This document shows, in pieces, positions 1 to 64,000 of a stretch of DNA of 64,000 nucleotides. The notes beneath the pieces were generated by a model. It saw nothing but the letters and a program-made list of their open reading frames with translations, did no database searches and was not told where the DNA came from. Source of the stretch: Aestuariivirga sp. (GTDB lineage: Bacteria > Pseudomonadota > Alphaproteobacteria > Rhizobiales > Aestuariivirgaceae); the NCBI RefSeq assembly GCF_020252395.1, contig NZ_JADCDB010000005.1, positions 1-64,000 of the forward strand, written 5' to 3'. The position numbers and the translations under genes were made by a program. Positions within the stretch are counted from its first letter, which is position 1; every line of letters starts with the position of its first letter.

Positions 1-126
1 CACCTCAGAGCCAAAGCAGCACGCACCATCGATGATCTCCGGAAGGCCATCGGAAACATCTGCTCGCTCTTCACTCCAAACGAATGCGCCAACTACTTCG
101 CCGCCGCAGGATATGGATTCAATTGA
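1..126 (+). CDS. IS630-family transposase, C-terminal end (5' part outside window)
   Basis: Frame 1 is open from the first base to a TGA at 124-126 and encodes 41 residues ending in LFTPNECANYFAAAGY. The pattern LFTPxECxNYFxAAGY is what I remember as the C-terminus of IS630-type DDE transposases; the catalytic part lies to the left of the window. It marks the left edge of a lower-GC accessory island with the methyltransferase and ATPase genes. Whether the element is intact cannot be judged from here. Confidence 0.75.
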   Translation, partial: HLRAKAARTIDDLRKAIGNICSLFTPNECANYFAAAGYGFN

Positions 127-143
127 CCGCCCGATGCTCTAAA
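127..143. repeat. Possible right end of the IS element
   Basis: Directly after the transposase stop the sequence contains GATGCTCTAAA (133-143). The same 11 bases recur at 6803-6813, exactly beside a truncated gene. IS630 elements normally end soon after the transposase stop and insert at TA, so this may be a terminal inverted repeat abutting a TA target. That reading is inference; the left end is not in the window. Confidence 0.3.
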
Positions 144-299
144 GGATGAACTAGCGTTAGGCACCCGACTCACGGCAAGGCTAGGGTCCCCCAAGAATCA
201 ACCCGTTCTTCATGATTCACCCGCATGCTGCATTTGATCTGATAGTTAACGGGTGCTCTCCAAATCCTGGGCTTGCCCCGGATCTTCTTTAGGGGTTCA

Positions 300-1589
300 A
301 TGGGCGCGAAAGGCAGACAACCAGCATTTATTGATGCCTTCGCTGGCTGCGGAGGACTTTCGCTCGGTTTGATGCAAGCCGGCTTGAAAGGCCTATTCGC
401 CGTTGAGAAGGACAATTTTGCGTTCGCCACGCTGCGTCATAACTTGATCGATGGTGACGGGACCAACAAGTTCGACTGGCCCAAATGGCTTGAGCAGCAG
501 CCGAAGGCAATCGAAGACCTGTTGGTTGAACACCAAGACGCCCTTGTTGCCCTCCGGGGGGAAGTTGACGTGCTCGCTGGTGGGCCGCCCTGCCAAGGCT
601 TTTCCTCTGCTGGTCGCCGGCGCTCGGACGACCCCCGCAACCGGCTTTTCAAATCCTACGTCGAACTCGTGCGGCTCGTAGAGCCGCGCATCGTGCTCAT
701 GGAGAATGTAAAGGGCTTCACCCTAAGCTTCGGCGGGCAGGAAGGCGTCGACAACTACGCGAGCAGCCTGCGGAACCTCTTATCCGATCGCTATCGCGTT
801 CACGAGCGCCTTTTGGATCTCTCAAGGTTTGGCGTGCCGCAACAACGGATCCGATACATCCTGATCGCTCTGCACCCGTCTTGCGGTGACGTCGACCCCT
901 TCAAGATTATTGAAGAAAGGATGGCGAGCTTTTTGCGATCGCAGCGTCTGCAGGCGCCGGTTAGCTCCTGGTCAGCGATCTCTGACCTTGAGACCGGGAA
1001 GGTCGGCGTCCAGCCCAGCACTGACACACCTGGCTTCAAAGAGACGCTTCCGGCCATGCGCATCACCTCCTACCAGAAGCTGATGGGTGAGGGTGCGGAA
1101 GGCGTCACTGATCTGCGCCTGGCGCGCCACGCCAGCGAGATTGCAAGGCGCTTCGCTGAGATCATTGAAAGCTGTCATGCTGAAGGGCGGCTAAACACCT
1201 CGATCGGCGCGGAGACCCGGCAGCGGTACGGACTGAAGAAGTTGGCGCTGCGTGTGCTTGATCCCGATCGTCCTTCACCTACGATCACCAGCATGCCGGA
1301 TGACCTCCTACATTACAGCGAACCTCGAACGCTAACGGTGCGCGAGAATGCTCGCCTACAGTCATTCCCCGACTGGTTCGCCTTCAAAGGCAAATACACC
1401 ACAGGCGGACACCGCCGACGTCTTGAGGTTCCCAGATTTACCCAAGTCGCTAACGCAGTGCCGCCGCTTGCGGCCTGCGCGATCGGCGAAGCCCTTCTTG
1501 CGATAATGAAAATGCCCGTAGCAAAGAATAAGCCGCTAGCGAGCAGAAAGGCCCGCGTGGAGCAACCGGAACTCATTACGCAGTTCTAG
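300..1589 (+). CDS. DNA (cytosine-5-)-methyltransferase
   Basis: A 429-residue C5 cytosine methyltransferase that would transfer a methyl group from S-adenosylmethionine to cytosine in a specific DNA site. Motifs appear in the usual order: SAM-binding IDAFAGCGGLS (residues 11-21), the catalytic loop GGPPCQGFS with nucleophile Cys98, ENV (135-137), QQRIR (181-185), a variable target-recognition stretch of about 190-330, and motif X NAVPP near 385-389. I chose ATG 300, behind AGGGG at 291-295, rather than the upstream TTG at 273. No cognate type II endonuclease is next to it. Its last 54 bases overlap the 3' end of the opposite-strand receiver gene. It could be an orphan methylase or the self-marking part of the neighbouring module. 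Confidence 0.93.
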   Translation: MGAKGRQPAFIDAFAGCGGLSLGLMQAGLKGLFAVEKDNFAFATLRHNLIDGDGTNKFDWPKWLEQQPKAIEDLLVEHQDALVALRGEVDVLAGGPPCQGFSSAGRRRSDDPRNRLFKSYVELVRLVEPRIVLMENVKGFTLSFGGQEGVDNYASSLRNLLSDRYRVHERLLDLSRFGVPQQRIRYILIALHPSCGDVDPFKIIEERMASFLRSQRLQAPVSSWSAISDLETGKVGVQPSTDTPGFKETLPAMRITSYQKLMGEGAEGVTDLRLARHASEIARRFAEIIESCHAEGRLNTSIGAETRQRYGLKKLALRVLDPDRPSPTITSMPDDLLHYSEPRTLTVRENARLQSFPDWFAFKGKYTTGGHRRRLEVPRFTQVANAVPPLAACAIGEALLAIMKMPVAKNKPLASRKARVEQPELITQF

Positions 1590-2462
1590 CAAAGCGCGGC
1601 GCAGCGCGCGCATTTCGTCCAGCGCGACGACTTGCCCGTTAGCGCCTGCGATTCCGAATGGCTTCCCGTCGGGTGTCAGAACCTTGTGACCCAAAACGTT
1701 TCGCTTAGGCACGATGTCCGCCATGTACCGTTTCACGCTGGCCTGATGTCCTTGATGAATCGCGAATGCTGGTAGGTCGAGCAAGCGTGAAAGGATGCGC
1801 AGGCCGTCGTTAGCCGTGAAAGTTGCGTGGGCCTTCAGGATGTCCACTACCGCTGGGCTGCCCTTAAGCTTCGCAATGGCCCGCTCAACGTTGGGAACCT
1901 TCTCATCAAGCAGGTCGATCATTTCTCTGAGGACGCCCGCCTTGCCAGCATTGTCGAGCATGTCGTGAGCAAGTTGCAAGCATTCGCGAGCCATCTGGTC
2001 GACGTCACTGGTCGCACCCATCACAATCCCCCTCGTGTGGTCCAGATCCAGCACCTTCTTGATCATCACATGAAAGAGCTGGTTAACCTCTTCGGGCAGC
2101 TCGTTTCTAGAGACAAAATAAACGCCTTCGTGGCCTTCAGCGAAGGAAGCACGCCGCAATTCGAGAATGTCAATGTTGGCTGAGTAGAAGACAACATCTT
2201 TATAGGCGATGTGACATCGTATCTCAGAGATTACAGTCTCGCCACGTAGCCCTGCACCGAGGTCCCAATCAACCAAGATTAGGTCAACCTCATCGCGGAA
2301 AAGGTCATCGCCCAAATAGCGAGTCACATCGTTCATTGTGGCGCAGAACGTAGGCTTCAGTTCGAAGCCTTCGTCGGCCATGATCCGCGTCAAGTTAGTA
2401 ACGGCACCAGCCACCATACGCTGTTGGTCTTCCACCCACAGGACATTAAAATCTAGCCTCAT
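1536..2462 (-). CDS. Receiver-domain protein with HEPN-like C-terminal motif
   Basis: A 308-residue protein. Residues 1-125 look like a response-regulator receiver: acidic pair E11/D12, likely phospho-acceptor D65 in ILVDWD, and S94 in VVFYSAN. The usual switch lysine is replaced by Arg (R119). Residues 140-308 look mostly helical, match no DNA-binding output domain I know, and contain KRNVLGHK, in which R254-N255-xxx-H259 fits the RNxxxH catalytic signature of HEPN ribonucleases. The start ATG overlaps the stop of the upstream ATPase gene as ATGA (2459-2462), so the two are translationally coupled and probably partners. Inference: the ATPase/kinase controls this protein, which could be an RNase effector. 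The HEPN assignment rests on one short motif. Confidence 0.75.
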   Translation of the reverse strand: MRLDFNVLWVEDQQRMVAGAVTNLTRIMADEGFELKPTFCATMNDVTRYLGDDLFRDEVDLILVDWDLGAGLRGETVISEIRCHIAYKDVVFYSANIDILELRRASFAEGHEGVYFVSRNELPEEVNQLFHVMIKKVLDLDHTRGIVMGATSDVDQMARECLQLAHDMLDNAGKAGVLREMIDLLDEKVPNVERAIAKLKGSPAVVDILKAHATFTANDGLRILSRLLDLPAFAIHQGHQASVKRYMADIVPKRNVLGHKVLTPDGKPFGIAGANGQVVALDEMRALRRALLELRNEFRLLHAGLSAR

Positions 2463-4813
2463 GTTCGTTTCCGAGCTGGTGCGATGACGACCTGAAAGGC
2501 GATACCACGACCCTCGTAATCACGGTTAAGCTCAATGCTACCGTTCATTTCACCAAGCACTTGGCGTACGTGATACAGGCCTAGTCCCGAGCCCGTGTTC
2601 GTGGCAGTGTAGCCCATGTCAAAGATGCGGTTGGGGTCAACTCCTCTGGCGAGGCCTTGGCCATCATCCACCACGTCAATAACAAGTGCGTTGTCTTCAT
2701 CGCGGCCATGGATGTCGAAATTGATTCGAGGAGCCCTCGCCTTTTTCGCATTGCTGACGAGGTTCTCGACCACGATTGAGATATCCATGGGGTTGAAGCG
2801 CAAGGTCAGGCCAGAGTGACTGTTGGTCACGGAAATTCTAGTGCCTTTGCCTAACGATAGGCGCTCGAGCTTCGATACGTAGTCCTCGATGAAAGCGGCT
2901 AGGTCTGTCTCGATCATGCCCGAGTCCAATTCAAAATTCGCCATCGTAGCGAACTTTGATGCGGCCTGGATGCGGCGGTTCAAGATTGAAATTTGTTCCA
3001 GTGCAGCGACGACTACATCGCGCGAAATAACAGCTTGCTCCGTTGTACCACGCAGAAGGTTCTCGATCTGCTGGTTCAACTCAAACGCGTATATTCCAAC
3101 TTGATGCTGAAGGTTGATCGTGCGAGCGACGTCCAAGCTAACGATGCTGTCAAGAAAATGCGCCCGTCGTCGCTCAATCTCCACCTCGGCTTCGGCCCGA
3201 AGTGCGCGTTCATTTGCTCGCAGCGCAGCAGTCCGCTCTTTGTCGGCCGCCTTGCGTGCTTCGACCTCGGCTCGTTTCAGTTCGTCGTAGCGCTTCTCGG
3301 CCGTTTCCAGTCTACGAAGGAAGTCCTTATCACCTGTCTTTTCAGCAATAGCACGAAGGCTGCCTAGCGACGCCTCGAAGCCGGCGGAGCGTTCATTCAG
3401 GAGGCCGACTAGACGGCGGCTGTAGTCCAATAGCTCGACCTCATCGTTGTCGACTAGCTTTGCAACAGCGGTGGAGACTCGCGCTCGTCCGGCATCCGTC
3501 AGCAAGCGCGAAACATCCTCGGCGCTAGCGTCGGCGCTGTCTGCCCACGACACGGGCACAACGTACTTTTCGAGCCGCTTCAGGCAATGTTCTGTGAAGC
3601 AATTTTGCAACTCGCGCACAGCCGGTGTCTCAATCAGGCCTTGGTTGCGGCTTGAAGCTTCTTGGAAGTCTTCGTCAGTACCAAAAACATCGACCCGCCC
3701 AATGATCTCGCGGCTGCCGAGAAACCGCGAATAGCCTTGCTGCTTGCGGCGGTCATAGCCGAACCAGTCGTTGGCCTCCTCCCCAATGGGGAAAACCCGG
3801 AAGCCATTGCGGAAAAGGAAGACCGAGCCGAAACGAACTGAGGGCAAGCCGACCCGGCGCGCAAAGGTCTGCTTGGCAGACTGGTTCAGGTAATAGAGCT
3901 CGCAGCGGAAGCCAGCGTCGCTGAGTAGGCCGTAGGGATTGGGCTCTCGTATCTTGTAAACGACTTCGCCACGATCGGTCAGCGTCGAACTGATCCAATC
4001 ACCGCTAATCTCAACCTCGATGAACGTCGTCTTCCCGCGCAAATCCGAGAAAATGAAGTTGCCAACGCGGCCGTTGACGATATCTCGCGAGGAAAGCTCC
4101 TTCCCTTTGGCTTTCGACTGTGCCTCTAGAGCCTTGTCCTTCTCCAACTCGTCCGGAGCGGTGATGTGGATCACAAAAGAGTCCGTCGCGCTACCGAACG
4201 GGTTAATGAGCTTGGCGAGCGCGGCTTTCAGGGATTTCAGGTCTTCTCGCGTCCAGATGTGACGAAGTCTTTGGATCTCAATGATCGTGCCGTGTAAGAG
4301 TTTTGCGCCAAAATCCTGAAGTTCCGGCGGGACTTCGAACCGTTCGATGTCGCTATAGTTGAGTGGTATCGTCTCAAACCGTTGGGTATCATCCTTTTCA
4401 AAATCATCCCAGTTGATATCCAGGCGGTGAATTTCTGAGCCGCCCTTCTCTGGACGACTTTGCAAGATGATCGTTTGGCCAAGTCGGTCCGAGGAAAATC
4501 GACCAATACCCTTGCTGCCAGCGAAATGGCCGCGGCTCGATGCCTTATCACGATAATCGCGATTTGCGTCCCGCTTCGAGGAATAGGCGACGAACAGCCA
4601 CTTCTTTTCGAGGTCGTCTCGGTCCATCCCCGAGCCATCATCTGCGACGATGATTTTCTCGGAATCGAAGAAGAGGTGGACGTTCGATGCTCCGGCATCG
4701 AACGAATTCTTGACCATCTCAAAAATCGCAACTTCGTCATCGGTGATCAGTTCGCGGCCAAGGACGCGCTTGAGCCCGACGCTGACGTCGAAATGAAGCT
4801 TACTCTTGGCCAA
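2459..4813 (-). CDS. Dual GHKL ATPase: MORC/HSP90-like N-terminus, histidine-kinase-like C-terminus
   Basis: A 784-residue protein with two Bergerat-fold ATPase modules. The first has E32/N36 in FEMVKNSFDA, DDGSGM (58-63) and GSKGIGRFS (99-107), as in HSP90/MutL/MORC proteins, followed by a probable S5-like region to about 400. A charged coiled coil spans about 495-550. Then comes an H-box-like segment with H570 (NLQHQVGIY), and a second ATPase module with N box around N688, DDGQG (716-720), FDMGYTAT (731-738) and GSGLGLYHV (741-749), typical of histidine kinases. No signal or membrane segment is visible, so it is cytoplasmic. Translation starts at TTG 4813, 33 bases after the small upstream gene, and its stop overlaps the receiver gene. 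It probably senses something and phosphorylates or gates the receiver protein. Confidence 0.85.
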   Translation of the reverse strand: MAKSKLHFDVSVGLKRVLGRELITDDEVAIFEMVKNSFDAGASNVHLFFDSEKIIVADDGSGMDRDDLEKKWLFVAYSSKRDANRDYRDKASSRGHFAGSKGIGRFSSDRLGQTIILQSRPEKGGSEIHRLDINWDDFEKDDTQRFETIPLNYSDIERFEVPPELQDFGAKLLHGTIIEIQRLRHIWTREDLKSLKAALAKLINPFGSATDSFVIHITAPDELEKDKALEAQSKAKGKELSSRDIVNGRVGNFIFSDLRGKTTFIEVEISGDWISSTLTDRGEVVYKIREPNPYGLLSDAGFRCELYYLNQSAKQTFARRVGLPSVRFGSVFLFRNGFRVFPIGEEANDWFGYDRRKQQGYSRFLGSREIIGRVDVFGTDEDFQEASSRNQGLIETPAVRELQNCFTEHCLKRLEKYVVPVSWADSADASAEDVSRLLTDAGRARVSTAVAKLVDNDEVELLDYSRRLVGLLNERSAGFEASLGSLRAIAEKTGDKDFLRRLETAEKRYDELKRAEVEARKAADKERTAALRANERALRAEAEVEIERRRAHFLDSIVSLDVARTINLQHQVGIYAFELNQQIENLLRGTTEQAVISRDVVVAALEQISILNRRIQAASKFATMANFELDSGMIETDLAAFIEDYVSKLERLSLGKGTRISVTNSHSGLTLRFNPMDISIVVENLVSNAKKARAPRINFDIHGRDEDNALVIDVVDDGQGLARGVDPNRIFDMGYTATNTGSGLGLYHVRQVLGEMNGSIELNRDYEGRGIAFQVVIAPARKRT

Positions 4814-4846
4814 TAGATCCGCCCGCTCCCAGTTCCCTAGATGTAG

Positions 4847-5101
4847 TCAGCGACTCAGCAAACGACAGTTTGATAACATGCCTGCCTTGTACTCGTCTGG
4901 ACAGACAAATAGGAGCATCCGCTCTTGGACAAGCTTAATCGCAGATGATCGCCATTCCGGATCGTTGCATTGCTCGAAAGCCCTCGGAGCAGGCGAATCA
5001 AGTGTCACAGAAAGCTCGATGGGGAACGACCAAAAATCCACTGTCTGCCCCTCGCGGACCGAACGACGTCCGGATATCGCGCAACTCAGTTTTTTAGTCA
5101 T
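4847..5101 (-). CDS. Small hypothetical protein upstream of the ATPase
   Basis: An 84-residue reading frame starting MTKKLSCAISGRRSV. Its ATG (5101-5099) overlaps the TGA of the preceding frame as ATGA, and its stop lies 33 bases before the ATPase start, so it is laid out as an operon member. I recognise no domain; the sequence has three scattered cysteines and no membrane segment. Its composition matches the low-GC island. It may be a small regulator or antitoxin-like partner of the ATPase-receiver pair, but this is positional inference only. Confidence 0.5.
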   Translation of the reverse strand: MTKKLSCAISGRRSVREGQTVDFWSFPIELSVTLDSPAPRAFEQCNDPEWRSSAIKLVQERMLLFVCPDEYKAGMLSNCRLLSR

Positions 5102-5295
5102 GAAGTACTGTCTGGGCCATATCCTTTTCTCCACCTTCTGAGCAGCACGTCCTCTCCACGCCTCCGCATTTGACTGGAATACCGCCTGAAGGACTCCTCG
5201 CTCGCGGCTAAATACTTGATATGACCGTTGACCTCCTCAGCAAGGCACCGGTAGGTCCAGTCGGGGCGCTCGACGATCAGGTACTCGGAGCCCGC
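5098..5295 (-). pseudogene. Open frame without a good start, coupled to the 84-residue gene
   Basis: Directly after the TAG that ends the XRE-like frame, the same frame stays open for 65 codons (SEYLIVERPDWTYRCLAEE at its start) and ends in a TGA overlapping the next ATG. The coupling suggests a once-translated gene, but the only in-frame ATG is at codon 43 and no GTG or TTG precedes it. It may be the C-terminal part of the regulator gene cut by a nonsense codon, or a decayed separate gene. No homologous domain was recognised. Confidence 0.35.
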
Positions 5296-5537
5296 CTACC
5301 TGAGTCCAGCAATATGGCCAACTGCAGCAGCCGGATCAAATCCGAGAATGCTGCCGAGCTCTATCAGTTCAACCACGTCCACGCGCCGCTGGCCGCTCTC
5401 CAGCCGCGCAACGTAGCAAGTTGATTGGCTGCGTTGGGTTTCTTGTAGAGGCCGGCTGGCCGGAAGCCCGCCAACTGTTCCAGAGTTTGCCAGAGCTTCT
5501 TCAGTAGTGGTGTAAGCCCCTTCCACGATCCACCCAT
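5296..5537 (-). pseudogene. Frameshifted XRE-type helix-turn-helix regulator
   Basis: One frame from ATG 5537 reads LTPLLKKLWQTLEQLAGF, like helix 1 of an XRE repressor. After a frame change near 5420-5450, another frame reads YVARLESGQRRVDVVELIE and LGSILGFDP, which is the typical end of an XRE helix-turn-helix domain. The two halves together give one HTH domain, so the gene appears broken by a frameshift. Such regulators commonly control restriction and defence genes; here it would have been the first gene of the island operon. A sequencing error cannot be excluded. Confidence 0.55.
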
Positions 5538-5581
5538 ACGTGACGTACCGGCCGCGTGACCGCCCTGTTGGGCGGTTGATG

Positions 5582-5633
5582 CAATGGCCATGGGCGCGGG
5601 GTCCTCAGGCTGGGCGGCGCCCGATGGCCATTG
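5582..5633. repeat. Long inverted repeat / hairpin
   Basis: CAATGGCCATGGGCGC at 5582-5597 pairs with GCGCCCGATGGCCATTG ending at 5633 with one bulge, around a loop of about 19 bases. It lies 38 bases past the DUF1269 stop and at the right edge of the accessory island. There is no T run, so it is not a classical terminator; it may stop or stabilise the DUF1269 transcript, or mark an island boundary. Confidence 0.5.
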
Positions 5634-5671
5634 TTTGTTCAGGCGGCAGCGATCGGCGAACCCTGGCTGCC

Positions 5672-6178
5672 TCAGGTGGCGGGTGCTTGCTTCACATGCT
5701 CGTCGAGCGCGTCGCGCAGGGCTTTTTCTTTGGTTTCGTCGAGCGAGGTGCGCAGCACGGTGCCGCCATGGGGGGCGAGGTCGGCCAGCACCTTGTCGGC
5801 GGTCATGTTCTTGACGAGCAGGAACAGCGCGGCATTGCCCGGCTTGATCGCTTCGGCCACGCCCTTCATGAAATCGTCCCTGATGCCGTAATCGCTGAGC
5901 TTGCCGCCCAGCGCACCCGCCGCCGCGCCCAGCAGCACGCCGGCCAGCGGCATCATGAACAGCAGGCCGACGAGGAAGCCCCAGAAACTGCCCGAAGCCG
6001 CGCCGGCGGCAGTGGTGTTCAACAGCTGATTGAGCTTGATCTTGCCGTCGGCGTCCTTGACGACCACCACGGCATCCTCCAGCGAGATCAGATACTCGTT
6101 CTGGAGCTCCAGCACGCGCTTGCGGACAGTTTCCGCCTTTTCCTCGTTCTCATAAGTAATCGCAATAAGATCGGCCAT
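5672..6178 (-). CDS. DUF1269 family membrane protein
   Basis: A 168-residue protein matching the DUF1269 type: an N-terminal MADLIAITYENEEKAE segment of ferredoxin-like character, then a glycine/alanine-rich hydrophobic stretch (about residues 60-95, including GFLVGLLFMMPLAG) that probably forms one hairpin in the membrane, and a C-terminal soluble part with LVKNMTADKVL. ATG 6178 was chosen because a perfect AGGAGG lies 6 bases upstream (6185-6190), in preference to the TTG at 6184. Function is not known for the family; members are often stress-associated. It is not co-directional with any partner and appears to be a single gene. Confidence 0.85.
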   Translation of the reverse strand: MADLIAITYENEEKAETVRKRVLELQNEYLISLEDAVVVVKDADGKIKLNQLLNTTAAGAASGSFWGFLVGLLFMMPLAGVLLGAAAGALGGKLSDYGIRDDFMKGVAEAIKPGNAALFLLVKNMTADKVLADLAPHGGTVLRTSLDETKEKALRDALDEHVKQAPAT

Positions 6179-6367
6179 CCGCAACCTCCTGTCAGCGCAT
6201 ATCCCGGGTGGCGTTCAACCGTCCCGCCGGGCCCATGGGACATCATTACCGGCCAAACCAGGCGTTCACAAGCGGCAGAGCGCGGTGTTCATCCGTGCCG
6301 GGTGGATGAGAGCGTGTTTGGCGAGGGGGTCCGGATCGTGCCTGGCCTTGCCGGCGACGGCTCCCCG

Positions 6368-6793
6368 TCATGGGCCGGGCGGCGCGTGTCCGGCTGGCGC
6401 CCCGCCCCGGGCGATGTGGCCCGCAATATATTCGGCATCGGCCCACACGCCCCAGATGAAGGCGGAGGCGCGGCGCGACAGCCAGGGGAGGCCAAGGAAA
6501 TAAAGCCCAGGCGCTTTGCTGGAGACGCCACGCTCATGCGCGGGCCTGCCCTTGCCGTCGAAGGCGTCGAACTTGATCCAGCCGAAGTCCAGCGCATAGC
6601 CGGTGGCCCAGACGATGGAGCTGACGCCGGCCTGCGCGAGGCCGTACCGAAGGGCGGCATGGGAGACACCGTCCGGAGACATGCATAACGCATTTGCCTG
6701 ATCCGGAGGGAGGCGGGCGATGCCATGGGGAACCGCATCCGGGATTGAATTGAAGAAGGAGTTCTGCGATTTGGCCTGCGTCGAAGGAGCCAA
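6368..6793 (-). pseudogene. C-terminal remnant of a flavin-containing monooxygenase
   Basis: About 140 residues resembling the C-terminal third of FAD-dependent monooxygenases: IVWATGYALDFGWI (the conserved ATGY motif), then GLYFLGLPWLSRRAS and FIWGVWADAEYIAGHI. The N-terminal FAD- and NADPH-binding GxGxxG domains, roughly 250 or more residues, are missing; the frame begins just past the ugpC-like stop. The break point at about 6793 is followed within 10 bases by the 11-mer shared with the IS end at 133-143, so an insertion or deletion mediated by that element is plausible. Not expected to be functional. Confidence 0.75.
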
Positions 6794-6794
6794 C

Positions 6795-6813
6795 CTCCGG
6801 CTGATGCTCTAAA
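6795..6813. repeat. Second copy of the putative IS-end sequence
   Basis: GATGCTCTAAA at 6803-6813 is identical to 133-143, with similar C/G-rich bases before it. It lies at the junction between the truncated monooxygenase and the ABC ATPase stop codon (6809-6811). It may be the scar of an excised or deleted element; an 11-base match alone can arise by chance. Confidence 0.3.
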
Positions 6814-7858
6814 TTCTTGCCCCGCCCGCCGCATCGAACAGATAGCAGCGCGCCACGTCGAAGCTGAGGCCGATCGGCGTTTCGAGCTCCTGGCGGAAGT
6901 TGCGCGCGCCCTTGGCGACGACCATCTGCTCGCCGGCGAGTGCCGAGACCAGTGTCTGGTCGCCTGTCGGTTCCAGCGAATAGAGGCTGGAATTGAGATG
7001 GCCCTGGCCGGGGGCGGCCACCGAAATATCCTCCGGGCGGATGCCGAGGATGACGCCCTGGCGGCTTCCCTTGCCCACACCCTCGACGCGCGTCGAAGGG
7101 CCGATGAAGGCGCCGTTCTCGATGTCGCCCTTCAGCAGGTTCATCGGCGGCGAGCCGATGAAACCGGCGACGAAGACATTGGCGGGGTTGTTGTAGACCT
7201 CGTCGGGCGTTCCCAGCTGCTGGATCTTGCCCCTGTTCATGATGGCGATGCGGTCGGCCAGCGTCATGGCCTCGATCTGGTCATGGGTCACATAGACCGT
7301 CGTCGTCTCCAGCCGGCGCTGGATGTGCTTCAATTGCGCGCGCATGGTGAGGCGCAGCTTGGCGTCGAGGTTGGACAAGGGCTCGTCCATCAGGAAGACG
7401 CGCGGATGGCGCACCACGGCGCGCGCGAGCGCTGCGCGCTGGCGCTGGCCGCCGGACAGGGCGCGCGGCTTGCGGTCAAGCAGATCGCCCAGCTCCACGA
7501 TGGCGGCGGCCTCGCGCACCATCCGGTCGTGCTTTTCCTTCGGCACGCCGCGCATGCGCAAGGGAAAGCGGATGTTCTCGTAGATCGTCATATTGGGGTA
7601 GAGCGCGTAGGACTGGAACACCATGGCCACGTCCCGGTCGCGCGCGTCCACGTCGTTCACCGTCTCGCCGTCAATCAGGATCTCGCCGCCCGTCGGGTCT
7701 TCGAGGCCCGCAATCATCCGCATGGTCGTCGTCTTGCCGCAGCCCGAGGGGCCGAGGAAAACCATGAACTCCTTGTCGCGGATGTCGAGGTCGATCGCAT
7801 CCACGCCGACCACCGGGCCCCAGGCCTTGCTGATCTTGTTGAGGCTGATCGATGCCAT
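6809..7858 (-). CDS. ugpC: ABC transporter ATP-binding protein, UgpC/MalK type
   Basis: A 349-residue ATPase of the CUT1 carbohydrate-import class (MalK/UgpC/MsmK). It has Walker [10 protein letters not shown] (36-44), Q loop FQSYALYPNM, signature LSGGQ (134-138), Walker B VFLMDEP (154-160), H-loop VTHDQIEAMTLADR, and a C-terminal TOBE/regulatory region with GIRPEDI. A GGGGAG ribosome site precedes ATG 7858. No permease or solute-binding gene is beside it: downstream is the truncated monooxygenase, upstream the divergent oxidoreductase operon. It may have lost its partners or may serve several sugar transporters, as such ATPases can. The symbol is a family label; the substrate cannot be read from sequence. 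Confidence 0.88.
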   Translation of the reverse strand: MASISLNKISKAWGPVVGVDAIDLDIRDKEFMVFLGPSGCGKTTTMRMIAGLEDPTGGEILIDGETVNDVDARDRDVAMVFQSYALYPNMTIYENIRFPLRMRGVPKEKHDRMVREAAAIVELGDLLDRKPRALSGGQRQRAALARAVVRHPRVFLMDEPLSNLDAKLRLTMRAQLKHIQRRLETTTVYVTHDQIEAMTLADRIAIMNRGKIQQLGTPDEVYNNPANVFVAGFIGSPPMNLLKGDIENGAFIGPSTRVEGVGKGSRQGVILGIRPEDISVAAPGQGHLNSSLYSLEPTGDQTLVSALAGEQMVVAKGARNFRQELETPIGLSFDVARCYLFDAAGGARI

Positions 7859-7880
7859 GCGCGACTCCCCTTTTCACAGA

Positions 7881-7900
7881 AGTGTTGCACATCCGACACT
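7881..7900. promoter_or_regulatory. Dyad in the divergent ugpC/oxidoreductase promoter region
   Basis: AGTGT (7881-7885) and ACACT (7896-7900) form an inverted repeat separated by 10 bases, just upstream of the ATPase start. The geometry fits a dimeric repressor such as a DeoR/LacI/GntR-type sugar regulator, none of which is encoded nearby. Speculative. Confidence 0.35.
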
Positions 7901-8048
7901 AAATGCAAGATCACGGCGCGATTGTTTCGTAATTCCATGTCCTGCAGCGAATCGGAAGCACCCGCTGCCGGCCGGGGCGGCCCACTCCACAGGCGGGTCA
8001 CGCCTTCGCACTTGCGAAATCACACGCAACTCTGATTAACAATACTTA

Positions 8049-8076
8049 TTGACAGGCAAAGGCCCAAAAGTATCTT
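8049..8076 (+). promoter_or_regulatory. Sigma-70-type promoter of the dehydrogenase operon
   Basis: TTGACA at 8049-8054 is followed after 16 bases by TATCTT (8071-8076), 32 bases before the ATG at 8108, with AGGA at 8098-8101 as ribosome site. The -35 hexamer is perfect, the -10 matches four of six positions, and the spacing is acceptable. Confidence 0.6.
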
Positions 8077-8107
8077 ATTCTCCGCATCCAGCAATCAGGA
8101 GACCGGT

Positions 8108-9463
8108 ATGCCGGCAGACGATATCCCGCGCGGTCCACGCCGCATCGGCGCGACAACCGGCCTTGCAGCTGATCTCGCCCGCCGCCTCGAGAAAGAGGGC
8201 CGGCCGATCCGCGTCGGCCTCATCGGCTCGGGCGAGATGGGCACCGACATCGTCACCCAATGCCAGCAGATGACAGGCATCACGGTGGCCGCCATCGCCG
8301 AGATCAATCTCGCCTCGGCGCGCAAGGCCCTCGGCATTGCGGGCCGCGCCGATGACCAGGTTGCCGAAGCCGCAACCGCATCGGCCCTCGCATCGGCGCT
8401 TGAGGGCGGCAGGACCGCCATCACGCAGGATGCACAGCTTGTCTGCACCTCGCCCCACATTGATGTGGTGATCGACGCCACCGGCAAGCCCGCCGTGGGC
8501 GCCGAAATCGGCCTCGCCGCCATGGAACATGGCAAGCACCTTGTCATGATGAATGTCGAGGCCGACGTTACCATCGGCGCCTATCTGGCGCGCGAGGCGA
8601 AACGGCTGGGCGTCGTCTATACGCTGGGCGCGGGCGACGAGCCCTCCTCCGCCATGGAGCTCGTCAATTTCGTCACCGGCCTCGGCTACCCCATCGTCGC
8701 TGCCGGCAAGGGCAAGAACAACCCGCTCAACATCGATGCCACCCCGGCCCAGTACATGGACGAGGCCAAGCGGCGGAACATGAACCCGCGCATGCTGGTG
8801 GAGTTCGTCGACGGCTCCAAGACCATGGTGGAAATGGCCGCCATCGCCAATGCCACCGGCCTCGTGCCTGACTGCCCCGGCATGCACGGCCCCGCGGCAA
8901 CACTCGACCAGCTGGAGAAGGTGCTGTGCCCGAAAGCCGATGGCGGCGTTCTGTCTAAGAAGGGCGTTGTCGACTATTCGATCGGCAAGGGTGTTGCCCC
9001 CGGCGTCTTCGTCATCGCCGAAATGGCGCACCCGCGCGTGCGCGAGCGCATGCATGACCTGAAGCTCGGCCCTGGCCCCTACTACACCTTCTACCGGCCC
9101 TACCACCTCACCAGCCTCGAGGTGCCGCTCTCCTGTGCCCGCGCCGTGCTCTACCACGCGGCCGACATGGCGCCGCTTGATGTGCCCTCGGCCGAGGTCT
9201 GCGCCGTGGCCAAGAAGGCTCTCGTTCCGGGCGAGCGTCTCGACGCCATCGGCGAGTACACCTACCGCGCCTGGATCATGACGGTGGCCGATGCCCTGCG
9301 CGACCGCGCCATCCCCTGCGGCCTGCTGGAAAACGGCAAGGCCACGAAGCCCATCGGGAAGGGCGAACTCCTCACCTACGACAATTGCGCGGTGGATGAT
9401 TCCGCCCGCATCGTGGCGCTGCGCCAGCGCCAGGACGACATGCTGAAAGGGTCGCTGACATGA
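8108..9463 (+). CDS. NAD(P)-dependent oxidoreductase, homoserine-dehydrogenase-like with SAF-like C-terminus
   Basis: A 451-residue protein with an N-terminal Rossmann fold (GLIGSGEMG at 37-45, then VVIDATGKPAVGAE) of the homoserine dehydrogenase/Gfo-Idh type, a central catalytic region, and a C-terminal part with IPCGLLENGKATKPI of the kind labelled SAF domain and sometimes misnamed FlgA. It is too short and divergent to be homoserine dehydrogenase of threonine synthesis, and it heads an operon with E1 alpha, E1 beta, E2 and a sugar kinase (4-base overlap with E1 alpha), so it probably oxidises or isomerises a polyol- or sugar-derived substrate. The exact substrate is unknown. Confidence 0.75.
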   Translation: MPADDIPRGPRRIGATTGLAADLARRLEKEGRPIRVGLIGSGEMGTDIVTQCQQMTGITVAAIAEINLASARKALGIAGRADDQVAEAATASALASALEGGRTAITQDAQLVCTSPHIDVVIDATGKPAVGAEIGLAAMEHGKHLVMMNVEADVTIGAYLAREAKRLGVVYTLGAGDEPSSAMELVNFVTGLGYPIVAAGKGKNNPLNIDATPAQYMDEAKRRNMNPRMLVEFVDGSKTMVEMAAIANATGLVPDCPGMHGPAATLDQLEKVLCPKADGGVLSKKGVVDYSIGKGVAPGVFVIAEMAHPRVRERMHDLKLGPGPYYTFYRPYHLTSLEVPLSCARAVLYHAADMAPLDVPSAEVCAVAKKALVPGERLDAIGEYTYRAWIMTVADALRDRAIPCGLLENGKATKPIGKGELLTYDNCAVDDSARIVALRQRQDDMLKGSLT

Positions 9464-10476
9464 ACGCCGTGGGCAAGATCAAGCCGAACGCCCGGCCTTT
9501 CTACCAGAAGTATTCAGCCGGCCAGCTGAAGGAAGCCTTGCGCAAGATGTATTTGATCCGCCGCTTCGAGGAAGGTGCTGAAGAGGCCTATATGCGCGGG
9601 CTGATCCACGGCACCATGCATCTCTCCATTGGCCAGGAGGGCTCCGCCGTTGGCGCCACCATGGCGCTGCGCAACTCCGACTACATCACATCGACGCATC
9701 GCGGCCATGGCCACTGCATCGGCAAGGGGGCGGACCCCAAGCTGATGTTCGCCGAGTTCTTCGGCAAGGAAGAGGGCTATTGCCGGGGCCGCGGCGGCTC
9801 CATGCACATCGCCGATGTGGCGACGGGCAACCTTGGCGCCAATGGCATCGTGGGCGGCGGGCTTCCCATTGCGGTGGGGGCGGCACTCGCCATCAAGAAG
9901 CAGAAGCGAGACGACGTGGCCATGTGCTTCTTCGGCGATGGCGCCTCCAATGAAGGCGCCTTCCACGAGGCGCTCAACATGGCGGCGGTCTGGAAGCTGC
10001 CCGTGGTCTTCGTCTGCGAGAACAATAAATACGGCATGTCGGTGCCGACCGAGCGGTCCATGGCGGTGGCGAATGTGGCGGACCGTGCATCCGCCTATGG
10101 CATGCCCGGCGTCATCGCCGACGGCAATTCCATTGCCGACGTGGAAGAGGCGATTGACGAGGCCATCGCACGGGCGCGCCGCGGCGATGGTCCGACGCTC
10201 GTCGAATGCAAGACCTACCGCACCCGCGGCCACTCCCGCTCCGACCGCAACCGCTATCGGACCAGGGAAGAGATCGAGGAATGGAAGGCGCGTGACCCCA
10301 TTCCGCATTTCGAGGCCGAACTGATGGCGCACGGCCTCGCCACCGAGGCGGAGGTGAACGCCATCCGCAACTCCGCCGAGGCCGAGATCGCCGCTGGCAT
10401 CGAATTCGCGCGGCTGGGCACCGATCCCAACCCCGCCGAAGTGACGCGCGACGTCTATTCCAACGAGGCCGCTTGA
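9460..10476 (+). CDS. Thiamine-diphosphate dehydrogenase E1 component, alpha subunit (PDH/acetoin type)
   Basis: A 338-residue E1 alpha subunit. The ThDP signature is clear: [15 protein letters not shown], followed by [14 protein letters not shown] (the GDG-x-NN motif); [18 protein letters not shown] and [10 protein letters not shown] are typical E1 alpha segments. With the beta subunit it would decarboxylate a 2-oxo acid or cleave acetoin and hand the acyl group to the lipoyl E2 encoded two genes on. It overlaps the gene before by ATGA. The context (sugar-type oxidoreductase, PfkB kinase) argues against this being the housekeeping pyruvate dehydrogenase. Confidence 0.85.
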
Positions 10477-11462
10477 TGCGTGAACTGACTTACGCTCAGG
10501 CCATCCAGGAGGCGCTTGCGCAGGCGATGGATGCCGATCCCGCGGTGTTCCTCATGGGCGAGGATATCGGCGTCTATGGCGGCGCCTTCCAGGTGACGGG
10601 CGACCTCGTGCATCGTTACGGCGAGGAGCGGGTGATGGATGCCCCGATTTCCGAGCTTGGCCAGGCCGGTGTCGCGGTGGGAGCCGCGCTTGCGGGCTGC
10701 AAGCCGGTGCTGGAATTCCAGTTCTCGGATTTCGCGACACTCGCCATGGAGCAGATCGTCAACCAGGCGGCCAAGCTCCGCTACATGCTCGGCGGCAAGG
10801 TGAACGTACCGCTGGTCATGCGCTTTCCCGCCGGTTCCGGCACGGGTGCGGCAGCACAGCATTCGCAGTCGCTCGATGCCTGGCTCGCCCATGTGCCGGG
10901 CCTCAAGGTGGTGCAACCGTCCACTCCGGCGGACGTGAAGGGCATGCTGCTCGCCGCCATCGACGACCCCGACCCCGTCATGGTCTTCGAGCACAAGCTT
11001 CTCTACAAGATGAAGGGCGAGGTGCCGGAGGAGCCCTATCGCATTCCCATCGGCAAGGCGCATGTGGCGCGCAAGGGGCGTGACGTCACCGTGGTCGCCA
11101 CCTCCATCATGGTTCACAAGTCGCTGGAAGCGGCGGAGACGCTTGCGGCGGAAGGAATCGACGTCGAGGTGATCGACCTGCGCACGCTGCGGCCCATCGA
11201 CACCGCCACCATCATCGGCAGCGTGAAGAAGACCTCGCGCATGGCCTGCGTCTATGAGGGCGTGAAGACGCTCGGCATCGGCGCGGAGATCAGCGCGCGC
11301 ATCGCCGAGAGCGAGGCGTTCGACTATCTCGACGCGCCGATCCTGCGGCTGGGCGGGGCCGAGTCCCCCATTCCCTACAACCCGGAACTCGAGAAGGCGG
11401 CCGTGCCGCAGGCGCCGGGCATTGTCGAGGGACTTCGCAACCTCGTCCGCGGGCGCCTGTAG
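10476..11462 (+). CDS. Thiamine-diphosphate dehydrogenase E1 component, beta subunit
   Basis: A 328-residue E1 beta/transketolase-like subunit: [15 protein letters not shown] and [18 protein letters not shown] near the N-terminus are diagnostic of PdhB/AcoB/BkdA2 proteins, followed by the ferredoxin-like C-terminal transketolase domain with [11 protein letters not shown]. The ATG overlaps the stop of the alpha gene (TGATG), so equimolar synthesis is likely. There is no N-terminal lipoyl domain, unlike some alphaproteobacterial housekeeping PdhB proteins, which supports a specialised acetoin-type complex. Confidence 0.85.
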
Positions 11463-11463
11463 C

Positions 11464-12708
11464 ATGGCCGTCGAAGTGATTCTTCCGCGCGTCGACATGG
11501 ACATGGCGACGGGCAAGATTTCCAAGTGGCACCACAAGGATGGCGACAAGGTCGCCAAGGGCGCCGCCCTGTTCGAGATCGAGACCGACAAGGCCGCGAT
11601 GGAGATCGACGCGCCCGCCGATGGCATTCTGCGCAACATCGTGGTGAGCGAGGGGTGCACGGCCCCCGTCGGCTCCGCCGTGGCGTGGATCTATGCCGAA
11701 GGCGAGGCGGTCAGTGCTCCTGCCCCTGCGAAGGTGGCCGCAGCGCCTGTAGCGCCCGCCGCTACACCGGCAGCTGCTGCGCCCGTCGCTTCAGCCCCAG
11801 CCGCCAACGGCGAAGCCCCGCGCGCCACACCACTCGCCCGCCGTATGGCGCGGCAGGCCGGTCTGACACTTAGCGCCATCGCAGGCAGCGGCCCACGCGG
11901 CCGTATCGTCGCGGCGGATGTGCGCGGTGCGGGCGAGGCAAAGCCAGCACCCGTCGCAGCCCCTGCCCCCTCCACCGGCAGCGTGCAGAATCTCCACGTC
12001 CCCGGCAGCTTCGAGGTGATCCCGGTCGACGGCATGCGCCGCACCATCGCGGCGCGGCTGACGGAGTCGAAGCAGACCGTCCCGCATTTCTACCTCTCCG
12101 TCACCTGCACGCTCGACACCCTGCTGGCCACGCGCGAGCGGCTGAACGCCTCAGCCCCCAAGGGCGCCGGCGGCAAGCCGCTGTGGAAGCTGTCGATCAA
12201 CGACTTCATCATCAAGGCCATGGGCGCCGCACTCCAGAAGGTGCCTGCCGCGAATGTCACATGGGCCGGGGACTCGATCCTGCGGCACAAATCGAGCGAT
12301 GTGGGTGTTGCGGTGGCTGTCGAGGGCGGGCTCTTCACCCCCGTCCTGCGCGCCGTCGAGACGAAGACGCTCGCCGCCATTTCCGCCGAAATGAAGGAAC
12401 TCGCCGCCAAGTCCCGCGCCCGCAAGCTTCAGCCATCCGAATACCAGGGCGGAACCACGGCCATCTCCAATCTCGGCATGTATGGGATCGAGCAGTTCAC
12501 TGCCATCATCAACCCGCCGCAGGCCACGATCCTGGCGGTCGGCACCGCAGTGGAGCGCTTCGTGCCGGTCAACGGCCAGCCGGTTCTGGCCACCCAGATG
12601 ACCGCCACCCTCTCCTGCGATCACCGGGCGGTGGACGGCGCGGTGGGTGCCGAGTTGCTGCAGGCCTTCCGGAGCCTTATTGAAGAACCGTTGCTGATGC
12701 TGGCCTGA
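11464..12708 (+). CDS. Dihydrolipoamide acyltransferase (E2) of the 2-oxo acid/acetoin dehydrogenase complex
   Basis: A 414-residue E2. The N-terminal lipoyl domain contains the lysine motif ETDKAAMEI (about residue 40); a flexible Ala/Pro-rich linker follows (about 80-120), then a peripheral-subunit-binding domain (LARRMARQAGLTLSAI and GSGPRGRIVAADV), and a catalytic domain ending in SCDHRAVDGAVG, the DHRxxxG-type active site. ATG 11464 follows the E1 beta stop by one base; an upstream in-frame ATG at 11422 lies inside E1 beta and lacks a lipoyl-domain start. No E3 gene is present, so the complex must borrow a dihydrolipoamide dehydrogenase encoded elsewhere. Confidence 0.88.
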   Translation: MAVEVILPRVDMDMATGKISKWHHKDGDKVAKGAALFEIETDKAAMEIDAPADGILRNIVVSEGCTAPVGSAVAWIYAEGEAVSAPAPAKVAAAPVAPAATPAAAAPVASAPAANGEAPRATPLARRMARQAGLTLSAIAGSGPRGRIVAADVRGAGEAKPAPVAAPAPSTGSVQNLHVPGSFEVIPVDGMRRTIAARLTESKQTVPHFYLSVTCTLDTLLATRERLNASAPKGAGGKPLWKLSINDFIIKAMGAALQKVPAANVTWAGDSILRHKSSDVGVAVAVEGGLFTPVLRAVETKTLAAISAEMKELAAKSRARKLQPSEYQGGTTAISNLGMYGIEQFTAIINPPQATILAVGTAVERFVPVNGQPVLATQMTATLSCDHRAVDGAVGAELLQAFRSLIEEPLLMLA

Positions 12709-12738
12709 GACAGGCACGGCCGATCAAGGGAGTTTTCC

Positions 12739-13686
12739 GTGCCGCGCTACGACTATGTCTCGATGGGGTTCTACACCTTTGATTGCCTCGGCTGGCCCTT
12801 CACCGAAATCCCGCCCGGGGGCGGCACGGTGTTCATCGACGAACTGACGCTCGCCGTTTCGGGTGCGGGCGGTACGGCTGCCATCGCCGCCGCCAAGATG
12901 GGCCTCAACACGCTGGCCGTCGCGGGCGTCGGCGAGGACCTAATGGGCGACTGGGTGCTGCAGCGGCTCGCCCATTTTGGCGTCGACACGTGGGGCGTGC
13001 AGCGCCAGCCCGGCTGGAAGACCTCCTCCTCCATCGTCACCACGCGTGCCGACGGCTCACGCCCCGCACTTCACATGAAGGGCGCCACATCGAACTTCTT
13101 CGTGACCGGCGAAATGATCCCGCGCGCCACCGACACCAAAGTGTTCCACGCCGGCGGCGTCGGGCTGATGGATGCCATGGACAAGGGCCAGACGGCGGTG
13201 GTGATGAAGACCGCCAAGGCTCATGGCGCCACGACCACGGTGGACGTCTTCGCCGGGAGTCCGAAGGACCTGCCGGCCATCGCCCGAGTGCTGCCCTATA
13301 CCGACTATTTCATGCCCTCGATCGAGGAGGCCCAGGCGCTGTGCGGCCGCAGCGAGCATGGCGACACGGCGAAGTTCTTCCTCGACATGGGGGTGAAGGC
13401 CTGCGTGCTGACACTGGGCGGCGACGGCGCCTATTACCATGACCGCGACGGCGTGAAGTTCCGTGTGCCAGCCTTCGACATCGCCGTCAAATGCACCTGC
13501 GGCTGCGGCGATGCCTTCGATGCGGGCTTCGCGGTGGCGCTGGTGCATGGCTTCGACATGGAAACGGCGGTGCGGTTCGCGCAGGCGACCTCGGCGCTCA
13601 ACGCCACCGGGCTCGGCTCGCAGGCGGGCGTGAAGGATTTCGAGCATACGCTGGAATTTATGAAGCGGACGAGGATGCGGGGCTGA
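12739..13686 (+). CDS. PfkB/ribokinase-family carbohydrate kinase
   Basis: A 315-residue kinase of the ribokinase family. It has an N-terminal sugar-binding region with VSGAGGTAAIAAAKMGL, and near residue 253 the second PfkB signature, here GCGDAFDAGF instead of the usual GAGDxFxxG; the aspartate is the catalytic base. Translation starts at GTG 12739 after AGGGAG. It closes the oxidoreductase-E1-E2 operon 30 bases after E2, suggesting that an intermediate of that pathway is phosphorylated. The specific sugar is unknown. Confidence 0.82.
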   Translation: MPRYDYVSMGFYTFDCLGWPFTEIPPGGGTVFIDELTLAVSGAGGTAAIAAAKMGLNTLAVAGVGEDLMGDWVLQRLAHFGVDTWGVQRQPGWKTSSSIVTTRADGSRPALHMKGATSNFFVTGEMIPRATDTKVFHAGGVGLMDAMDKGQTAVVMKTAKAHGATTTVDVFAGSPKDLPAIARVLPYTDYFMPSIEEAQALCGRSEHGDTAKFFLDMGVKACVLTLGGDGAYYHDRDGVKFRVPAFDIAVKCTCGCGDAFDAGFAVALVHGFDMETAVRFAQATSALNATGLGSQAGVKDFEHTLEFMKRTRMRG

Positions 13687-13695
13687 CAGCGGCGT

Positions 13696-13850
13696 CGCCC
13701 GCTTCTCCAGCGGGTGAAGACGGGACCGGTTGCGAAAGCAACGGGGAGATGAGGGGACGTCGAGTGAACGATTGTGGGTGGAGCTGACGTGCCCTCACCT
13801 ACCTTAACTTTATTGGGCCCCTTCCCCGCAAGCCGGTGAGGACGAGAAAG
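13696..13850. repeat. Structured intergenic repeat, copy 1
   Basis: This 150-base gap between two convergent genes contains a series of hairpins: CCGGTTGC/GCAACGG (13726-13744), GATGAGGGGACGT pairing with ACGTGCCCTCA (13749 to about 13797), and CTTCCCCGCAAGCCGG. The same order of modules is found at 32362-32502 with diverged sequence, so this is a dispersed structured element rather than a simple terminator. It may end transcription of both flanking operons. Confidence 0.6.
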
Positions 13851-13859
13851 GAACAAGCC

Positions 13860-15314
13860 TCAGAACGAACCGAACATCCCGCCCAGCACGATCACAACCA
13901 CCAGCGCCAGGATGGCGCCGAGGATGCCGACCATGACGATGTCGCGGTAGGCTTCCTTGTGGTTCGACCCGCACACGGCCAGCAGTGTGACCACCGCGCC
14001 ATTGTGCGGCAGGCTGTCGAGCGTGCCGGAGCTGATGACGGCCACCCGGTGCAGGAGTGCCGGATCCATGCCGATGGCCGCGGCGCGCTGCATGAAGGTG
14101 CCCCCCAGCGCATCGAGCGCGATGGTGAGGCCGCCCGAGGCCGAGCCCGTTAAAGCCGCGAGTACGTTGACCGCCACCGACAGCGAAACGAGCGGGCCGC
14201 CGCCGATGCCCAGCACCCAGCCGCTCACATCCTTGAAGGCCGGCATGGCGGCCACAACAGCGCCGAAGCCGACGAGGCTCGCCACCGACATGATGGGCAG
14301 GACCGAGGCATTGGCGCCGGCGTCGATGGTGCTCTTGAGGGCCGGCAGCCGGCGGACGTTGATGGCAAGGGCCGTGACGATGGCCGCCGCCAGCGCGGTG
14401 ATCACCGCCCACACCCCGCTCAGCGCCGAAAGCGACGTCGCCCCGAACTCCGGCTTGGCCAGAAAGTCCGCATTGACCTGCGGAAGAATGAAAAAGGACA
14501 TGAGGATGTTGACGATGATCACCACCACCAGCGGCAGCGCCGCAAGCGCGACGGAGGGTGGCTTCAGCGCCACAGCACCGCTGTTGATTTCCGCCGGATC
14601 GAATTCGCGGGCCGTGGTGGCGCGCTCGCGCAGCTTTTCATTCTCGGCCAGGTCGCGCGCCGTGGCCGGGCGGCCGTCGCCGAAACCCTCGCCGCGCGTT
14701 GCGGCGCGGGCCTGCTCGCGGTTGAGCCACCACAGGCCGAAGCCCAGCATGACGAGGGACGCGATGATGCCAAGGCCCGGTGCTGCAAAAGGCGTGGTGC
14801 CGAAGAAGGGCATGGGGATGGCGTTCTGGATCGAGGGCGTTCCCGGCAAGGCCGACATGGTGAAGGTGGAGGTGCCGAGCACGATGGCCGCCGGCATCAG
14901 CCGGCGCGGGATTGAGGCCGAGCGGAACAGCTCCTGCGCCATGGGGGCGAGCACGAAGAAGGCGACGAAAAGGCTGACGCCGCCATAGGTGACGAGTGCG
15001 CCCGCCAGCACGACCGCGAGAATGGCGCGGCCGGCGCCGAGCCTTTCCACCATCCACTTGGCGATGACCGTGACGGAGCCCGAATCCTCCATCAGCTTGC
15101 CGAACAGCGCGCCCAGCAGAAACAGCGGAAAGAACTGGGCGATGAAACCCGCCCCGCTCACCATGAACACCTGCGTCCAGTGCGCCAGCAGCGGCTCGCC
15201 CGAGAACATGGCCGTGACCAGCGCCGCGATGGGCGCCAGCAGCAGGATGCTCCAGCCGCGGAAGGCAAGCGCGATGAGGATCGCGAGGCCGGCGAGAATT
15301 CCCAGCAGTCCCAT
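13860..15314 (-). CDS. GntP-family permease
   Basis: A 484-residue integral membrane protein with about 12 hydrophobic segments, of the GntP/citrate-H+ symporter type. Typical stretches are VVLAGALVTYGGVSLFVAFF, LPGTPSIQNAIPMPFFGTT and SGTLDSLPHNGAVVTLL. The family imports gluconate, hydroxybutyrate and related organic acids. It lies 3 bases downstream of a DUF3734-type patatin gene, a pairing I associate with poly-3-hydroxybutyrate use in alphaproteobacteria, so an acid such as 3-hydroxybutyrate is a plausible substrate. Not proven by sequence. Confidence 0.85.
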   Translation of the reverse strand: MGLLGILAGLAILIALAFRGWSILLLAPIAALVTAMFSGEPLLAHWTQVFMVSGAGFIAQFFPLFLLGALFGKLMEDSGSVTVIAKWMVERLGAGRAILAVVLAGALVTYGGVSLFVAFFVLAPMAQELFRSASIPRRLMPAAIVLGTSTFTMSALPGTPSIQNAIPMPFFGTTPFAAPGLGIIASLVMLGFGLWWLNREQARAATRGEGFGDGRPATARDLAENEKLRERATTAREFDPAEINSGAVALKPPSVALAALPLVVVIIVNILMSFFILPQVNADFLAKPEFGATSLSALSGVWAVITALAAAIVTALAINVRRLPALKSTIDAGANASVLPIMSVASLVGFGAVVAAMPAFKDVSGWVLGIGGGPLVSLSVAVNVLAALTGSASGGLTIALDALGGTFMQRAAAIGMDPALLHRVAVISSGTLDSLPHNGAVVTLLAVCGSNHKEAYRDIVMVGILGAILALVVVIVLGGMFGSF

Positions 15315-15317
15315 GGT

Positions 15318-16355
15318 TCAGCTCTCCGCCAAAAGCACGTCGATGTCGGCACTGCTGCGCTTGCCCACGTCATCGCCATGTAGGGCGATGAACCGGTCAG
15401 CGGCGCGGCGCCCCTCGGAATGCAGCATCTCGATGAAGTCCCACTCGGCATTGAGCTTGGAGGAAGCGCCAAGCTCGGCCAGCTTCTCCGTCATGATGCG
15501 GTGGGTGCGCATGCGGGCCCAGCGGGCCCCCTCGCCCGTGCCGGGATCCACCACCTGGCGCAGCAGGGCGATCATGCGGATCTCCTTCATCAGCGGCGAA
15601 TTGAAGGAAATCTCGTTCAGGCGGTTGAGGATGTCCGCGGCAGTTCGCGGCACCTCGGAACGCTCACGCGGATTGATCTGCACCAGGATCGTGTCACGCG
15701 CGTTGCTCTCGCGCACCAGCGGGGTGATGGTCGGGTTGCCGGCATAGCCGCCGTCCCAATAGGCCTCGCCGCCGATCTCCACCGCCTGGAACATGGTTGG
15801 CAGGCAGGCGGAGGCCAGCAGCACGTCCGCGGTGATCTCGGCATTGCGGAAGATGTGGCCGCGCCCGGTGCGCACATTGGTGGCGGTGATGAAGAGCTTG
15901 ATGGGGGACTTCGCCAGCCCGGCGAAATCGATACTTTCCTCAAGAATGGGCTTCAGCGGATTGTAGCCCGCCGGGTTGAGATCATAAGGCGAGGCGACGC
16001 GCGTGAGCAGGTCCATCGCGAGATAAACAGGCGAATGGTCGAGCGACCAGCGCCCCAGCATCTTGTCCAGCGGCGTCCTCTGGAAGGGGCTGAAGGCGGC
16101 GGCATCGGACACGCGCTTCCAATAGGCGAAGAGCGCAGCCTTGGCGCCTTCCGGGCCACCCTTGTTCCAGCCATCGGCCAGCACCGCGGCATTCATGGCC
16201 CCGGCGGAGGTGCCCGAAATCGCCTCGATCAGGAACCGCGGTTCCTCCAGCATGCGGTCGATCACGCCCCAGGTGAAAGCCCCGTGCGAGCCCCCGCCCT
16301 GCAGCGCGAGGTCAATGAGGATCGGTTTTCCATCGTTGTTACGGGGCTTTGCCAT
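15318..16355 (-). CDS. Patatin-like phospholipase/esterase with DUF3734
   Basis: A 345-residue patatin-like hydrolase. It has the oxyanion-hole loop LQGGGSHGAF (about 19-27), the nucleophile elbow GTSAG (48-52, Ser50) and the catalytic DGG near residue 202 (YWDGGYAGN), which completes the Ser-Asp dyad. The C-terminal region with FNSPLMKEIRMIALLRQVV corresponds to DUF3734. No signal peptide is seen, so a cytoplasmic role is likely, possibly in polyhydroxyalkanoate or lipid turnover. It forms a two-gene operon with the GntP permease, and its promoter region carries TTGC/GCAA dyads. Confidence 0.87.
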   Translation of the reverse strand: MAKPRNNDGKPILIDLALQGGGSHGAFTWGVIDRMLEEPRFLIEAISGTSAGAMNAAVLADGWNKGGPEGAKAALFAYWKRVSDAAAFSPFQRTPLDKMLGRWSLDHSPVYLAMDLLTRVASPYDLNPAGYNPLKPILEESIDFAGLAKSPIKLFITATNVRTGRGHIFRNAEITADVLLASACLPTMFQAVEIGGEAYWDGGYAGNPTITPLVRESNARDTILVQINPRERSEVPRTAADILNRLNEISFNSPLMKEIRMIALLRQVVDPGTGEGARWARMRTHRIMTEKLAELGASSKLNAEWDFIEMLHSEGRRAADRFIALHGDDVGKRSSADIDVLLAES

Positions 16356-16390
16356 CCGGCCTGACTTTCAAAGAGGCACAAGAGTGTGCG

Positions 16391-16415
16391 TTGCAGCAAT
16401 TATTGCAATGCAGCA
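16391..16415. promoter_or_regulatory. Overlapping TTGC/GCAA dyads upstream of the patatin gene
   Basis: TTGCAGCAA (16391-16399), the perfect palindrome GCAATTATTGC (16396-16406) and TTGCAATGCAGCA (16403-16415) overlap, 36-60 bases upstream of the patatin ATG. PhaR-type polyhydroxyalkanoate regulators recognise TGC-N-GCA dyads, so this could be such an operator. Regulator assignment is inference. Confidence 0.4.
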
Positions 16416-16478
16416 TCGCTATCACACTTGCACGACAGAGTCATGTGCTGGTTGCAGGATTAATCGCTTCCGGCGTTC

Positions 16479-18002
16479 CTACCGCCCGACCACCAGCTTG
16501 CCGGTGCGGCCGATCTCGGCGGCGAGGCCCGCGAGGCGTTTTTCCACGCGCTCGCCCGCGAGATCCGCGAGCTTGCCCGGAAGCCGCAGGATCAGCGTCT
16601 TGTTGTCGCCGAGCCTGAGCGAGATGTTGGGCAGCATGCCCGGCATGGCAGCGGAGAGGATATAGGCCAGCCGGAAGATCGACGCCAGAAGATGGGCGCG
16701 CTGGTGGGCGTCATCGTCGAGGAGGCGGTTGAGGCCGTCGCCGTCCTCGCCTTCGCCGTCATAGCGGTAGAACACCGTAAGCGCCACGAAGATGCGGCCC
16801 GGATGATCGACGCCGACGAAGGCCGCCTGCGAGATCATGGAGAGGGAGCGCTCGGCGCGATAGTCCGGATGCGCGCGCCAGCCGATGTCGGCCAAGAGAC
16901 AGGCCGCATAGCGGAGCCGCCGCTGGTCATCCGTCTCCGGCAGTTTGCCGGGGCCGAAGAGCTGGTCGGTCCAGTCGCAGAGTTCGAGCTCATGCTCGGG
17001 CGAGCGGGCATAGCGCCTGGCGAAATCCCAGCAGGAGGAGAGCAGCGCATCGGAGTTGCGCTTCCGCGCGGGGAGCTTCGAGAACAGCAGGCCCTCGCGC
17101 ACGCCAAAGACGGAGATTTCGACGGCGGCGGGCTGGCAATGCGCCAGCAGCCGTTCGAGCACCAGCGCGCCGAAGGGCATGGTGTCCGAGCGGCTTTTCG
17201 AGACTTCGCGGATTTCCTTCAGCGAATTGGGCGAAAGATGCGCCACAAGGCCGGCCAATGACATGGCCTGCTGCTTGGCGAGCCGGTAGCAGTGCAGCAC
17301 ATGCAGCGGATAATGGCTCTGCGCCATGTGCAGCTTGGCGAGGTTTCGCCAGGTGCCGCCCACGGCATAAAAGGTGCGGCCCTGAAGGAGCTTGAGGATG
17401 CCGGTCCTGGCGAAGGACTCGTCGATGATCTCGCGCGCCTTCTCGATCGATCCGCCCGAGAGGTCGATAAGGCGCAAGGGGCCGAGCGGCAGGGTGATGC
17501 CCTCCCTCAGCTTGCCGTCCTTAATGTCGATGAGTTCGAGAGAGCCACCCCCTAAGTCACCCGCCACGCCATCCGCACCCGGAATGCCGGCGATGACGCC
17601 CAGAGCCGCGTAACGCGCCTCTTCCTTGCCGGTGAGCACCTTGATGCCGCAGCCCAGTGCCTTTTCCGCCCGGGCGACGAATTGCGGGCCGTTGGACGCC
17701 TCGCGCGCGGCGGCGGTGGCCACGGCATAGACATGTTTGGCGCCGATCTGCCGCGCCAGCGCGCGGAAGCGCTTCAGCGCCGCGATCGCGCGGGTGATGC
17801 CCTCCTCCGCCAGCATGCCCCTGGTGGCCACGCCGCGGCCGAGGCCGCAGAGAATCTTCTCGTTGAAAATGGGCGACGGCGAGCGGCGCAGACCGTCATA
17901 GACGACGAGGCGGACGGAGTTCGACCCGATGTCGACAACGGCCACCGGCCGGTATTTCGGCGGCTCGGTGCGGAAGCCCTTGTGCCAGTTGTCCCACTTC
18001 AC
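16479..18002 (-). CDS. ppx: Exopolyphosphatase (Ppx/GppA family)
   Basis: A 507-residue exopolyphosphatase that removes terminal phosphate from polyphosphate. The ASKHA phosphatase signature [15 protein letters not shown] is near residue 22-36, the second phosphate loop [14 protein letters not shown] near 140-155, and a C-terminal HD-like helical region ([17 protein letters not shown], later [17 protein letters not shown]) follows, as in long alphaproteobacterial Ppx proteins. It overlaps the ppk stop by four bases (ATGA at 17999-18002), so synthesis and breakdown of polyphosphate are co-transcribed. Confidence 0.92.
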
Positions 18003-20173
18003 GGCTTCGGCCTGGCCTTCTTCTTCCTGGCGCGCTCGATAATTTCCGGCGGCAGAGCCTGGCTGCGTCCGCGGCCGGAGAGCGAGGGATTCTTCATGAA
18101 ATAGTCATGGGCGTTGAACGGTTCCTCGTCCGGGCCGGGCGCGATGCGGCGCGAGGCGCCGTCGGCCAACAGCTCCCAGCTCTGCTGGTTGTCCATCATG
18201 TTGGCCATCATGATCTGGTCGAGGATCTGGTCATGCACGGTGGGGTTTTCGATGGGGATCAGCGTTTCGACGCGGCGGTGCAGGTTGCGCTGCATCCAGT
18301 CGGCGGAGGAAATATAGACCTTGGCCCGCTTGTTGGGCAGCGCGTGGCCGCCGCCGAAGCACACAATGCGCGAGTGCTCCAGGAAGCGGCCGATGATGCT
18401 CTTGACGCGGATGTTCCCGGAGAGGCCCGGCACGCCTGGCCTCAGGCAGCAGATGCCGCGCACCACGAGATCGATCTGAACGCCCGCCTGGCTCGCCTTG
18501 TAGAGTGCATCGATGATGCCGGGATCGACGATGGAATTGAGCTTGGCCCAGATCTGCGCCGGGCGGCCCGCCTTGGCGTGCTCGATCTCCTCGTCAATGT
18601 GATCGAGCAGCCGGCGCTTCAGGTTGATGGGCGAGAGCGCGATCTTCTCCAAGTCCTCGGGCTGGGCATAGCCCGAGATGAAGTTGAACAGCCGTGCCGC
18701 GTCACGCACCAAGGCCGGATCGCAGGTGAAGAAGGAGAGATCGGTATAGACCTTGGCGGTGATCGGGTGATAGTTGCCGGTGCCGAAATGCACATAACTG
18801 CGCATGGCGCCCGACTCGCGGCGCACCACCATCGAGACCTTGGCATGGGTCTTGAGCTCGATGAAGCCGAAGACCACCTGTACGCCGGCGCGTTCGAGAT
18901 CCCTCGCCCACTGAATGTTGGCCTCCTCGTCGAAGCGCGCCTTGAGCTCGACCAGCGCCATGACGGATTTTCCCGCCTCCGCCGCCTTGGCCAGCGCCGC
19001 GACGATGGGCGAGTCCTTCGAGGTGCGGTAGAGCGTCTGCTTGATGGCGACGACGTCCGGGTCATTCGCCGCCTGCAGCACGAATTGCACCACGACGTCG
19101 AAGGACTCGTACGGGTGGTGGACGACGATGTCCTTCTGGCGGATCGCCGCGAAGCAATCGCCTCCGTGGTCGCGGATGCGCTCTGGAAAGCGCGCCATGA
19201 AGGGTTTGAACTTCAGGTCCGGCCGCTCGTCCAGGATGAGGAGCCTGGTGTCGGAATAGCCCACGAGACCGGCGCATTCGACGATGGCGTCGCGGTGAAC
19301 GGCCAGTTCCGCGGCGATGAATTCGCGCAGCGGAGGCGGCGTTGCGGCATCGAACTCCATGCGGATCACCGAACCGCGGCGGCGGCGCTTCAGGGCGCTT
19401 TCGAACACGCGCACGAGATCTTCCGCCTCTTCCTCGATTTCGATATCGCTGTCACGGATCAGCCGCATCACGCCCTTGCCGGTGAGGTCGTAGCCGGGGA
19501 ACAGCCGCGGGATGAACAGTCCCAGCATATTCTCGAGCGAAATGAAGCGCAGATCGCGCTGGCCTTCGATGGCGGGCAGCCGCACGAAGCGGTCAAGCTG
19601 CTGCGGAATGGGCAGCAGCGCGTTCATCTGCTCGTTGTCCTTCCGCCGCCTGAGATCGAGCGCAATGATGAAGCCGCGGTTGGGGATGAAGGGAAAGGGA
19701 TGGGCCGGATCGATGGCGATGGGCGTCACCACGGGCAGAATCTGTTCGAGGAAGCGCTGATCGAGCCAGGACTTTTCATGGCCCAGCAGGTCGCTGCCGT
19801 CGGTGATGACGATGCCGTTCTGGGCCAGCTCCTGGGTGAGCTGGTGCCAGCGCCGGTCCTGCTCGGCCATCAGCTCCTGGGCGAGCGCGCGCACCCGGTC
19901 GAGCTGTTCCTGGGCGGTGAGGCCGTCATCGCTGGCTTGCGTCAGCTTCTCGCGCACCTGGCCGACGAGGCCCGCCACGCGCACCATGAAGAACTCGTCC
20001 AGGTTGTTGCCCGAGATCGACAGGAAGCGCAGCCGTTCGAGCAGCGGATGCGCCGTATTCCGCGCCTCCTCCAGCACCCGCATGTTGAAGCCCAGCCACG
20101 AGATCTCGCGGTTGATGAAACGCTGCGGGTCGGCGGCCGTGATGGCCCCGGCCAAGGGAAGCTGCTCGTTCAT
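17999..20173 (-). CDS. ppk: Polyphosphate kinase (PPK1)
   Basis: A 724-residue PPK1, matching the family's usual length of about 700. It reversibly transfers the ATP gamma-phosphate to polyphosphate. The N-terminal part has [19 protein letters not shown] and [12 protein letters not shown]; the catalytic region [11 protein letters not shown] lies around residues 460-470 and contains the His that becomes phosphorylated; [17 protein letters not shown] comes later. Cytoplasmic or membrane-associated. It is followed by ppx and preceded by the hdaA block on the same strand, an arrangement common in Rhizobiales. Confidence 0.96.
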
Positions 20174-20253
20174 GGCCGCCTTTCGGAAAGTGGAGCCGGA
20201 ACGGCACTATAACAGGCTTGTAACGGTTGGGTGAACCCCGTCCTGGGACAGCC

Positions 20254-20946
20254 TTAACCCTCGTCGGGAAACAGCGTGGGCTCGGTCATCTGCTGCAGCA
20301 CGCGGGCGGCGAGGCCGCGGGTGACGGCGGTCTTTTCGGTCAGCGCCAGCCGGTCGAGTTCCGCCACCACGGCACGGGCGGCATCGAGCGAGCGCGGCAT
20401 GCGCAGCATGAGGTAGGAGATCACCGGTTCCTCGACGCCGATCTGCCGGTCGGCGAAGTGCTTCACCAGCACGCCCCGCAGCAGCGCGTCATCGGGCGGG
20501 TCGAGGCGCGCCACGGCCAGCGCCTTGAGGCGGGATGCCAGATCGGGAAGTTGCACCGTCCACTGCGCCGGGTCGAGCTCAGCGGCGATCAGCACGTGGC
20601 TGCCGGTCTGCCGCGTGAGGTTGAGGAGATGGAACAGCGCGCGCTCGTCCAGGGCCGCGCCCGGCGCATTGTCGATGGCGAGCGATCCTTGCGCCAGAAG
20701 CCTGTCCGGCGGCTCGTTGCCCAGCGCACCGGCGGTGACGAGCCGTGCGCCCGAGGCCTGCCGCCACACTTCGAGCAAATGCGACTTGCCCGAGCCGCTG
20801 CCGCCCACCAGCACCACGCCGTGGTGCGGCCAGTCCGGGTAGCGGTCGATCATAGCCACGGCGGCGGCGTTGGACGGCGTCACCAGGAAATCGTCCCGCC
20901 CCAGCGCGGTGCGCAGCGGCAGGTCGAGCACCAGCTGGCGGCTCAT
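20254..20946 (-). CDS. hdaA: DnaA-related regulator HdaA (Hda-like)
   Basis: A 230-residue AAA+ protein related to DnaA domain III. At its N-terminus QLVLDLP resembles the sliding-clamp-binding motif of Hda, and Walker A GGSGSGKS is at 48-55. The HTH DNA-binding domain of DnaA is absent, as in Hda proteins. In Caulobacter and relatives the homologue works with the DNA-loaded clamp to promote ATP hydrolysis by DnaA and prevent over-initiation. The start overlaps the AI-2E transporter stop by four bases. Confidence 0.85.
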   Translation of the reverse strand: MSRQLVLDLPLRTALGRDDFLVTPSNAAAVAMIDRYPDWPHHGVVLVGGSGSGKSHLLEVWRQASGARLVTAGALGNEPPDRLLAQGSLAIDNAPGAALDERALFHLLNLTRQTGSHVLIAAELDPAQWTVQLPDLASRLKALAVARLDPPDDALLRGVLVKHFADRQIGVEEPVISYLMLRMPRSLDAARAVVAELDRLALTEKTAVTRGLAARVLQQMTEPTLFPDEG

Positions 20947-22073
20947 GCCGGGCGGTTCTCGATGGCCTCGGGTGGCCCGGCGGGATCAACCGGAACCGGC
21001 GAACCCCCGGCGCCGTCAACGCCGAGATAGAGACGGCTGGCGAGGTATTGCTTGAGTGCGAAGCGCACCAGCACGCCGGCCGCCGCCGCCATGGGCACCG
21101 CCAGCAGCAGGCCGACGAAGCCAAAGGCATAGCCGAAGGCGAAGAGCGCGAACATCAGCCAGACGGGATGAAGCCCGATGCTCTTGCCGACGAGCTTCGG
21201 CGACAGGAAATTGCCTTCAAGGAACTGGCCCACCGCGAAGATGCCGGCCACCAGCCCGATCGCCCAGTAATCCGGCCAGAACTGGACGAGCGCCACGCCG
21301 ATGGCCAGCACGCCGCCGGTCATGGCGCCGGCATAGGGAATGAAGGTGAGCGCCCCGGCGAGAAGGCCGATGGCGAGGCCGAACTTGAGACCGGCGAGGG
21401 TGAGGCCCGCGGCATAGAAGATGCCGAGCACGAGGCAGACCGTGCCCTGGCCGCGGATGAAGCCGGCCATGGCGGCGTTCACGTCGCGGCCCAGCTCGCG
21501 CACCGTGTCGACGTAGTCGCGCGGCACCCAGCTGTCGATGGTGGCGATCATGCGGTCCCAGTCGACCAGCATGTAGAAGGCGACGATCGGCGTCACCACC
21601 AGCAGCGACACCAGGTTGACGAGCGCCAGGCCGCCCGACAGCAGCGTCTTCAGCACGCTCAGGATCCAATCCGCCGCCTTGCCGGCGAATTGCGTGACCG
21701 AGGCCTGGATGTCGGTGCCGCTCTTGTTCACCGCCTCCTTCATCCACTCCGGCGCCCAGGCGTTGAGCCGCGCGGCAAGCGACTGGATCAGGGCCGGAAG
21801 CTCGCTGGCGAATCGCCCCACCTGGTCGACCAGCATGGGCACGAAAATCACCAGGGCAGCGACCAGCGCAAGCAGCGCCACGATGACGATCAACAGGGCG
21901 GCGGTCAGCCGCGAGAAACCCCATTTCTGCAGCCTGTCGGCGATGGGATCGAGAAAATAGGCCAGCACGAAGCCGGCGAGAAAGGGCAGCAGGATGGGGC
22001 TCAGCAGCCACAGCACGAGCACCGCCACCGCAAAGCATGCGGCCCAGATCAGCACCTGTCTCTGCAGCGTCAC
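20943..22073 (-). CDS. AI-2E family transporter (PerM-like)
   Basis: A 376-residue membrane protein of the AI-2 exporter/PerM type with about eight transmembrane segments. The N-terminus contains LLSPILLPFLAGFVLAYFLDPI, diagnostic of the family; FIPYAGAMTGGVLAIGVAL and NFLSPKLVGKSIGLHPVWL come near the C-terminus. The transported solute is unknown; members range from autoinducer export to Na+/H+ exchange. It is coupled by four-base overlaps to the phosphatidyltransferase before it and hdaA after it, a conserved order in Rhizobiales. Confidence 0.87.
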   Translation of the reverse strand: MTLQRQVLIWAACFAVAVLVLWLLSPILLPFLAGFVLAYFLDPIADRLQKWGFSRLTAALLIVIVALLALVAALVIFVPMLVDQVGRFASELPALIQSLAARLNAWAPEWMKEAVNKSGTDIQASVTQFAGKAADWILSVLKTLLSGGLALVNLVSLLVVTPIVAFYMLVDWDRMIATIDSWVPRDYVDTVRELGRDVNAAMAGFIRGQGTVCLVLGIFYAAGLTLAGLKFGLAIGLLAGALTFIPYAGAMTGGVLAIGVALVQFWPDYWAIGLVAGIFAVGQFLEGNFLSPKLVGKSIGLHPVWLMFALFAFGYAFGFVGLLLAVPMAAAAGVLVRFALKQYLASRLYLGVDGAGGSPVPVDPAGPPEAIENRPA

Positions 22074-22627
22074 GGCGCGCCATCCTCATCAGGCTGCTCC
22101 GCCATATGGCGCAGCCAGGCCGAGAGATAGTCAGCCCCTGACAGCGCCGTCAACAGGGCGACGGGAATGCCGCCATACTCCACAATCGTTCCCACCGGCT
22201 TTCCCAGCGCCGCCACGCCCAGCACAGAAACCGCAAAAACGATCTGAACCACGGTGTTGACCTTGCTCACCATCAGCGGGCGCACGTGGACCGGGTGGTC
22301 CAACAGGCGGGACAGCAGCACGGCCCCCACGATCAGCGCATCGCGCGACACCACCGCAATGGCGAGCCATGCGGGGATCAGCTTGAGAAAGCCCAGCGTG
22401 ACGAAAACCGAAACCAGCAGCGCCTTGTCGGCCAGCGGGTCCAGATAGGCGCCGAGCCTGGTGCGCCAGTCGAAACGGCGGGCAAGATAACCGTCGATGC
22501 CGTCCGAAATTCCCGCCGCCATGAAGGTGAGAAATGCCCAGCCATGGGCCTCCGAAATGATCAGCCACACGGTGACCGGCACCAGCAGCAGCCTCATGAC
22601 GGAGATGAGATTGGGGATGTTGTGCAT
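22070..22627 (-). CDS. CDP-alcohol phosphatidyltransferase family protein
   Basis: A 185-residue membrane enzyme. The catalytic signature DGx2ARx8Gx3Dx3D is present in DGYLARRFDWRTRLGAYLD and the following PLAD, and binds the CDP-lipid and Mg2+. MHNIPNLISVMRLLLVP is a typical start of PgsA-like proteins; ATG 22627 lies 11 bases after the DUF2066 gene stop, while a longer upstream frame runs inside that gene. It may make phosphatidylglycerol phosphate or another phospholipid; the alcohol substrate cannot be decided here. Confidence 0.85.
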   Translation of the reverse strand: MHNIPNLISVMRLLLVPVTVWLIISEAHGWAFLTFMAAGISDGIDGYLARRFDWRTRLGAYLDPLADKALLVSVFVTLGFLKLIPAWLAIAVVSRDALIVGAVLLSRLLDHPVHVRPLMVSKVNTVVQIVFAVSVLGVAALGKPVGTIVEYGGIPVALLTALSGADYLSAWLRHMAEQPDEDGAP

Positions 22628-22638
22628 GGCGCCGGCCG

Positions 22639-23754
22639 CTACATGGGCTGGATCACCCAGCCATTGCCACCCTGGCTGAGGTTCAGCCCCACGCGCTGCA
22701 TGTTGGCCTGCAGTTCCTCGAGGCTGCGGGTGTAGACCAGCCGGATGGTGGCGCCGCCGAAATCGAGGCTGGAGAGATCGACGCCTGAAACACTGGGGGT
22801 GTTGAGGATGCGGGCGCGGATCGCGTTCCACTCGCGCGGCGAGCTAAAGGGCACGGTGACGGCCAGCAACTGGGGCGTGTTGTCGCGCGCCGCCTTCGCC
22901 TCGGCCTCGGCGATGGCTTGCACTTCATAGGCTTTGTATAGAACCTTTTTGAAGGCCAACGTGGCCGCCGTCTCGGCGGCAACCGGCGTGCCGTCCTCGC
23001 CGGTCTCGGGCGTGTAGATCTTGTTTATGTTCACGCGGCCGAGCTTGATATCGCCCTCGATGTAGACGTGGAGACCGCCATCATCCGTGGGTTGAGCCTG
23101 GGCCACCAGCACGCTTGCGGCGTCATAGCGTTTGCGAATGGCGTCGAGTTTCACCGTGTCGCCCGCCAGCGCCTCTCCGGTGGTCAGCGTGTCGATGTCG
23201 TCCTTGTCGCCCAGCGGGATGATGATCGGCACCATGCCCTGCTCCGCCTTGAGGTTCAGCCAGGCCTGACGCCAGGGATTGTCCTCCCACAACTTCGGGC
23301 CATCCGGCGCGCGGTGGACAGGGATGACCAGCACGGGATCAGCCTGCACCGTGGACACACTGATGTTGTAGCCCGCGAGAAATTTCTCCATCTTGCCTGG
23401 CAGGAAGCGCACGGTGAAGGTGCCGATGTAGCGGCCGGGGGCGGAGGTTTCCTTCTCAATCGACAGCGAGCGGAGAAGGGGTGCGATCTCCTCCGGCTTC
23501 ATTTTCGCCCTGAGCTGGGCCACAAGCCCGGGCGAGCCCAGCTTCTCCACAAGCTGGAAGAAGGCCTTCACCTGCACGTCCATCAGGGCCTGGTTCTTGG
23601 CCGAGGTGGCGTCCGTCGAGGTGACGTCGATATCGACCCCCTGCACGGCAAAGGGGCTGGTTTCGACCGGGCCTCCGGCCAGTCCAGGCATAGCGAAGGC
23701 GGCCAAAGCCAGGAACCCGGCGAGGGCCGCCGCCACGGCGCGGCCCTGCAACAT
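22639..23754 (-). CDS. DUF2066 domain-containing exported protein
   Basis: A 371-residue protein with a signal peptide (MLQGRAVAAALAGFLALAA, cleavage probably after AMPGLAGG) followed by the DUF2066 region: VQGVDIDVTSTDATSAKNQA and the later AWLNLKAEQGMVPIIIPLGD. Function is unknown; it is likely periplasmic. ATG 23754 was chosen because it starts the signal sequence directly; an in-frame ATG at 23853 would add 33 charged residues in front. First gene of the block ending with hdaA, divergent from purM. Confidence 0.78.
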   Translation of the reverse strand: MLQGRAVAAALAGFLALAAFAMPGLAGGPVETSPFAVQGVDIDVTSTDATSAKNQALMDVQVKAFFQLVEKLGSPGLVAQLRAKMKPEEIAPLLRSLSIEKETSAPGRYIGTFTVRFLPGKMEKFLAGYNISVSTVQADPVLVIPVHRAPDGPKLWEDNPWRQAWLNLKAEQGMVPIIIPLGDKDDIDTLTTGEALAGDTVKLDAIRKRYDAASVLVAQAQPTDDGGLHVYIEGDIKLGRVNINKIYTPETGEDGTPVAAETAATLAFKKVLYKAYEVQAIAEAEAKAARDNTPQLLAVTVPFSSPREWNAIRARILNTPSVSGVDLSSLDFGGATIRLVYTRSLEELQANMQRVGLNLSQGGNGWVIQPM

Positions 23755-23891
23755 GCGAATGACGTTCAATATGCCGGTTCCAACTTTCCACTCGTTGTCC
23801 GGGCGTGCCTTCGGCGCTTTATTCCGTGCGCGCTTCGGGCTAAGGACGCCCACCGGGCATCTCCACCAGGAATTTGGGGCAAACTAGCGGC

Positions 23892-24974
23892 ATGAGCAGG
23901 GCGAAACAAGCAGCAGGAAACGGCGTCAGCTACGCCGATGCCGGGGTCGACATCTCCGCCGGAAACGCACTCGTCGATGCGATCAAGCCGCTGGCGCGCT
24001 CCACCCGCCGCAAGGGCGCCAACTCGGCGCTGGGCGGCTTCGGCGGGCTGTTCGACCTCAAGGCCTGCGGCTTCAAGGACCCCGTGCTGGTGGCCGCGAA
24101 TGATGGCGTGGGCACCAAACTGCGCATCGCCATCGAAACCGGGCGGCACCATGGCGTGGGCATCGACCTTGTCGCCATGTCGGTGAACGATCTCGTGGTC
24201 CAGGGCGCCGAGCCCTTGTTCTTCCTCGACTATTACGCCACCGGCAAGCTGGACGTGAAGTGCGCCACCCAGGTGATCGCCGGCATTGCCGATGGCTGCA
24301 AACAGGCGGGCTGTGCGCTCATCGGCGGCGAGACCGCCGAAATGCCCGGCATGTATCACGCTGACGATTATGACCTCGCGGGCTTCGCCGTGGGCGCGGC
24401 CGAGCGCAAGAAACTGCTGCCGCGCGATGTGAAGCCAGGCGACGCGATCCTCGGGCTGGCCTCCTCGGGCCCGCACTCCAACGGCTATTCGCTGGTGCGC
24501 AAGCTCGTCCACATGAGCGGCCTCTCCTATGCCGGCCGAGCCCCCTTCGACAGAAAGGTCACGCTGGGCGACGCCCTGCTCGCCCCCACCCGCATCTATG
24601 TGAAGCCCCTGCTCAAGGCGATGAAGCAGACCGATGCCATCAAGGCGCTGGCCCACATCACCGGCGGCGGCTTCATCGAAAACATTCCGCGCGTGCTGCC
24701 CAAGACGGCGGTCGCCGAGATCGACCTCGACAGTGTGCCCTATCCGCCGGTCTTCGACTGGCTGCAGTCTGTGGGCGGCGTTGCCGAGCGCGAGATGCTG
24801 CGCACCTTCAACTGCGGCATCGGCATGATCGTGGTCGTGGCCGAGAAGGATGCGAAGAAAGTTACGGCCTCCTTGAAGCGCTCGGGCGAGACGGTCGTCA
24901 CGCTCGGCATCATCCGCAAGCGGAAGGGCCTGGAAGAACAAGTGGCCCTCAAGGGCGCCCTTGCCGTGACATGA
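23892..24974 (+). CDS. purM: Phosphoribosylformylglycinamidine cyclo-ligase
   Basis: A 360-residue AIR synthetase that closes the imidazole ring in purine synthesis, using ATP. Family motifs: [53 protein letters not shown] and [20 protein letters not shown] used ATG 23892 rather than TTG 23874 because family members begin shortly before SYADAGVD. It overlaps purN by four bases. Confidence 0.96.
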
Positions 24975-25561
24975 GAAAGGTCCGCACCGCCATCCTGATC
25001 TCGGGACGCGGCTCCAACATGATGGCGCTGGTGGATGCGGCGCGGGCCGCCGGCTACCCGGCGGAGATTGTTTGCGTCCTCTCCAACAGAGCCGATGCCA
25101 AGGGGCTGGAGTTTGCCGCTACCAACGGCATCTCCACCAAGGTGATCGACCACAAGGCCTATGCCACGCGTGAGGCCTGCGACGCTGCAATCGACGTCTA
25201 CATGCGTTCCATGATGGTCGAGGTCATCGCGCTCGCAGGATTCATGCGCGTGCTTTCGGCTGACTTCATTGCGGGATGGGACGGGCGCATCCTCAACATC
25301 CACCCCTCCCTGCTGCCGGCCTACAAGGGTCTCCATACCCATGAGCGCGCGCTTGCCGATGGCGCGAAGGTGGCGGGTTGCAGCGTGCATCTCGTGACGC
25401 CCGAGTTGGATGGCGGCCCGGTGCTGCTGCAGGCCGAAGTGCCCGTGCTGCCGCACGACACACCCGCCATGCTCGCCGCGCGCGTGCTCGCCGAGGAACA
25501 CCGGATCTATCCCCAGGCGCTGGCCTGGCTCGCCAATCGCATCATCGAGGACCGCGAATGA
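24971..25561 (+). CDS. purN: Phosphoribosylglycinamide formyltransferase
   Basis: A 196-residue GAR transformylase that transfers formyl from 10-formyl-tetrahydrofolate to GAR. Motifs: [36 protein letters not shown] (catalytic Asn and His), and [19 protein letters not shown] (catalytic Asp). Length is normal. The start overlaps purM (ATGA) and the stop overlaps the nucleoside hydrolase start, so the three form one purine synthesis/salvage operon. Confidence 0.96.
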
Positions 25562-26502
25562 CCAAGCCACTCCCCATCATTATCGACACCGATCCTGGCC
25601 AGGACGATGCCGTAGCCATCCTGCTGGCGCTGGCCTCGCCCGAATTCGAGGTGCTGGGCATCACGGCGGTGGCCGGCAACGTGCCGCTGGCGCTGACCGA
25701 GAAGAATGCGCGGAAGATTTGCGAGCTCGCGGGAAAGCCGGAGACCAAGGTCTTCGCCGGCGCCATCCGCCCGATGGTGCGCCCGCTGGTCACCGCCGAG
25801 GAGGTGCATGGCAGCACGGGTCTCGACGGCCCCGTGCTGCCCGAGCCGCAGATGCCGCTGCAGGGCCAACATGCCGTCGACTTCATCGTCGGGACGATCA
25901 TGTCGCGCCCGGCAGGAACCGTGACGCTGTGCACGCTCGGACCCTTGACCAACATCGGCCTCGCGCTGGTGCGCGAACCCCGCATCGCGGGCCGGGTGAA
26001 GCAGATCGTGGCCATGGGCGGGGGTTATTTCGAGCAGGGCAACGTGACGCCCGCGGCCGAGTTCAACATCTATGTCGACCCGCATGCGGCGCGGCTGGTG
26101 CTCGACTCAGGGATTCCCTTCACGCTGATCCCACTCGACTGCACGCACCAAGCGCTGACCACGGCCAAGCGCGTGGAGGCCTTCCGCAAGATGCCGAACA
26201 AATCCGGCCCCGCCGTGGCCGCCATGCTCGATTTCTTCGAGCGCTTCGACGAGAACAAATACGGCACCGACGGCGGCCCGCTGCACGACCCCTGTGTGAT
26301 CGCCTGGCTCTTGAAGCCCGAGTTGTTCAAGGGGCGGCTGGTGAATGTGTCGGTCGAATGCGAGTCGGAGCTCACCATGGGGGCCACAGTGGTGGATTGG
26401 TGGCGCGTGACCAAGCGCCCGGTCAATGCCACCGTCATACGGGACGTCGATGCTGAGGGCTTTTTCAACCTGCTGGCGGAGCGGATCGGCACGCTGCCCT
26501 AA
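25558..26502 (+). CDS. Inosine-uridine preferring nucleoside hydrolase
   Basis: A 314-residue ribonucleoside N-glycosidase. The Ca2+-binding motif DTDPGQDDAVAILLALA lies at the N-terminus (consensus DxDxGxDDAxAL), and IVAMGGGYFEQGNVTPAAEFN and DGGPLHDPCVIAWL provide further active-site residues. It would hydrolyse purine or pyrimidine nucleosides to base and ribose. Real start is ATG 25558, overlapping the purN stop; the longer frame upstream is inside purN. Confidence 0.92.
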   Translation: MTKPLPIIIDTDPGQDDAVAILLALASPEFEVLGITAVAGNVPLALTEKNARKICELAGKPETKVFAGAIRPMVRPLVTAEEVHGSTGLDGPVLPEPQMPLQGQHAVDFIVGTIMSRPAGTVTLCTLGPLTNIGLALVREPRIAGRVKQIVAMGGGYFEQGNVTPAAEFNIYVDPHAARLVLDSGIPFTLIPLDCTHQALTTAKRVEAFRKMPNKSGPAVAAMLDFFERFDENKYGTDGGPLHDPCVIAWLLKPELFKGRLVNVSVECESELTMGATVVDWWRVTKRPVNATVIRDVDAEGFFNLLAERIGTLP

Positions 26503-26513
26503 ACATATCGTCC

Positions 26514-26536
26514 TCTCCCGCCGAAGGAGCGGGAGA
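26514..26536. terminator. Hairpin after the purMN-nucleoside hydrolase operon
   Basis: TCTCCCGC (26514-26521) and GCGGGAGA (26529-26536) form an 8-bp stem with a 7-base loop, 11 bases after the stop. No strong T run follows. The same stem type ends the repeat at 32362-32502, so it may be a one-module copy of that family acting as a bidirectional terminator between converging genes. Confidence 0.5.
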
Positions 26537-26545
26537 ACACGAAGA

Positions 26546-26659
26546 CTACGCTACCGACAGCACGAATTCCGACACCGCCCGCAAAGGTGCGGGAACGGCG
26601 GTGGCGGCGGTGGCGGCGGCGAGCAGGACGGCCATGGCGATCAATGCACGGCGGGACAT
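26546..26659 (-). CDS. Small hypothetical exported peptide (37 aa)
   Basis: ATG 26659 with GAGG nine bases upstream opens a 37-residue frame: MSRRALIAMAVLLAAATA followed by ATAVPAPLRAVSEFVLSVA. Two arginines and a hydrophobic Ala-rich core look like a signal peptide or a single membrane segment. There is no other gene in this stretch of about 280 bases, and a hairpin follows its stop. Function unknown; Ala-rich frames are common at high GC, so this is tentative. Confidence 0.4.
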   Translation of the reverse strand: MSRRALIAMAVLLAAATAATAVPAPLRAVSEFVLSVA

Positions 26660-26786
26660 AGGAACCTCGATTCGATGCTTCCTTATCGCGCCGAAAGGCG
26701 AAGAGTTCGCGGCATGATTGCGGCCACAACGTGGAATGGCGCGCCGGAGTTCCCTCCGTACACGGATTGGCGAATCGCCGGCGGCG

Positions 26787-28877
26787 TCAGGCAGCCCTTA
26801 TCCACACCCGGTTGTCATGAAAGGCGCCGCCGCCATTGGGGGCCGGCTGGTCCGCCCCGGTCAGCGTATTGATGCCCTGCCCGTCCTCATGGGCGTCATT
26901 GGGCCAGATCGACTCGGCGATCAGCACGCCCCGGCGCTGGCCGGCATGGGACTTGGTGTGGAGCGTGACCGCGCCCCGTGCGCTGCCGACCTTGACCTTC
27001 TGACCGTCGGCGAGGCCCAGCGCTGCAAGGTCCTCGGGGTGCACGAAGACCGTGGGCCGCCCCTCGCGCTTCCGCGACGAGGGCGTTTCGTTGAAGGTCG
27101 AGTTGAGGAAGGTGCGCGCCGGGCTGGTGGCGAGCCGGAAGGGATAGTCCGCCGTCGCTTCCTCAATGGTTTCGCAATGGTCGGGGAAGCCTGGCAGCCT
27201 GTCCATGGGGCCGACCGGCGCCTCGGTCGAGCGGAAGCGCACCTTGCGCCAGTCGGCGCGGAAGCGGAACTTGCCATCCGGAAAGCCGAAACCTTTGAGG
27301 AAATGCGCCTGCTCGAAATCAGGCATGACGTCGGCCCAGTTCTCCTGGTCGAGGAACTCAAGGCCCGGCTTCTTCGAGTTGACCAGCGTCCAGTCGATCA
27401 ATTCGCGCGGGCTCATGGCGAAGCCCGGGTGCGCGGCGCCCACACGCTGGGCAAGATCGCAGATCACCTCATGGTTGTTGCGGCATTCGCCCGGCGCCTC
27501 CACCAGCTTGCGGCCATAGAGCAGATGCGAGTGGCCGCCGCCCTGATAGATGTCGTCATGCTCGAGGAACATGGTGGCGGGCAGCACGATGTCGGCGAAT
27601 TTCGCCGTCTCGGTCATGAACTGCTCGTGGACGCAAGTGAACAGGTCTTCGCGCGCCAGGCCCTGCTTCACCCTGGTCTGGTCGGGCGCCACCGAGGCCG
27701 GATTGGTGGACTGCACCAGCAGCATCTTGACCGGCGGGCCGCCCTGCAGATCATAGGGGTCGTTCAGCAGCACCGCGCCGATGCGGCTCTGGTCGAGGAT
27801 GCGGATGCCTCGCTTCTTGACGTCCAGCCCCTCGATCATCGTCTTGTTCATGCGGTACATGCCGCTGTTCGAATGCAGCGCCCCGCCGCCCTCGTGAGCC
27901 CAGGCGCCCGTCACCGCCGGGATGCAACTCACCGCATGCATGTTGGGTGCGCCATTGCGCGAGCGGGTGAAGCCATAGCCGATGCGGAAGAAGGTCCGCT
28001 TGGTCTCGCCGATGAGCCTGGCGAAGGCCTCGATGTCGGCCACCGGGAGATCGCAAATCTTCGACGCCCACTCCGGCGTCTTCGTCTTCAGGTGCTGGGC
28101 GAACTCCCGCGGCGCATCGGTGAATTTTTCCATATAGGGCCAGTCGGCATGGCCATCGCGGAACAGCACATGCATCACCGCGCAGGCGAGCGCCCCGTCC
28201 GTACCCGGACGAATGATGAGCTTCAGGTCGGCCTGTTTCATCGTGCCGGTGTCGTAGATGTCGACGCAGGCAATCTTCGCAGCCCGGTTCTTGCGCGCCA
28301 TCATGGCGTGGGTCATCACGTTGACCTGGGTGTTCACCGGATTGCCGCCCCAGATGACGATCAGGTCTGACACCTGCATCTCGCGCGGGTCCACGCCGGA
28401 GATGGAGCCCGTGCCCGCCAGGTAACCCGACCAAGAGAGCGCCACGCAGAACGTGTCACCCAAATTGGAATAGCCCTTGGCGTGGCGCAGCCGGTTGATG
28501 CCGTCACGCATCACATAGCCCATGGTGCCGGCGTAGAAATAGGGCCAGACGGAGGTGGGGCCGTATTCGGCCTCCGCCTTCAGCATCGCCTCCGCCGTCT
28601 CCGCCAGCGCGTCGTCCCACGGGATGCGCTGGAATTCGCCCGAACCTTTCGGTCCCTTCCGCTTCAGCGGATGGAGAAGCCGGTCCGGATGGTGGATGCG
28701 CTCGGCATAGCGCGCCACTTTCTCGCAGATCACGCCCAGCGTGTAGCTGTTGTCCTTGGCCCCCCTCACACGGCCGATGGTGCGTTCATCCAGCACCTCC
28801 ACCTCAAGAGCGCAGGTGGAGGGACAGTCATGCGGGCAGACCGAAATGCCGGTCTTGATATTGGGCAGGATGTTCAT
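26787..28877 (-). CDS. Molybdopterin-dependent oxidoreductase (DMSO reductase family)
   Basis: A 696-residue catalytic subunit binding bis-MGD. The N-terminus has CPHDCPSTC plus a later Cys (C14, C18, C22, C51), fitting a 4Fe-4S cluster; VIWGGNPVNTQVNVMTH and GYGFTRSRNGAPNMHA are cofactor-binding regions; the C-terminal molydop-binding domain includes LATSPARTFLNSTFNET and VHPEDLAALGLADGQKVKV. No Tat signal and no ferredoxin or membrane subunit is adjacent, so it is a single-gene, probably cytoplasmic enzyme. Formate dehydrogenase, thiosulfate/polysulfide reductase-like or other activity cannot be decided. Confidence 0.88.
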   Translation of the reverse strand: MNILPNIKTGISVCPHDCPSTCALEVEVLDERTIGRVRGAKDNSYTLGVICEKVARYAERIHHPDRLLHPLKRKGPKGSGEFQRIPWDDALAETAEAMLKAEAEYGPTSVWPYFYAGTMGYVMRDGINRLRHAKGYSNLGDTFCVALSWSGYLAGTGSISGVDPREMQVSDLIVIWGGNPVNTQVNVMTHAMMARKNRAAKIACVDIYDTGTMKQADLKLIIRPGTDGALACAVMHVLFRDGHADWPYMEKFTDAPREFAQHLKTKTPEWASKICDLPVADIEAFARLIGETKRTFFRIGYGFTRSRNGAPNMHAVSCIPAVTGAWAHEGGGALHSNSGMYRMNKTMIEGLDVKKRGIRILDQSRIGAVLLNDPYDLQGGPPVKMLLVQSTNPASVAPDQTRVKQGLAREDLFTCVHEQFMTETAKFADIVLPATMFLEHDDIYQGGGHSHLLYGRKLVEAPGECRNNHEVICDLAQRVGAAHPGFAMSPRELIDWTLVNSKKPGLEFLDQENWADVMPDFEQAHFLKGFGFPDGKFRFRADWRKVRFRSTEAPVGPMDRLPGFPDHCETIEEATADYPFRLATSPARTFLNSTFNETPSSRKREGRPTVFVHPEDLAALGLADGQKVKVGSARGAVTLHTKSHAGQRRGVLIAESIWPNDAHEDGQGINTLTGADQPAPNGGGAFHDNRVWIRAA

Positions 28878-28902
28878 GGAGTAGAGTATAGCCGCTTACT
28901 CC

Positions 28903-28983
28903 GGTTCCGTCATGCCAGCGAAAGCTGGCACCCAGCTGCCTTTTTGGCAAAGCTGGACCCCAGCTTTCGCTGGGGTGACGGAC
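28903..28983. repeat. Palindromic alphaproteobacterial intergenic repeat
   Basis: GTCATGCCAGCGAAAGCTGG is followed by a spacer and then CCCCAGCTTTCGCTGGGGTGACG. Each half is itself a hairpin (CCAGC-GAAA-GCTGG at 28914-28927; CCCCAGC-TTTC-GCTGGGG at 28958-28975) and the two halves are inverted to each other. This form (GTCAT...GCGAAAGC...GGGTGACG) is a widely dispersed palindromic element in alphaproteobacterial genomes. It fills the gap between the divergent oxidoreductase and methyltransferase genes. Confidence 0.75.
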
Positions 28984-29009
28984 GCGTGAGAGAGGGCTAT
29001 CAAGCGTCC

Positions 29010-29747
29010 ATGCTCCACGTCACCTCGGCCCAGAACCCCACGATCAAGCTCATCCGCTCGCTGGCCGAGAAGAAGCACCGGCAAGAACATGGGCTATTCG
29101 TCGCGGAAGGTGAGAAGGTCCTGGAGCGCGCCCGGCAGACGGGCTGGGAGCCGGTCTACCTCCTGACGACGGACCACAGCGACCCCTGGGGCGCGGCCTC
29201 CCTGCTGCGGGTCGACGAGAAGATCATGGGCCAGGTCAGTGCCCAGAAGAACCCGCCCTCCCAAATCGGCGTGTTCCGCCAGCGCTGGACGGAAACGGTG
29301 AAGCCTGAGGGCATCTGGGTGGCGCTGGAGGACATGCGCGATCCCGGCAACCTCGGCACGATCATCCGTACGGCGGATGCAGCGGGCGCTGCGGGCGTGA
29401 TCCTCGCCGGGCAATGCTGCGACCCGTTCTCGCCCGACTGCGTGCGCGCCACCACGGGCTCTATTTTCGGCGTGAAACTTGTGAGGATGGAGCAGCCGCA
29501 GTTCCTCTCGTTCCTGCGGCAGTGGCCGGGGGAGAGCGCCGGCACCCACCTGAAGGCCACGGAGACCTATCGCCGGACCTACAAGACCCCGTCCCTCCTC
29601 GTCATGGGCAGCGAGGGCAAGGGGCTTTCGGATGAGGCGGCCGCCGCCTGTTCGACCCTCGTCCGCATCCCGATGAAGGGCGGAGCGGAATCCCTCAATG
29701 TGGCGATTGCCACGGGGCTGATGCTGTTCGAGGCCCAGAATCTCTGA
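29010..29747 (+). CDS. SpoU/TrmH-family RNA methyltransferase
   Basis: A 245-residue SPOUT methyltransferase using S-adenosylmethionine. N-terminal substrate-binding part HVTSAQNPTIKLIRSLAEKK; catalytic motifs DPGNLGTIIRTADAAGAAG (motif 1/2), LLVMGSEGKGLSDE (motif 2) and IPMKGGAESLNVAIATGLM (motif 3), which form the knot. It modifies a tRNA or rRNA ribose 2'-OH; the exact nucleotide is unknown. ATG 29010 was chosen: the longer frame begins inside the opposite gene and the repeat. Confidence 0.9.
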   Translation: MLHVTSAQNPTIKLIRSLAEKKHRQEHGLFVAEGEKVLERARQTGWEPVYLLTTDHSDPWGAASLLRVDEKIMGQVSAQKNPPSQIGVFRQRWTETVKPEGIWVALEDMRDPGNLGTIIRTADAAGAAGVILAGQCCDPFSPDCVRATTGSIFGVKLVRMEQPQFLSFLRQWPGESAGTHLKATETYRRTYKTPSLLVMGSEGKGLSDEAAAACSTLVRIPMKGGAESLNVAIATGLMLFEAQNL

Positions 29748-29883
29748 GGGTTGAGGCCCGTTCACCACCCCCTGCCCGATTTCGCCCTGAAATCAACTTT
29801 GAACGGTTGAAGCGGATTGACTGGACCTTGAGCCGGGAGAGGCCTCCGTCCTATCTTTGCTCCAGCAGAATCCGGAGATGACG

Positions 29884-32307
29884 ATGAAGTCGCATGCGCG
29901 TGTGGTGGTGGTTGGCGGTGGCGTGATGGGCGTAGGGCTCCTCTACCACCTGGCGCTCGAAGGCTGGACGGACATCGTCCTCATCGAGAAGGGCGAGCTC
30001 ACCTCGGGCTCCACCTGGCATGCGGCGGGCCAGTGCCCGCATTTCAACGGCTCGCTCAATATGACCAAGGTGCATGTCTATGGCACCGAGCTTTACCCGC
30101 GGCTCGAAAAGCTCACCGGACAAGCCGTTTCCTGGCATGGCTGCGGCGGCTTGCGGCTGGCCTGCACCGATGAGGAGGTGAACTGGCTCAAATACGTCTA
30201 CGGCATCTCGCGGCTGGCGGGCTACGAATGCGAGATCATCGGCCCCTCCGAGATCAAGCAGTACCACCCGTTCCTCGACACCACGGGCGTGAAGGCCGCC
30301 TTCCGCACCGTGCATGACGGGCACGTGGCCCCGGCCGACATCACTAATGCCATGGCGGCGGGCGCCCGCCAACTCGGGGCTGAGATCTATCGCCGCAACC
30401 GCGTCATGGACATCAAGCCGCTGCCCAACGGCGAATGGCGCGTCTTCACCGGGCAGGGCAATATCGACTGCGAGCATGTGGTGAATGCGGCGGGCTCCTA
30501 TTGCGACGTGGTGGGCAGCTGGACCGGCCATAATGTGCCCATCGCCAACATGCTGCACCACTACGTCATCACCGAGCCCTTGAAGGAGCTGATCGACCTC
30601 GAGATGGAACTTCCCGTGGTGCGCGACCCCTACTCCCACGCCTACTTGCGCGAGGAAACGAACGGCGTGCTGGTCGGCCCCTACGAAACGGCAACCGCGC
30701 ATGTGTGCTGGGACGGCAAGCCGCCGCGCTGGGATTACGAGAGCGAGCTCGAGGCCCCCGAACTCGACCGCATCATGCCCTGGCTTGAGCGCGCCACCGA
30801 GCGCCTGCCGCTGTTCGGCGAAACGGGCATCAAGGCGATCATCTCGGGCGCCATCACCCACACACCGGACGGCGTCTATCTCTCCGGCCCCGCCCATGGC
30901 CCCAGGAACTACTGGATGCATTGCGGCGCCTCGATCGGCATCTGCCAGGGCGGCGGTGCCGGCAAGTATCTCGCGCAATGGATGGTGCATGGCCAGGCCG
31001 AGATCAACATGCGCGAGTTCGACCCGCGCCGCTTCGGCAACTGGGCGACCAAGGATTACACCGCCGAAGTATCGGTCGCCGACTATCACCACATGTATTA
31101 CTGCTACAAGCCAGCCGAGCAGCACGAGGTGGGCCGCGGACTGAGGAAGTCCGCGCTCTACGACAAGCTCAAGGCCGAGGGCGCGCAGTTCGCGCAAGTT
31201 TTCGGCTGGGAGCGGCCGCGGTGGTATGACAAGAGCGGTGAAGGCGAAAAATACTCCTTCAAGCGCTCCAACTGGTTCCCGGCGGTGAAGGAAGAAGCCC
31301 TTGCCGTGCGCGACCGCGTGGGGCTGATGGACCTGTCGACCTTCTCGAAATTCGAGGTCAGGGGAAAGGATGCGTATTCCTTCCTCGAGCGCATCTGCGC
31401 CAACAAGACCCCGGCCAAGGACGGCGGCATCATCCTCGGCCATCTCCTCAATGAGAATGGCTTCATCGAGTCCGAAATCACTGTGACGCGCCTTGCCGCC
31501 GATCGTTTCTACGTGCTGTCGGCTGCCGTCGCCCAGCTCCACGACCTTGACCAGCTCACCTGGCGCAAGCGCGCGGATGAGGAGGTCACCATCACCGACG
31601 TGACGGACGACTTCGGCGTCCTGGTGCTGGCGGGCCCGCTGTCACGCGAGGTGCTGGCGAAGTGCACCGGCATAGACCTCACCAACGCGTCGTTCCGCTG
31701 GCTGACGGGCAAGACAGCCACCGTTGCAGGTGTTTCGGGCGTGCGCCTGCTGCGCGTCAATTATGTGGGCGAGCTGGGCTGGGAGCTGCATGTGCCGATG
31801 GCACAGATGCCCAAGGTCTTCGACGCCCTCATGGCGGCGGGCAAGCCCCAAGGCATCCGCCTGTTCGGCACCTATGCCATGAATGCGCTCAGGATCGAGA
31901 AGGCCTATCGCGGCTGGGGTTCGGAGCTCACTGCCGAGATCGACATGATCGAGGCCTCGATGGAGCGCTTCCTGCGCCTCGACAAGGAGGACTTCATCGG
32001 CAAGGCGGCGACACTCCGGCGCAAGCAGCAGGGTCCGCGCATGAAGCTGGTCTACATGGAGGTGGACAACACCGACAGCGATTGTGTGGGCAATGAGCCG
32101 GTCTACAGCGGCGGCAAGGTGGTCGGCCTCACCACGTCGGGCGGCTTCGGCCAGAAGACGGGCAGGTCGCTGGCCTTCGCCTATGTGCCGCCGGAACTCT
32201 CCGCCAACGGCACCGAGCTTGAGGTGATGATGTTCACCGAGATGCGCAAGGCGCGGATCATCCCTGACTCGATCTGGGACCCGGCCAACGAACGGCTCCG
32301 CGCCTAG
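29884..32307 (+). CDS. FAD-dependent dehydrogenase with GcvT domain (dimethylglycine/sarcosine dehydrogenase-like)
   Basis: An 807-residue two-part enzyme. Residues 1-400 are a DAO-type FAD domain: VVVVGGGVMGVGLLYHLAL, then LIEKGELTSGSTWHAAGQ. The C-terminal half (about 430-807) is a folate-binding GcvT/aminomethyltransferase domain with GLMDLSTFSKFEVRG and YVGELGWELHVP. Enzymes of this build demethylate dimethylglycine, sarcosine or related N-methyl amines and pass C1 units to tetrahydrofolate. ATG 29884 has GGAG six bases before it; ATG 29878 and TTG 29857 are alternatives. It is a monocistronic gene with no glycine-betaine neighbours. Confidence 0.88.
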   Translation: MKSHARVVVVGGGVMGVGLLYHLALEGWTDIVLIEKGELTSGSTWHAAGQCPHFNGSLNMTKVHVYGTELYPRLEKLTGQAVSWHGCGGLRLACTDEEVNWLKYVYGISRLAGYECEIIGPSEIKQYHPFLDTTGVKAAFRTVHDGHVAPADITNAMAAGARQLGAEIYRRNRVMDIKPLPNGEWRVFTGQGNIDCEHVVNAAGSYCDVVGSWTGHNVPIANMLHHYVITEPLKELIDLEMELPVVRDPYSHAYLREETNGVLVGPYETATAHVCWDGKPPRWDYESELEAPELDRIMPWLERATERLPLFGETGIKAIISGAITHTPDGVYLSGPAHGPRNYWMHCGASIGICQGGGAGKYLAQWMVHGQAEINMREFDPRRFGNWATKDYTAEVSVADYHHMYYCYKPAEQHEVGRGLRKSALYDKLKAEGAQFAQVFGWERPRWYDKSGEGEKYSFKRSNWFPAVKEEALAVRDRVGLMDLSTFSKFEVRGKDAYSFLERICANKTPAKDGGIILGHLLNENGFIESEITVTRLAADRFYVLSAAVAQLHDLDQLTWRKRADEEVTITDVTDDFGVLVLAGPLSREVLAKCTGIDLTNASFRWLTGKTATVAGVSGVRLLRVNYVGELGWELHVPMAQMPKVFDALMAAGKPQGIRLFGTYAMNALRIEKAYRGWGSELTAEIDMIEASMERFLRLDKEDFIGKAATLRRKQQGPRMKLVYMEVDNTDSDCVGNEPVYSGGKVVGLTTSGGFGQKTGRSLAFAYVPPELSANGTELEVMMFTEMRKARIIPDSIWDPANERLRA

Positions 32308-32361
32308 AATGGCGGCTGAAGATGTGGCGGAGTTCATTCATACGAGGCAGGTAGCGTGTTC

Positions 32362-32502
32362 TCCCGCGTCGGCGGAATAAGAACCCGTTGCGATCGGCAA
32401 CGGACGATGAGGGGAAGTCGGAAACGCATGGACAGTGAAACTCACTTCCCCTCACCGGCCCCAACTTCGTTGGGGCGTCCTCTCCCGCTGAAGCGGGAGA
32501 GG
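32362..32502. repeat. Structured intergenic repeat, copy 2
   Basis: Four hairpins follow one another: CCGTTGC/GCAACGG (32385-32403), GAGGGGAAGT/ACTTCCCCTC (32409-32453), GCCCCAAC/GTTGGGGC (32458-32476) and CCTCTCCCGCT/AGCGGGAGAGG (32479-32502). The order parallels 13696-13850. The whole gap 32308-32614 (307 bases) holds this element and, as far as I see, no gene. Confidence 0.65.
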
Positions 32503-32614
32503 CTGAATGAGGAATTCTGCCGGCTTCCGGCAGAGAATAAATGGCGGATTCTTCCAATTTGAGGGAGAGATTTGACCGATTTTATCTGGATGTCCGCCGC
32601 TCAACGATGCCCGC

Positions 32615-33517
32615 ATGACCCGCCCCGCTTCCAGCCGCACCCTGATCGGCATCGGCCTGATGCTCACCGCCATGGCGGTGCTGCCCTTCCTCGACGCCAT
32701 TGCCAAGTATCTGGGACAGCAGGGCGTGCCGGTGCTGCAAATCGTCTGGGGGCGGCTGTTTTTCGGCGCATTCCTCACCCTGCCTTTCGCGCTGAAGCTG
32801 GCGGGGCCGAGGGGCCTCGTCCCCAACATGCCGCTGATCCATGCGGTGCGCGCCGCGCTGATGATCGCCGCCACCGCCTTCTTCTTCATGGGCCTGCACT
32901 ATCTTCCGATCGCCGACACGCTGGCGATCTTCTTCGTCCAGCCGCTGATCGTCACCCTGCTCTCGCCCTTCGTGCTGGGCGAGACAGTGGGCGTCCGCCG
33001 CTGGGCGGCGGTGACCGTGGGTTTCATCGGCACACTGATCATCATCCGGCCGGGCTTCCAGGAGCTGAACCCGGGGGTGTTTCTGGCACTGGCCTCGGGG
33101 GCCAGCCTGGCGATTTATCTCCTCCTCACCCGGCGCATCTCCGGCTCGGCGCCCGCCATGCTGACGACCTTCTACACCAGCCTGACGGGCGCCATCATCA
33201 TGTGCGTGCTCGTGCTCTTCGTCTGGCAGCCGCTCACCCCCGTGCAATGGCTGCTGCTCGTGCTGCTCTCGGCCATTGCCAATGGCGGCCACTACCTGAT
33301 CATCCGCGCCTATGACCATGCCGAGGCCTCGCTGCTCGCTCCGCTGGCCTACAGCGAGATGATCATGGCCACCATTCTCGGCTGGTACATCTTCGGCGAC
33401 TTCCCCGATCTCTGGACCCTCGTGGGCGTGGGCATCCTGATCGCCTGCGCCATCTATATCTCGTGGCGCGAGCGGGTGCGGCACGTGGAGCCGATCAGGG
33501 ACTTCGAGCAGCCGTAA
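32615..33517 (+). CDS. DMT superfamily transporter (EamA)
   Basis: A 300-residue inner-membrane protein with ten hydrophobic segments in two EamA repeats: GIGLMLTAMAVLPFLDAIAK at the start of the first, AEASLLAPLAYSEMIMATIL and GWYIFGDFPDLWTLVG in the second. The family exports metabolites such as amino acids or purines; the substrate is unknown. Neighbouring genes run convergently (surE), so it is a single gene. Confidence 0.88.
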   Translation: MTRPASSRTLIGIGLMLTAMAVLPFLDAIAKYLGQQGVPVLQIVWGRLFFGAFLTLPFALKLAGPRGLVPNMPLIHAVRAALMIAATAFFFMGLHYLPIADTLAIFFVQPLIVTLLSPFVLGETVGVRRWAAVTVGFIGTLIIIRPGFQELNPGVFLALASGASLAIYLLLTRRISGSAPAMLTTFYTSLTGAIIMCVLVLFVWQPLTPVQWLLLVLLSAIANGGHYLIIRAYDHAEASLLAPLAYSEMIMATILGWYIFGDFPDLWTLVGVGILIACAIYISWRERVRHVEPIRDFEQP

Positions 33518-33535
33518 GGCGTTTCAGGAGCCGCC

Positions 33536-34293
33536 CTATGTTTCCAGCACCGCCCGCACCGCGTCCATCGCCTCGAGCTGGGTCAGGTTCATGTGCAGCG
33601 GCGTCACCGAGATGCGGCGGTTGAAGGCGGCCCAGAGGTCGGTGCCGAGGGCTGGGTTGCCGCGCTCGCGCTTGAAGCCGAGCCAGTAGTAATTGTTGCC
33701 GCGCATGTCGACGCGCTCGTCGACGGTCAAGAGGTTCACATCGCGCTTGCCCTGGCGGGTGACCTCGATGCCCTGCACCTCGTCCGGCCGGCAATCGGGG
33801 AAGTTGACGTTCATCAGGATACCGGGGCCGAAGCTGAGCGTGATGAGCTTCTTGACGATGCCCGGGCCATGCTGCTCCGCCACCTCATAGGAGAAGCCGT
33901 TGCCGTGAATGCCGGTGACCTGGGAGAGTGCTATCGACTTGAAACCGAGCTGTGTGCCCTCCATCGCCGCGGCGATGGTGCCGGAATAGGTGACGTCGTC
34001 GGCGATGTTCTGGCCGCGGTTGACGCCGGAGAGCACGAGGTCCGGGTCGCCCGGCAGGATCTTGCGCGCCGCCATCACCACGCAGTCGGTGGGCGTGCCA
34101 GCCACTTCGAAGCGCTTCTCGGCAATTTTCCGGTAGCGGATCGGTTCGGCCAGCGACAGCGAGTGCCCCGCCCCCGAATTCTCCTCCGCCGGAGCCACGA
34201 TCCAGACGTCATTCGACAGCGTCCGCGCGATGCGCTCCAGCGTTTCGAGGCCCGGCGCGTGGATGCCGTCGTCATTGGTCACGAGAATGCGCA

Positions 34294-34294
<1 letters not shown>
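33536..34294 (-). CDS. surE: 5'/3'-nucleotidase SurE
   Basis: A 252-residue metal-dependent nucleotidase/exopolyphosphatase. The N-terminal RILVTNDDGIHAPGL holds the metal-binding Asp8-Asp9; EENSGAGHSLSL and LVLSGVNRGQNIADDVTYSG supply the Ser and Asn ligands. Its ATG overlaps the serS stop (TAATG), giving the alphaproteobacterial order tatABC-serS-surE. The pcm gene that often comes next is absent; a convergent EamA transporter follows. Confidence 0.95.
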
Positions 34295-35652
<1,358 letters not shown>

Positions 35653-36420
35653 TCAGACCGCCTCTTCCGCCGCCTTGCGCTTCTTGCGGCGGGCATCGAT
35701 GAGGCGGACGGCCTGCACCGAGACCTCGTAGAGCCCCATCAGCGGCACGGCCATGGCGATCTGCGAAATCGGGTCCGGCGGGGTGAGCACGGCAGCGACA
35801 ACGAACACGCCGACGATGGCGAACTTCCGGCCGGACTTGAGCTGCTCATAGCTGACGATGCCGATCTGGCCGAGTAAAGTGAGGATGACGGGCAGCTGGA
35901 AACACAGACCGAAGGCAAGGATCAGCATCATCACGAAATCAAGATAGGCCTCGATGTCGGGCATCAGGGCCACGCCGGAAGTGCCGGCCAGCGCCGTGAA
36001 GAAGTGGATCGCCACCGGCAGCAGGAAGAAATAGACCAGAGACGCGCCGAGGATAAAGAAGATCGGCGTGGCCACCAGGTAAGGCAGGAAGGCCTGCTTC
36101 TCGTGCTTGTAGAGACCCGGCGCCACGAAGCGGTAGATCTGGGTGGCGATCAGCGGGAAGCCGATGAACAGGCCGCCGAAGAAGGCGATCTTGAGCTTCA
36201 CCAGAAACACGCCCAGGAGTTTGATCGAGATCAGCGACACGTCCTGCCCGGTGCCCCATTTGAACGGCATCACAAGCAAATGCAGAATGTCGGAGGAGAA
36301 GAAGAAGCTGACGATGAAAGCGCCGATGAAGCCGATGACGCACCAGATAAGCCGGGTGCGCAGCTCGATCAGGTGCTCGATCAGCGGGGCTTCGGAGGCG
36401 TCGATCTCCTGCTGGGTCAT
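35653..36420 (-). CDS. tatC: Sec-independent protein translocase TatC
   Basis: A 255-residue inner-membrane protein with six predicted transmembrane segments. APLIEHLIELRTRLIWCVIGF near the N-terminus contains the conserved HLxELRxR motif, and FRFVAPGLYKHEKQAF-like sequence (here YRFVAPGLYKHEKQAF) follows the second segment; both form the twin-arginine signal-binding site. It overlaps tatB by four bases. A lysine-rich C-terminal tail ends the protein. Confidence 0.97.
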   Translation of the reverse strand: MTQQEIDASEAPLIEHLIELRTRLIWCVIGFIGAFIVSFFFSSDILHLLVMPFKWGTGQDVSLISIKLLGVFLVKLKIAFFGGLFIGFPLIATQIYRFVAPGLYKHEKQAFLPYLVATPIFFILGASLVYFFLLPVAIHFFTALAGTSGVALMPDIEAYLDFVMMLILAFGLCFQLPVILTLLGQIGIVSYEQLKSGRKFAIVGVFVVAAVLTPPDPISQIAMAVPLMGLYEVSVQAVRLIDARRKKRKAAEEAV

Positions 36421-36803
36421 GAGGCGGCTGCGGGGGTATCCGTGGAGCCCGCAGCGCCGGAAGCGGCCTTGGGCGCATCGGCCGCCGGCACGTCGCCGAA
36501 CAGCTTCCTGAAGTCGTCGACCTGTTTCTTGGTGGCGTCCTCGGTGGCCTTCCCGGGCGCCGGGGGATCGATGAAATTGGCCGGGTTCCGGATGTTGTCA
36601 AATTCCTTCTTCACCTCGTCGAAGCCCGTTTCCTTCATGGCCTGGTCGAGCTGTCCCTGGAACTCGCGGGCCATGCCGCGCATCTTGGCCACAGTCTTGC
36701 CGAAAGCGCGCAGCACCTTGGGCAGGTCCTTGGGGCCGATGACAATGATCGCCACGACAGCGATCACGAACATCTCGCTATAGCCAAACCCGAAATCGAA
36801 CAT
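36417..36803 (-). CDS. tatB: Sec-independent protein translocase TatB
   Basis: A 128-residue protein: one N-terminal transmembrane helix (SEMFVIAVVAIIVIGPKDLP, including the conserved E and GPKDLP hinge), then an amphipathic helix (VLRAFGKTVAKMRGMAREFQ) and a flexible Ala/Pro-rich tail. It forms the signal-recognition complex with TatC. Gap of 49 bases after tatA. Confidence 0.95.
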   Translation of the reverse strand: MFDFGFGYSEMFVIAVVAIIVIGPKDLPKVLRAFGKTVAKMRGMAREFQGQLDQAMKETGFDEVKKEFDNIRNPANFIDPPAPGKATEDATKKQVDDFRKLFGDVPAADAPKAASGAAGSTDTPAAAS

Positions 36804-36852
36804 GTGCGTTTCCGGCTGAGGGTGCGCCGGCCTGCCTGATCAGCGTGCCAAA

Positions 36853-37074
36853 TCAGCTCTGGGCCTTTTCGGTCTCGGACTTCACGGCGGTCTGCTGCTG
36901 GATGGGCTTGGGATCGGCGGACGCGACAGGCGCGTCGTCTTCGGCGAGGCCCTTCTTGAAGCTCTTGATGCCCTTGGCGACATCGCCCATCAGGTCGGAC
37001 ACCTTGCCGCGGCCAAACAGCAGAACCACGACCAGAATGACGAGCGCCCAATGCCAGATCGACAGCGAACCCAT
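36853..37074 (-). CDS. tatA: Sec-independent protein translocase TatA
   Basis: A 73-residue pore-forming Tat component: short transmembrane helix [17 protein letters not shown], hinge [16 protein letters not shown] and an amphipathic helix [16 protein letters not shown] 37074 was chosen because MGSLSIWHW is the family start; longer upstream frames add no conserved sequence. First gene of the tatABC-serS-surE operon; GGGAG lies close upstream. Confidence 0.95.
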
Positions 37075-37174
37075 GAGACAAACTCCCTTTCTCCGGAGAG
37101 AGGAAACTCCCTCCTCAGATTTCGAAACACTTAAGCAGAAACGCCGGCGCGCCGCAACCGAAGCGCAATAACCC

Positions 37175-38308
37175 TCACATAGGTGGCGGACTGGCCGTTT
37201 CAAAGACGAAAACGTGATCCGGGTCGATGCGGAACAGCCCCGTTTCGCCGCGCTGGGGGGCGGCACGGGACTCAAGCAAAGCATTAAGAGGCTCCTCCAA
37301 ACCCTTAAAAATAATAGAACACTTGACGTCGTCACCCTGAAAGCGCGTGTCCGTGATGAGGCCTTCAACCCCCTGCCCGCCCTCGGCGCGGCGAATGCCC
37401 TGCGGCCGGATCAGGACGAGTGCATCCGGCCCCTTCACCCGCTCCGGGCAAGGGAAGGCGCCAAGCGCGGTCATCACATTACCGTGGCTAACGCGTCCGC
37501 AGATTTCATCGGTGTCAGAGAAGAAGCGGGCCGCCGCGGCATCGACCGGGGCGCGGTAGAGCTCCTCCGGCGTCCCCGCCTGGATGAGGCGGCCCTGGCG
37601 CATCAGCAGGATGCGATCGGCAAGGCCCATGGCCTCCACCGGATCGTGGGTGACGAGCAGGCAGGAGGCGCGGGTCTCGCGCAGCAGGGTGAGCGTTTCG
37701 GCGCGCACCGACCCGCGCAGGCGCTGGTCCAACCCCGAGAAGGGTTCGTCCATCAGCAGCACCTGCGGGCGTGGCACGAGGGCGCGGGCCAGCGCCACGC
37801 GCTGCTGCTCGCCGCCTGACAGGCTGTGCGGGTAACTCTGGGCATAGTGGGCAAGCCCCACCCGCTCCAGCGCGTGGAGGGCAATGCGGTAAGCCTCCTT
37901 CCTGGGCAGCGCGTTGAGGCCGAAGGCCACGTTGCCGATGATGGGGAGGTGCGGGAACAGCGCGAAATCCTGAAACATCAGTCCGATGTTGCGCTTCTCC
38001 GGCGGCACGAAGCGCGAAGGCCCCGCCATCTCCTGACCGTCGAACAGCACGCGGCCCGAGTCCGGCTTGTCGATCCCCGCCGCGAGGCGCAACAGCGTGG
38101 TCTTGCCGCAGCCTGAGGGGCCGAGCAGGCAGGCGATCTCGCCGGGCTTCAAGGTGAAACTCACGTCCTCCACCGCGGCAGTCCGCCCGAAGCGGCGGGA
38201 GACGTGCTCGAAGGTCAGCTGGCCGGCAAAGGTGGCGCCCGCCGTGCCGCGGGTGCCCCAGCGGCGGCTTTCAGGCTGATCCTTAAGGGAAAGTTCGGCA
38301 GACCTCAT
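37175..38308 (-). CDS. ABC transporter ATP-binding protein, FbpC/PotA-like
   Basis: A 377-residue importer ATPase: Walker [16 protein letters not shown] loop [11 protein letters not shown], signature [16 protein letters not shown], Walker [14 protein letters not shown]-loop [13 protein letters not shown], and a C-terminal TOBE-like region. Sequence type is that of iron(III)/spermidine importers ([14 protein letters not shown] region). No permease or binding protein is next to it in the window, so the substrate is unassigned. Possible start alternatives exist within the first 30 residues, which are not conserved. Confidence 0.83.
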
Positions 38309-38351
38309 GATGCGCCGGGTCTACAACGAAACAGCAGTGGCGCAAATGCCA

Positions 38352-39716
38352 TCACGCCGCAGCGGGAACCACCCGGTTGCGGCCCTCGCGCTTTGCGCGA
38401 TAGAGGGCGCGGTCGGCGCGCTTCAGGAGTTCCTCGACCGTGTCCTCGGCTGCGGCAAGGTTCGAAACGCCCAGCGAGGCGGTGACGGTCAGATGCGAGG
38501 CCGGCCCCAGCATGAAGGGCTTGCCGGCAATGGCCTTGCGGATGCGCTCGCCTACCTTTTCGGCCACCGGCATGTCGGCTCCCGGCAGCACCACCACGAA
38601 TTCTTCGCCGCCGGTGCGGCAGGCAAGGTCGCCGCTGCGCACGCAGCCTCGGATGCGGCCTGCCACCTCCTGCAGCACGCGGTCGCCCGCATCATGGCCA
38701 TAGGTGTCATTCACCGATTTGAAAAAGTCGATGTCGAGGCTGATCAGCGACAGGCCCTTGCCGCGGTCCGCCGACTGCTCGATCAACTGGACGAGCTGCG
38801 TTTCAAGATAGCGGCGGTTATAAAGACCGGTGAGCGCGTCGGTCACCGCCATTTCCATCGAAGCGCGGACCGTGAGGCGCAGCTGCTCGGTGTAGCGGTG
38901 GCGGCGAATCTGGGTGGCGACGCGCGCCAGCAGTTCCTGCTTGTCGATGGGGCGGATCAGATAGTCGTTCACCCCCATGTCGAGGGCGCGCAGCAGGCGC
39001 TGGTGGTCATCCGGTTCGACAAGGATGAGGATCGGCGTCTGGCGCGTCGTCTCGACCGACTTGAGCTGCGAGCAGATGCGCAGGCCGTCCATCCCTTCGA
39101 GGTCGAGGTTGACCATGATCAGGTCGAAGCCGCCCTGCGCCGCGCCGAAGGCCTCGAAGGCCTGCTGCGGCTCTGTGACGAGCGTCACTTCGTATTTCGC
39201 CTCCAGCAGGCCGCGGATGCGCTCCGCCGCCGTCAGGCGATTGTCGAGCACCAAAACGCGTCCTGCGGCCAGATCTGCGGCAGATTCGGCCGCCGCCAGC
39301 CCAAGCGGGTCGGCGCCGGTGCGCGCGCGCAACTCGTCGATGAGCATCTTGAGGCGCACCAAGCCCTTGACGCGGCAGAAAAGCGCCACGTCATTGACGG
39401 GCTTGGTCAGGAAATCGTCGGCTCCCGCCTCGAGCCCCCGCACACGGTCCTCCGGCTGATCGAGGGCCGTCACCATGACCACAGGGATGTGCTGGGTCGC
39501 GGGATTCTGCTTGATGCGGCGGCACACCTCTACGCCGTCGATCCCTGGCATCATTACGTCGAGCAGCACGATGTCGGGACTGGTGCGCTGCACGGCCTCC
39601 AGCGCGTCAGCGCCATTCATGGCGGTGACGACCTCGAAATACTCCGCCGCGAGCTTGGCCTCCAGCAGCCGGACATTGGCCAGGATGTCGTCAACGACGA
39701 GGACGCGCGCCGTCAT
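38352..39716 (-). CDS. pleD: Response regulator diguanylate cyclase PleD
   Basis: A 454-residue protein with two receiver domains and a GGDEF domain. REC1 carries the phospho-acceptor Asp in [14 protein letters not shown]2 has Asn in its place ([10 protein letters not shown]) and is a degenerate adaptor. The cyclase signature is GGEEF, preceded by the RSGD inhibitory site (RxxD five residues before), so product inhibition by cyclic di-GMP is probably intact. The start overlaps the divK stop as ATGA. In Caulobacter PleD drives the swarmer-to-stalked transition. Confidence 0.95.
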
Positions 39717-40087
39717 TGCGGTTGCTTCAGGTAGCTGTCGATGGTCTGCAGGAAACTGACGACCGAGATGGGCTTCGAAATATAGGCCTCGCAGCCACCC
39801 TCGCGGATTTTCTGCTCGTCGCCCTTCATGGCGAAGGCGGTGACGGCGACGACGGGGATCGTGCGCAGATCGTCGTCCTCCTTCAGCCACTTGGTGACCT
39901 CGATGCCGGAGACCTCAGGTAACTGAATGTCCATAAGGATCAGGTCAGGCCGGTGCTGGCGCGCCAGATCGAGCGCGGAAAGACCGTCCCGCGTCTGGAT
40001 CACCTGGTAACCATTGGCCTCCAGCAGGTCGTTGAACAGCTTCATGTTCAACTCATTGTCCTCGACGATCAAAACCTTCTTGGCCAC
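39713..40087 (-). CDS. divK: Single-domain response regulator DivK
   Basis: A 124-residue stand-alone receiver: [20 protein letters not shown] (acidic pair), phospho-acceptor in [25 protein letters not shown] and the switch lysine in YISKPISV. It controls cell-cycle kinases (DivJ, PleC, DivL) in alphaproteobacteria. I chose GTG 40087 because homologues begin [14 protein letters not shown]; ATG 40114 would add nine residues. Co-transcribed with pleD. Confidence 0.95.
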
Positions 40088-40284
40088 GGCCCGCCGCGTT
40101 TCTGGCGTTCTCATCGGTCCCGCCGATAATGACACATTCGCACCCATTCGGCTGAGGTTGCCGCAGAACCGCACCCCACGCCCCCTCTGCAAGCCCAAGC
40201 TTTGGACCATCTTGGGTAACCAATAGCTTAACCCAATGCGTACTCTGTTCAACGCGGTTGAGGGGTGGTTAATTACGATTCACC

Positions 40285-40578
40285 ATGACAAAATCCAAGA
40301 CCCGCGACAACTCCGAAGACGCCGAAATCCTCGCGATCAACGCGCTCGGCTTTCTCGCCTCCGACAGCGAACGATTGCAGCGCTTCATGGAGCTCTCAGG
40401 GCTCGATGTGGCGGCCATCCGTGTCGGCGCCGCGAACCCCGCCTTCCTCGGCGGCATCCTCGACCACCTGCTGGGCGACGAAAGCCTGCTGCTGATTTTC
40501 GCCGGGGAACAGCAGCTCCGCCCCGAACGCATCGCCCAACTCCGCCGCAAGCTTCCAGGAGCCGCCGTTGATTTCTGA
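40285..40578 (+). CDS. DUF3572 family protein
   Basis: A 97-residue alphaproteobacterial protein: LAINALGFLASDSERLQRFM and FLGGILDHLLGDESLLLIFA are characteristic of DUF3572. It is probably helical and cytoplasmic; function unknown. In many Rhizobiales it lies next to divK as here, divergently. Its end overlaps the next gene by 11 bases. Confidence 0.85.
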   Translation: MTKSKTRDNSEDAEILAINALGFLASDSERLQRFMELSGLDVAAIRVGAANPAFLGGILDHLLGDESLLLIFAGEQQLRPERIAQLRRKLPGAAVDF

Positions 40579-41218
40579 GATCACCCAGGGTCAGCTCGCC
40601 ACACTGAGCTTCACCGGCCGCCCCCTCGTCATCTGTGACGTGGACGAGGTGATCGTGCATTTCACCCGTGACTTCGAGGACTACATCGGCCTGCATGGAC
40701 TGTGGCTCGATACCTCGAGCTTCGCGCTCAACGGCAACATCCGCTACCGCAAGACCAATGCGCCAGCCCCCGAGCCGCTGGTGGCCGAGATGATCGGATC
40801 GTTTTTCGACACCCGCACCCGCCACATGCAGGAAATCGACGGCGCCGTCTCCGCCCTCCTCGCCTTCGGCGAAAGGGCCGACGTGGTTCTGCTCACCAAC
40901 CTGCCCCACACGGCGGGCGACCACCGCCGCGAGAACCTGAGGAGCCACGGCCTGCCCTTTCCCGTCGTCACCAATTCCGGCCCCAAGGGCCCCGCCATCC
41001 GCAACCTCGCCGACCGCGGCGGCCGGCCTGTGATCTTCATCGACGACAGCCCGTCTTACATCGCCTCGGCGCATGAATTCGCCCCCGAGGTGACGCTCAT
41101 CCACTTCCTCCACGACGACCGCTTCTCGCGCCATATCGCGCCGCTGGACTATGTGTCGCTCAGGACTGCGAGCTGGCACGAGGCGCGGCCCTTCGTGATG
41201 GAGTTGATCGGGGCTTAG
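40568..41218 (+). CDS. HAD-like hydrolase family protein
   Basis: A 216-residue protein, start TTG 40568, inside the end of the DUF3572 gene. [20 protein letters not shown] resembles HAD motif I (DxDxx), LLTNLPH resembles motif II (T/S), and [14 protein letters not shown] motif III/IV (DD). The catalytic Asp pair is present as DVD. It may be a phosphatase or a non-catalytic HAD; the substrate is unknown. Tail to tail with the GST gene, overlapping by four bases. Confidence 0.72.
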
Positions 41219-41874
41219 ACCAGATCGGACGCCACATAGCCTCCCGGCTTCAACACGCCATGCGCCTCCAGGGCCGCTTTCAGCTTCGGCCGCGCCCGCA
41301 CGGCGTTGGCCAGCTCGGCGACCGGCGGATACTTGGCATGCAGCGCCTCCTCGGTGGGAGCCCCCCAAACCGACAGCATGAAGGCATAGAGATCGAGCGC
41401 CGAAAAATCGCTGCCCATGATCCATGGCCCGGAGGATGCGAGCCGCTTCTCGAGAATGGCCCAATAGGAGTCGACGCGCTGGAGCAGCATGGTCTTGAGC
41501 CTCCGCTGCTCCGTCTCGCTCTGCACCAGACCTGCGGCATCCATGGCGAAGTTACCCGCTCCATAGATTTCCGCGCTCATGAACACGAGCAGGCTGAGAA
41601 ATTCGCCATAATCCGGCGAACCGATTGGCGGAGACATGCGCTTTTCGGGATGCGCCGCCACCAGGAAGGCGACGATGGCGGCCGACTCATAAAGCGTCCG
41701 CCCGTCCGCCAGCCCCAGCGCCGGAACCATGCCGAGCGGGCTGACGGCGCGGAACGCGGGTGCGCGCACCTGCTCCGGCGTCATCCAGATATTGGTGTAG
41801 GGCGCCTCCATTTCCTCCAGCAGGCAATGGATGGCGAGCGACCCCCAAGTCTTAACGTTATAGAGCTTATACAT
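41215..41874 (-). CDS. Glutathione S-transferase family protein
   Basis: A 219-residue GST: N-terminal thioredoxin-like domain ([20 protein letters not shown], with [22 protein letters not shown] as the GSH-binding cis-Pro and Glu-Ser region) and a C-terminal helical domain ([18 protein letters not shown]). Its native substrate is unknown. ATG 41874 gives a family-length protein; the longer frame runs through the opposite dinB gene and is discarded. Confidence 0.85.
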
Positions 41875-41943
41875 CTTGTCGATCTCTCTCGGGTCGCACC
41901 GTTCGGGGAGGCAGTGTTCCCCAATCCGGCGCAGCGCGCTAGT

Positions 41944-43233
41944 ATGATCTGCATGCAAGACGATGCCGCGACGGCGGGCTTCTGCCGAGACTGCTTCACG
42001 CCTGTTTCGGGTGCTGAGCGGCGCTGCAAATCCTGCGGCAGCCCGCGCCTGCTGCGCCACCCGGAGCTGCACCAGCTCTCGATCGCCCACATCGACTGCG
42101 ATGCCTTCTATGCCGCCGTCGAGAAGCGTGACCGGCCGGAGCTTGCCGACAAGCCGGTGATCGTCGGCGGCGGCACGCGCGGTGTGGTCTCCACCGCCTG
42201 CTACATCGCGCGCATTCATGGCGTGAAATCGGCCATGCCCATGTTCAAGGCGCTGAAGCTCTGCCCCGAGGCGGTGGTGATCAAGCCCGACATGGCGAAA
42301 TATTCCGCCGCGGGGAAGATCGTGCGCGAGCTGATGCTGGAGGTGACGCCATTGGTCGAACCCCTTTCCATCGACGAGGCCTTTCTCGATCTCACCGGCA
42401 CCGCCAGGCTCCACGGCATGAGCCCGGCACTGACACTCGCCCATCTCATCCGGCGCGTCACCGAGAAGGTGGGCATCACCGCCTCGGCCGGCCTGTCGCA
42501 CAACAAGTACCTGGCCAAGCTTGCCTCCGACCTCGAAAAGCCGCGCGGCTTTTCGGTGCTGGGCAAGGCGGAAACGATAAGCTTCCTCGCCTCGAAGCCC
42601 GTGGGCTTCATCTGGGGCGTGGGCAAGGCGATGCAGGAGGAGCTTGCGAAAGGCGGTATCACCATGATCGCCCAGCTGCAGCAGATGGAGAAGACCGAGC
42701 TGATGCGCCGCTTTGGTTCGATGGGGGCGCGGCTCTATCACCTGTCGCGCGGCGAGGACCAGCGCGTCGTCTCGACCGATGAGCATTCGAAGTCGATCAG
42801 CGCCGAGACCACCTTCAACACCGACATCAGCGACCGCGCCGAACTGGAGCGCATCCTGTGGCCGCTCGCCGAGAAAGTGTCGCGCCGCGCCAAGGCGGAA
42901 GGTGTGGCGGGCCACACGGTGGTGCTGAAGCTCAAGACCGCCGATTTCAAGCTCCGCACCCGAAACGTCTCGCTGGCGGACCCCACACTGCTCGCCAACC
43001 GCATCTATGACGCCGCCCTGCCACTCCTGCAGCGTGAGGCGACGGGCACCGCCTTCAGGCTCATCGGGGTGGGCATCTCCGGCCTCGTCGAGGCACGGCC
43101 CGAACAGGAGACGGAGACGCTGGACGTCACCGCCGCCGCCCGCGCCAGGGCGGAACTGGCGGTCGACCGCATCCGCGACAGGTTCGGCCGCGCGGCGGTG
43201 GCCCGCGGCATCGCGTTCGGCTCGGACGACTGA
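41944..43233 (+). CDS. dinB: DNA polymerase IV with N-terminal zinc ribbon
   Basis: A 429-residue Y-family polymerase: HIDCDAFYA (49-57) and SIDEAF (142-147, D144/E145) form the catalytic metal site, KPRGFSVL and the little-finger region follow. Residues 14-31 contain four cysteines in C-x2-C...C-x2-C spacing (C14, C17, C28, C31), an unusual N-terminal zinc-ribbon-like extension seen in some alphaproteobacterial DinB proteins. Used in translesion synthesis; LexA control was not checked. ATG 41953 is an alternative start. Confidence 0.92.
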
Positions 43234-43298
43234 CCCTTTCCGCCGCGGCCCCGGACGGGCTAAAGCAAGTTTCGCGCGTCAGCTACCGATTCCGGGCC

Positions 43299-44141
43299 AT
43301 GAAACCGAAACTCGTCCGCACCCTTGCCGCCCTGCGCCGCGAAACCGCCAAGTGGCGGGCCGAGGGGCTCCGCTATGCCGTGGTGCCCACCATGGGCGCC
43401 ATCCATTCCGGCCATACGCACCTGGTGGCGGAGGGCCTGAAACGCGCCGACCGGACGATCGCCACCATCTTCGTCAACCCGAAGCAGTTCGCCGCCCATG
43501 AGGACCTCGACAAATATCCGCGCGACGAGGAAGGCGATGTGCGCAAGCTCGGCGAGGCCGGCTGCCACATGATTTATTTGCCCAATCCGGACGAGATCTA
43601 TCCGCAGGGCTTCTGCACCACTGTCACGCTGGGCGGTCCCGCCAAGGCCGGCCTCGAGGATAAGTTCCGCCCGCAGTTCTTCGATGGCGTCACGACCGTT
43701 GTCGCCAAGCTCTTCACGCAGACCGGCGCTGATTACGCCATGTTCGGCGAGAAGGATTACCAGCAGCTCAAGGTCGTCACCCGCATGGCGAAGGACCTCG
43801 ACTTGCCCATCGAGGTGGTCGGCATCCCCACCGTGCGCGAAGATGACGGGCTCGCGAAATCATCCCGCAACGTCTACCTCTCGAAACAGGAGCGCCAGCA
43901 GGCGCTGGCCATCCATTCGGCGATCAGCCACGCCGCGGAGCGCATCCGCGCCGGCCTCGACTTGCAATCCGCCATGACAAGCGCCACGCGCACGCTGCTG
44001 GCGCTGGGCTTCAAGGTCGACTACGTCACCGTGCGCAACGCCGAAACACTGGTCCTGCCCCAGCACCGCGACGAACCCTTGCGCATCCTCGCCGCCGCCT
44101 GGCTGGGCAAGACGCGGCTGATCGACAATGTGGGGGTGTGA
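43299..44141 (+). CDS. panC: Pantothenate synthetase
   Basis: A 280-residue enzyme that joins pantoate and beta-alanine with ATP. Motifs: VVPTMGAIHSGHTHLV (HxGH-type nucleotide site), ATIFVNPKQFAAHED, MFGEKDYQQLKVV and SSRNVYLSKQERQQA. Length and motif order are those of the family. No panB is adjacent. Confidence 0.96.
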   Translation: MKPKLVRTLAALRRETAKWRAEGLRYAVVPTMGAIHSGHTHLVAEGLKRADRTIATIFVNPKQFAAHEDLDKYPRDEEGDVRKLGEAGCHMIYLPNPDEIYPQGFCTTVTLGGPAKAGLEDKFRPQFFDGVTTVVAKLFTQTGADYAMFGEKDYQQLKVVTRMAKDLDLPIEVVGIPTVREDDGLAKSSRNVYLSKQERQQALAIHSAISHAAERIRAGLDLQSAMTSATRTLLALGFKVDYVTVRNAETLVLPQHRDEPLRILAAAWLGKTRLIDNVGV

Positions 44142-44153
44142 ACCCGGGCAGCT

Positions 44154-44609
44154 TCAAAGCAACTTGTAGAGCAGCGCGCGGCCTTCATCCGCAAAGCCAT
44201 GCGCCAGATAGAAGCGCCGCAGGTCGGCATCCGCGCCATGGGGCGTGACGCTGACCTGATAGCCGACAGCACCCATGCCGCGCAGCCAGTCTTCCGCCGC
44301 AATCATCAGCGCCCGGGACAATCCCCTGCCGCGATGCGACGGCAGCACATAGAGATCGCCCAGCTCCGCCGACCAGCCATATTCGATGCCGAAATCCATC
44401 GACACGGTGGCCACCCCCACCGCCTCGCCCTGATCCTCGGCCAACAACACGGCACAGCGGTCCATCGTCAGCATGGCACGGAGGTTGGCGGCGATCGTCC
44501 CGTCCGGCGTGTCGAAACCCTCCTCGCGGAAGAAGCGCTGCAGGAGGGCCGTCGCGGCCTGCGGGTCATCCTGCGTGGTAAGGCGGCGGACGTTCACAAG
44601 GTCTGGCAT
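44154..44609 (-). CDS. GNAT family N-acetyltransferase
   Basis: A 151-residue GNAT with the acetyl-CoA loop YVLPSHRGRGLSRALM (R/Q-x-x-G-x-G/A motif) and a C-terminal FYLAHGFADEGRALLYK. The substrate is unknown; members acetylate small amines or proteins. It lies four bases after the sugar-type ABC permease stop and may be co-transcribed with that transporter. Confidence 0.82.
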   Translation of the reverse strand: MPDLVNVRRLTTQDDPQAATALLQRFFREEGFDTPDGTIAANLRAMLTMDRCAVLLAEDQGEAVGVATVSMDFGIEYGWSAELGDLYVLPSHRGRGLSRALMIAAEDWLRGMGAVGYQVSVTPHGADADLRRFYLAHGFADEGRALLYKLL

Positions 44610-44613
44610 GGCC

Positions 44614-45630
44614 TCAGGCGCGTTTGCGGCGCGATTTGGCGAAGGTGTCGAAGGCCACCGCCAGAACGATGATGACGCCGATGATGATCTGCTGGATATA
44701 GGAATTGACGTTCATCAGCACCAGGCCATTAAGCAGCACGCCGATGAGCACAGTTCCGATCACCGTGCCGAAGATCGAGCCCGCACCCCCGAACAGGCTG
44801 GTGCCGCCGATCACCACCGAGGCGATGACGGTGAGCTCGTATCCCGTACCTGCCACGGCCTCCGCCGAGTTGAGGCGCGCCGACAGCACGAAGGCGCCGA
44901 GCCCAGCGAAGAAGCCCATGATCACATAGACGCTGGCGATGACGAAAGAGACATTGACGCCGGCAAGTCTTGCAGCTTCCGGATTGCCGCCCACTGCATA
45001 GACCCTGCGGCCATAGCGGGTGTAGCGCAGTACGATGTGAGCGATGACTGCGGCGATGAGGAAGATGATGACCGGCACGGGAACCGACAGGATCTTGCCC
45101 TGCCCCCACCAGGTGAAGTCCGGCTGAAAGCCCGAGATCGGCCCACCCGCCGCGAAGAGCAGGGCAGCGCCCCGGAACACCGACATGCCGCCCAAGGTCA
45201 CCACGAAGGCCGGCACCTTGAGCTTCGTGATGGCGATGCCCTGCGCAAGCCCTCCGAGTAAACCCACGGCGATGGCGGCGAGCGCCGCCAACTGCCAGCC
45301 ATAGCCGATCGTATCGTCGCCCACGGTGAAGCGGTCCTGCATGCCGCCCTTGGCGACCGCGGCGGCGACGAGCCCCGCGAAGGCGAGAAGCGAGCCCACC
45401 GAAAGGTCGATTCCTGCGGTGAGGATCACGAAGGTCATGCCGATCGCCAGCAAGCCGATGATCGAAACCTGCCGCATGACGTTGAACAGGTTGACGGAGG
45501 AGAGAAACCGCGGCTCCAATATGGCGAAGACCAGCATCAGCAGCAGCAGGAAGATCAGCGGCGCAAAGCGCGCCAGAAAGGTGAAGGCGTCGAAATTCTG
45601 GCGGCCCTCGGCAGCTTTGGCGTCTGTCAT
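44614..45630 (-). CDS. Ribose-type ABC transporter permease (RbsC-like)
   Basis: A 338-residue inner-membrane permease with about ten hydrophobic segments: GMTFVILTAGIDLSVGSLLAFAGLV and GNPEAARLAGVNV are typical of RbsC/XylH/AraH (CUT2). ATG 45630 is preferred since GGGGAG lies seven bases upstream, inside the preceding 18 bases; the alternative ATG 45648 overlaps the ATPase stop as ATGA but has no such site. It exports nothing; it forms the channel for sugar import with the ATPase and binding protein. Confidence 0.9.
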   Translation of the reverse strand: MTDAKAAEGRQNFDAFTFLARFAPLIFLLLLMLVFAILEPRFLSSVNLFNVMRQVSIIGLLAIGMTFVILTAGIDLSVGSLLAFAGLVAAAVAKGGMQDRFTVGDDTIGYGWQLAALAAIAVGLLGGLAQGIAITKLKVPAFVVTLGGMSVFRGAALLFAAGGPISGFQPDFTWWGQGKILSVPVPVIIFLIAAVIAHIVLRYTRYGRRVYAVGGNPEAARLAGVNVSFVIASVYVIMGFFAGLGAFVLSARLNSAEAVAGTGYELTVIASVVIGGTSLFGGAGSIFGTVIGTVLIGVLLNGLVLMNVNSYIQQIIIGVIIVLAVAFDTFAKSRRKRA

Positions 45631-45644
45631 CTTGGCGCTCCCCG

Positions 45645-47189
45645 TCATGCCGCTTGCCGTGACCCGACGGTCATCAGCGTCATCAGTTTTTCCTGTGTCG
45701 CGTCCGCGCGCATCATTTCGCCGGTCACCCGGCCCTCGCGCATCGTGACGATGCGGTCCGCCAGCGCCAGCACCTCGGGCAGTTCGGACGAGATCACGAT
45801 GATGGCGATCCCCGATTGCGCCATCTCGGACAGCAGGTTGTGCACCTCCGCCTTGGCGCCCACGTCGATGCCGCGCGTCGGCTCGTCCACGATCAGAACC
45901 TTCGGCCGCAGCGCCAGCCAACGCGCCAGCACCACCTTCTGCTGGTTGCCGCCGGAGAGATTTCCCACCACCTGGCCGGCCGAAGCCATGCGGATGTTGA
46001 GGAGCTTGCGGTATTCCTCGACCAGCTCGTCTTCCTTGGCGCCGCTGATGAAGACCGCAAACCGAGAAATGCGGCCCTGCGCGGTGATCGACATGTTGGT
46101 GCGGATGGCCTGCGAGAGGAACAGAGCCTGCTGCTTCCGGTCCTCAGGCACCAGGCCGATGCCCTGGGCAATCGCGTCCCGCGGGCTGGCGATGCGCACC
46201 TCCTGCCCCCCGATCATCACGGCGCCGGAATCGAAACGGTCCGCGCCGAAAATCGCCCGGGCCGTTTCGCTGCGGCCCGCGCCGACGAGGCCGGCAATGC
46301 CCAGGATCTCGCCGCGGTTCACAGAGAGCGACACGTCATGCAATTCGATGGCGCTCGCATCGCTGCTCTTGCGGCGGCGGTTGAGTGCTCGCACCTCGAG
46401 CGCCTTTTCCCCGGTGTCGAAAGAGACCTGGCGCGCCGCCAGAAGCCCCAGTTCGCGGCCCACCATGAGGCGGATAATGCCATCCATGTCCGTCTCCGCC
46501 ACCTTGCCGCGGCCCACATGGCGGCCGTCGCGCAGCACGGTGAAGCTGTCACACAGTTCGAAGACCTCTTCCAGGCGGTGGGTGACGAAAATGGTGGTGA
46601 TCCCCTCCGCTTTCAGGTTGCGGATGATGGCGAAAAGCTTCTCGACTTCGGCGCGGCTCAGCGCGCTTGTCGGCTCGTCCATCACGATGAGGCGGGACTT
46701 CATCGACAGTGCGCGCGCGATCTCCACCATCTGCTGTTCGGCAACCGACAGGTCGCGCACCAGGGCGCGCGGGCTTCGTTCCAGGCCGATGCGGCGGCAC
46801 AGCTTGGCGGTCTCCTCTTCGAGCTGGCGGTAGCTGATGAACAGTCGCGAGCCCGGCTCGCGGCCGATGAACACGTTCTCCGCCACCGTCATGTCCGGCG
46901 CGAGGGTGAATTCCTGGTAGATGGTGACAATGCCCGCCCGCTGCGCTTCCTGCGGCGAGGCGAACTGCACCGGCCGGCCGGCGAAGACGATCATGCCACT
47001 ATCAGGCGGTTGCGCCCCGGACAGGATCTTGAGCAGCGTGGACTTGCCCGCGCCATTCTCGCCAAGAAAGGCGTGGATCTCGCCCTCACCCACCGTGAAA
47101 TCCACCTGGTCGAGCGCCCGCACGCCGGGGAACGACTTGGAAATCCCCCGCATTTCGAGCAGCGGCGCGGCGTGTGAAGGCTCTGTCAT
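45645..47189 (-). CDS. Ribose-type ABC transporter ATP-binding protein (RbsA-like, two ATPase domains)
   Basis: A 514-residue tandem ATPase: first Walker A GENGAGKSTLLKIL, signature LSVAEQQMVEIARAL, Walker B LIVMDEPTSALS; second half with GLVGAGRSETARAIFGA (degenerate Walker A) and signature LSGGNQQKVVLARWL with VLIVDEPTRGIDVG. This is the CUT2 class that imports pentoses and inositol-like sugars. Start ATG 47189 preferred over GTG 47219 for family length. Same operon as permease and binding protein. Confidence 0.92.
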   Translation of the reverse strand: MTEPSHAAPLLEMRGISKSFPGVRALDQVDFTVGEGEIHAFLGENGAGKSTLLKILSGAQPPDSGMIVFAGRPVQFASPQEAQRAGIVTIYQEFTLAPDMTVAENVFIGREPGSRLFISYRQLEEETAKLCRRIGLERSPRALVRDLSVAEQQMVEIARALSMKSRLIVMDEPTSALSRAEVEKLFAIIRNLKAEGITTIFVTHRLEEVFELCDSFTVLRDGRHVGRGKVAETDMDGIIRLMVGRELGLLAARQVSFDTGEKALEVRALNRRRKSSDASAIELHDVSLSVNRGEILGIAGLVGAGRSETARAIFGADRFDSGAVMIGGQEVRIASPRDAIAQGIGLVPEDRKQQALFLSQAIRTNMSITAQGRISRFAVFISGAKEDELVEEYRKLLNIRMASAGQVVGNLSGGNQQKVVLARWLALRPKVLIVDEPTRGIDVGAKAEVHNLLSEMAQSGIAIIVISSELPEVLALADRIVTMREGRVTGEMMRADATQEKLMTLMTVGSRQAA

Positions 47190-47244
47190 GAGAGGCGATG
47201 GCCGGCCGGGTGACGTCACCCGGCCGGACCGCGGATGCCGTAAC

Positions 47245-48189
47245 TTACTTCACTTCGCCAAGACGTTCGGCGGTCTTCAGATTGTCTTTGGTGATCGCCA
47301 CCGGGGTGATGAGCAGCACCTTCTCCGCCGGCTTTGTGCCGTCCTTGATGAAGGCAACCAGCGTCTGAACGCCGAGCGCGCTCTGCTGGCCGGGGAATTG
47401 CTCGATGGTTGCGGTCAGGCCGCCGTCACGCACCTGGGCCAGAGCCTCCGGCAGCGCGTCGAAGCCGATGATCGCGATGCCGGTGAGGCCACGCGCCTTC
47501 ACGGCCTCCATGGCGCCCAGCGCCATGTCGTCATTGGCGGCGACGATCACCTTCGGCGGCTCGGACAGGCCGGAGAGGGCCGCCTCGGTCACCGACATGC
47601 CCTTGTCGCGCGCGAAGCCCGCCGTCTGCTCGAACACGATCTTGTACTTGTCCTTCAGCGGATCGAGCACATTATGCAGGCCCTTGTTGCGATCGATGGC
47701 AGGCGATGCGCCGGACTGGCCCTGCAGATTGATGATGGTGGCGCCATCCGGGAACATCGACACGATGAGGTTGCCCTGGGCCTCGCCGCCCTTCACGTTG
47801 TCGGCGCCGACATGAGCGAGAATGCCTTCGACCTGCGCCACGCGGCGGTCCACCGTTACAACCGGGATGCCGGCTTCCACCGCCTGCTGGAGCGCCGGCG
47901 CCATGGCATCGACCTCGTTCGGGCTGATCACGATGCCCTTCACGCCCTGGGTGATGGCCGCCTCGATGTCGGCGGTCTGCTTGGGCGAGGAGACCTGCCC
48001 GTCGGATTCGATGGCTTCATAGCCCTGCTTCTCGATCTCCGCCTTGAAGGCGTTCATCATGTGCACGAAGAAGGGGAAGCTAAGCCCCGGCACCGAAGCC
48101 AGGATCTTGTCCGCGGCCAGCGCCACGGACGACATTAGCGGCAGCGCCACGGCGCCAAGCAGGATCGAGCGTCTCGTCAATTTATGCAT
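47245..48189 (-). CDS. Sugar ABC transporter substrate-binding protein (RbsB-like, possible Tat signal)
   Basis: A 314-residue periplasmic binding protein of the ribose/galactose type: GYEAIESDGQVSSPKQTADI, GIVISPNEVDAMAPALQQAV, VVTVDRRV, IINLQGQSGASPAIDRNKG and VIVAANDDMALGAMEAVK. The N-terminus MHKLTRRSILLGAVAL shows twin arginines followed by a hydrophobic core and ALA cleavage site, so Tat export is possible. GGAGG lies eight bases before the ATG. The sugar is not identifiable. Confidence 0.92.
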   Translation of the reverse strand: MHKLTRRSILLGAVALPLMSSVALAADKILASVPGLSFPFFVHMMNAFKAEIEKQGYEAIESDGQVSSPKQTADIEAAITQGVKGIVISPNEVDAMAPALQQAVEAGIPVVTVDRRVAQVEGILAHVGADNVKGGEAQGNLIVSMFPDGATIINLQGQSGASPAIDRNKGLHNVLDPLKDKYKIVFEQTAGFARDKGMSVTEAALSGLSEPPKVIVAANDDMALGAMEAVKARGLTGIAIIGFDALPEALAQVRDGGLTATIEQFPGQQSALGVQTLVAFIKDGTKPAEKVLLITPVAITKDNLKTAERLGEVK

Positions 48190-48283
48190 TGGTGGTCCTC
48201 CCATGTGAAAATTTGCCGTCACGCGCGGCGCTTGCCGCGGGCCCGCGCCCATTCTGCGGAGCGCTGCAGAACGAAACGCTAAA

Positions 48284-48293
48284 TTGAATTCAA
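48284..48293. promoter_or_regulatory. Palindrome upstream of the sugar ABC operon
   Basis: TTGAATTCAA is a perfect 10-base palindrome 95 bases upstream of the binding-protein ATG, in an AT-rich spot of an otherwise GC-rich gap. It could be half of an operator for a sugar repressor; no regulator gene is nearby. Confidence 0.35.
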
Positions 48294-48359
48294 CACATTG
48301 TCCAGCCGGGCAGCGGGCCTGCAAGCGCGGCCGAACGAAAACGCCGCCGCCCGCACCCG

Positions 48360-48776
48360 CTAAAGCAGGCCCAGCTCCGCCAGTTCGCGGCGCAGCTTCT
48401 CCGGCATGCCGTCGATCTTCGAGGATTTCGGCAAGTCGGGCGGTGCGTCGGCTTCCTCGAGATAGCGCCAGCCCTGAAAGGCGCGCTTCGGCGCCGGCCG
48501 CACCGGAGTGATCTGCGGCTTGAACGCGATGCGGCAGCGCGCGATGCCGTCCGCCCCGGTCACCTCCTCCAGCGCCGCGATAGGCTGGCGGCACAGGATC
48601 ATGCCGCGCATCACCCAGTACAGCGAGCCGCCCGGCAGGATCTCGTGGCTGCGCTTCGGAAACATGCGGGTGACATGGTCGAGCGTGTCACGCCCGGCCT
48701 TGCAGTCCTTCACCCAGGACTCAAGCTCCTCGATTTCGGAGACACCGACGCAGAGCTTGAGCAGGTTGAGCGGCAT
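48360..48776 (-). CDS. DUF1489 family protein
   Basis: A 138-residue protein starting MPLNLLKLCVGVSEIEELE, with RMFPKRSHEILPGGSLYWVMRG and FQGWRYLEEADAPPDL, all hallmarks of the alphaproteobacterial DUF1489 family. Cytoplasmic, function unknown. ATG 48776 gives the family length; the longer frame has no conserved extension. Seven bases separate it from the Mrr-like gene upstream on the same strand. Confidence 0.87.
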   Translation of the reverse strand: MPLNLLKLCVGVSEIEELESWVKDCKAGRDTLDHVTRMFPKRSHEILPGGSLYWVMRGMILCRQPIAALEEVTGADGIARCRIAFKPQITPVRPAPKRAFQGWRYLEEADAPPDLPKSSKIDGMPEKLRRELAELGLL

Positions 48777-48783
48777 GCGCCGA

Positions 48784-49479
48784 TCATAGGGACGCAGGCC
48801 CCCGGTTGAAACCGCCAAGTGCCGGGTTTTCCCCAGCGCTTTCGCCCGGCTCGCGCGCCACGGCCGGCGTGAAATAGGCGAGGTCCAGCGCCCGGATCTC
48901 GAAGCGGTGCTGAACCCTGACGCCGAGGCCACAGCGCATCATCAGCTCCGCCAGGCGGTTGCCGTCGATCAGCACCACCCGGCGCACCAGTTGGGCGCAG
49001 AACTCCGCCGCACCGGATGAGAAGTGCGTGGTGGTCACGAACACGCCTTTGCCGGCGCGCCGCGCCTCGAGGCTGCCGGCGAAGTCGCGCACGTCGGCGA
49101 TGGGCACCGGCATGCCCGGCTTCAACCGCTTGGCCTGGATTGAGATCGTATCGAAGCCCAACTCGTCAAGCGGAATGATGCCGTCGATGCCGCCATCGCC
49201 GGAGCGGCCAAGGCAGCGCGCCATGCCGGCGCGGTCGCTGCCATAGCCCATGGCGAGCAGAACATCGATGACGAGGCGCTCGAAAAACTCCGGCGTCTGG
49301 GTGTGGATGCGGGCAATCAGCTCACGGTGCAAAACAACATTGGATGCATTCACCAGAGCCGTCAGGGCAGCGCAGCCCTCCTCCGTGATGCCGCCCATGA
49401 AGGCCGCCGGCGCCTCCGGCAGTTCCAGCTCGTCGGGAGCCGATTGCATCAATTGCTGGAAGTCGCTCAGCACGAACAT
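48784..49479 (-). CDS. Mrr-like restriction endonuclease
   Basis: A 231-residue protein with a PD-(D/E)xK nuclease core of the Mrr type: GDGGIDGIIPLDELGFDTISI and the downstream IQAKR, giving D-x(n)-QxK active-site residues. FFERLVIDVLLAMGYG precedes it, as in Mrr_cat proteins. The family cuts modified DNA or acts in repair. There is no partner methylase here; the island methylase is 47 kb away. N-terminal 80 residues are not recognised. Confidence 0.83.
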   Translation of the reverse strand: MFVLSDFQQLMQSAPDELELPEAPAAFMGGITEEGCAALTALVNASNVVLHRELIARIHTQTPEFFERLVIDVLLAMGYGSDRAGMARCLGRSGDGGIDGIIPLDELGFDTISIQAKRLKPGMPVPIADVRDFAGSLEARRAGKGVFVTTTHFSSGAAEFCAQLVRRVVLIDGNRLAELMMRCGLGVRVQHRFEIRALDLAYFTPAVAREPGESAGENPALGGFNRGPASL

Positions 49480-49520
49480 GACGTAAGGTTAAGCTGCAAC
49501 CGTTAACAGCGGCTTATCCC

Positions 49521-49562
49521 AAAGCAAAACCCGGAGCCAGACTTTGCGCCCGGCTCCGGGTT
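49521..49562 (-). terminator. Rho-independent terminator of the TPR-SPOR gene
   Basis: On the minus strand AACCCGGAGCC (49562-49552) pairs perfectly with GGCTCCGGGTT (49538-49528): an 11-bp stem with a 13-base loop, followed by TTTGCTTT. It lies 25 bases after the TPR-SPOR stop codon. Confidence 0.8.
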
Positions 49563-49586
49563 CCCCATCCCCTTCCCGCAGTCAGA

Positions 49587-50888
49587 TCAGGAAGAAGCCT
49601 TGCTGATAAAACAGTTCACGCCCTTCGACTTCAACCGGGAGCAGGCCTTGCCGGCATCCTCCTGGCTGTCGAAGCCGACGAGCCGCACGCGATAGAATAT
49701 TCCCTTGGTCCCCAGGTCGGCGCGCACCACCACCGGCTGCTGCGCGGCCAGCGCCTTGTTGCGGGCCTGCATCTTCTTCCAGGTCGACCAGGCCGAATCC
49801 TCGCTGGTTGCGGAGGCGAGCTGCACCGACCAGCCAGTGATTTTCGGCTGCGGCGCAGGCTCCCCGGGCGGCGTTGGCGGGGCGGCCTCGGCGGCCTGGG
49901 TTTCAGCCGGCTGCATGGCAGGCGCCGCCGGTTCGGCGGGGGCCGCAATCTGGTCGTCCGCCGGAACATCTTCGACGGCGAGAACCTTCTCTTCCGCTGC
50001 GCCGGACCCGGGCTGTACGTCAGGCACGGGATCGGCGGCGGCCACGCGCACCGGCTGCTCCTGGGGAACGCGGTCGGTGAAGAGCTTGGGGCTGGAGGCA
50101 GCGGAGGCCTGCGCGTCCGCGCCCATCAGCGCGGCGGGGGGCGCTTTGGCAACCGGAAGCTGGTCGCTCGCCGGGCTGGTGGCGGACGTGAGAATCTCAT
50201 CGCCCTGGGCGGCAGCGGCCAGCGCGCCGTCAAGTGCCGCAAGGCGCTGCAGGGCGGGTTCGTAACCGGGCTTGGCGTCCAGCGCCTTGTGCAGGGCGTC
50301 ACGGGCGTCGGCACTCCGGTTCAGCTTCTCGAAGGTCGAGGCCTGCGCAACATAGACGCGCGCAGGTTCCGGATAATCGTAGCTCAGCGCCTTGTCGAAA
50401 TCGGCGAGCGCGAAAAGATACTGGCCCTGGCCACGCAGCAGCGTGCCGCGGCTGTAATAGGCGTGGCTGAAGGACGCATCGAGGAACAAGGCCGAGGTAT
50501 AGTCTTCCACGGCCGCCGCATTGCGCCCGAGCCGCTGGTAGGAGAGGCCGCGGTTATAGAGCGCCAGCGCACGCACTTTGGCCGACAGCGCATCAATGCG
50601 CAGCGCGGCCGTATAATCGTCGATGGCGAATTCATGCTCGTTGAGCCGCTGGTAGGCGAGGCCCCGGTTCATCAGCGCATTGGCCAGCACATCCGGCGGC
50701 AAGGCGCGCGAGTCGATGGCCCTGGAATAATCAGACACCGCCGTTTCGGCGTCGCCGGCCTGCAGCGCCTTGTAGGCCTCGGCGGCAAGTTTGGTTTCGG
50801 GCGTGGAGGCGGCAGACCAGGCCGGGGCGGTGCTTGCGGCGATGACCACGCAACAGACGGAGGCAAGGAACAGGGTACGGATGCTCAT
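49587..50888 (-). CDS. Exported TPR and SPOR-domain protein
   Basis: A 433-residue protein: signal peptide (SIRTLFLASVCCVVIAAST, cleavage near AWSAA), TPR repeats at about 30-200 (ALMNRGLAYQRLNEHEFAID and similar units), an Ala/Pro-rich linker (about 235-350), and a C-terminal SPOR domain (WSVQLASATSEDSAWSTWKK, then FYRVRLVGFDSQEDAGKACS and CFISKA), which binds denuded peptidoglycan glycans. Probably a cell-envelope/division factor in the periplasm. Divergent from the cobalamin operon. Confidence 0.85.
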   Translation of the reverse strand: MSIRTLFLASVCCVVIAASTAPAWSAASTPETKLAAEAYKALQAGDAETAVSDYSRAIDSRALPPDVLANALMNRGLAYQRLNEHEFAIDDYTAALRIDALSAKVRALALYNRGLSYQRLGRNAAAVEDYTSALFLDASFSHAYYSRGTLLRGQGQYLFALADFDKALSYDYPEPARVYVAQASTFEKLNRSADARDALHKALDAKPGYEPALQRLAALDGALAAAAQGDEILTSATSPASDQLPVAKAPPAALMGADAQASAASSPKLFTDRVPQEQPVRVAAADPVPDVQPGSGAAEEKVLAVEDVPADDQIAAPAEPAAPAMQPAETQAAEAAPPTPPGEPAPQPKITGWSVQLASATSEDSAWSTWKKMQARNKALAAQQPVVVRADLGTKGIFYRVRLVGFDSQEDAGKACSRLKSKGVNCFISKASS

Positions 50889-51043
50889 GCCCGTCAGTAT
50901 CGGTTCCGCGTGGTTAAAAACCTATTGCCGCAAAGGCTTTACAAGATTGACAAGTGGTAAACGCATCGCCTGCCGCTGTGTCGTTTTCGGACTCGTTTCC
51001 GGCGCGGGCGAGTTGACGGGCGACTGTCAAGATGGCATTACAG

Positions 51044-51235
51044 TTTTGGTGTGGTGCCCGTTGCCAGACGGACAGCGGGCCTAATAGGGAACACGGTGAG
51101 GATGACCCAATCGGGGCCGAATCCGTGACTGCCCCCGCAACTGTGAGCGGCGAGGGCTTTGGCACTTCTGGCCACTGGGAAACCGGGAAGGCCGCCAAGG
51201 TTCAGCGACCCGCAAGTCAGGAGACCTGCCACACA
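51044..51235 (+). ncRNA. Cobalamin (B12) riboswitch
   Basis: The leader carries conserved pieces in order: GGGAACACGGTGAGG (51088 onward), AATCCGTGACTGCCCCCGC (51120-51138), CAACTGTGAGCGG, GCCACTGGGAAACCGGGAAGG, and the B12 box AAGTCAGGAGACCTGCC (51214-51230). These match the aptamer of adenosylcobalamin riboswitches. It precedes cbtB by about 33 bases, so B12 would repress the cobalt-uptake and synthesis operon. A weak promoter (TTGACG at 51013-51018) lies upstream. The gap 50889-51268 contains only this element and promoters. Confidence 0.93.
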
Positions 51236-51268
51236 GACAGACGTAACAGGTCACCACGGAGGGTGTTC

Positions 51269-51448
51269 ATGACCGCTCGCACAATTTCTTCCGCCACCTC
51301 GCTCAAGGGTTCGAAGCGCATTGCCGCCGGTTTCGCGCTGCTCTTCATCGGCGCCACGCTGACCTTCGCGGCCGGCTTTTCCTCCATGGCGGTGGCGCAC
51401 AACACGGCGCATGACACGCGCCACGCCATCGGCTTCCCCTGCCACTGA
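51269..51448 (+). CDS. cbtB: Cobalt transporter subunit CbtB
   Basis: A 59-residue protein with one transmembrane helix (RIAAGFALLFIGATLTFAAG) and a His-rich C-terminus (VAHNTAHDTRHAIGFPCH) likely to bind cobalt. GGAGGG lies just before the ATG. CbtB/CbtA pairs are under B12 riboswitches in proteobacteria; here it directly follows the riboswitch and precedes cbtA by 16 bases. Confidence 0.9.
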   Translation: MTARTISSATSLKGSKRIAAGFALLFIGATLTFAAGFSSMAVAHNTAHDTRHAIGFPCH

Positions 51449-51464
51449 GCCACGCGAGCTCCAT

Positions 51465-52193
51465 ATGATCGGGCGGGCCGTTCTCGCCGTGCTCCTGGCA
51501 GGGATCGCGGCAGGGCTTGTCATGGGCGTGATCCAGCATGTGCGGCTCACCCCCCTGATTCTCGAGGCCGAGGTTTTCGAGCGCGCGGGCGGCTCCGCAT
51601 CGCATTCCCATGGCGCCGCGCCGGAGGCCGGAACCACGGCAGAGTCTGGTGGACACGACCATGACCACGGTGAAGGCTGGAAGCCGGAGGACGGCTGGCC
51701 GCGCACGCTTGCCACCACCTTCACCGCCGCTATGACGGGAGCAGGCTTCGCCGCCATTCTGGCCGCCGTCTCGCTCCTCACCGGCCTGCAGATCAGCCGG
51801 AAGAACGGCATCCTGTGGGGCCTGTGCGGCTTCCTTGCCGTCACGCTCGCCCCGGCTGCAGGCCTGCCGCCAGAGCTTCCAGGCATGACGGCGGCCGATC
51901 TCTTCGCGCGCCAGGTCTGGTGGGTGGGCACCATCGCCGCCACGGCCGCAGGCATCTATCTATTTGCCACGCAGACACGCGCCGCAGCACTGGTGCTCGC
52001 CGCCGTGCTGATCCTCGCGCCGCATGTCATCGGCGCGCCCGTCCCGCCGCAGGGCGAGAACCTCATACCGGCCGAGTTGATCGCCCGCTTCGTCTCCAAT
52101 TCCATTGCCGCCAACGCCGTGTTCTGGTGCATCATCGGGGTCTTCCTGGGCCTGGTGCTGGGCCAGACCGCAAAGGACATCTACGCCACATGA
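51465..52193 (+). CDS. cbtA: Cobalt transporter subunit CbtA
   Basis: A 242-residue membrane protein of the CbtA type: an N-terminal segment MIGRAVLAVLLAGIAAGLVMG, a His-rich loop SGGHDHDHGEGWKPEDGW, and further helices including QVWWVGTIAATAAGIYLFA and FWCIIGVFLGLVLGQ. ATG 51465 is used; an upstream in-frame ATG lies within cbtB. Predicted cobalt importer with cbtB, feeding the synthesis genes that follow; overlaps cobW by four bases. Confidence 0.88.
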   Translation: MIGRAVLAVLLAGIAAGLVMGVIQHVRLTPLILEAEVFERAGGSASHSHGAAPEAGTTAESGGHDHDHGEGWKPEDGWPRTLATTFTAAMTGAGFAAILAAVSLLTGLQISRKNGILWGLCGFLAVTLAPAAGLPPELPGMTAADLFARQVWWVGTIAATAAGIYLFATQTRAAALVLAAVLILAPHVIGAPVPPQGENLIPAELIARFVSNSIAANAVFWCIIGVFLGLVLGQTAKDIYAT

Positions 52194-53227
52194 GCACCGA
52201 GAAAATTCCCGCCACCGTCATCACCGGCTTTCTGGGTGCGGGCAAGACCACGCTGATCCGCAACATGCTGGAGAACGCCAGGGGCCGCCGCATCGCGCTG
52301 ATCATCAACGAGTTCGGCGATGTCGGCGTCGACGGCGAAATCCTGCGCGGCTGCGGCGCCGGCGCCTGCCGCGACGAGGACGTGATCGAACTCGCCAATG
52401 GTTGCATCTGCTGCACGGTGGCCGATGATTTCGTCCCCACCATGAAGAAGCTCTTGGACCGCAAGGACCCGCCGCAGCACATCGTGATCGAGACGTCGGG
52501 CCTCGCACTGCCCCAGCCGCTGGTCCGCGCCTTCAACTGGCCCGAGATCAAGTCGCGCGTCACCGTCGATGGCGTCGTCACCGTGGTCGATGCCAAGGCT
52601 TTGGCCGAGGGCCGCTTCGCCGATGACGAGGAGGCCGTCCAGGCCCAGCGCGAGGCCGACCCCAACCTCGACCATGAGAACCCGATCGAGGAACTCTTCG
52701 AGGACCAGATCAACTGCGCCGACATGGTGATCGTCAACAAGACCGACCTGCTGGCGGGCGATGAGCACGCCGCCGTCATCGGCGAACTCAAGTCAAAGGT
52801 CCGCGCCGGCACGCGCCTCGTGCCCACCCGCCACGGTCAGATCGACGTCGCCGCCCTGCTGGGTGTCGGCGCTTCCGCCGAGGACGACCTGCACAACCGC
52901 CTGTCGCACCACGAGATGGAGGGCGAGGAGCAGCATGACCATGACGATTTCGTCACCTTCATCGTCTCGCTCGGCGAAGTGGCCGACAAGGCGGCGCTGC
53001 TCGCCCGCATCGAGACCGCGATCGCGACGCATGATATCCTGCGTCTCAAGGGCTTCGTCGATATCAAGGGCTCGCCCGCGCGGCTTCTGTTGCAGGCAGT
53101 TGGCCCCCGCCTCAACAGCTATTTCGACCGGCCGTGGAAGGCAGGCGACCGGCGCGGCACCGAACTCGTCGTCATCGGCGAAAAGCACATGGACCGCGAG
53201 GCGATCGCCGCCATGCTGCGGGGCTGA
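52190..53227 (+). CDS. cobW: Cobalamin biosynthesis protein CobW (G3E GTPase)
   Basis: A 345-residue P-loop GTPase: Walker A GFLGAGKTTLIRN, metal site NGCICCTVADD (GCxCC), ETSGLALPQPLVRAF, and the guanine motif NKTDLLAG. The C-terminal CobW_C domain follows a His/Asp-rich segment (HHEMEGEEQHDHDDF). It is thought to deliver metal for cobalt insertion. Coupled by overlaps to cbtA and cobN. Confidence 0.94.
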   Translation: MSTEKIPATVITGFLGAGKTTLIRNMLENARGRRIALIINEFGDVGVDGEILRGCGAGACRDEDVIELANGCICCTVADDFVPTMKKLLDRKDPPQHIVIETSGLALPQPLVRAFNWPEIKSRVTVDGVVTVVDAKALAEGRFADDEEAVQAQREADPNLDHENPIEELFEDQINCADMVIVNKTDLLAGDEHAAVIGELKSKVRAGTRLVPTRHGQIDVAALLGVGASAEDDLHNRLSHHEMEGEEQHDHDDFVTFIVSLGEVADKAALLARIETAIATHDILRLKGFVDIKGSPARLLLQAVGPRLNSYFDRPWKAGDRRGTELVVIGEKHMDREAIAAMLRG

Positions 53228-56200
53228 TGCATCTCCTCGCCACGACATCGGGCGTGATCGACGGCGGCGCGGAAGCTGTCGATCTCGCACAATCCCCCGC
53301 CGGCATCATCGTCCTGTCGGCTGCCGACAGCGAACTGGCCTCACTTGCCCGCGCGCATGATGCGGCACCCTGCCCGCTGCGCCTTGCCAATCTCCTGCAG
53401 TTGCAGCATCCGCTCTCCGTCGATCTCTATGTCGAAAAGACGCTTTCCCACGCAAAGCTCATCGTGCTCCGCGTCCTGGGCGGCGCCTCCTATTGGAGCT
53501 ACGGCCTCGACCAGGTCGAGGCCATGGCCCGCGAACGCGGCATCAGGCTCAGCATTTTGCCCGGTGATGCCCAACCCGACCCAGAACTCACTGCGCGTTC
53601 CACGCTTGCTCCCCAACATTGCGAGCGCCTGCGCCAATATCTCGTGATCGGCGGCGCAGAGAACGCCGCAGCCTTCCTCGCCTACTGCCGCCACCTCACC
53701 GAGGGCACCGAAGCTCCCGCCCCGGCACGCGAGCTTCCCAAGGCCGGTGTCTACCGCGACACAGCGAAGGCAGGCCAACCGCTCGCCGCCATCGTCTTCT
53801 ACCGCTCCGTCCTCGAAGGCGCACAGACGGCGCCCATCGATGCGCTGGTCGATACCCTCGCCGAACGCGGCGTCTGCGCAAAGGCCTTCTACGTCGCGAG
53901 CCTCAAGGACCGCGCCAGCATCGAAATGATGCATCAGAACCTTGACGCCCCCGACGTGATCCTCAACTGCACCGGCTTCGCGGTGGCCTCCGGCGGCAGC
54001 GATCCGCTCAGCCGGCATGATTGCCCGGTGCTGCAGGTCGTGCTCTCCGGCTCATCGGCGGAGAGCTGGCGGGAGTCGTCCCAGGGCCTCAACGCCCGCG
54101 ACCTTGCGATGAATGTGGTCCTGCCGGAACTGGACGGCCGCATCATGTCGCGCGCCATCTCCTTCAAGGCCGACAGCCTTTGGCATGAGGGCACCCAGTG
54201 CCGCATCGTCACCTACCGCGAGGTGCCGGACCGCGTGGATTTCGTGGCCGACCTCGCCGCCAACTGGGCGAAGCTCCGCCGCACCCCTGCGCCCGTGCGC
54301 CGCGTGGCCATCATCCTCGCCAACTACCCCAACAAGGACGGCCGCATCGCAAATGGCGTGGGCTACGACACGCCCGCCAGCACAGTGGCGATCCTCGACG
54401 CGATGCGCACCGAAGGCTACAGCGTCGCAAATTATCCGCAGACGGGCAACGGCATCGTCGCGGACCTGCAGCGCGGGCCGACGAATGCGAGGCGCGCCGC
54501 TTCATCCACCGCCGCGCTCGCCCTCGCCGGCTACGCCGCGCATTTCAACACGCTCCCTGAACCCCTCCGTACCCGGATCACCGAACGCTGGGGCAATCCC
54601 GCGCGCGATCCGTTTTTCGCCGGCGGCGCCTTCCATCTCCCCATCTGCCTCTACGGCAACGCCGCCGTCGCCATCCAGCCGGCGCGCGGTTACAACATCG
54701 ATCCCAAATCGACTTATCATGACCCCGCCCTGCTGCCGCCGCACGGCTATCTCGCCTTCTATTTCTGGCTCCGCCATCACTTCAAGGCAGACGCGGTCAT
54801 CCACAATGGCAAGCATGGCAATCTCGAATGGCTGCCCGGCAAGGCCAATGCGCTTACCGCCGAATGCCTGCCGGAGGTCGCACTCGGCCCCCTGCCGCAG
54901 CTTTATCCCTTCATCGTCAACGACCCAGGCGAAGGCACGCAGGCCAAGCGCAGAACCGGTGCGGTGATCATCGGCCACCTGACGCCGCCGCTGACGCGCG
55001 CCGAAACCTATGGGCCCCTCAAGGACCTCGAAGCGCTCGTCGATGAATACTACCTCGCCTCCGGCCTCGATGCCCGCCGCCGGGATTCTCTGAAGCGCGA
55101 CATCCTCGACCTCACCAAATCCTCCCGTCTCGATGAGGACGCGGGCTTCACCGGCGACGCGGACCAGGACCTCCAACGCCTCGACGCCTTCCTCTGCGAC
55201 CTCAAGGAGGCGCAAATCCGCGACGGCCTGCACATCCTCGGCAGCTCGCCCGAGGGCCGCCTCGAAACCGACTTGCTCGTGGCGCTGACCCGCGTGCCGC
55301 GGGGCCTGGGCGAACGCGGCGACCAGTCTCTCATCCGCGCGCTCACCATGGACTTCGGCTTCGCGGACTTCGATCCCCTCGCCTGCGACATGGCCACCGC
55401 ATGGATAGGCGACAGGCCCGCAGAATTGCAATCCCTCACGCCCGATTCATGGCGCAGCAACGGCGACACCGTCGAGCGGCTCGAACTCTTCGCCGCCGCC
55501 CTCCTCTCCGGTACGTCACTGCCCGCGCATTTCGGCACCACGGCTAGTGTCCTCGACGAGATCGACGCGCGCATCCGCCCCGCACTCCGCGCCTGCGGGA
55601 AAGACGAGATCGCCTCGCTGCTGAAAGGCCTCTCTGGCCGCTTCGTTGCCCCCGGTCCCTCTGGCGCGCCCACCCGCGGCCGCCTCGATGTGCTTCCCAC
55701 CGGCCGGAACTTCTATTCGCTCGACAACCGCACGGTGCCCACGCCCACCGCCTGGAACCTGGGCCAGAAGTCAGCGGAAGACCTGCTGCTCCGCCACTTC
55801 CAGGATGCCGGGCGGTATCCGAAGGCTCTCGGCCTTTCCGCATGGGGCACGTCCAACATGCGCACCGGCGGTGACGACATCGCCCAGGCTCTCGCCCTCG
55901 TCGGCGCGAAGCCCGTGTGGGAGCCGTCGAGCTGGCGCGTCACCGGCTATGAGATCATCCCGCTCGCCAGGCTCGGCCGCCCGCGCGTCGACGTGACGCT
56001 GCGCATCTCCGGCTTCTTCCGTGACGCCTTCCCGGCCCAGATCGAACTCCTCGACAGGGCCATACGCGCCGTGGGCGCCCTCGACGAGGATGATGACGAC
56101 AACCCCCTCGCCGCCCGCATGCGCAGCGAGGCCAAGACGCTTGCCAGCTCCGGCATCGATGCCGCCGCCGCCAGTGACATGGCCGGCCACCGCATCTTCG

Positions 56201-56880
56201 GCTCGCGTCCCGGCGCTTACGGCGCGGGCCTGCAGGCGCTGATCGACGAGAAGATCTGGACCGGCCGGGCAGACCTTGCCGCCGCCTATATCACCTGGGG
56301 TGCTTATGCGTATGGCGCGAAGGCCCAAGGCATCAATGACGAAAAGGCCTTCACCGAACGCCTGAAGCGCATCGAGGCTGTGGTCCACAACCAGGACAAC
56401 CGCGAGCATGATTTGCTCGACTCGGATGACTATTACCAGTTCGAAGGCGGCATGGCGGCCGCCGTGGAACAGGCCTCGGGCCACCGCCCGCGCGTCTATC
56501 ACAACGATCACTCGCGGCCTGAGCGCCCGGTCATCCGGACGCTGGAAGAAGAGGTGAGCCGCGTCATGCGTTCCCGCGTCGTCAATCCGAAGTGGATCGC
56601 CGGCGTCAAGCGCCACGGCTACAAGGGCGCATTCGAGATCGCCGCCACCGTCGATTACATGTTCGCCTTCGCCGCCACCACGGGGGCGGTGCGCAGCCAT
56701 CATTTCGATCTGGCATACGATGCCTTCCTGGCCGACGATGCGACGCGCGGCTTCATCCGCGACAACAATCCCGTGGCGTTGCGCGAAATCGCCGGACGCT
56801 TCCGCGAGGCGCGCGAGCGGGGCCTCTGGACGCCGCGCCTCAACTCCGCCCATGATCTTCTCGAGGACCTGACCCGATGA
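53227..56880 (+). CDS. cobN: Cobaltochelatase subunit CobN
   Basis: A 1217-residue large subunit of the ATP-dependent aerobic cobaltochelatase that inserts Co2+ into hydrogenobyrinic acid a,c-diamide with CobS and CobT, which are not in the window. Family motifs include RRVAIILANYPNKDGRIANG, NGKHGNLEWLPGKANAL and RKTGAVIIGHLTPPLTRAET-type sequence (here RRTGAVIIGHLTPPLT), and near the C-terminus WIAGVKRHGYKGAFEIAAT. ATG 53227 overlaps the cobW stop by one base; the longer upstream frame is inside cobW. Confidence 0.95.
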   Translation: MHLLATTSGVIDGGAEAVDLAQSPAGIIVLSAADSELASLARAHDAAPCPLRLANLLQLQHPLSVDLYVEKTLSHAKLIVLRVLGGASYWSYGLDQVEAMARERGIRLSILPGDAQPDPELTARSTLAPQHCERLRQYLVIGGAENAAAFLAYCRHLTEGTEAPAPARELPKAGVYRDTAKAGQPLAAIVFYRSVLEGAQTAPIDALVDTLAERGVCAKAFYVASLKDRASIEMMHQNLDAPDVILNCTGFAVASGGSDPLSRHDCPVLQVVLSGSSAESWRESSQGLNARDLAMNVVLPELDGRIMSRAISFKADSLWHEGTQCRIVTYREVPDRVDFVADLAANWAKLRRTPAPVRRVAIILANYPNKDGRIANGVGYDTPASTVAILDAMRTEGYSVANYPQTGNGIVADLQRGPTNARRAASSTAALALAGYAAHFNTLPEPLRTRITERWGNPARDPFFAGGAFHLPICLYGNAAVAIQPARGYNIDPKSTYHDPALLPPHGYLAFYFWLRHHFKADAVIHNGKHGNLEWLPGKANALTAECLPEVALGPLPQLYPFIVNDPGEGTQAKRRTGAVIIGHLTPPLTRAETYGPLKDLEALVDEYYLASGLDARRRDSLKRDILDLTKSSRLDEDAGFTGDADQDLQRLDAFLCDLKEAQIRDGLHILGSSPEGRLETDLLVALTRVPRGLGERGDQSLIRALTMDFGFADFDPLACDMATAWIGDRPAELQSLTPDSWRSNGDTVERLELFAAALLSGTSLPAHFGTTASVLDEIDARIRPALRACGKDEIASLLKGLSGRFVAPGPSGAPTRGRLDVLPTGRNFYSLDNRTVPTPTAWNLGQKSAEDLLLRHFQDAGRYPKALGLSAWGTSNMRTGGDDIAQALALVGAKPVWEPSSWRVTGYEIIPLARLGRPRVDVTLRISGFFRDAFPAQIELLDRAIRAVGALDEDDDDNPLAARMRSEAKTLASSGIDAAAASDMAGHRIFGSRPGAYGAGLQALIDEKIWTGRADLAAAYITWGAYAYGAKAQGINDEKAFTERLKRIEAVVHNQDNREHDLLDSDDYYQFEGGMAAAVEQASGHRPRVYHNDHSRPERPVIRTLEEEVSRVMRSRVVNPKWIAGVKRHGYKGAFEIAATVDYMFAFAATTGAVRSHHFDLAYDAFLADDATRGFIRDNNPVALREIAGRFREARERGLWTPRLNSAHDLLEDLTR

Positions 56881-57494
56881 CCGGCGAAACACCTGACCAC
56901 GACAATGCCCGCCACCACGAGAAGATGGCGAAAAAGAAAGCCGCCCGCGCCAAGATCATGGCCGGCAAGACCATCGAGAAGGGCCTCTTGATCGTCCACA
57001 CCGGCAAGGGCAAGGGCAAGTCGACGGCCGCTTTCGGCATGGTGTTCCGCTGCGTCGGCCATGGCATGAAGTCCGGCGTCATCCAGTTCGTGAAGGGTGC
57101 CTGGGCAACCGGCGAGCGAACGGTGCTGGAGAAGTTCCCCGAACTCGTCACCATCAAGGCCATGGGCGAAGGCTTCACCTGGGAGACCCAGGATAGGGAG
57201 CGCGACATTGCCCACTCCCGCGCCGCCTGGGAGGAAGCCAGGAAGATGATCGCCGACCCCGGCTATAAGATGGTGCTGCTGGACGAACTCAACATCGTGC
57301 TGCGCTACGACTACCTTCCGCTGGATGAGGTGCTTGAGGTTCTGAAGAACAAGCCCCAGGGCAAGCACGTGGTCGTCACCGGACGCAACGCCAAGGACGA
57401 GCTGATCGGGATCGCCGACCTCGTCACCGAAATGGAACAGGTGAAACACCCGTTCCGCTCCGGCGTGAAGGCCCAGGCCGGGATCGAGTTCTAG
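56877..57494 (+). CDS. cobO: Cob(I)yrinic acid a,c-diamide adenosyltransferase
   Basis: A 205-residue CobO/BtuR-type ATP:corrinoid adenosyltransferase. P-loop HTGKGKGKSTAAFGMVFR, then GVIQFVKGAWATGER and VLLDELNIVLRYDYL. Length is normal. It overlaps the cobN stop by four bases. Confidence 0.95.
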   Translation: MTGETPDHDNARHHEKMAKKKAARAKIMAGKTIEKGLLIVHTGKGKGKSTAAFGMVFRCVGHGMKSGVIQFVKGAWATGERTVLEKFPELVTIKAMGEGFTWETQDRERDIAHSRAAWEEARKMIADPGYKMVLLDELNIVLRYDYLPLDEVLEVLKNKPQGKHVVVTGRNAKDELIGIADLVTEMEQVKHPFRSGVKAQAGIEF

Positions 57495-57612
57495 GACGCC
57501 GCAAACGTGCTTGTGACTGCCTTCCGCCAGGTCTAGAACACGCCCTCGCAGCGTCCCCAGAGACGGGACTGAAAGCAAACTCCGGTGCGGCCGACCCAAT
57601 GCGGGGCCAAGA

Positions 57613-57656
57613 CGGAAGCTGTCTTCCGGACCGGGCCTCGCCCGGGGGCGCGTTTT
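57613..57656 (+). promoter_or_regulatory. Tandem hairpins in the cobO-cbiX gap
   Basis: CGGAAG-CTGT-CTTCCG (57613-57628) and CCGGGC-CTC-GCCCGG (57631-57645) are followed by GGGCGCGTTTT. This 181-base gap is the only substantial break in an operon otherwise joined by overlaps. It may be an internal terminator or attenuator; upstream pieces such as ACTCCGGTGCGGCC resemble fragments of a B12 riboswitch, but no complete B12 box was found. Confidence 0.4.
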
Positions 57657-57675
57657 GATCTGGAAGGCAGGACCT

Positions 57676-58806
57676 ATGGCGGACAAACTGGGTGTGATGC
57701 TGTGCGGCCACGGCAGCCGCGACAAGGATGCGGTGAAGGAATTCGCTGTCCTCGCCGAACACCTGAAGCAGCGCCTGCCGCAGTATCCGGTCGAATACGG
57801 CTATCTCGAATTCGCCACGCCCATCATCCGCACCGGGCTGGACAGCCTGAAGGCGCAGGGCGTCACCCGCGTGCTGGCCGTGCCCGGCATGCTGTTTGCC
57901 GCGGGCCACGCCAAGAACGACATCCCCTCCGTTCTCAACACATATGCCGCGGCCAACACTCTGCGCATCGACTATGGCAAGGAACTCGGCATCGACCCCA
58001 AGATGATGCGCGCCGCCGCCGACCGCGTGCAGGAAGCCCTCGAGAAAGCGGGCGCGAGCGTGCCGAAGCACGAGACGCTGCTGGTCGTCGTCGGCCGCGG
58101 CGCCTCAGACCCCGACGCCAATTCCAACGTCGCCAAGGTCACGCGCCTGCTGTGGGAGGGCTTCGGCTTCGGCTGGGCGGAGACGGCCTATTCCGGCGTC
58201 ACCTTCCCGCTGGTCGAGCCCGGCCTCGAGCATGCGGCACGGCTGGGCTACAAGCGCATCATCGTCTTCCCCTATTTCCTCTTCACCGGCATCCTCGTCG
58301 ACCGCATTTATGACGCAACCGACGCCGTGGCCGCGCGCCACCCCGAGATCGAGTTCGTCAAAGCGCCCTATCTCAACGACCACCCGCAGGTCATCGCCAC
58401 CTTCGAGGAGCGCATCGGGCAGATCCTCACGGGCGACATCGCCATGAATTGTCAGATGTGCAAGTACCGCACGCAGGTGCTGGGCTTCGAGGCCGAGGTA
58501 GGAGCCGTCCAGGAAAGCCACCACCACCATGTCGAAGGCATCGGCACCTCCGCTGACTGCGAATACTGCGACGGCGTCTGCAACCAGATGTGCAAGACAG
58601 CACCGAAGAAAAAGAAGGAAGCCGTACTGGCGGTCGATGCGGCCAGGATCCTCTCAGGCTCCGCGAATCACCATCACCATGGCGGCCATGACCACAGCCA
58701 CGGCCATCACCACGACCACGGCCATGAGCATGGGCATGACCACACCCATGCGCCCTACCCCCATGCCGATCATCCGCTCGGCCCCCGGAGCATGCTGAAG
58801 ACGTGA
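57676..58806 (+). CDS. cbiX: CbiX-type sirohydrochlorin chelatase with MxCxxC and His-rich tail
   Basis: A 376-residue long-form CbiX. Residues 1-250 hold two chelatase repeats (GVMLCGHGSRDKDAV, with the metal-binding His12; VVVGRGASDPDANSN). At 257-262 is MNCQMC, the MxCxxC motif of long CbiX proteins that bind an Fe-S cluster, followed by CEYCDGVCNQMC, and a tail of about 18 histidines (about residues 331-367). It would insert Co2+ (or Fe2+) into sirohydrochlorin, an early-insertion step, while the late chelatase subunit CobN is in the same operon. Confidence 0.9.
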   Translation: MADKLGVMLCGHGSRDKDAVKEFAVLAEHLKQRLPQYPVEYGYLEFATPIIRTGLDSLKAQGVTRVLAVPGMLFAAGHAKNDIPSVLNTYAAANTLRIDYGKELGIDPKMMRAAADRVQEALEKAGASVPKHETLLVVVGRGASDPDANSNVAKVTRLLWEGFGFGWAETAYSGVTFPLVEPGLEHAARLGYKRIIVFPYFLFTGILVDRIYDATDAVAARHPEIEFVKAPYLNDHPQVIATFEERIGQILTGDIAMNCQMCKYRTQVLGFEAEVGAVQESHHHHVEGIGTSADCEYCDGVCNQMCKTAPKKKKEAVLAVDAARILSGSANHHHHGGHDHSHGHHHDHGHEHGHDHTHAPYPHADHPLGPRSMLKT

Positions 58807-59417
58807 TCGGCTACCTCCGCGATCCCGCCGCCATCTACCGGCGCTCATTCGAGATCATCCGGGCCGAGGTGGATTTCTCCGGGCTGCCCGCCGATGCAGA
58901 GGAGGTGGCGATCCGCATCATACACGCCTGCGGCATGCCGGAGATCGTGGATGACCTCCGCATCTCGCCCGGCTTCGTCATCGCCGCCAGGTCCGCGCTC
59001 GCAGCAGGCGCGCCGGTGCTGGTCGATGCCGAGATGGTGCGGCACGGCATCATCGACAAGCAGCTCAACGTCATCTGCACACTGAATAACCCGCAGGCCC
59101 GCGAGATCGGCCTTGCCACCGGCAACACCCGCTCCGCCGCCGCCGTGGAACTCTGGCGGCCGCATCTGGCGGGCAGCATCGCCGTCATCGGCAACGCTCC
59201 CACCGCCCTCTTCGCACTTCTCGAGATGATTGCCGCCGGCGCGCCGAAGCCTGCGGCCATCGCCGGCTTTCCCGTCGGCTTCGTCGGCGCGGCGGAATCG
59301 AAGGACGAGCTCCACGCCAATCCGGGCGGCATCCCCTATGCCACGCTGCTCGGCCGCCGCGGCGGTTCCGCCATGGCGGCTTCCGTCATCAACGCGCTGA
59401 TGCGGGGCGCCACATGA
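58803..59417 (+). CDS. cobH: Precorrin-8X methylmutase
   Basis: A 204-residue CobH/CbiC that moves the C11 methyl group to C12, forming hydrogenobyrinic acid. The catalytic His is in RIIHACGMPEI; VLVDAEMVRHGI and GNAPTALFALLEMI follow. Start is GTG 58803, overlapping the cbiX stop (GTGA). Confidence 0.95.
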   Translation: MIGYLRDPAAIYRRSFEIIRAEVDFSGLPADAEEVAIRIIHACGMPEIVDDLRISPGFVIAARSALAAGAPVLVDAEMVRHGIIDKQLNVICTLNNPQAREIGLATGNTRSAAAVELWRPHLAGSIAVIGNAPTALFALLEMIAAGAPKPAAIAGFPVGFVGAAESKDELHANPGGIPYATLLGRRGGSAMAASVINALMRGAT

Positions 59418-60622
59418 GCCAGTGGCTCACCATCGCCGGCATGGGCGAGGACGGCTGGGATGGACTTTCACCGAAGGCGCAGCTCGCCATCCGCAACGCC
59501 GTGGTCCTCGTCGGTTCCACCCGCCTGCTCGGCTTCACGCCGCAGAGCGCGGCCGAGCGCCATGAATGGCCCCAACCCTTCTCCGCCGTGATCGACCGCA
59601 TCAAGCCGCTGCGTGGCCGGAAGACAGTGGTGCTGGCAACGGGCGATCCGCTGAACTATGGCGTCGCCCGCAAGCTGATGGAGTTCATCCCTTTCGCGGA
59701 GATGGAGATCATACCGCATGTCTCCGCCTTCTCGCTCGCCGCCGCGCGTGTCGGGTGGCCGCTGCCCGACTGCGACACGCTCACGCTGCATGGCCGCGAT
59801 GCCGCGCACATCGAGCCCTTCATCCAGCCGGATGTGCGCCTCCTCGTGCTCACGGCGGACCGCACCACCATCCCCGAAGTTGCCCGCCGCCTCACCGCCC
59901 GCGGCTTCGGCAAGTCGGATATCACCGTGCTGGAAAACATGGGCGGCGAACGCGAGCGCAAGTCCAGCTTCATCGCCGATGCCATTCCTTCGACCAGCTT
60001 CTCGGACCTCAACACGCTGGCCATCCACTGCATCGCGTCTCCCGGCGCCAGGGTGCTTTCACGCCTCGCAGGCCTGCCGGACGAGGCCTTCGTCCATGAC
60101 GGCCAGCTCACCAAGCGCGAGGTGCGCGCCGCGACGCTGGCGGCCCTTGGCCCCGCGCCCGACCAGCTTCTGTGGGACGTCGGCGCTGGCTGCGGCTCGG
60201 TCTCGATCGAGTGGATGCGCGCCGCGCGAGGTTGCATGTCCATCGCCTTCGAGCATGATGCCGAGCGCTTGGGCATGATCGCCACCAACATGGATGCCCT
60301 CGGTGCACCCCGCCTCACGGTCGTGCCGGGCGAGGTCCCCGCCACCTATGCCGGCCAGCCGTCGCCCGATGCCATCTTCATCGGCGGCGCCATCTGGCTA
60401 CCCGGCGTTTTCGACGGCGCGTGGTCTGCGCTCAGGCCCGGCGGCACGCTTGTCGCCAATGCAGTGACGCTAGAGGGCGAGACCCATCTTTACGACCTGC
60501 ATGAAAAGTTCGGCGGCGACATCGTGCGCATGGAGGTGTCGAGCCTCACCAGTGTCGGCCGCCTGCGCGCGCTCAGGCCGCGCATGGCCGTCACCCAGTG
60601 GCGGACCAGAAAACCATGGTAA
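59414..60622 (+). CDS. cobL: Precorrin-6Y C5,15-methyltransferase (decarboxylating)
   Basis: A 402-residue fused enzyme: N-terminal CbiE-like methylase (SQWLTIAGMGEDGWDGLS, VLATGDPLNYGVARKL) and C-terminal CbiT-like Rossmann methylase (LLWDVGAGCGSVSIEWMRAA), which methylate C5 and C15 and decarboxylate ring C. Four-base overlap with cobH. Confidence 0.95.
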   Translation: MSQWLTIAGMGEDGWDGLSPKAQLAIRNAVVLVGSTRLLGFTPQSAAERHEWPQPFSAVIDRIKPLRGRKTVVLATGDPLNYGVARKLMEFIPFAEMEIIPHVSAFSLAAARVGWPLPDCDTLTLHGRDAAHIEPFIQPDVRLLVLTADRTTIPEVARRLTARGFGKSDITVLENMGGERERKSSFIADAIPSTSFSDLNTLAIHCIASPGARVLSRLAGLPDEAFVHDGQLTKREVRAATLAALGPAPDQLLWDVGAGCGSVSIEWMRAARGCMSIAFEHDAERLGMIATNMDALGAPRLTVVPGEVPATYAGQPSPDAIFIGGAIWLPGVFDGAWSALRPGGTLVANAVTLEGETHLYDLHEKFGGDIVRMEVSSLTSVGRLRALRPRMAVTQWRTRKPW

Positions 60623-61326
60623 ACAAACTCGGAACGCTGCACGGCGTCGGCGTCGGCCCGGGCGACCCGGAACTGTTGACGGTCAAGGCCGCGCGCCTCA
60701 TCGGCAGCGCCACGGTCGTGGCCTACCTCACCGCCAATGGCAAGGACTCCACCGCCCGCGACATCGCAAAGTCCTATATCCCCGCCACCACTCAACATCT
60801 CGTCATCGACATGCCGATGCGGGTGGAGCGCGAACCGGGTGAAAAGGCCTATGACGCAGGCGCAGCCGCCATTGCCGAACACCTGAGACAGGGCCGCGAC
60901 GTCGTCATGCTGTGCGAGGGCGATCCCTTCTTTTACGGCAGCTTCATGTATGTTTTCGCCAGGCTGTCCAATGACTTCCCTTGCGCCATCGTGCCCGGAG
61001 TCACCTCCATGACGGCCTCCGCCGCAGCGCTGCGCCGTCCGCTCTCGGCGCGAAACGAGGTGGTGAAGGTGCTGCCGGCCACGCTGCCAGAGGATCGCCT
61101 GCGCGAGGAGTTGATGTCCGCTGAGAGCGCCGTCCTCATCAAAGTCGGCCGGCACCTCCCCAAGGTACGCAATATCCTGGGCCTGCTCGACCTCGCGTCG
61201 CGCGCCCAGGTCGTCATCAAGGCAACCCATCAGGATGAGGTGGTCACACCGCTCCTCGGCATCACGGAAGATCACTTGCCCTATTTCTCGTCGATCCTCG
61301 TCTATGCGGGCGCCGAAGCATGGTGA
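60616..61326 (+). CDS. cobI: Precorrin-2 C20-methyltransferase
   Basis: A 236-residue SAM methylase: GVGVGPGDPELLTVKAARLI at the N-terminus, CEGDPFFYGSFMYVFARL (the GDPxxYG-type motif), and IVPGVTSMTASAAALRRPL. It makes precorrin-3A. ATG 60616 is chosen, overlapping cobL by seven bases; GTG 60598 is an alternative. Confidence 0.94.
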   Translation: MVNKLGTLHGVGVGPGDPELLTVKAARLIGSATVVAYLTANGKDSTARDIAKSYIPATTQHLVIDMPMRVEREPGEKAYDAGAAAIAEHLRQGRDVVMLCEGDPFFYGSFMYVFARLSNDFPCAIVPGVTSMTASAAALRRPLSARNEVVKVLPATLPEDRLREELMSAESAVLIKVGRHLPKVRNILGLLDLASRAQVVIKATHQDEVVTPLLGITEDHLPYFSSILVYAGAEAW

Positions 61327-63098
61327 AGCCCGTCCTCTTCGTGCTGGGCGCTTCCGCCCTGCCGCTCGCACGCAAGCTGAAGGAGCCGCTCGGCGCCGAA
61401 GTCCACACGCCCGATTGCGTGGCCGGTGGCGACGTCACCTATGCCAAGGCAACCGCGCATCTTGGCCAGCTCTTCAATGAGGGCCGCAGCATCATCGGCC
61501 TCTGCGCCGCGGGCATCCTCATCCGCGCCGTGGCCACGCATCTCCATGACAAGCGCAACGAACCGCCGGTGATCGCGGTGGCTGAAGACGGTTCCTCGGC
61601 GGTGCCGCTCTTGGGCGGCCACCACGGCGCCAACGAGCTTGCCCGCCGGATCGCCACACTCACCGGCGGCCATGCCGCCGTCACCACGGCGAGCGAAGTC
61701 CGTTTCGGTTTCGCACTGGACGACCCCGCGCCGGGCTTCGTGCTCGCCAACCCAAACGCAATGAAGGGCGCAACCGCCACGCTGCTTAACGGCGCAGCCC
61801 TCACGCTCGACGGCAGGCTCAACCCCTTCCCCGCCGCGCGCTACGCCGCCGGTCCGGACGCGGTCACCCTCACCGTCACTGAAATCTTGGCGGAAGGCTC
61901 CAGGACCAGGCTCGTCTATCATCCGAAGACTCTCGTCATGGGCCTCGGCTGCGAGCGCAACGCGGAGGCCGCCGAACTGATCGCACTGGCCGATAAGGTT
62001 CTTGCCGAGGCCAAGCTCTCGCCCGCCTCGCTTGCCGCCGTGGCCTCCATCGATCTCAAGTCCGACGAGGCGGCGATCCACGCTGTCGCCGCGCATTTCG
62101 GCGTGCCCGCCCGCTTCTTCACAGCGGATGAGCTGGCGAAGGAAACGCCGCGCCTCAGGAACCCATCCGGCATCGTCGCCCGGGAAGTTGGCGTGGCTGG
62201 CGTCGCCGAAGCCGCGGCTCTCGCCGCAGCGGGCGCAAACTCGGATCTCATCGTGGAGAAGACGCGCTCCACGCGCGGCACCTGCGCCATTGCCAGATCA
62301 CCGCAGCTTCTTCTCGACATCCCCGGCAGACCCCGCGGCATCGTGCATGTCGTCGGCATCGGCCCCGGCACGCCGGACTGGCGCGCGCCCGCAGCGCGCG
62401 CGGCTCTCGAGGCCTCGACCGACTGGGTGGGCTATGGCCTCTATCTGGACCTCGTGGCGGATGTCAGCTCCGGCCAGCAGGAGCACCGCTTCCCGCTGGG
62501 CGGCGAGGAAGAACGCGTGCGGCACGCCATCGAACTGGCGAAGCAGGGAAAGGAAGTTACGCTCGTCTGCTCCGGCGATGCCGGCATCTATGCCATGGCG
62601 GCGCTGGTCTACGAAGTGATCGACCTTGAGCCCGCGCGGATCGCGGTGAACGTCATCCCCGGCATCTCCGCCTTCCAGGCCGCAGCCGCCAAAGCGGGTG
62701 CGATGATCGGGCATGACTTCTGCTGCATCTCGCTCTCCGACCTCCTCACCCCGTGGGAGGCGATCGAGAGGCGCGTGAAGGCTGCAGCGGAAGGCGACTT
62801 CGTGATCTCCTTCTACAACCCGCGCTCGCTCAAGCGCCGCGACCAGCTGGAGCGTGCCTTCGCGATCCTGAAACAGCACCGCCCGGCGGACACGCCCGTC
62901 GTCATCGCCTCCAACCTCGGCCGCCCCAAGGAGAAGGTGAAGATCGTGAGCTTCGTGGACTTCAACCCCGGCGACGTCGACATGCTCACGCTGGTGATGG
63001 TCGGTTCGTCGCAATCCAAATGTTTCGCCCGCGGAGATGGCAGGACCTATGCCTATACCCCGCGCGGCTATGCCAAGAAGAGAGAGGCAGCGGAATGA
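61320..63098 (+). CDS. cobJ: Bifunctional CbiG-CobJ: cobalt-precorrin-5A hydrolase-like / precorrin-3B C17-methyltransferase
   Basis: A 592-residue fusion. Residues 1-330 are CbiG-like: central region LCAAGILIRAVATHL, VIAVAEDGSSAVPLLGGHHG and C-terminal CobE-like LVMGLGCERNAEAAEL. Residues about 340-592 are CobJ: VHVVGIGPGTPDWRAPAARA, CSGDAGIYAMAALVYEV and ISFYNPRSLKRRDQLE. CobJ performs C17 methylation with ring contraction. In the aerobic route only the CobE part has a known counterpart, so the CbiG N-terminal half is notable. Overlaps cobI by seven bases. Confidence 0.93.
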   Translation: MVKPVLFVLGASALPLARKLKEPLGAEVHTPDCVAGGDVTYAKATAHLGQLFNEGRSIIGLCAAGILIRAVATHLHDKRNEPPVIAVAEDGSSAVPLLGGHHGANELARRIATLTGGHAAVTTASEVRFGFALDDPAPGFVLANPNAMKGATATLLNGAALTLDGRLNPFPAARYAAGPDAVTLTVTEILAEGSRTRLVYHPKTLVMGLGCERNAEAAELIALADKVLAEAKLSPASLAAVASIDLKSDEAAIHAVAAHFGVPARFFTADELAKETPRLRNPSGIVAREVGVAGVAEAAALAAAGANSDLIVEKTRSTRGTCAIARSPQLLLDIPGRPRGIVHVVGIGPGTPDWRAPAARAALEASTDWVGYGLYLDLVADVSSGQQEHRFPLGGEEERVRHAIELAKQGKEVTLVCSGDAGIYAMAALVYEVIDLEPARIAVNVIPGISAFQAAAAKAGAMIGHDFCCISLSDLLTPWEAIERRVKAAAEGDFVISFYNPRSLKRRDQLERAFAILKQHRPADTPVVIASNLGRPKEKVKIVSFVDFNPGDVDMLTLVMVGSSQSKCFARGDGRTYAYTPRGYAKKREAAE

Positions 63099-63871
63099 CC
63101 GTCCATTTCATCGGCGCCGGCCCGGGCGCACCCGACCTCATCACGGTGCGCGGTTTGAAGCGCATCCAGTCCTGCCCGGTCTGCCTCTATGCGGGCTCCC
63201 TGGTGCCGGAGGAGATCGTCAAGGCAGCACCTGCAGGCGCCCTCGTCATAGACACGGCCCCTCTCACCCTAGACGAGATCATCGCCGAAATCGAGGCCGC
63301 CCACGCCAAGGGCCATGACGTGGCGCGCGTCCATTCAGGAGACCCCTCGCTCTATGGCGCGATTGCGGAGCAAATCCGCCGCCTCGCGAAGCTCGGCATT
63401 CCCTATGACGTGACGCCGGGCGTGCCTGCCTTCGCTGCTGCCGCTGCCGAACTCAAGACCGAGTTCACGCTCCCCGAGATCGCCCAGACGGTCATCCTCA
63501 CCCGCACCGCCATGCAATCCTCTTCCATGCCGGACGGCGAAATACTGGAGGAGCTCGGCCGCTCCAGGGCCACGCTCGCCATCCACCTCTCGATCCGCAA
63601 CCTGGGCTACATCGAGCGCGCGCTGACGCCACATTATGGCGCCGACTGCCCGGTGGTTGTCGCCTATCGCATCACCTGGCCCGACCAGATGATCATCCGC
63701 GGCACGCTCGCCACCATCACGAAGAAAGTGCGCGAGGCAAAGCTCACCCGCACCGCGTTGATCCTCGTGGGCCAAGTGCTGGACGCGCATGATTTCCGGG
63801 ACTCCGCACTTTACGACGCTGACCATGAGCACGTTTTGCGCAACAGCAAGACAGCGAGGTCGGCGGGTTAG
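63095..63871 (+). CDS. cobM: Precorrin-4 C11-methyltransferase
   Basis: A 258-residue SAM methylase: VHFIGAGPGAPDLITVRGL, RVHSGDPSLYGAIAEQIRRL and YDVTPGVPAFAAAAAEL, with RTAMQSSSMPDGE typical of CobM/CbiF. It methylates C11 after ring contraction. Starts within the stop of the cbiG-cobJ gene (ATGA). Last cob gene visible. Confidence 0.95.
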   Translation: MTVHFIGAGPGAPDLITVRGLKRIQSCPVCLYAGSLVPEEIVKAAPAGALVIDTAPLTLDEIIAEIEAAHAKGHDVARVHSGDPSLYGAIAEQIRRLAKLGIPYDVTPGVPAFAAAAAELKTEFTLPEIAQTVILTRTAMQSSSMPDGEILEELGRSRATLAIHLSIRNLGYIERALTPHYGADCPVVVAYRITWPDQMIIRGTLATITKKVREAKLTRTALILVGQVLDAHDFRDSALYDADHEHVLRNSKTARSAG

Positions 63872-63947
63872 CCTGCCGGCAAAAAGCGAGTCCGGCCGCT
63901 GCACTCCGACAGGTTACGGTTGTCCCGGCAGCACCCGGGAGACAACC

Positions 63948-64000
63948 ATGATGGATCTTGCATCCAGGCTGCTTGCCACCCTTGCCTTCAATACTCTGGT
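63948..64000 (+). CDS. Start of an unidentified gene (runs off window)
   Basis: ATG 63948 (or 63951) follows a GGGAGA ribosome site at 63938-63943 and opens MMDLASRLLATLAFNTL, with no stop before the end. A hydrophobic N-terminus is all that is visible. It lies 76 bases after cobM and may or may not belong to the operon. Confidence 0.5.
   Translation, partial: MMDLASRLLATLAFNTL

Follow-up and report, generated by a model that had tools for sequence, protein, structure and literature searches.

A methylase-linked pairing of a dual-GHKL kinase with a HEPN-like receiver protein as a candidate defence cassette in Aestuariivirga

Introduction

What does a GHKL ATPase sense, and on what does its partner act, when its gene lies beside those of a receiver-domain protein and a DNA methylase? 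We addressed this question at one end of a 64,000-nucleotide stretch of DNA from Aestuariivirga sp. (the window), where a sequence-only reading had proposed a defence system in which a dual-GHKL protein relays phage or modified-DNA sensing, through a receiver, to an RNase.

Layout and composition of the locus

Open reading frames and Pfam matches place a 784-aa protein, a 308-aa protein and an intact C5 DNA methylase together in the window. The genes of the 784-aa dual-GHKL sensor kinase (2459..4813, minus strand, TTG start) and of the 308-aa receiver and HEPN-like protein (1536..2462, minus strand) share an ATGA stop/start overlap of 4 nt (2459..2462, minus strand), bearing out the coupling first noticed in the letters. 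The gene of the 429-aa C5 cytosine DNA methyltransferase (300..1589, plus strand) is convergent to the receiver gene, as had also been noticed, and the 3′ ends of the two overlap by 54 nt. Pfam assigns the methylase to PF00145 (2e-47) and PADLOC only to the generic MTase_II model (6.8e-78). Residues of its PPCQG, ENV and QRR-type motifs are at least 97% conserved in the 32 cassettes described below. GC content is 55.8% at 127–5530, against 65.5 ± 1.3% in 28 two-kb blocks of 6001–62000; these values replace the earlier estimate of about 50% against about 70%.

The sequence-only reading had also placed a broken XRE regulator and two small frames upstream, and an IS630 end at the edge. By eye, the XRE-like regulator is split over more than one frame; its longest frame (5296..5526, minus strand) gives a weak Pfam match to HTH_31 (E 0.077). 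At a related locus, L054, an 83-aa ORF lies upstream of the cassette; Pfam identifies it as HTH_3, and it shares 69% identity with this frame over 39 aa. The broken regulator is thus upheld. An upstream frame of 95 aa finds no relative (E 1e-4) among the ORFs of 40 related loci; we rejected it as a cassette component on that ground, and it is probably not a gene. At the contig edge a transposase-like frame, presumably of IS630, ends with its final 41 aa (1..126, plus strand). Four other contigs in this genome carry copies at their base 1 with 98–100% identity, and the contig therefore breaks within a multicopy element; this part of the earlier claim stands, while the 41 aa draw no Pfam match.

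With its putative controller broken, the cassette could be silent in this genome. A decaying, unexpressed island would agree with that broken controller, with the IS-like end at the contig edge and with a receiver that has no relative among the 99 other genomes searched, but the three main genes are open and carry the residues common to all relatives, and we regard decay as very unlikely.

Related loci and correlated divergence

We kept 40 related loci from several phyla and prophages, each with a relative of the receiver and each fetched by the receiver protein alone. This family was found only by whole-genome searches and alignment-based scans; a contig scan with the window receiver alone returned no relative, and no relative of any receiver tried turned up in the plasmid and phage collections. 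Weak receiver matches were left out as generic (L006, L024–L028), L030 and L004 were set aside because they duplicate L055 and L063, and the PF19192 proteins (L010–L019) served for contrast only. L023 (G702) falls outside the 40, with a receiver frame that ends at about 153 aa; this frame lies 110 nt from a contig end and does not reach the HEPN part. The aligned sets comprise 38 receivers, 34 kinases and 32 cassettes. Many of the GTDB loci come from metagenome bins, and the host named for any one of them may be mistaken.

A dual-GHKL gene adjoins the receiver gene at all 39 loci where the contig permits it (L036 begins at the receiver; L044, L058 and L063 show only the C-terminal part of the kinase), and the two genes overlap by 4 nt in 32 of the 39 related pairs. 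A lack of conserved pairing, which would have told against the sequence-only reading, is therefore not seen. A C5 methylase is present at 38/40 loci; of the two without one, L029 ends at a contig edge and L059, which has Vsr, shows no match in 16.9 kb. Across the 32 cassettes, Mantel comparisons give a divergence correlation (rho) of 0.92 for receiver and kinase, 0.69 for receiver and methylase and 0.71 for kinase and methylase, so that the methylase follows less well than the other two follow each other; none of 2000 permutations reaches the observed rho for any of the three pairs. Judged by the linkage counts, the association of this gene set is far beyond chance.

A kinase with two GHKL modules

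Both GHKL modules recognised earlier in the 784-aa protein are matched by Pfam, as HATPase_c_3 at residues 27–151 (1.9e-21) and HATPase_c at 676–776 (2e-19), and no other Pfam family matches this protein. The first module extends over about 26–183 and is followed by a beta-rich middle region, which by analogy may be S5-like, and by a coiled coil at about 479–545; the AF2 model then shows a DHp-like hairpin carrying H570 (559–624) and the HATPase_c domain (about 634–777). All 34 aligned kinases keep H570 and the core positions of the two GHKL motif sets, except that K101 and G720 are kept in 33. In plasmid records, 74 contain partial matches to the kinase, none of which spans 80% of it.

The N-terminal GHKL module is related to ATPases of restriction systems. 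The NCBIfam model for BbrUII/HgiDII (NF050001) matches residues 16–218 (E 3.5e-26, 91.9 bits), and PADLOC returns partial kinase matches only, namely REase_II over 16–132 (1.5e-12) and three weaker ones. The shared ground with BbrUII/HgiDII is a homologous N-terminal GHKL region and a methylase neighbour. One could hence read the locus as true restriction, with the GHKL protein cutting unmodified DNA and the receiver tuning it: the family name implies cutting, and two better BbrUII/HgiDII matches (L082, L083) likewise adjoin genes similar to the window methylase. However, the match ends at residue 218 of 784, far below the model's cut-off of 550 bits, and the remainder differs, being modelled as beta-rich region, coiled coil and kinase core, with no nuclease domain detected by Pfam in the whole protein. 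We accordingly rejected the kinase as a BbrUII/HgiDII restriction enzyme, and consider DNA cutting by this protein highly improbable.

A receiver with a HEPN-like tail

In the 308-aa protein, a receiver domain (about 1–120) precedes a helical C-terminal domain (about 140–306). Among the 38 aligned receivers, D65 is kept in all, D12, S94 and R119 in 37 each, and position 11, a Glu in the window protein, is E or D. The acidic pair, phosphoacceptor Asp and Ser/Thr of a receiver are thus present, and the usual Lys appears only in the conservative form of Arg 119. Since this Arg (37/38) and, in the kinase, a Gln rather than an acidic residue at 571, next to H570 (34/34), depart from the usual pattern, phosphotransfer may be unusual or lost. 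Pfam Response_reg matches 28 of 38 family members at E up to 0.5, the window protein not being among them.

The codons of R254-N-V-L-G-H259 (1686..1703, minus strand) spell an arginine followed by N and, four residues on, a histidine, the form of the HEPN motif R-x4-6-H, whose second residue is N, D or H; translation and alignment put this motif and D65 exactly where the sequence-only reading had them. R254, N255 and H259 are invariant in 38/38 receivers, down to 19% identity, and make up three of the six invariant residues of the C-terminal domain. RNxxxH occurs in the tail of 40/40 receivers, against 8/171 other ORFs of 250–400 aa in which it was sought anywhere. In the AF2 model (pLDDT 87), helices span 140–167, 171–187, 189–200, 205–210, 217–227, 231–258 and 281–306, the motif ending helix 231–258 ahead of a loop and the last helix. 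HEPN domains are described, in excerpts of PMC3710099, with the motif where helix 3 ends and the loop leading to helix 4 begins, and with an insert between helices 2 and 3; the predicted secondary structure agrees with this excerpted description in motif position, helical domain and insert.

Profile comparisons are more mixed. A profile of the C-terminal domain, run against 1443 ORFs, has as its best match outside the family a protein that Pfam classes as HEPN (E 5.8e-4); the two align at KRNxLAH. In a control with 14 HEPN proteins (leaving out L078, a 111-aa frame at −1.7 bits and rank 469) the AUC is 0.95; most of the 14 score below 5 bits, so it is the rank shift, not single scores, that carries this control. 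Pfam HEPN_RiboL-PSP is found in 3/38 family members, at best with 3.6e-4 and under cut-off, and the window protein has no Pfam HEPN match at E 0.1. Non-HEPN helical families score similarly in the same scan (PTRF_SDPR, 2e-4 in a single member; PEP-utilisers_N, best 0.0047, in 4/38). With hhalign the domain reaches 4% probability against seven aligned HEPN proteins, at a score of 22 versus 8.7–13.2 for controls (five shuffles, one reversal and the N-terminal domain), and 20% against one HEPN protein. Sequence searching found no solved structure for the receiver protein. The earlier HEPN reading thus gains from 40 relatives, the predicted structure and the profile search, and lacks a strong family match; we grade the sequence support for the assignment as moderate.

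Genomic setting

Seven loci adjoin phage replication, terminase, tail, Erf or integrase genes, and in another genome of the window's genus this slot is occupied by a different C5 methylase and GHKL set, in keeping with the earlier expectation that relatives would show no steady housekeeping context. At one further GHKL locus, L093, an Abi_2 gene is present and the stretch examined contains no methylase. Inspection by eye of the gene clusters common to at least three loci revealed no restriction endonuclease other than Vsr. Against the mechanism proposed below, an HNH endonuclease gene adjoins the cassette at two of the 40 (L031, L066).

This inspection bears on the view that kinase and receiver form a two-component regulator of a methylase or restriction system, the receiver controlling restriction-modification genes or activity instead of being a toxin. 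Such a role was proposed in print for the sister HEF_HK/Response_reg_2 pairs, in the excerpted text of PMC8011034, and would suit the near-constant methylase neighbour; yet the shared clusters inspected show no restriction endonuclease but Vsr, Pfam finds no DNA-binding domain in the window receiver, and an invariant RNxxxH is unexpected in a plain regulator, which makes this view quite unlikely. A selfish addiction module is unlikely as well. There, loss of methylation, not phage, would trip the kinase, and the RNase would kill cells that lose the cassette; a methylase and toxin-like effector on mobile DNA, the correlated divergence of the three proteins and the adjoining phage genes all accord with it, but turnover of a defence island would account for the alternative cassette at the same site equally well or better. 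As the machinery is the same, addiction amounts to a different trigger, not a different mechanism.

Relation to known systems

The closest published kin are HEF_HK (PF19191) and Response_reg_2 (PF19192), a two-component-like pair beside C5 methylases and related to paraMORC (Bellieny-Rabelo et al. 2021, PMC8011034, excerpts), whose receiver proteins are described there as having no other known domain. The excerpted account shares with our locus the kinase plan HATPase_c_3, DHp-like region, HATPase_c, the adjacent receiver gene and the C5 methylase and Vsr neighbours (PMC8011034). The receiver domains of the two families align over 87 columns (hhalign E 3e-6, probability 88%). Nevertheless, PF19191 has no match in the window's genome at E up to 10 and PF19192 none in the window protein or its genome, so we rejected membership of this pair; across the family, Response_reg_2 matches 12/38 members at E up to 0.5, the best at 1.4e-4 and 22.5 bits versus a cut-off of 27. 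H570 is followed by Q in the window family and by E or D in HEF_HK, as far as the excerpts of PMC8011034 describe it, and Response_reg_2 proteins are 542–721-aa frames with another, unnamed output region and RNxxxH in 1/10, whereas ours are 298–324 aa with the HEPN-like tail. Given the shared kinase plan and receiver fold and the short HEPN-like output, we therefore treat the window family as a sister variant with a predictable effector.

No model of PADLOC-DB 2.0.0 matches the window receiver; over the 38 family members ten models give matches with E no higher than 0.01, and nine of these models each match a single member. With the receiver unmatched, the kinase partial and the methylase generic, a named PADLOC system was rejected. 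The earlier statement that no named system fits accordingly holds for PADLOC and the Pfam pair, and needs amending for the kin published in 2021 (PMC8011034, excerpts).

Other systems share single elements. MORC/paraMORC ATPases in restriction-modification operons, proposed to loop DNA for the endonuclease (Iyer et al. 2008, PMC2292703, in part), are likewise N-terminal GHKL ATPases near cytosine methylases and Vsr, but the term 'receiver' is absent from that text. VcSduA, a Shedu protein with a paraMORC3-type GHKL, offers a precedent for our reading, since its ATPase is thought by its authors to govern a nuclease and mutating either activity abolishes phage defence; its nuclease is, however, a fused PD-(D/E)xK, and the excerpts describe no kinase core, receiver or methylase (PMC12137116). 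VapK-VapS-VapC also has a GHKL kinase whose phosphorylation unleashes an RNase toxin, but the substrate is a STAS-domain protein, the toxin VapC, and no methylase is described in the excerpted account (PMC13373217). Ymh-type HEPN-paraMORC proteins couple a HEPN RNase to a paraMORC ATPase beside restriction-modification genes, there by direct fusion and with no kinase or receiver relay in the part of the source on this family (PMC3710099). The DefensePredictor legend, as excerpted, includes predicted but unvalidated systems that contain HATPase and REC domains, and a HEPN-receiver fusion was not among the matches listed from the open-licence literature.

Proposed mechanism

We consider it marginally probable that the locus encodes a methylase-guarded, phosphorelay-switched RNase module, serving as a phage-defence and possibly also an addiction cassette. 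For its signal, phosphotransfer, RNase activity and phage protection we infer the following course from the computed parts, linkage and setting. The methylase would mark the host's own DNA, and the N-terminal GHKL module would engage DNA and respond to what is unmarked or foreign, its conformational change switching on the C-terminal DHp/HATPase_c kinase. The kinase would then autophosphorylate H570 and pass the phosphate to D65 of the receiver, which may free or dimerise the C-terminal HEPN domain; RNA cleavage by that domain would end in growth arrest or aborted infection. It is a tentative possibility that this constitutes a new restriction-modification logic, with a restriction ATPase that has given up cutting DNA and acts through a His-Asp phosphorelay on a HEPN ribonuclease, and with unmethylated DNA leading to RNA destruction. 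It would then be, as far as we know, the first two-component system to use an RNase toxin, gated by DNA methylation, as its response regulator.

Implications

The two-component-like pairs reported in 2021 beside C5 methylases had an unnamed output domain, and the sister family found here has a short output with an RNase-type motif. Methylation state, phosphorelay and RNA cleavage thereby become testable as one circuit, through H570, D65 and H259. If the proposed course is right, restriction-modification, two-component signalling and abortive infection would be joined in a single cassette whose occurrence spans several phyla as well as prophages, and unmarked phage DNA would be answered by the destruction of RNA, not by the cutting of DNA.

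Gene content of the cassette

Three open genes occupy the leftmost 5.5 kb of the window: a C5 cytosine methylase gene (300-1589, + strand; PF00145, 2e-47) and, on the opposite strand, the genes for a 784-aa dual-GHKL protein (2459-4813, -) and a 308-aa receiver protein (1536-2462, -), the latter in ATGA overlap with the stop of the former. Pfam places HATPase_c_3 at residues 27-151 and HATPase_c at 676-776 of the 784-aa protein, and the XRE-like controller upstream of the cassette is broken. The gene set described in the sequence-only reading (two GHKL modules, ATGA coupling, a DNA methylase and a broken XRE regulator) is confirmed with small corrections, and its interpretation as a defence system is partly supported. 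The low-GC island it proposed is real but less pronounced than the near 50% against about 70% then given, with the three-gene tract at 55.8% versus 65.5 +/- 1.3% in 28 two-kb blocks from the rest of the window. A transposase-like end of 41 aa (1-126) stands at base 1 of this contig and of four others of the genome, and this multicopy element explains the assembly break at the window's left end.

Linkage and distribution

Relatives were collected with the 308-aa receiver protein alone as query, from viral contigs (9 loci), GTDB contigs (29 loci) and a few other genomes. After copies, weak matches and one truncated match were left out, 40 loci remained (8 viral, 29 GTDB, 3 other); among the relatives found, the closest is at most 49% identical to the window receiver. 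The dual-GHKL gene adjoins the receiver gene in all 39 testable loci, with an overlap of exactly 4 nt in 32 of the 39 pairs, so the pairing proposed from the window is conserved across genomes. C5 methylases are present in 38/40 loci, and in 31 the methylase and receiver genes converge; of the loci without one, one stretch (L029) stops at a contig edge, and the other (L059) gave no methylase match in 16.9 kb and has Vsr. Pairwise identities across 32 complete cassettes correlate at 0.92 for receiver-kinase, 0.71 for kinase-methylase and 0.69 for receiver-methylase (0/2000 permutations each).

By-eye inspection of gene clusters common to at least three loci revealed no restriction endonuclease except Vsr, relatives of which occur in 10/40 loci; Pfam confirmed the three such ORFs that were checked. 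Only two cassettes adjoin an HNH endonuclease gene (L031, 5578-6522; L066, 8989-9930), the pair being related at 57% identity, and an extra nuclease can therefore join the cassette. Record titles assign the hosts to Pseudomonadota, Acidobacteriota, Verrucomicrobiota, Ignavibacteriota and others, many being metagenome bins; short neighbouring branches join copies titled beta-/gammaproteobacteria and Eremiobacteraeota, which suggests that the cassette may have been transferred between hosts.

Genomic context

Nine of ten hand-picked neighbour genes scanned against PHROGs matched: a replication nickase (L032), a terminase (L033), a tail fibre (L034), an Erf recombinase (L035), a tail protein and a DNA methylase (both L037), integrases (L031, L066) and a polymerase that is not phage-specific (L036). 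The receiver was absent from the 99 other genomes searched, which include 36 congeners. In one of these (G031), the counterpart of the window's right flank (88% identity) has another set of genes before it (L123, G031:C31:36000-46300, 3269-7754): they encode a different C5 methylase, a protein with HATPase_c_3, one with Methyltransf_35 and one of 269 aa. Beyond them lie a gene for an amino-acid kinase (by eye, pyrH) and a ribosome recycling factor gene. The site has therefore held at least two methylase-plus-GHKL sets in the genus. These phage-type neighbours, seen in several loci, and the variable slot do not amount to a steady housekeeping context.

Beside methylase and GHKL genes in two settings, L123 (3269-4078, +) and L082 (588-1382, -) encode homologous proteins of 264-269 aa (27% over 134 aa, E 2e-13), for which Pfam and PADLOC gave no match; these may be another partner of GHKL restriction ATPases.

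The predicted sensor kinase

All 34 full-length kinases share the core residues of both GHKL motif sets (K101 and G720: 33/34), along with H570 and Q571, which follows it. The AF2 model (pLDDT 79, pTM 0.52) orders an N-terminal ATPase, a beta-rich middle region that may be S5-like by analogy with MORC/MutL, a coiled coil to residue 545, a helical hairpin (559-590/598-624) that includes H570, and a terminal ATPase fold. In plan, the protein is a histidine-kinase core behind a MORC/MutL-type ATPase. HEF_HK and HisKA are reported (PMC8011034) to carry an acidic residue after the His, whereas this family has Gln, and kinase activity is for that reason only predicted.

A match to the BbrUII/HgiDII restriction-enzyme family (3.5e-26) covers residues 16-218 but scores 92 bits where the family cut-off is 550. 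L082 passes that cut-off and L083 reaches 315 bits; both adjoin genes that resemble the window methylase gene. Such genes also neighbour other GHKL proteins, relatives of the window kinase in its N-terminal part, in L084, L087 and L094; in L093, an Abi_2 gene takes the methylase's place.

The receiver protein and its HEPN-like tail

Residues 1-120 of the 308-aa protein form a receiver domain: D12, D65 and S94 are kept in the family, Arg replaces Lys at 119 in 37/38 proteins, and Pfam Response_reg matches 28/38 members (E up to 0.5), the window protein itself giving no Response_reg match in the Pfam scan. The remainder is helical in the AF2 model. Its only invariant residues among 38 proteins are R144, G145, D155, R254, N255 and H259, and R254-N-x3-H259 fits the HEPN active-site rule. 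The motif lies at a helix end, followed by a loop and the last helix (pLDDT 87), in agreement with the placement described in PMC3710099.

RNxxxH occurs in the tail of 40/40 receivers versus anywhere in 8/171 other like-sized ORFs. A profile of the C-terminal domain ranks 14 HEPN proteins above 1380 other ORFs (AUC 0.95), and its best outside match is a Pfam-recognised HEPN protein (E 5.8e-4) aligned through KRNxLAH. Pfam HEPN_RiboL-PSP matches 3/38 receivers, at best 3.6e-4 and under cut-off; profile-profile probability against HEPN is 4-20%, individual members match unrelated helical Pfam families with similar scores, and sequence searches found no solved structure. The window protein itself gave no Pfam HEPN match, and sequence support for the HEPN tail proposed earlier is moderate.

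Relation to published systems

Among systems in print, the HEF_HK/Response_reg_2 pair comes closest (PMC8011034): it is described with a linkage of 91.6% across 644 regions, with C5 methylases and Vsr in the vicinity, and with kinship to paraMORC. The two receiver types align (hhalign E 3e-6 over 87 columns), and 12/38 members of our family reach weak Response_reg_2 matches. Scans of the window proteins and genome, however, matched the window's pair to neither Pfam model, and the outputs differ: ten Response_reg_2 proteins used as contrast have frames 542-721 aa long, and one of the ten contains RNxxxH, whereas the family here has a short HEPN-like tail. By eye, the C-terminal region of the contrast proteins (L010-L019) is long, and a Cys-Asp motif recurs in it. 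Membership was rejected because both models failed and the outputs differ, and we call the pair a sister variant. The earlier statement that the gene set could not be matched to a named system holds at the level of Pfam models, but close published kin with a shared plan exist.

Proposed mechanism

We lean slightly towards reading the cassette as a phosphorelay that is guarded by the methylase and sets an RNase free. Computation establishes the components and how they are coupled; the steps that follow are predictions. The methylase would guard, the sensor kinase would read a DNA signal, and phosphate would pass from His to Asp, kinase to receiver protein, releasing RNA cutting by the HEPN-like tail and so phage protection. 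A pure addiction role would use the same machinery, and we consider it rather unlikely.

One further gene family occurs in 4/40 loci (L005, 2433-2873, directly after the receiver gene; L048, 1523-2161; relatives in L032 and L033), and the one member tested, from L048, is a PNKP-type polynucleotide phosphatase (HAD_PNKP, 9.9e-30). An RNA-end repair enzyme next to a putative RNase would fit.

The cassette would work like VapKSC, whose RNase is released by a kinase (PMC13373217), like HEPN-paraMORC fusions (PMC3710099) and like VcSduA, whose nuclease is described as being under GHKL control (PMC12137116), but with a His-Asp relay that links the sensor to the RNase.
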